The notes beneath the pieces were generated by a model. The model saw nothing but the letters and a program-made list of their open reading frames with translations, made no database searches and had not been told where the DNA came from. Shown piece after piece: positions 1-10,253 of a stretch of 10,253 nt of DNA. Numbering within the stretch: the stretch's first letter is position 1; each line of letters begins with the position of its first letter. This DNA is from Terramyces sp. JEL0728 (taxonomy: Eukaryota; Chytridiomycota; Chytridiomycetes; Rhizophydiales; Terramycetaceae), in contig JADIIU010000230.1 of NCBI GenBank assembly GCA_027603945.1, positions 1 through 10,253 on the forward strand. The letters are read 5' to 3'. The position numbers and the translations under genes were made by a program.

Positions 1-433
1 AATCATAGCCAAACGGAATTGGCTGCTGCGTTTTAAAGTCTTTGACCATCACAGAAACAACAGTGTCGTAAGTGTCAAATGGGTACGTGACAGTTTTAGC
101 GTCCAAGATCGGTATAACTGAAGTTACCTGCTGCAGAAAATCTTTGGCGTCTTTGAAATCATTTGATTTTCCGTTAATGACGAGAGAGTAGTTGACAGCT
201 GAGATGGACGAAGACACGACAGTTAATTGAAGGGCAATCGGGTTGAATGCCGCAATTTGATTGGTAACATTGACATCAGCAGAAACTCCAGCTCCAACTC
301 CAGCTTTTTCTCTATTGTTGAACGACCTGTTGTTGATCCAGGTACAGACACCAATTACGCCCAAGTACAGCACAAAACATAATAAGAAAATCACCTTTTG
401 GTGCAATTTTAGTCCTCCAACCTGATATGTCAT
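1..433 (-). CDS. DUF4436-like membrane protein, paralogue A (N-terminal part)
   Basis: This is the amino-terminal 144 residues of a gene that runs off the left edge. The ATG at 433-431 gives MTYQVGGLKLHQ, which aligns directly with the starts of the two neighbouring paralogues. One hydrophobic helix (about residues 14-31) acts as a signal anchor. It is followed by an extracytoplasmic domain containing NVTNQI, VNYSLVINGK and the hallmark YPFDTY. The rest of the ectodomain and the three carboxy-terminal helices seen in paralogue B should lie outside the window. The reading frame is open throughout, so it lacks both introns found in paralogue C. The assignment to DUF4436 rests on the YPFD(T/R)Y motif and the 1+3 helix layout as I remember the family; no biochemical function is known to me. 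A TATA box lies 30 nt upstream of the ATG. Confidence 0.8.
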   Translation of the reverse strand, partial: MTYQVGGLKLHQKVIFLLCFVLYLGVIGVCTWINNRSFNNREKAGVGAGVSADVNVTNQIAAFNPIALQLTVVSSSISAVNYSLVINGKSNDFKDAKDFLQQVTSVIPILDAKTVTYPFDTYDTVVSVMVKDFKTQQPIPFGYD

Positions 434-741
434 TGAATGAGTTTCTTTCCTGTCGTCTTTATATATTTTTTCGGCGTTTCAGAATAATAGAAGTGTGGCT
501 TTTATGGCAAAATAACATGGAAATTGGTGGTACATGCAATGGCGGTACTTTTGGAGGGAAATAAATATCTTATATGAAATAGTTGACACTGAAGAGCGAG
601 CCGGGAATTCATTTGCTTACGCACCCCATGGAGTTTATTTGCGGGCATTGAGCATCAAAGAGGGCAGTTCAGGGACCAGGGAATTGGACAAAGGGAAGAA
701 AGACACCGAAATTTAATCACAATAAACGAGTTATATATTAA
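434..741. other. Intergenic spacer between tandem DUF4436-like genes
   Basis: This 308-bp spacer holds the promoter of paralogue A at its left end and the 3' flank of paralogue B at its right end. The minus strand downstream of paralogue B has AATATA-type but no perfect AATAAA signal. A 60-codon plus-strand frame (534-716) starts with ATG, but it resembles no protein I know and is probably chance. No repeat or RNA gene was seen. Confidence 0.5.
458..465 (-). promoter_or_regulatory. TATA box of paralogue A
   Basis: On the minus strand this reads TATATAAA. The first T of TATAAA is 30 nt upstream of the A of the ATG at 433. The same element occurs at nearly the same distance before the other two paralogues (31 and 32 nt), which supports its being functional. 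Confidence 0.6.
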
Positions 742-1641
742 TTATCTGCGAGAGTTCAAAGTAGTAGAATATGGGAGATATTGCTCTTGCTTTGGTGTGG
801 GTTTCCCGTCAGCAGTATATACAGTTACATAGTTGATCAAGCCCATTGCAACAGCTGCTGTAACCAGAAACATGCACGGGAAGAAGGCCAGAACATCCGC
901 ATTGCATCCAACAGGTGGGGCACCAGGTTGCGCATTACGGATATTTGGCAGCGCAAATAGGATAGCACCTACAGCAGCTATTGTCGGTGGTTCTACTTTT
1001 CTGCCTCTGGTCCAGATGGAAAGAGTAACCATGAATGCAGCACCAGATAGCACCCACATTGTGCAATATAAAAATATGCTAAAAACAATGGAAATAGTAG
1101 TTCGCTGCAAATTAATCGCAAACAGTTTTTCTACTGCTGGGCCATCATCGTTACCAGCGACATCGATAACATCAATATTACTTTTCCACAAATCGATACT
1201 CCCTGAAAAATCAAAACCAAATGGAATTGGCTGCTGCGTTTTAAAGTCTTTGACCATCACAGACACGAAAGTGCTGTAAGTGTCGAATGGATAAGTAACT
1301 GTCTTGGAATCTGTAATAGGAATCACACTGGTAATTTGTTGAAGGAAATCTTTGGCGTCTTTGAAATCACTGGCTTTACCATTAATAACAATCGAGTAAT
1401 TTACAGCAGATACAACTGACGTAACTACACTTAGTTGAAGGCCATTAGAGTTGAATGATTGGATTTGGTTGGTTACGTTGACATCTGCGAGGACTCCAGC
1501 TCCAGCACCCGACTGTTCGCGATCTTGAAATGCAGCATTGTTCAAGAATGTACACAATAGTATCAGCCCAGCATAGACAATTAATCCAAGCAGGAATAGT
1601 AGTCTTTGAGATAGCTGTAATCCGCCAACTTTGAAAGCCAT
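742..1641 (-). CDS. DUF4436-like four-helix membrane protein, paralogue B
   Basis: This 299-residue protein is complete and uninterrupted. It has a short cytoplasmic start (MAFKVGGLQLSQ), helix 1 at about 14-33, and an extracytoplasmic domain at about 35-180 with NVTNQI, VNYSIVINGK and YPFDTY (117-122). Three further helices follow at about 182-209, 220-232 and 250-271. A conserved basic loop, TRGRKVEPP, joins helices 2 and 3, and a short polar tail ends the protein. The layout fits the DUF4436 family as I know it; the role is unknown, and a plasma or endomembrane location is inferred from the helices. It lies in tandem with paralogue A and is divergent from paralogue C. About 128 bp around helices 2-3 are almost identical to paralogue C although the rest has diverged, which suggests gene conversion. 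It has no introns, unlike C. Confidence 0.85.
   Translation of the reverse strand: MAFKVGGLQLSQRLLFLLGLIVYAGLILLCTFLNNAAFQDREQSGAGAGVLADVNVTNQIQSFNSNGLQLSVVTSVVSAVNYSIVINGKASDFKDAKDFLQQITSVIPITDSKTVTYPFDTYSTFVSVMVKDFKTQQPIPFGFDFSGSIDLWKSNIDVIDVAGNDDGPAVEKLFAINLQRTTISIVFSIFLYCTMWVLSGAAFMVTLSIWTRGRKVEPPTIAAVGAILFALPNIRNAQPGAPPVGCNADVLAFFPCMFLVTAAVAMGLINYVTVYTADGKPTPKQEQYLPYSTTLNSRR
920..1047 (-). repeat. Inverted near-identical tract, copy 1 (paralogue B)
   Basis: This 128-bp tract is the reverse complement of 2858-2985 with a single mismatch (a synonymous T/C in a Phe codon). It covers the end of helix 2, the TRGRKVEPP loop and helix 3. Flanking coding sequence is clearly less similar, including at third positions. 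It is coding sequence, not a mobile element. Confidence 0.85.
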
Positions 1642-1666
1642 TTGTGGTCAAGGACACTTTCCGGCC

Positions 1667-1672
1667 TTTATA
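1667..1672 (-). promoter_or_regulatory. TATA box of paralogue B
   Basis: TATAAA on the minus strand; its first T is 31 nt upstream of the A of the ATG at 1641. Confidence 0.6.
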
Positions 1673-2194
1673 CGCTACACTGTTTCAAATTATCACCTTG
1701 TGGCTCTTTGAGATATTAACTGCAATCACTTACTCTTGATGGATTTGTCGAGACAGATTCTTGCGGCATTTTGTAATATACTGGATTGTCCAATGTTTCA
1801 CCTGCCCTACCAGTCTATTGCAAATCCACTTGTGAAATAATCAAGTTCCGACAAAGGCAGAGTTTTCCCCTTGTTTCTCGGTGTTTGGCTGGGGGTTTCA
1901 AACTAACAATCACAGGAAGGCGTCCATAACTGAAGCTTATCTGACCGCTTCTGTTGGCAATCATAGTCATATTGAATCCGCCGTAACCTTTGTACTTTAG
2001 ACCCGCCCTTATCTGCAGCTAACCAGCTTTGAGAGACATGTTTTCAAATGACACTTTCGACTCACTGGTGGAGCCAAGAAAATCCCCTTGTACAAAGATT
2101 CAAAGTCAAAATAGTGCCAGAATCATCTTGTCAAAACCACCATTTTACTCTTCTCCATGGGTATTTCCACGAATGTTATCCACGCCATTGAGCT

Positions 2195-2200
2195 TATAAA
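2195..2200 (+). promoter_or_regulatory. TATA box of paralogue C
   Basis: TATAAA whose first T is 32 nt upstream of the A of the ATG at 2227. An out-of-frame ATG at 2211 lies between the two. It would open a 15-codon overlapping uORF (2211-2258) if transcription began before it. The usual TATA-to-start distance of about 30 nt would place the mRNA 5' end after it. Confidence 0.55.
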
Positions 2201-2226
2201 ATCCAGAACAATGTTTGAAATCCAAA

Positions 2227-3295
2227 ATGGCACTCATCATTGGAGGCAAGCGTGTTAGTCAACGATTACTATTTGCACTTGGCGCCTTACTCTACATTGC
2301 GATTATCGTGATTTGTACAATCTTTAACGGGATGTCTTATAACCATCGTCAAGGGTCTGGCGTTGGTGGATTGACTTTTAGTAATGTAAACGTTTCAAAC
2401 CAAATTATTGCGTTCAATCCCACTGCTCTTCAAATAACGGTAACAGTAATCTAAATTCAGCTGATTTCTTCGGTTGTATCATCAGTCAATTATTCCATCT
2501 TTATCAATGGTAAAGCCAATGATTTTAAAGTAAGATTTGTTGACACAGGATGCAAGAGATTCGCTTCAACAAGTATCAAGCAGTATTCCCATTATTGAAG
2601 CCCACACCGTAACATATCCATTTGATACTTATTATACTATCGTCTCGGTTCTCGTAAAGGATTTCTCTTCGCAGAAACCAATTCCATTCAGCTACGACTT
2701 TTCTGGTGCTATTGATTTGTGGAAGAGTGATATCGAAGCTTATGGCGATGGTAGCTCGTTAGGACCTACTGAAGAAACGCTGTTTGAAATCACTATTACG
2801 AGAACGTACATTACGATTGTATTCAGTATTTTCTTGTACGCTATCATGTGGGTCCTTTCTGGTGCTGCATTCATGGTTACTCTTTCCATCTGGACCAGAG
2901 GCAGAAAAGTAGAACCACCGACAATAGCTGCTGTAGGTGCTATCCTATTCGCGCTGCCAAATATCCGTAATGCGCAACCTGGTGCTCCAGCAGTTGGATG
3001 TAACGCAGATATCGTAGCGTTCTTCCCGTGTTTGATCCTAGTAACTGCTTCTGTAGCTATGGGTCTAATCAACTACTTTAGTGTATACAAAGCCGACGCC
3101 AAGGTACAACCAGCAAAGGCACCATTGGTACAAAATGATACTGTACTCAACATGGAAGGCGTAAGGGATAACAAACCCCCTTCGATTAAAAAGGAAGAAA
3201 GACCAGCTTCAGTAAAATCGGCCAAGAAGGACGAAAAGCAAGATGTGGTTGATTCTCAACCAAGGGCAGAGGTTCAATCTTACCAATACGAATAA
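2227..3295 (+). CDS. DUF4436-like membrane protein, paralogue C (3 exons)
   Basis: Exons 2227-2439, 2461-2529 and 2549-3295 encode 342 residues. The ATG at 2227 (MALIIGGKRVSQ) aligns with the starts of A and B. Unspliced DNA has an in-frame TAA at 2452 and a frameshift near 2530. Removing 21 nt and 19 nt with GT..AG ends restores alignment to A and B without gap or loss (LQITLISSVVSSVNYS and NDFKDARDSLQQ across the joins). Helix 1 lies at about 14-33, YPFDTY at 117-122, and helices 2-4 at about 181-208, 219-231 and 248-268. C differs from B by a tail of about 70 residues after helix 4 that is rich in Lys, Glu and Pro and is presumably cytosolic. AATAAA follows the stop at once. The alternative of a pseudogene is unlikely, since both lesions have splice-site ends. 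Confidence 0.85.
2440..2460 (+). other. 21-nt spliceosomal intron (paralogue C, intron 1)
   Basis: Begins GTAACA, ends TTCAG, phase 0. It carries CTAAAT just before the 3' end as a branch-point candidate, and an in-frame TAA. Removal joins ACG to CTG and restores alignment with both intronless paralogues. Confidence 0.85.
2530..2548 (+). other. 19-nt spliceosomal intron (paralogue C, intron 2)
   Basis: Begins GTAAGA, ends CACAG, phase 0, with TTGAC as the branch-point candidate. It is the shortest in the window. Its length is not a multiple of three, so retention shifts the frame. Paralogues A and B have DFKDAKD uninterrupted here. Confidence 0.88.
2858..2985 (+). repeat. Inverted near-identical tract, copy 2 (paralogue C)
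   Basis: Partner of 920-1047: 128 bp with one mismatch, in opposite orientation, about 1.8 kb away. It encodes SGAAFMVTLSIW through NAQPGA. Confidence 0.85.
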
Positions 3296-3296
3296 C

Positions 3297-3302
3297 AATA
3301 AA
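3297..3302 (+). promoter_or_regulatory. Polyadenylation signal of paralogue C
   Basis: AATAAA one base after the TAA stop (3293-3295). The 3' UTR must be very short or must run into the convergent gene, whose stop is at 3329 or 3367. Confidence 0.6.
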
Positions 3303-3328
3303 TATATTAGTTATATCAGAGACAATCG

Positions 3329-3663
3329 CTATTGCGTTTGATTTCCGCTAGGATTGATGTCTAGGGTCAATTATATATACCAATTTGATAATTGTCGTTG
3401 CGCATTTCAGTGAGGAGTTCTGCAACTTCCAATTCTTGTGCAGTCGGAACGTTTAAGCGAGTATCGATCGGAATCTGGTACCTTAATTTGCTCTGTTTCT
3501 TTTTATGCTTTATCGGTAATATTTTGCGCTGTGAAATTGGTTTTGGTTGGTTTGCGCCTTTGGTTAGCACTTTAATCGCATCACTTTCTAGTGTTATACT
3601 TTGATTACCAAGTTCTTGTATTGATAGATTGGTAATCATGTCGCTCAGATCTTGGATTGTCAT
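3329..3663 (-). CDS. Small orphan protein, about 104 residues (2 exons proposed)
   Basis: I do not recognise this protein. The ATG at 3663 opens MTIQDLSDMITNLSIQELG. A Lys-rich middle follows (KHKKKQSKLRYQ, about 53-64), then a Leu/Glu-rich segment (AQELEVAELLTEMRND). No signal peptide or membrane helix is seen, so it is probably soluble, and the basic stretch may act as a nuclear signal. Read without splicing it ends at 3367 after 98 residues. A GT..AG segment of 20 nt (3361-3380) with a TTGAC branch motif like the proven introns lies just before that stop. If removed, the protein ends DINPSGNQTQ at a TAG at 3329-3331 (104 residues; exons 3381-3663 and 3329-3360). No homology decides between the two. 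It is convergent with paralogue C. Confidence 0.55.
3361..3380 (-). other. Candidate 20-nt intron in the small orphan gene
   Basis: On the minus strand it begins GTATAT and ends CCTAG, with TTGAC placing the candidate branch adenosine 6 nt from the 3' end, as in the proven introns. Phase 1. It is supported by motif similarity only and lacks a homology test. Confidence 0.55.
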
Positions 3664-3713
3664 GGCGAGTTGAAGAAAGCTAAATTTTCCCAGCCTTTGA
3701 AATATACAGTAAC

Positions 3714-3785
3714 CTCTGTTTATTACACAGCTAGTATCTCTGTTTATTACATAACTAGTATCTCTATTATCACATGTAACTATTA
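3714..3785. repeat. 24-bp tandem repeat, about 2-3 units, carrying poly(A) signals
   Basis: Two good units (3714-3737, 3738-3761) of CTCTGTTTATTACA.. type are followed by a decayed third. On the minus strand each good unit contains AATAAA (3719-3724 and 3743-3748), 66 and 42 nt past the stop of the VanZ-like gene. The repeat has therefore duplicated that gene's polyadenylation signal. It also lies 50-120 bp upstream of the small orphan gene. Confidence 0.7.
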
Positions 3786-3789
3786 CAAA

Positions 3790-4220
3790 TCAATCTTCAA
3801 TATATACAGTTTCCAGCTCTACATAGTCTACCGTACGCTGCCTAGACCTGTAGATATATTCAACGATCAAAGCACTCGCAATACCAAACGCACTTCCCTT
3901 TAGATTCGCCTACGATTAAAACCAAGTACTAGAATATCCTGGAAATCAAATTGACGATACGGAAGCAGCCCTTGAACAACTTCGCTCCCAAATGAAACCA
4001 GTAACATTAATATTACTGTTATTAGTGCGTTTTTAAAAGTGTTCCGCTGCCATACAAAATATAATACAATTGAAAGAATGTAAAATCCAGTAAAATGGAG
4101 TGTCTTGTCGTTCTTGAGGAATTGCGGTAATAGTGGGACGATAGCTGAATTTGGGAGAAACCCTAACAGCGCCAAAAGCCCAAGTATTACTCCAAGCAGA
4201 ATCACACACTGGTATCGCAT
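3790..4220 (-). CDS. VanZ-like family membrane protein (2 exons)
   Basis: Exons 4220-3930 and 3909-3790 encode 136 residues. Hydrophobic helices lie at about 6-23, 43-57, 65-78 and 102-117. The family signature is clear: DKTLHFTGFYILS (38-50), SEVVQGLLPYRQFDFQDILAN (79-99) with conserved Glu, Gln, Pro-Tyr-Arg and Asp positions, then GSAFG after the splice. Unspliced, the frame runs into FNRRRI and stops. Removing 20 nt continues the expected DILAN..GSAFGIASALIVEY. The family is named after the teicoplanin-resistance protein VanZ; in fungi, small VanZ-like proteins are of unknown role and no antibiotic link is implied. Only 41 bp separate its ATG from the stop of the gene upstream on the same strand, so its promoter must overlap that gene's 3' end unless they are co-transcribed. 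Confidence 0.82.
3910..3929 (-). other. 20-nt spliceosomal intron (VanZ-like gene)
   Basis: On the minus strand it begins GTACTT, ends CGTAG, phase 0, with TTAAT as branch candidate 6 nt from the end. Removal joins CTA to GCG and restores the VanZ-family DILAN..GS core. Confidence 0.87.
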
Positions 4221-4257
4221 TCAATTTGAGAAAAGGAGACAAAAACCGCACCATAAT

Positions 4258-4263
4258 TTTATT
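4258..4263 (-). promoter_or_regulatory. Poly(A) signal overlapping a stop codon
   Basis: AATAAA on the minus strand; its first two bases are the last two of the TAA stop (4264-4262) of the gene upstream of the VanZ-like gene. Confidence 0.5.
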
Positions 4264-4885
4264 AATATTTTTTAACCTTCTTTTTGGGATCTTCTTCATC
4301 CTCAATTGCTCTCTTTTTGTTTTCTTTCTTTTCATCTTCATTTTTGGCCTTCTTTTTCGTTTCCTTTTCCTCAATCTTTGGCAGGTTCAGCGAGTCGACC
4401 CTACAATTAACCTGGGAATACCATTTGGTGTGTAGCTGCTTTATCGTTTTAGCTACTTTCTTTCCATCTCCTCTCACTGAAAATGCAACGAATCTGTTTT
4501 CTTTTACTTTCTCGGCCCATTCATCTTCGCTTCTCTTCCATTCGCAAACTGCTCGCTGTTTCTTTTGCTTGTCCCACGGTTGCACTCCAGAGTAGCATTC
4601 AAACGGATACTTTAATTCTATTGTAACTCGAGATTCGTGAACTCCAGTCTGTAACCACATCTTTAAAATATCTCGCTCGTCAATGGAAAGTTTCGCTCGG
4701 TGAGTGACCATTGTCTTTGTGCTGACTATACAAAAATATTCAATTACTAAAGTTTGTTTAATTACTTTTAATACTGTTTGGATACGCTCTTTTGGATCTG
4801 GGACTAGGCCAAAGTCGGATTCAAAGAGATTTCCTCTTTCAAATACCAGGGCTTCTACTATAGTAATTGGGGGTTCTTTGGACAT
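4262..4885 (-). CDS. Unrecognised 207-residue protein with Lys/Glu-rich tail
   Basis: I do not recognise a family. The ATG at 4885 begins MSKEPPITIVEALVFERGN. Residues 1 to about 165 look like one folded, soluble alpha/beta domain (ERIQTVLKVIKQTLVIEYFCIV, DERDILKMWLQTG, VTIELKYPFECYSGVQPW, NRFVAFSVRGDGKKVAKTIKQ). From about 168 the chain turns into alternating Lys/Glu runs and ends DPKKKVKKY, a likely nuclear signal. No signal peptide or transmembrane helix is visible. The frame is open throughout. A GT..AG 21-mer inside it (within GKKVAKTIKQ) could be spliced without changing frame, but nothing requires it. It is divergent from the MYND gene, sharing a 236-bp spacer. Confidence 0.7.
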   Translation of the reverse strand: MSKEPPITIVEALVFERGNLFESDFGLVPDPKERIQTVLKVIKQTLVIEYFCIVSTKTMVTHRAKLSIDERDILKMWLQTGVHESRVTIELKYPFECYSGVQPWDKQKKQRAVCEWKRSEDEWAEKVKENRFVAFSVRGDGKKVAKTIKQLHTKWYSQVNCRVDSLNLPKIEEKETKKKAKNEDEKKENKKRAIEDEEDPKKKVKKY

Positions 4886-4913
4886 TTTTTAGATTTTCAA
4901 AAAAAATTGATAT

Positions 4914-4920
4914 TGACTCA
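4914..4920 (+). promoter_or_regulatory. TGACTCA (Gcn4/AP-1-type) motif
   Basis: A perfect 7-bp bZIP consensus site 29 bp upstream of the ATG at 4885 in the divergent spacer. A single short match, so it may be chance. Confidence 0.3.
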
Positions 4921-4958
4921 CATTTTTCATTGTCAATAAGATATAAGGCGTGGAAGGG

Positions 4959-5067
4959 CTGGATCTATAAAGTACCGTCTGCAGCTGTAGGCTGGGTCTA
5001 TAAAGTACCATCTGCAGCTGTAGGTTGGATCTATAAAGTACCGTCTGCAGCTGTAGGTTGGATCTAC
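4959..5067 (+). repeat. 33-bp tandem repeat, 3.3 units, each with TATAAA and CTGCAGCTG
   Basis: Units lie at 4959-4991, 4992-5024 and 5025-5057, plus about 10 bp of a fourth, differing at only a few positions. Each contains TATAAA and the overlapping palindromes CTGCAG and CAGCTG (an E-box core). Because 33 is a multiple of three, frames stay open across it: GWIYKVPSAAV is repeated on the plus strand, but with no ATG upstream, so coding is unlikely. Its place between the divergent genes and the last TATAAA (5032-5037) suggest a multiplied core-promoter element for the MYND gene. Confidence 0.85.
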
Positions 5068-5070
5068 TCA

Positions 5071-5114
5071 ATGTCCAACCAGTCTTCTCGATGAGTGAGA
5101 TGTCATTCTTGTGA
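5071..5114 (+). other. Two overlapping short upstream ORFs before the MYND gene
   Basis: ATG at 5071 opens seven codons ending in TGA at 5092-5094. A second ATG at 5091 overlaps that stop (ATGA) and ends at 5114. Both precede the ATG at 5122. They would lie in the leader if transcription starts about 30 nt after the TATAAA at 5032. They are irrelevant if it starts further downstream. Confidence 0.35.
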
Positions 5115-5121
5115 TAATAAA

Positions 5122-6435
5122 ATGTCATTTGACCAACCTTTTATCAGATATTTTGATTACGTGATTTTCTGTCTCCACAAAATGTGCTCCCTTTCCCCAC
5201 CTATAGATAGAGATATGTACGCTCCATCTAAACTTTTGTCAAGCAACATATGCACAAGTTTGGATGCGCTGCGTACTTATCAAGACAACCACTGGTGTTT
5301 GATTGCCCAGATCGCCAATTACACCCTGTCCAACGACAACATTGTCCTTTTCTTGCAAATAGGATCAGAAATTGTAGAGGCTTATTCAACCCAAGATCTG
5401 GTACAAAATGTCAACTCTTTCTCCAACCTCGCTATTGGAAATACGATTGTAATCATGTATGCCAATGTCCAGGAAGGACGAATCCCACTAAATCTGGATG
5501 AAATGTTTATATTCAATACAAACATAAAGTCCTTGATCCAAGATATGATCAGCTTAAAGTCGCGCGTATGCTTTTCAAATGAGTGTGATTCTACTAAAGT
5601 ATTCGCGTGCAATAATTGTAAAGTAGCTCTGTACTGCGGTAAAGATCACCAAAGGCATGAATGGAAAGTGCATAAAAAGATCTGCAGCGAAATGTCCATC
5701 CTAAAGGAAATTGTTTTATTGTTCAGCAAGAAATCACCAGTATTCAAGAGACACAGTTTCAAACCACAAACTCAAGAATTATCGATAAACAAAGACGAGT
5801 TCAAGTGGGAAGAAAAATGTCTTGATATTCAGCAACAAGCAAAAGTAGTTTGTGAAATGTTGGACATTAATGACAAAAATACTATTGAAATTGGTATTGA
5901 AGAAGAAGGGTACGAGATTGTAGATCTTGAAAAGGAACAGGCTGACGACCATTATTTACAATGCAAGGGCAGCAACACAAATATCTTGACTGAATTGAAT
6001 GCAAGACTAATTCAGGGCAAGTCGGATGCAGTCATAGAATATACTCCTTCTGACGATATCCTAGCTTTTCTTCCTTTGATTTCGCCAAAGGAAACTAGGC
6101 TGTTTTGGTTAATTAATGTAACGCACCCGCTCTTGTACAAGGAGAAATATGAAGCTTTGGGATGGGAGATCCCAGATGATTGTAATGAAGAGCTACTTTA
6201 TTGCAAAAAAGAGAATACGGCTGTGGTTTTGACTTGTGTTGTAGGCATTAACCCTACCTTTGTTGGATCTGAAATGATTATCAGGGTTTTACAAACTGAC
6301 CAATTGGGCAACTTCGAATTGAAACAAGCGCTGTACGATGGTAAACATGGCATGTGTACCATTTGGTTAAAAAGCGGTAATTTTGGCGGGTATGACGATA
6401 ACATGCCTCAATTTTATCAAAACTTGATTAACTAA
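5122..6435 (+). CDS. MYND-type zinc-finger protein
   Basis: A 437-residue frame from the first in-frame ATG (5122). ATGs at 5182 and 5215 are alternative starts, and the region before MYAPSKLLSS (5215) has no support of its own. The MYND finger spans about residues 150-188. Its likely zinc ligands are C150, C155, C163, C166, C172, H176, H184 and C188, with the typical LYCGKDHQRHEWKVHKKIC ending. The first pair is spaced C-x4-C rather than the common C-x2-C. MYND fingers bind proline-rich peptides and recruit partners. No SET domain is seen, so a methyltransferase is unlikely. About 140 residues precede the finger and 250 follow, in a fold I do not recognise (LFWLINVTHPLLYKEKYEALGW, VVLTCVVGINPTF). 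It is convergent with the transcription factor gene, 21 bp between stops. Confidence 0.85.
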   Translation: MSFDQPFIRYFDYVIFCLHKMCSLSPPIDRDMYAPSKLLSSNICTSLDALRTYQDNHWCLIAQIANYTLSNDNIVLFLQIGSEIVEAYSTQDLVQNVNSFSNLAIGNTIVIMYANVQEGRIPLNLDEMFIFNTNIKSLIQDMISLKSRVCFSNECDSTKVFACNNCKVALYCGKDHQRHEWKVHKKICSEMSILKEIVLLFSKKSPVFKRHSFKPQTQELSINKDEFKWEEKCLDIQQQAKVVCEMLDINDKNTIEIGIEEEGYEIVDLEKEQADDHYLQCKGSNTNILTELNARLIQGKSDAVIEYTPSDDILAFLPLISPKETRLFWLINVTHPLLYKEKYEALGWEIPDDCNEELLYCKKENTAVVLTCVVGINPTFVGSEMIIRVLQTDQLGNFELKQALYDGKHGMCTIWLKSGNFGGYDDNMPQFYQNLIN

Positions 6436-6456
6436 AATATATTATAAATCTAAGTA

Positions 6457-8068
6457 TTAGAAAGTGTGCAGCGCTTCATTTGGATTGGCAATCCATTTTT
6501 GAAGCATCTCAGAGTACTTTTCAGCTGTTGATGAGAAAACTGACACCAGACTGAATGCGTGTATGATCATGTCTAGTGATTTAGTTAATCCCGGAGACGG
6601 TCCGTTGATTAATGTGCTTATAACTTGCACACCGGCAGCTTCAAAGATACAGTTTGAGATATTATCTGGGATACCAGTAAATGTGGGGTTGTGTGTCAGA
6701 ATAATCTTTAGGATTTTCGAAATTACTGAAGCAGATTCAAAGCAAGTAGCAGTGTAAGGATTGGTGCTGTTTGCTAGTGGATCAGTCAGCGACATTATGA
6801 ACTGGCTCTTTCGTAGTTGGATAAATAAGTAGTGGCAAAAGCAGTGAAGATATGCGATTCGCCATGAAGGTACATTGGGAGTGTTTTCGTCGTTAGAATA
6901 AACTTGGGGAATGACTTGTAGCCATCGAGGTAGGTCTGTAACCCATCTTGTTAGTTCTCCGTGTAATTGATCTTGTTGATACAGATCTCCAACATTGGTC
7001 TTCAAGTGATGTTCTATCCGTTTCGCAATTCGGAGCAATGAACAGTAATAGGCGTGGTAGGTATCTTGCATTGAATTTTGGACAGTGCCAGCTGGGTAGC
7101 CAATGAGAATATCGGATTCGTCTGCTATTATGCATGGGAGCTTTGCTGCTTTGGACGAGTAATAGTCGTATTCATAAACATGCCACCATAGGTGATCGCA
7201 GAATTGCTTGGCCGGGATAGGTTCGTTGCTCATCAATGTCCCGTTTGGAGAAAACCAAAGTACTTCACCGCCTCTATGGATGCCAAGCCTTTGAGTCATT
7301 CTGATTGCAAGACCATAGTAGGAGACGCTTGTAATGCTTCTTGCTGAATTGTCTGCATAGATTCCCATCAGGAGAAAAGCAGTACTGGTGAATGGATTGG
7401 GTATATCGAGAACTTGGGATAATAGCTTTTTCGCCTGGGTATGGTAAACATCACCAGCTTTCCAGGACCCACCCATTGCAATTGGTGCAGTACATGCTAT
7501 TGCGTACATTGAATGTAAAAGGATTAGTGGTATTTCTTTAACATTTTCCATGAACCAAGTTTCTGAAAATAAAGGCAGCTTTGTATTAGCCCACGAGAAA
7601 TATACTTTGAGCCACGGTAATAGATTTCCATCTGTTGTTCTAATGCTTGGGAAAGAATAGAAGCTCCAATGATCTAAATCTTCAATTGGCGAAACGATTG
7701 GAGTTGGCAAGTAAGAATTTTCAAATGGTAATTCGTACTGTAGCATTGGTGCATCCTTGATAAACATCTCTGGACTTGGCTGCGGTGTTGGATTTGTTTG
7801 AAATGTAAAGCTGTAATTTGTAGAAGCTGGGGATTTTTCTTCGTTTGATTCTGAATCGTAGTCTGCCTTTGTGTCAGTGTGTTGAGAAGCATTAGCCCTC
7901 TTTCTTTTTGGTCTTTGGGAGTAAGTACAGTTTGCTCCTAGCTTGATGCATCTCTCACATGGATTTTCTCCATCGCATTTCGTTTTCTAGAGTCAACGGA
8001 TGAATTACCTTTGCTGCACAAAAATCACATGCTTTATTTGATCGTTTACGTCGCTGTGGTGCTTGCAT
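6457..8068 (-). CDS. Zn(II)2Cys6 fungal transcription factor (2 exons)
   Basis: Exons 8068-8009 and 7986-6457 encode 529 residues. An in-frame TAA lies four codons upstream of the ATG. The Zn2Cys6 cluster (residues 14-40) has six cysteines spaced C-x2-C-x6-C-x5-C-x2-C-x6-C (C14, C17, C24, C30, C33, C40), flanked by basic RRKR and RPKRKR. A polar linker rich in Ser, Thr, Pro and Glu leads to the fungal-specific transcription factor domain (about 140-470). Its typical blocks are YFSWANTKLPLF, LLMGIYADN, YYGLAIRMTQRLGIHRGGE and the DYYSS..LP.II.DESDI region. Such factors usually bind CGG half-sites as dimers in the nucleus and control metabolic or drug-response genes; the target here is unknown. 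The intron falls inside the zinc cluster, between Lys20 and Lys21. Confidence 0.92.
7987..8008 (-). other. 22-nt spliceosomal intron (Zn2Cys6 gene)
   Basis: On the minus strand it begins GTAATT, ends TCTAG, phase 0, with GTTGAC placing the branch candidate 6 nt from the end. Removal gives CDFCAAKKTKCDGENPCERC, a perfect Zn2Cys6 motif. Retention shifts the frame within the finger. Confidence 0.92.
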
Positions 8069-8179
8069 GCTTCCTACTTAGCACCAATGATTGCTTTTAA
8101 ATTATTTCTAATGTGGCATACGTCCCAATTTGGTAAACGTTGGCCTGGAGCCTTGGCCCAGAGATGGCAGAGGGTGGAT

Positions 8180-8196
8180 CCAGTTATCAGAACTGG
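8180..8196. repeat. Short perfect inverted repeat
   Basis: Six-bp arms CCAGTT/AACTGG around a 5-nt loop, about 110 bp upstream of the transcription factor start. It could be a dimer binding site, but it lacks CGG half-sites. Confidence 0.3.
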
Positions 8197-8712
8197 GTGT
8201 CTCCAACCGAGCCTTGCATTTTCTACATTAATGCGGTGAATGTCTTGTAAACTATTCGTTAGATGTCAAAATATCTATGATCAATCTTTACGGCCTACGC
8301 ATGGAAAAATTTTAACCAGACAATCTGGTACCTGTCACTTCTATTTTAAGATGGATTTGGGAACTGGCTGGCTGACATGCACTTTTCGCGGGAACCATAC
8401 AGCTCATTCACACAAATCACCTTCGGTTCACAAATACTCGATTAATACTCTGTCAACTTTCAAATTTGTCAGCAAAGCAAAGGATTTATTATCCCCCTGC
8501 TCTTCACAGCAAGGTTTCGCAGGAAATTTGGCAATTGAAATCCGTGGCTACCCATACATGCACCCCAACGAAAATCACAAAAACAGCCCTGAAACAACCA
8601 AGCGATAGGCGAATACCTGTTCACAATCATATGAGACTCCGAATTTATAGTCGGTGACTAATGTTAGGGAATTGGTGCTTCATCTTGTTACGAAGGGAAA
8701 TGTCTGGGACTG

Positions 8713-8730
8713 GCCATTGCAATCAATGGC
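8713..8730. repeat. Short perfect inverted repeat
   Basis: Seven-bp arms GCCATTG/CAATGGC around a 4-nt loop in the gene-poor region. Function unknown; it may be chance. Confidence 0.3.
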
Positions 8731-9266
8731 GGGCAGGTTCAAAGGGATCATGCGACTTCCAGCCATGAAATAACATCATTGCTAGGCTAGATAACACAAC
8801 TGCGGGCCATCATATAAATCATAATTGATCCATTTGAATTTCTCTAAATCTAGCCTTGTGCCCAGTTTAGGATAAATCCTTTTTACGTTGCTCGTTAAAG
8901 AAAATGTTTTTAGGGAGCAGGGGAATTTGTGATGCTTGGAATAGTTGCTCCGAGCTGGTTGACTGTGGTTGAATTGCTCAAACCTTTGCTTGTTCTAGAT
9001 GGATTGAAGATATTCCAAAATACAAAGTCGCACAAATTCCTTATACTATTTGAAATTCAGTCTGACTTGAATCAAACCCATTCCTGCTTCGCAACCGTAT
9101 ACTTTGGATCAGTTGGATTTCGCTCGATTGAAACTTGGAGCAGTCGCAAATGAATGATATTCTTCATTCGAGTATTGATTTCATACCGTTCAATATTTGT
9201 GGTTGAAACTATTGTCTTTACCCGAATTTAATTCTAGGATTACAAGGTCATTATTACAAAAACAGT

Positions 9267-9272
9267 TTTATT
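9267..9272 (-). promoter_or_regulatory. Polyadenylation signal of the phosphatase gene
   Basis: AATAAA on the minus strand, 4 nt after the stop codon (9279-9277). It matches the tight stop-to-signal spacing seen for paralogue C. Confidence 0.65.
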
Positions 9273-9276
9273 GAGG

Positions 9277-10253
9277 TTACAAGAAATAGTGCGGTCCAGT
9301 TCTAGCGGGGATGACTCTCTTGTCATCTGGAACCGCATTGAAAATTTTGAATGATTCTTCAGTTACAACAAGATCGCGATTGATTTGTAGTATCGAGGCA
9401 ACATTCCCGCTACGATAACAATAGTTTGGCGCCGACCATACTGTTACTAGGTTGTCATCGGGAAACATGAATTTGTAGCCCTCTTGGACTAGTTGATGCG
9501 CTCTTGCAATCAAAGTTAGATTATTAACTTGGCAAAACTAGGTTAGACAGTATCTACTTCAAGTGTTACTTTGCGTCCAAACAGCCATCCGGCTCCTCTG
9601 GGACTTACTGCCCAAGTGTCGATATCTTCTGGGTCAGACCACATTAAATCTCGATTAGTAATATAGATACCACAGAATGCTCCTTCATGCGGAATTTCCT
9701 GGCATCTTTGAATGGTTCGAATTTGGTCCAGCGTGCGGATATCTGGGGATAGTCCACCATGTACGCAAAGCACACGACCATCAACAATCTAATTTAACGA
9801 ATATTTACAGCTGCAAGAGTGATAAAGTCAAATACACTGCAACATGCTTTCCATACATTCGCATTCCCATATTTAGTCTGGCATTCATCTTTAATTAATT
9901 GCAAAGTACCATAAAATCCATATATTTGTGTAATTTGTCTACTTTCATGATTCCCTCTTAACAAAGTAAGCTTGTCCGGGTATCTGGCTTTGAGAGCAAG
10001 TAATAATGTAAATGTTTCCAAGCTGTAATATCCTCTGTCCACAAAATCACCCTTTCGTTAAGTTCAAGTACCATGAATATGTAGGAGGTGTTTGGAATCT
10101 CTCCCCCCACTCTAAATAACTCGAGCAAGTCATAAAATTGTCCGTGGATATCTCCGCAAATTGTAACAGGAGAACAGACTGGCTGAACGTTTGATTCTTC
10201 CACTAGCAGCTCCTTCACCTGAGATTAACAAAACTAACCATCTCACACAGTTT
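9277..10253 (-). CDS. SIT4: Ser/Thr protein phosphatase PP6/Sit4-type catalytic subunit (5'-partial, 7 exons here)
   Basis: Exons 10253-10239, 10218-10072, 10051-9910, 9888-9809, 9788-9671, 9649-9558 and 9537-9277 give 284 residues. They start at KLCEMVKELL, about residue 26 of the usual 305-310; the amino end lies past the right edge. All PPP-family metal and catalytic motifs are present: [44 protein letters not shown] and [27 protein letters not shown] and [13 protein letters not shown], with the end RTGPHYFL, place it with human PP6 and yeast Sit4/Ppe1 rather than PP2A or PP4. The terminal YFL matches the carboxyl-methylated tail of PP2A-like enzymes. The family acts with SAPS subunits in cell-cycle, TOR and DNA-damage signalling. 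Six introns of 20-21 nt must be removed to give this near-perfect family sequence. The symbol is by family, not by proven orthology. Confidence 0.95.
9538..9557 (-). other. 20-nt spliceosomal intron (phosphatase)
   Basis: Begins GTAGAT, ends CCTAG, phase 0, branch candidate TCTAAC 5 nt from the end. It contains an in-frame TAA. Removal joins RKVTLE to [10 protein letters not shown] as in PP6. Confidence 0.93.
9650..9670 (-). other. 21-nt spliceosomal intron (phosphatase)
   Basis: Begins GTATCT, ends TCGAG, phase 1, with a canonical TACTAAT branch motif 5 nt from the end. It has no in-frame stop, so retention would insert seven residues between GAFC and DLMWSD. Confidence 0.93.
9789..9808 (-). 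other. 20-nt spliceosomal intron (phosphatase)
   Basis: Begins GTAAAT, ends ATTAG, phase 0, branch candidate GTTAAA. Removal joins FITLAA to [12 protein letters not shown]. Confidence 0.93.
9889..9909 (-). other. 21-nt spliceosomal intron (phosphatase)
   Basis: Begins GTACTT, ends TAAAG, phase 1, branch candidate TTAAT 6 nt from the end. It has no in-frame stop. Retention would insert seven residues into IYGFY/DECQ, which is invariant in PP6. Confidence 0.93.
10052..10071 (-). other. 20-nt spliceosomal intron (phosphatase)
   Basis: Begins GTACTT, ends GAAAG, phase 0, branch candidate CTTAAC 6 nt from the end. Removal restores [16 protein letters not shown] across the metal-binding GDxVDRG motif. 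Confidence 0.94.
10219..10238 (-). other. 20-nt spliceosomal intron (phosphatase, most 5' in window)
   Basis: Begins GTTAGT, ends CTCAG, phase 0, branch candidate GTTAAT 6 nt from the end. Removal joins KLCEM to [14 protein letters not shown]. It is the only one of the set with GTT at the 5' end. Confidence 0.85.

Follow-up and report, generated by a model that had tools for sequence, protein, structure and literature searches.

A very probable class of near-minimal, 19-22 nt spliceosomal introns in the chytrid fungus Terramyces sp. JEL0728

Introduction

Several conserved genes in a 10,253-nt stretch of Terramyces sp. JEL0728 DNA (the whole stretch analysed, here called the window) are interrupted by segments of only 19-22 nt. 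Are these segments spliceosomal introns, and do they represent a whole class in this genome? In the passages of the literature cited below, uniform ultra-short introns are known from ciliates, from parasites with reduced genomes, and from one relict nucleus. The fungal source that the preliminary description had in view is correct; Terramyces belongs to the Chytridiomycota (Rhizophydiales, Terramycetaceae). As judged from the DNA sequence, the segments are almost certainly U2-type spliceosomal introns whose length has been reduced close to the minimum and hardly varies (19-22 nt, mode 20), and these form the sole length class visible in a sample of the genome. Terramyces is therefore a fungus in which it can be asked how small an intron the splicing machinery can remove.

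Predicted introns of the window

The lengths and GT..AG ends given in the preliminary description are exact at all eleven coordinate pairs. Removal of ten of the segments (19-22 nt) repairs genes for a PP2A/PP6-type phosphatase, a VanZ protein, a Zn(2)-Cys(6) factor, and a DUF4436 protein. The spliced Phosphatase, DUF4436, VanZ, and Zn_clus matches all passed the Pfam cut-offs. The genes and predicted introns are listed below, with the type of evidence in brackets.

742..1641, minus strand: intronless DUF4436 paralogue P0008, internal control (Pfam match for 742-1635)
2227..3295, plus strand: DUF4436 (PF14494) gene, 342 aa with both introns out (Pfam, homologues)
2440..2460, plus strand: intron 1 of the DUF4436 gene, 21 nt, CTAAA branch-like site (ungapped against the intronless paralogue once removed)
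2530..2548, plus strand: intron 2 of the DUF4436 gene, 19 nt, TTGAC branch site (comparison with the intronless paralogue)
3361..3380, minus strand: candidate intron, 20 nt, close to the 3' end of a short gene without an assigned family, TTGAC branch site (motif and length)
3910..3929, minus strand: intron of the VanZ-like gene, 20 nt, TTAAT branch site (Pfam, branch motif)
7987..8008, minus strand: intron of the fungal transcription factor gene, 22 nt, within the Zn(2)-Cys(6) cluster, TTGAC branch site (Pfam, branch motif)
9277..10253, minus strand: PP2A/PP6-type protein phosphatase catalytic subunit gene, 5' end cut by the window end (Pfam, alignment)
9538..9557, minus strand: phosphatase intron, 20 nt, CTAAC (homologue alignment, branch motif)
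9650..9670, minus strand: phosphatase intron, 21 nt, CTAAT (homologue alignment, branch motif)
9789..9808, minus strand: phosphatase intron, 20 nt, TTAAA (homologue alignment, branch motif)
9889..9909, minus strand: phosphatase intron, 21 nt, TTAAT (homologue alignment, branch motif)
10052..10071, minus strand: phosphatase intron, 20 nt, TTAAC (homologue alignment, branch motif)
10219..10238, minus strand: phosphatase intron, 20 nt, TTAAT (branch motif; full coverage in fungal relatives, from coverage figures without alignments)

The candidate at 3361-3380 has the geometry of the class, with TTGAC and a branch A 6 nt from its end. Its protein has no Pfam match at E 0.01 and splicing alters just the final residues, so motif and length are what speak for it. 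In a chance test, a branch-like motif at the required score and place was found in 10 of the 11 listed segments, versus 7.4% of the null (binomial P ~5e-11). The motif itself came from a different contig. The null comprised 243 GT..AG segments of 19-22 nt from both strands of the window, and is conservative because the listed segments are counted among the 243. The sole miss was 2440-2460, where CTAAA is correctly placed and is outscored by a chance match upstream.

Comparison with homologues showed ungapped junctions at 24 of 27 sites in six genes: phosphatase (5/5), MCC beta (4/4), GPD1 (4/4), DGAT2 (4/4, against a Boothiomyces protein), dynamin (5/7; one beside a gap, one outside the alignment), and SF1 (2/3; the third lies two residues from a one-residue gap). 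The alignment of the spliced phosphatase with PP2A-C alpha (2ie4_C) spans query residues 2-280, and none of the five junctions within it carries a gap. No named Terramyces or Boothiomyces entry was found among the 120 listed of 7996 phosphatase matches. At 9650-9670, an alternative 24-nt intron with a start three bases earlier occurs in gene copy L047; the 21-nt form is favoured because the Cys of EGAFCDLMW is conserved.

Intron lengths in a genome sample

The sample was C1:1-200000, i.e. 200 kb of one other contig, or 1.3% of the 15-Mb genome. A gene model that required GT-AG ends but used neither a motif nor a length preference assigned 19-22 nt to 67 of 200 introns and scattered lengths to the rest; a repeat run gave 68 of 208. 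Eight other dinucleotide pairs gave only 3-13 introns at 19-22 nt in the same sample, the highest being TG-GA (13 calls, 9 of them 20 nt), and none produced a comparable peak; the class thus has GT-AG, rarely GC-AG, ends. A strict motif count gave 167 segments of 19-22 nt versus 26.4 expected (z 27), and none of the bands between 23 and 100 nt showed a motif excess; its background was taken at 100-600 nt, so introns evenly spread over that range would stay invisible. The gene model accepted 84 of these 167 candidates, and its intron catalogue is therefore incomplete.

Within the 200-kb sample, these results reveal one narrow length class below ~25 nt without ordinary introns. The gene-model peak and the motif count thus bear out the proposed whole class of tiny introns, and the statement that no longer intron is needed also held there, at the resolution of the two approaches. 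The sample contains 179 such introns per 200 kb, or ~900 sites per Mb, in unrelated genes. By simple scaling, the number for the whole genome would be on the order of 13,000.

Splice signals and spliceosome components

A branch motif was learned de novo by EM on 185 introns of 18-24 nt, without the motif being supplied. The result was YTRAY; 144 of the 185 introns have it 5-6 nt upstream of their 3' end. At the best motif place, the branch A lies at position 14-16 in 164 of them, and 157 have TAG or CAG at the 3' end. Among the motif-free calls, strict YTRAY within the last 14 nt was present in 46/67 peak introns versus 34/129 off-peak calls. In nine of the 67 peak introns the looser YTRA[ACT] is missing as well, but a TAA or TTA core occupies the equivalent position in most of the nine. 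At the 5' splice site the introns start with GTA, and GTAATT is both the consensus and the commonest hexamer. The typical layout is a GTA donor, 7-8 nt, YTRAY, and then mostly (T/C)AG, with the final G 5-6 nt past the branch A. One clear GC-AG intron (21 nt, GCAAGT donor) was found in SF1; the GC-AG class showed no excess in the 200-kb sample.

Fungal 5' splice sites usually have G at +5, although this is not strictly required. It is not the rule here, with G in 23% and T in 44% of the 185 introns. The large loss of this G and the nearly fixed branch position are points beyond the preliminary description.

The genome contains matches to U2 RNA (140.2 bits), U5 RNA (85.9 bits), the U1C finger (52.4 bits), and SF1-HH (66.2 and 42.9 bits). 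The zf-U1 cut-off was also passed in 1 of 14 prokaryotic control genomes. The U2 RNA has the canonical GUAGUA, its sequence reading GUGUAGUAUC, and the branch site near the 3' end is complementary to it. The fit of the de novo motif to U2, the prevalence of TAG/CAG ends, the GC-AG member, and the presence of SF1, U1C, and U5 together argue for the spliceosomal nature that had been proposed.

U1 and U6 RNAs were not found. A covariance search for U1 RNA, in which 41 of 233 candidates were scored, yielded nothing at E 1. A pattern for the U1 5' end occurred at 66 places versus 41 for its reversed control; the four places of canonical form that were read had no cmscan match. In the U6 covariance search, 48 of 1328 candidates were scored; a candidate pair at C199 and C111 reached 27 bits, below the 44-bit cut-off, apparently without the AGC triad, and was judged a chance match. 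BLAST with the Rfam U6 consensus as query found nothing. A gapped U6 pattern gave two places, neither canonically spaced nor matching U6 in cmscan, and a mismatch pattern gave one place without a U6 match. Another U6 pattern gave 14 places, of which three were read, the best one (coding) and two more, all without a U6 match.

Proposed mechanism

In the splicing of these introns, YTRAY would be recognised by SF1 and then by U2. The first AG downstream of the branch would be used without a polypyrimidine tract, for which there is no room. Branching would form a lariat loop of only ~14-16 nt. The branch duplex would almost abut the 5' splice site, so U1 and U2 could probably not share an intron in their usual extended arrangement. 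The likely accommodation is that U1 is released early, or that U6 and Prp8 do most of the 5' site recognition.

A further reading, rather unlikely, is that all introns of this free-living fungus were independently shortened to ~20 nt and that 5' splice-site recognition was rebuilt in the process. The +5 G would have been largely lost for GTAATT, the start also seen in the commonest Stentor intron, and U1 (perhaps also U6) would have changed too far for standard models. Intron definition would then fall chiefly to the branch-site/AG module and to U6/Prp8, and U1 would act weakly or be bypassed. Against changed U1 and U6, an RNA missing from a draft assembly shows little. Canonical U1 and U6 are kept in Stentor, according to the relevant passages of PMC9505925.

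Alternative explanations

The deposited version of the window DUF4436 gene (HDV01_003470, Terramyces sp. JEL0728, 319 aa) omits the exon between the two introns. Its protein is short by 23 residues, equal to one removed stretch of 109 nt. This model embodies the view that the segments are parts of ordinary 80-160 nt introns, the short "exon" between two of them being intronic. However, the exon is retained ungapped in 8 of the 10 homologues aligned (20 found), paralogue P0008 included; the two without it are the gene's own deposited model and a Boothiomyces JEL0866 model. Exons between junctions are also required by the phosphatase, MCC beta, GPD1, and SF1, and the motif excess is nil from 23 to 100 nt, which makes longer introns highly improbable. 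The depositor's model apparently fused two tiny introns into one of 109 nt. A deposited protein of the same contig thus lacks a conserved exon, which is a warning for annotation. The idea that public annotation is wrong for the whole family was rejected, since all four junctions of the spliced DGAT2 protein agree with the Boothiomyces protein. The tiny introns would be confined to part of the genome if a second class, of normal length, existed elsewhere in it or with other motifs. The small fraction of the genome sampled, the 100-600 nt background in which an even spread would not register, and the 11 of 198 second-pass introns longer than 24 nt could speak for such a class. Ten of these 11 lack the class 3' motif, however, and the remaining one (164 nt) looks like a gene join because it has a new ATG inside and a 20-nt class-like intron at its end. 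With the bands from 23 to 100 nt also empty of excess, a second class is considered unlikely.

Removal without a spliceosome, by Ire1/ligase-type (HAC1-like) excision or by ribosomal bypassing of ~20 nt, would suit the length, as some HAC1-type introns, whose Ire1 cleavage sites lie in paired stem-loops, are ~20 nt long. Neither mechanism would be expected to yield a branch motif that keeps nearly the same place in most introns, mostly TAG/CAG ends, and a GC-AG member whose donor is GCAAGT, and the density of sites across unrelated genes also argues against both, so the chance of such removal appears very slight. Assembly or sequencing insertions, or decaying pseudogenes, would account for the broken frames themselves and nothing more. 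Length and motif are nearly fixed, and a diverged copy of the phosphatase gene (98.2% identical) has the same segments. This copy differs at 6/122 intron versus 9/720 exon positions; GT, branch core, and AG are all unchanged, and 7 of the 9 exon changes fall on third codon positions when read in the spliced frame. Such artefacts or decay are hardly credible. U2-type splicing of near-minimal introns is the preferred reading.

Comparison with known ultra-short introns

Yeasts with solved spliceosome structures are fungal kin of Terramyces. With its 15-Mb genome, SF1, yeast kinship, and a branch site that can be read from the sequence, this fungus makes it possible to test how short the spacing between 5' site and branch, and between branch and 3' site, can be. 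Batrachochytrium, another chytrid, has introns of ordinary length. Its genes are described as intron-rich in the cited parts of PMC5364385 and PMC6572847. The text available from PMC11649378 names no chytrids, and no title or abstract on introns of Terramyces, Boothiomyces, or Terramycetaceae was found among the open-licence papers listed, which does not imply that they are unpublished.

Chlorarachniophyte nucleomorph introns are reported as numerous, 18-21 bp, and narrow in size range (PMC10245619, in part). That nucleomorph is a relict algal nucleus within another cell, whereas Terramyces has a 15-Mb fungal genome and a clear branch motif. The same text describes 224 introns of 16-17 bp in the mikrocytid Mikrocytos mackini, with a reduced parasite genome and spliceosome (PMC10245619); uniform ultra-short introns are common to it and Terramyces. 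The ciliates Paramecium and Nyctotherus share the possession of only ultra-short introns, but these are longer, around 25 bp, in the passage cited (PMC5014332). The heterotrich ciliate Stentor coeruleus, as described in sections of PMC9505925, has introns of 15-16 nt with a branch A at 10-11 and no strong branch consensus. Like Terramyces, it is free-living with one tiny length class and a GUA start, and its commonest intron begins GUAAUU (PMC9505925), comparable to GTAATT. Unlike Stentor, Terramyces has introns of 19-22 nt, a branch A at 14-16, and a clear YTRAY. As far as the literature searches reach, uniform ultra-short introns were not previously known from the lineage of a free-living fungus.

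Restored reading frames in the window

The Terramyces genome (Chytridiomycota, Rhizophydiales, Terramycetaceae) contains 15,016,339 bases in 231 contigs. The ten window segments that the preliminary description had read as introns were confirmed as GT..AG segments of 19 nt (one), 20 nt (five), 21 nt (three), and 22 nt (one); the eleventh candidate (3361-3380) is also a 20-nt GT..AG segment. Once they are cut out, the phosphatase frame reads open, the DUF4436 protein reaches 342 residues, the Zn(2)-Cys(6) cluster is complete, and a VanZ domain emerges; all four are then above the Pfam cut-offs. Five of the six phosphatase junctions lie within the alignment to PP2A-C alpha and are gap-free; the sixth (10219-10238) precedes its start. 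Many fungal relatives cover the full length of the spliced phosphatase query (database matches, coverage only), and those listed include the Batrachochytrium salamandrivorans PP6 catalytic subunit and Schizosaccharomyces Ppe1.

Three DUF4436 genes are adjacent in the window:
2-478, minus strand, partial
742-1641, minus strand, intronless
2227-3295, plus strand, two introns

The protein of the two-intron gene matches HDV01_003470 of Terramyces sp. JEL0728. Ten of the 20 homologues found were aligned, and the exon between the introns is gap-free in eight of them, including the intronless paralogue. The same exon is exactly omitted in the deposited models HDV01_003470 (P0001) and P0002 of Boothiomyces sp. 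JEL0866; the latter omission suggests, without proving it, that the same two introns are present in Boothiomyces.

Tandem repeats were also detected in the window:
3714-3765, 24 bp
4957-5066, upstream of the MYND gene, 3.3 copies of a 33-bp unit with 93% matches

Copies of the phosphatase segment lie close to contig ends, including both ends of C197:
window, 9277-10253
G000:C59:203-699
C197:144-640
C197:16279-16775

These copies possibly represent subtelomeric duplication or unresolved haplotypes. L047, a second copy of the gene that lies at the end of C197, shares 98.2% identity with the window copy over 842 bases. The two differ at 6 of 122 intron positions, compared with 9 of 720 exon positions (Fisher p 0.013), and they agree in intron length, GT, branch core, and AG. 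Third codon positions account for seven of the nine exon changes, in a frame that exists only once spliced. L047 also includes the gene's 5' end, where another candidate intron, of 23 nt, comes after the first codons.

Splice junctions outside the window

The check set comprised the fourteen models richest in introns among those with all introns of 17-24 nt; seven were checked, three by PDB search and four by Pfam. In the PDB searches, all four junctions were ungapped in methylcrotonyl-CoA carboxylase beta and likewise in glycerol-3-phosphate dehydrogenase (one from a 24-nt intron). Dynamin showed five ungapped junctions out of seven, with one adjoining a gap and one beyond the alignment. Pfam identified strong eIF3c, DGAT, and protein kinase domains in three models, and no domain at E 1e-10 in the fourth. 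The DGAT product and a Boothiomyces protein, both of 360 aa, agree at 4/4 junctions.

The gene of the branch-site binding protein SF1 itself requires three introns of this class (19, 21, and 20 nt). The 21-nt intron is GC-AG, with the donor GCAAGT and the class geometry (L046, G000:C39 around 54,566-54,908). Against solved SF1/BBP chains, the second and third junctions are ungapped; the first is two residues away from a one-residue gap.

Intron lengths and splice signals

Intron lengths were analyzed in C1:1-200000, which is 1.3% of the genome. The first-pass model used two-strand coding, with GT..AG as the sole splice signal and lengths of 10-200 nt weighted equally. Across 72 genes it called 200 introns, of which 11, 27, 20, and 9 are 19, 20, 21, and 22 nt long; the remaining 133 are spread over other lengths, with at most four per length. 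A repeat run gave 13, 25, 19, and 11 of 208 introns. With other dinucleotides, the 19-22-nt totals were 4 (GC-AG), 3 (GA-AG), 13 (TG-GA, nine of them at 20 nt), 9 (CA-AC), 7 (GT-AC), 4 (AT-AC), 4 (TG-AG), and 5 (CT-AC). The second pass, with a preference for 17-24 nt, gave 105 genes, 65 of them intron-bearing, and 198 introns: 36, 83, 41, and 19 at 19-22 nt, six of 23-24 nt, eleven above 24 nt, and two shorter ones (13 and 16 nt); it serves as a catalogue and no test, because that length preference is built in.

Strict YTRAY was found in the last 14 nt of 46/67 first-pass peak introns, against 34/129 off-peak calls; GTA starts 58/67 and 53/129, respectively. A looser branch pattern is also missing in nine of the 67. 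When EM was run with no motif given on second-pass introns 18-24 nt long (n = 185), it recovered [TC]T[AG]A[TC]. At its best place, the branch A is at position 14-16 in 164 introns and 5-6 nt ahead of the final G in 144. The 3' ends are TAG (128), CAG (29), AAG (23), and GAG (5). The 5' ends are GTA in 88%, followed by A at +4 (55%), T (44%) or G (23%) at +5, and T at +6 (57%); GTAATT is the most frequent hexamer (25/185).

Pairs of a GTA donor and a strict YTRAY-(T/C)AG acceptor number 45, 71, 38, and 13 at 19-22 nt, that is, 167 observed against 26.4 expected (z 27); the background, 6.6 per length, is the mean over 100-600 nt, and introns evenly distributed across that range would escape detection. 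In the same sample, no band of 23-100 nt showed an excess, all being at or below background, and GAT as control donor gave no length peak. The second-pass model had accepted 84 of the 167 candidates. Sequence evidence upholds both the observed segments and their earlier interpretation as tiny spliceosomal introns, and the 19-22-nt class is considered real with high confidence.

Splicing machinery

U2 (140.2 bits, canonical GUAGUA region) and U5 (85.9 bits) were identified. In the 1501-2411 stretch of L035 (G000:C84), a pair of identical tRNA genes, spaced 429 bases apart, comes after the U5 gene. The U1C zinc finger scored 52.4 bits, with a model that also exceeds the cut-off in 1/14 prokaryotic controls; two pieces of SF1-HH are above the cut-off, which none of these controls reached. 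Covariance, BLAST, and sequence-pattern searches of the genome contigs found no U1 or U6 RNA. This could be due to incomplete assembly, intron-bearing RNA genes, candidates lost at the first look of the search, or divergence. One nearly identical U6-like pair (L030, C199:4823-4928; L031, C111:34941-35045; ~27 bits) contains ACAGAGA without the AGC triad, and was rejected as probably a repeat matching by chance.

Proposed recognition geometry

Judging from the geometry, positions 1-6 of a 20-nt intron would pair with U1 and subsequently U6, and U2 would pair with positions about 11-16, with the A at 14-15 bulged. The AG would lie at most 6 nt farther on, with no space for a polypyrimidine tract. 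Since only a few nucleotides would join the two duplexes, recognition would have to be tight or sequential. G+5 pairs with U1 and also U6 in the textbook scheme, and its loss fits a weaker U1 step.

Comparison with known short introns

Terramycetaceae are generally regarded as free-living, and no paper on their introns was found among the listed matches from the open-licence literature. The commonest Stentor intron starts with GUAAUU, and Stentor U1 and U6 are described as conserved, in PMC9505925; this conservation counts against a rebuilt U1. The start shared with Terramyces (GTAATT) suggests convergence. Introns of 15-16 bp in heterotrichs, 16-17 bp in mikrocytids, and 18-21 bp in nucleomorphs are given in PMC10245619. 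The nucleomorph introns correspond in length to those of Terramyces; however, the host is different, as the latter is a fungus, presumably free-living like its family, with a 15-Mb genome.
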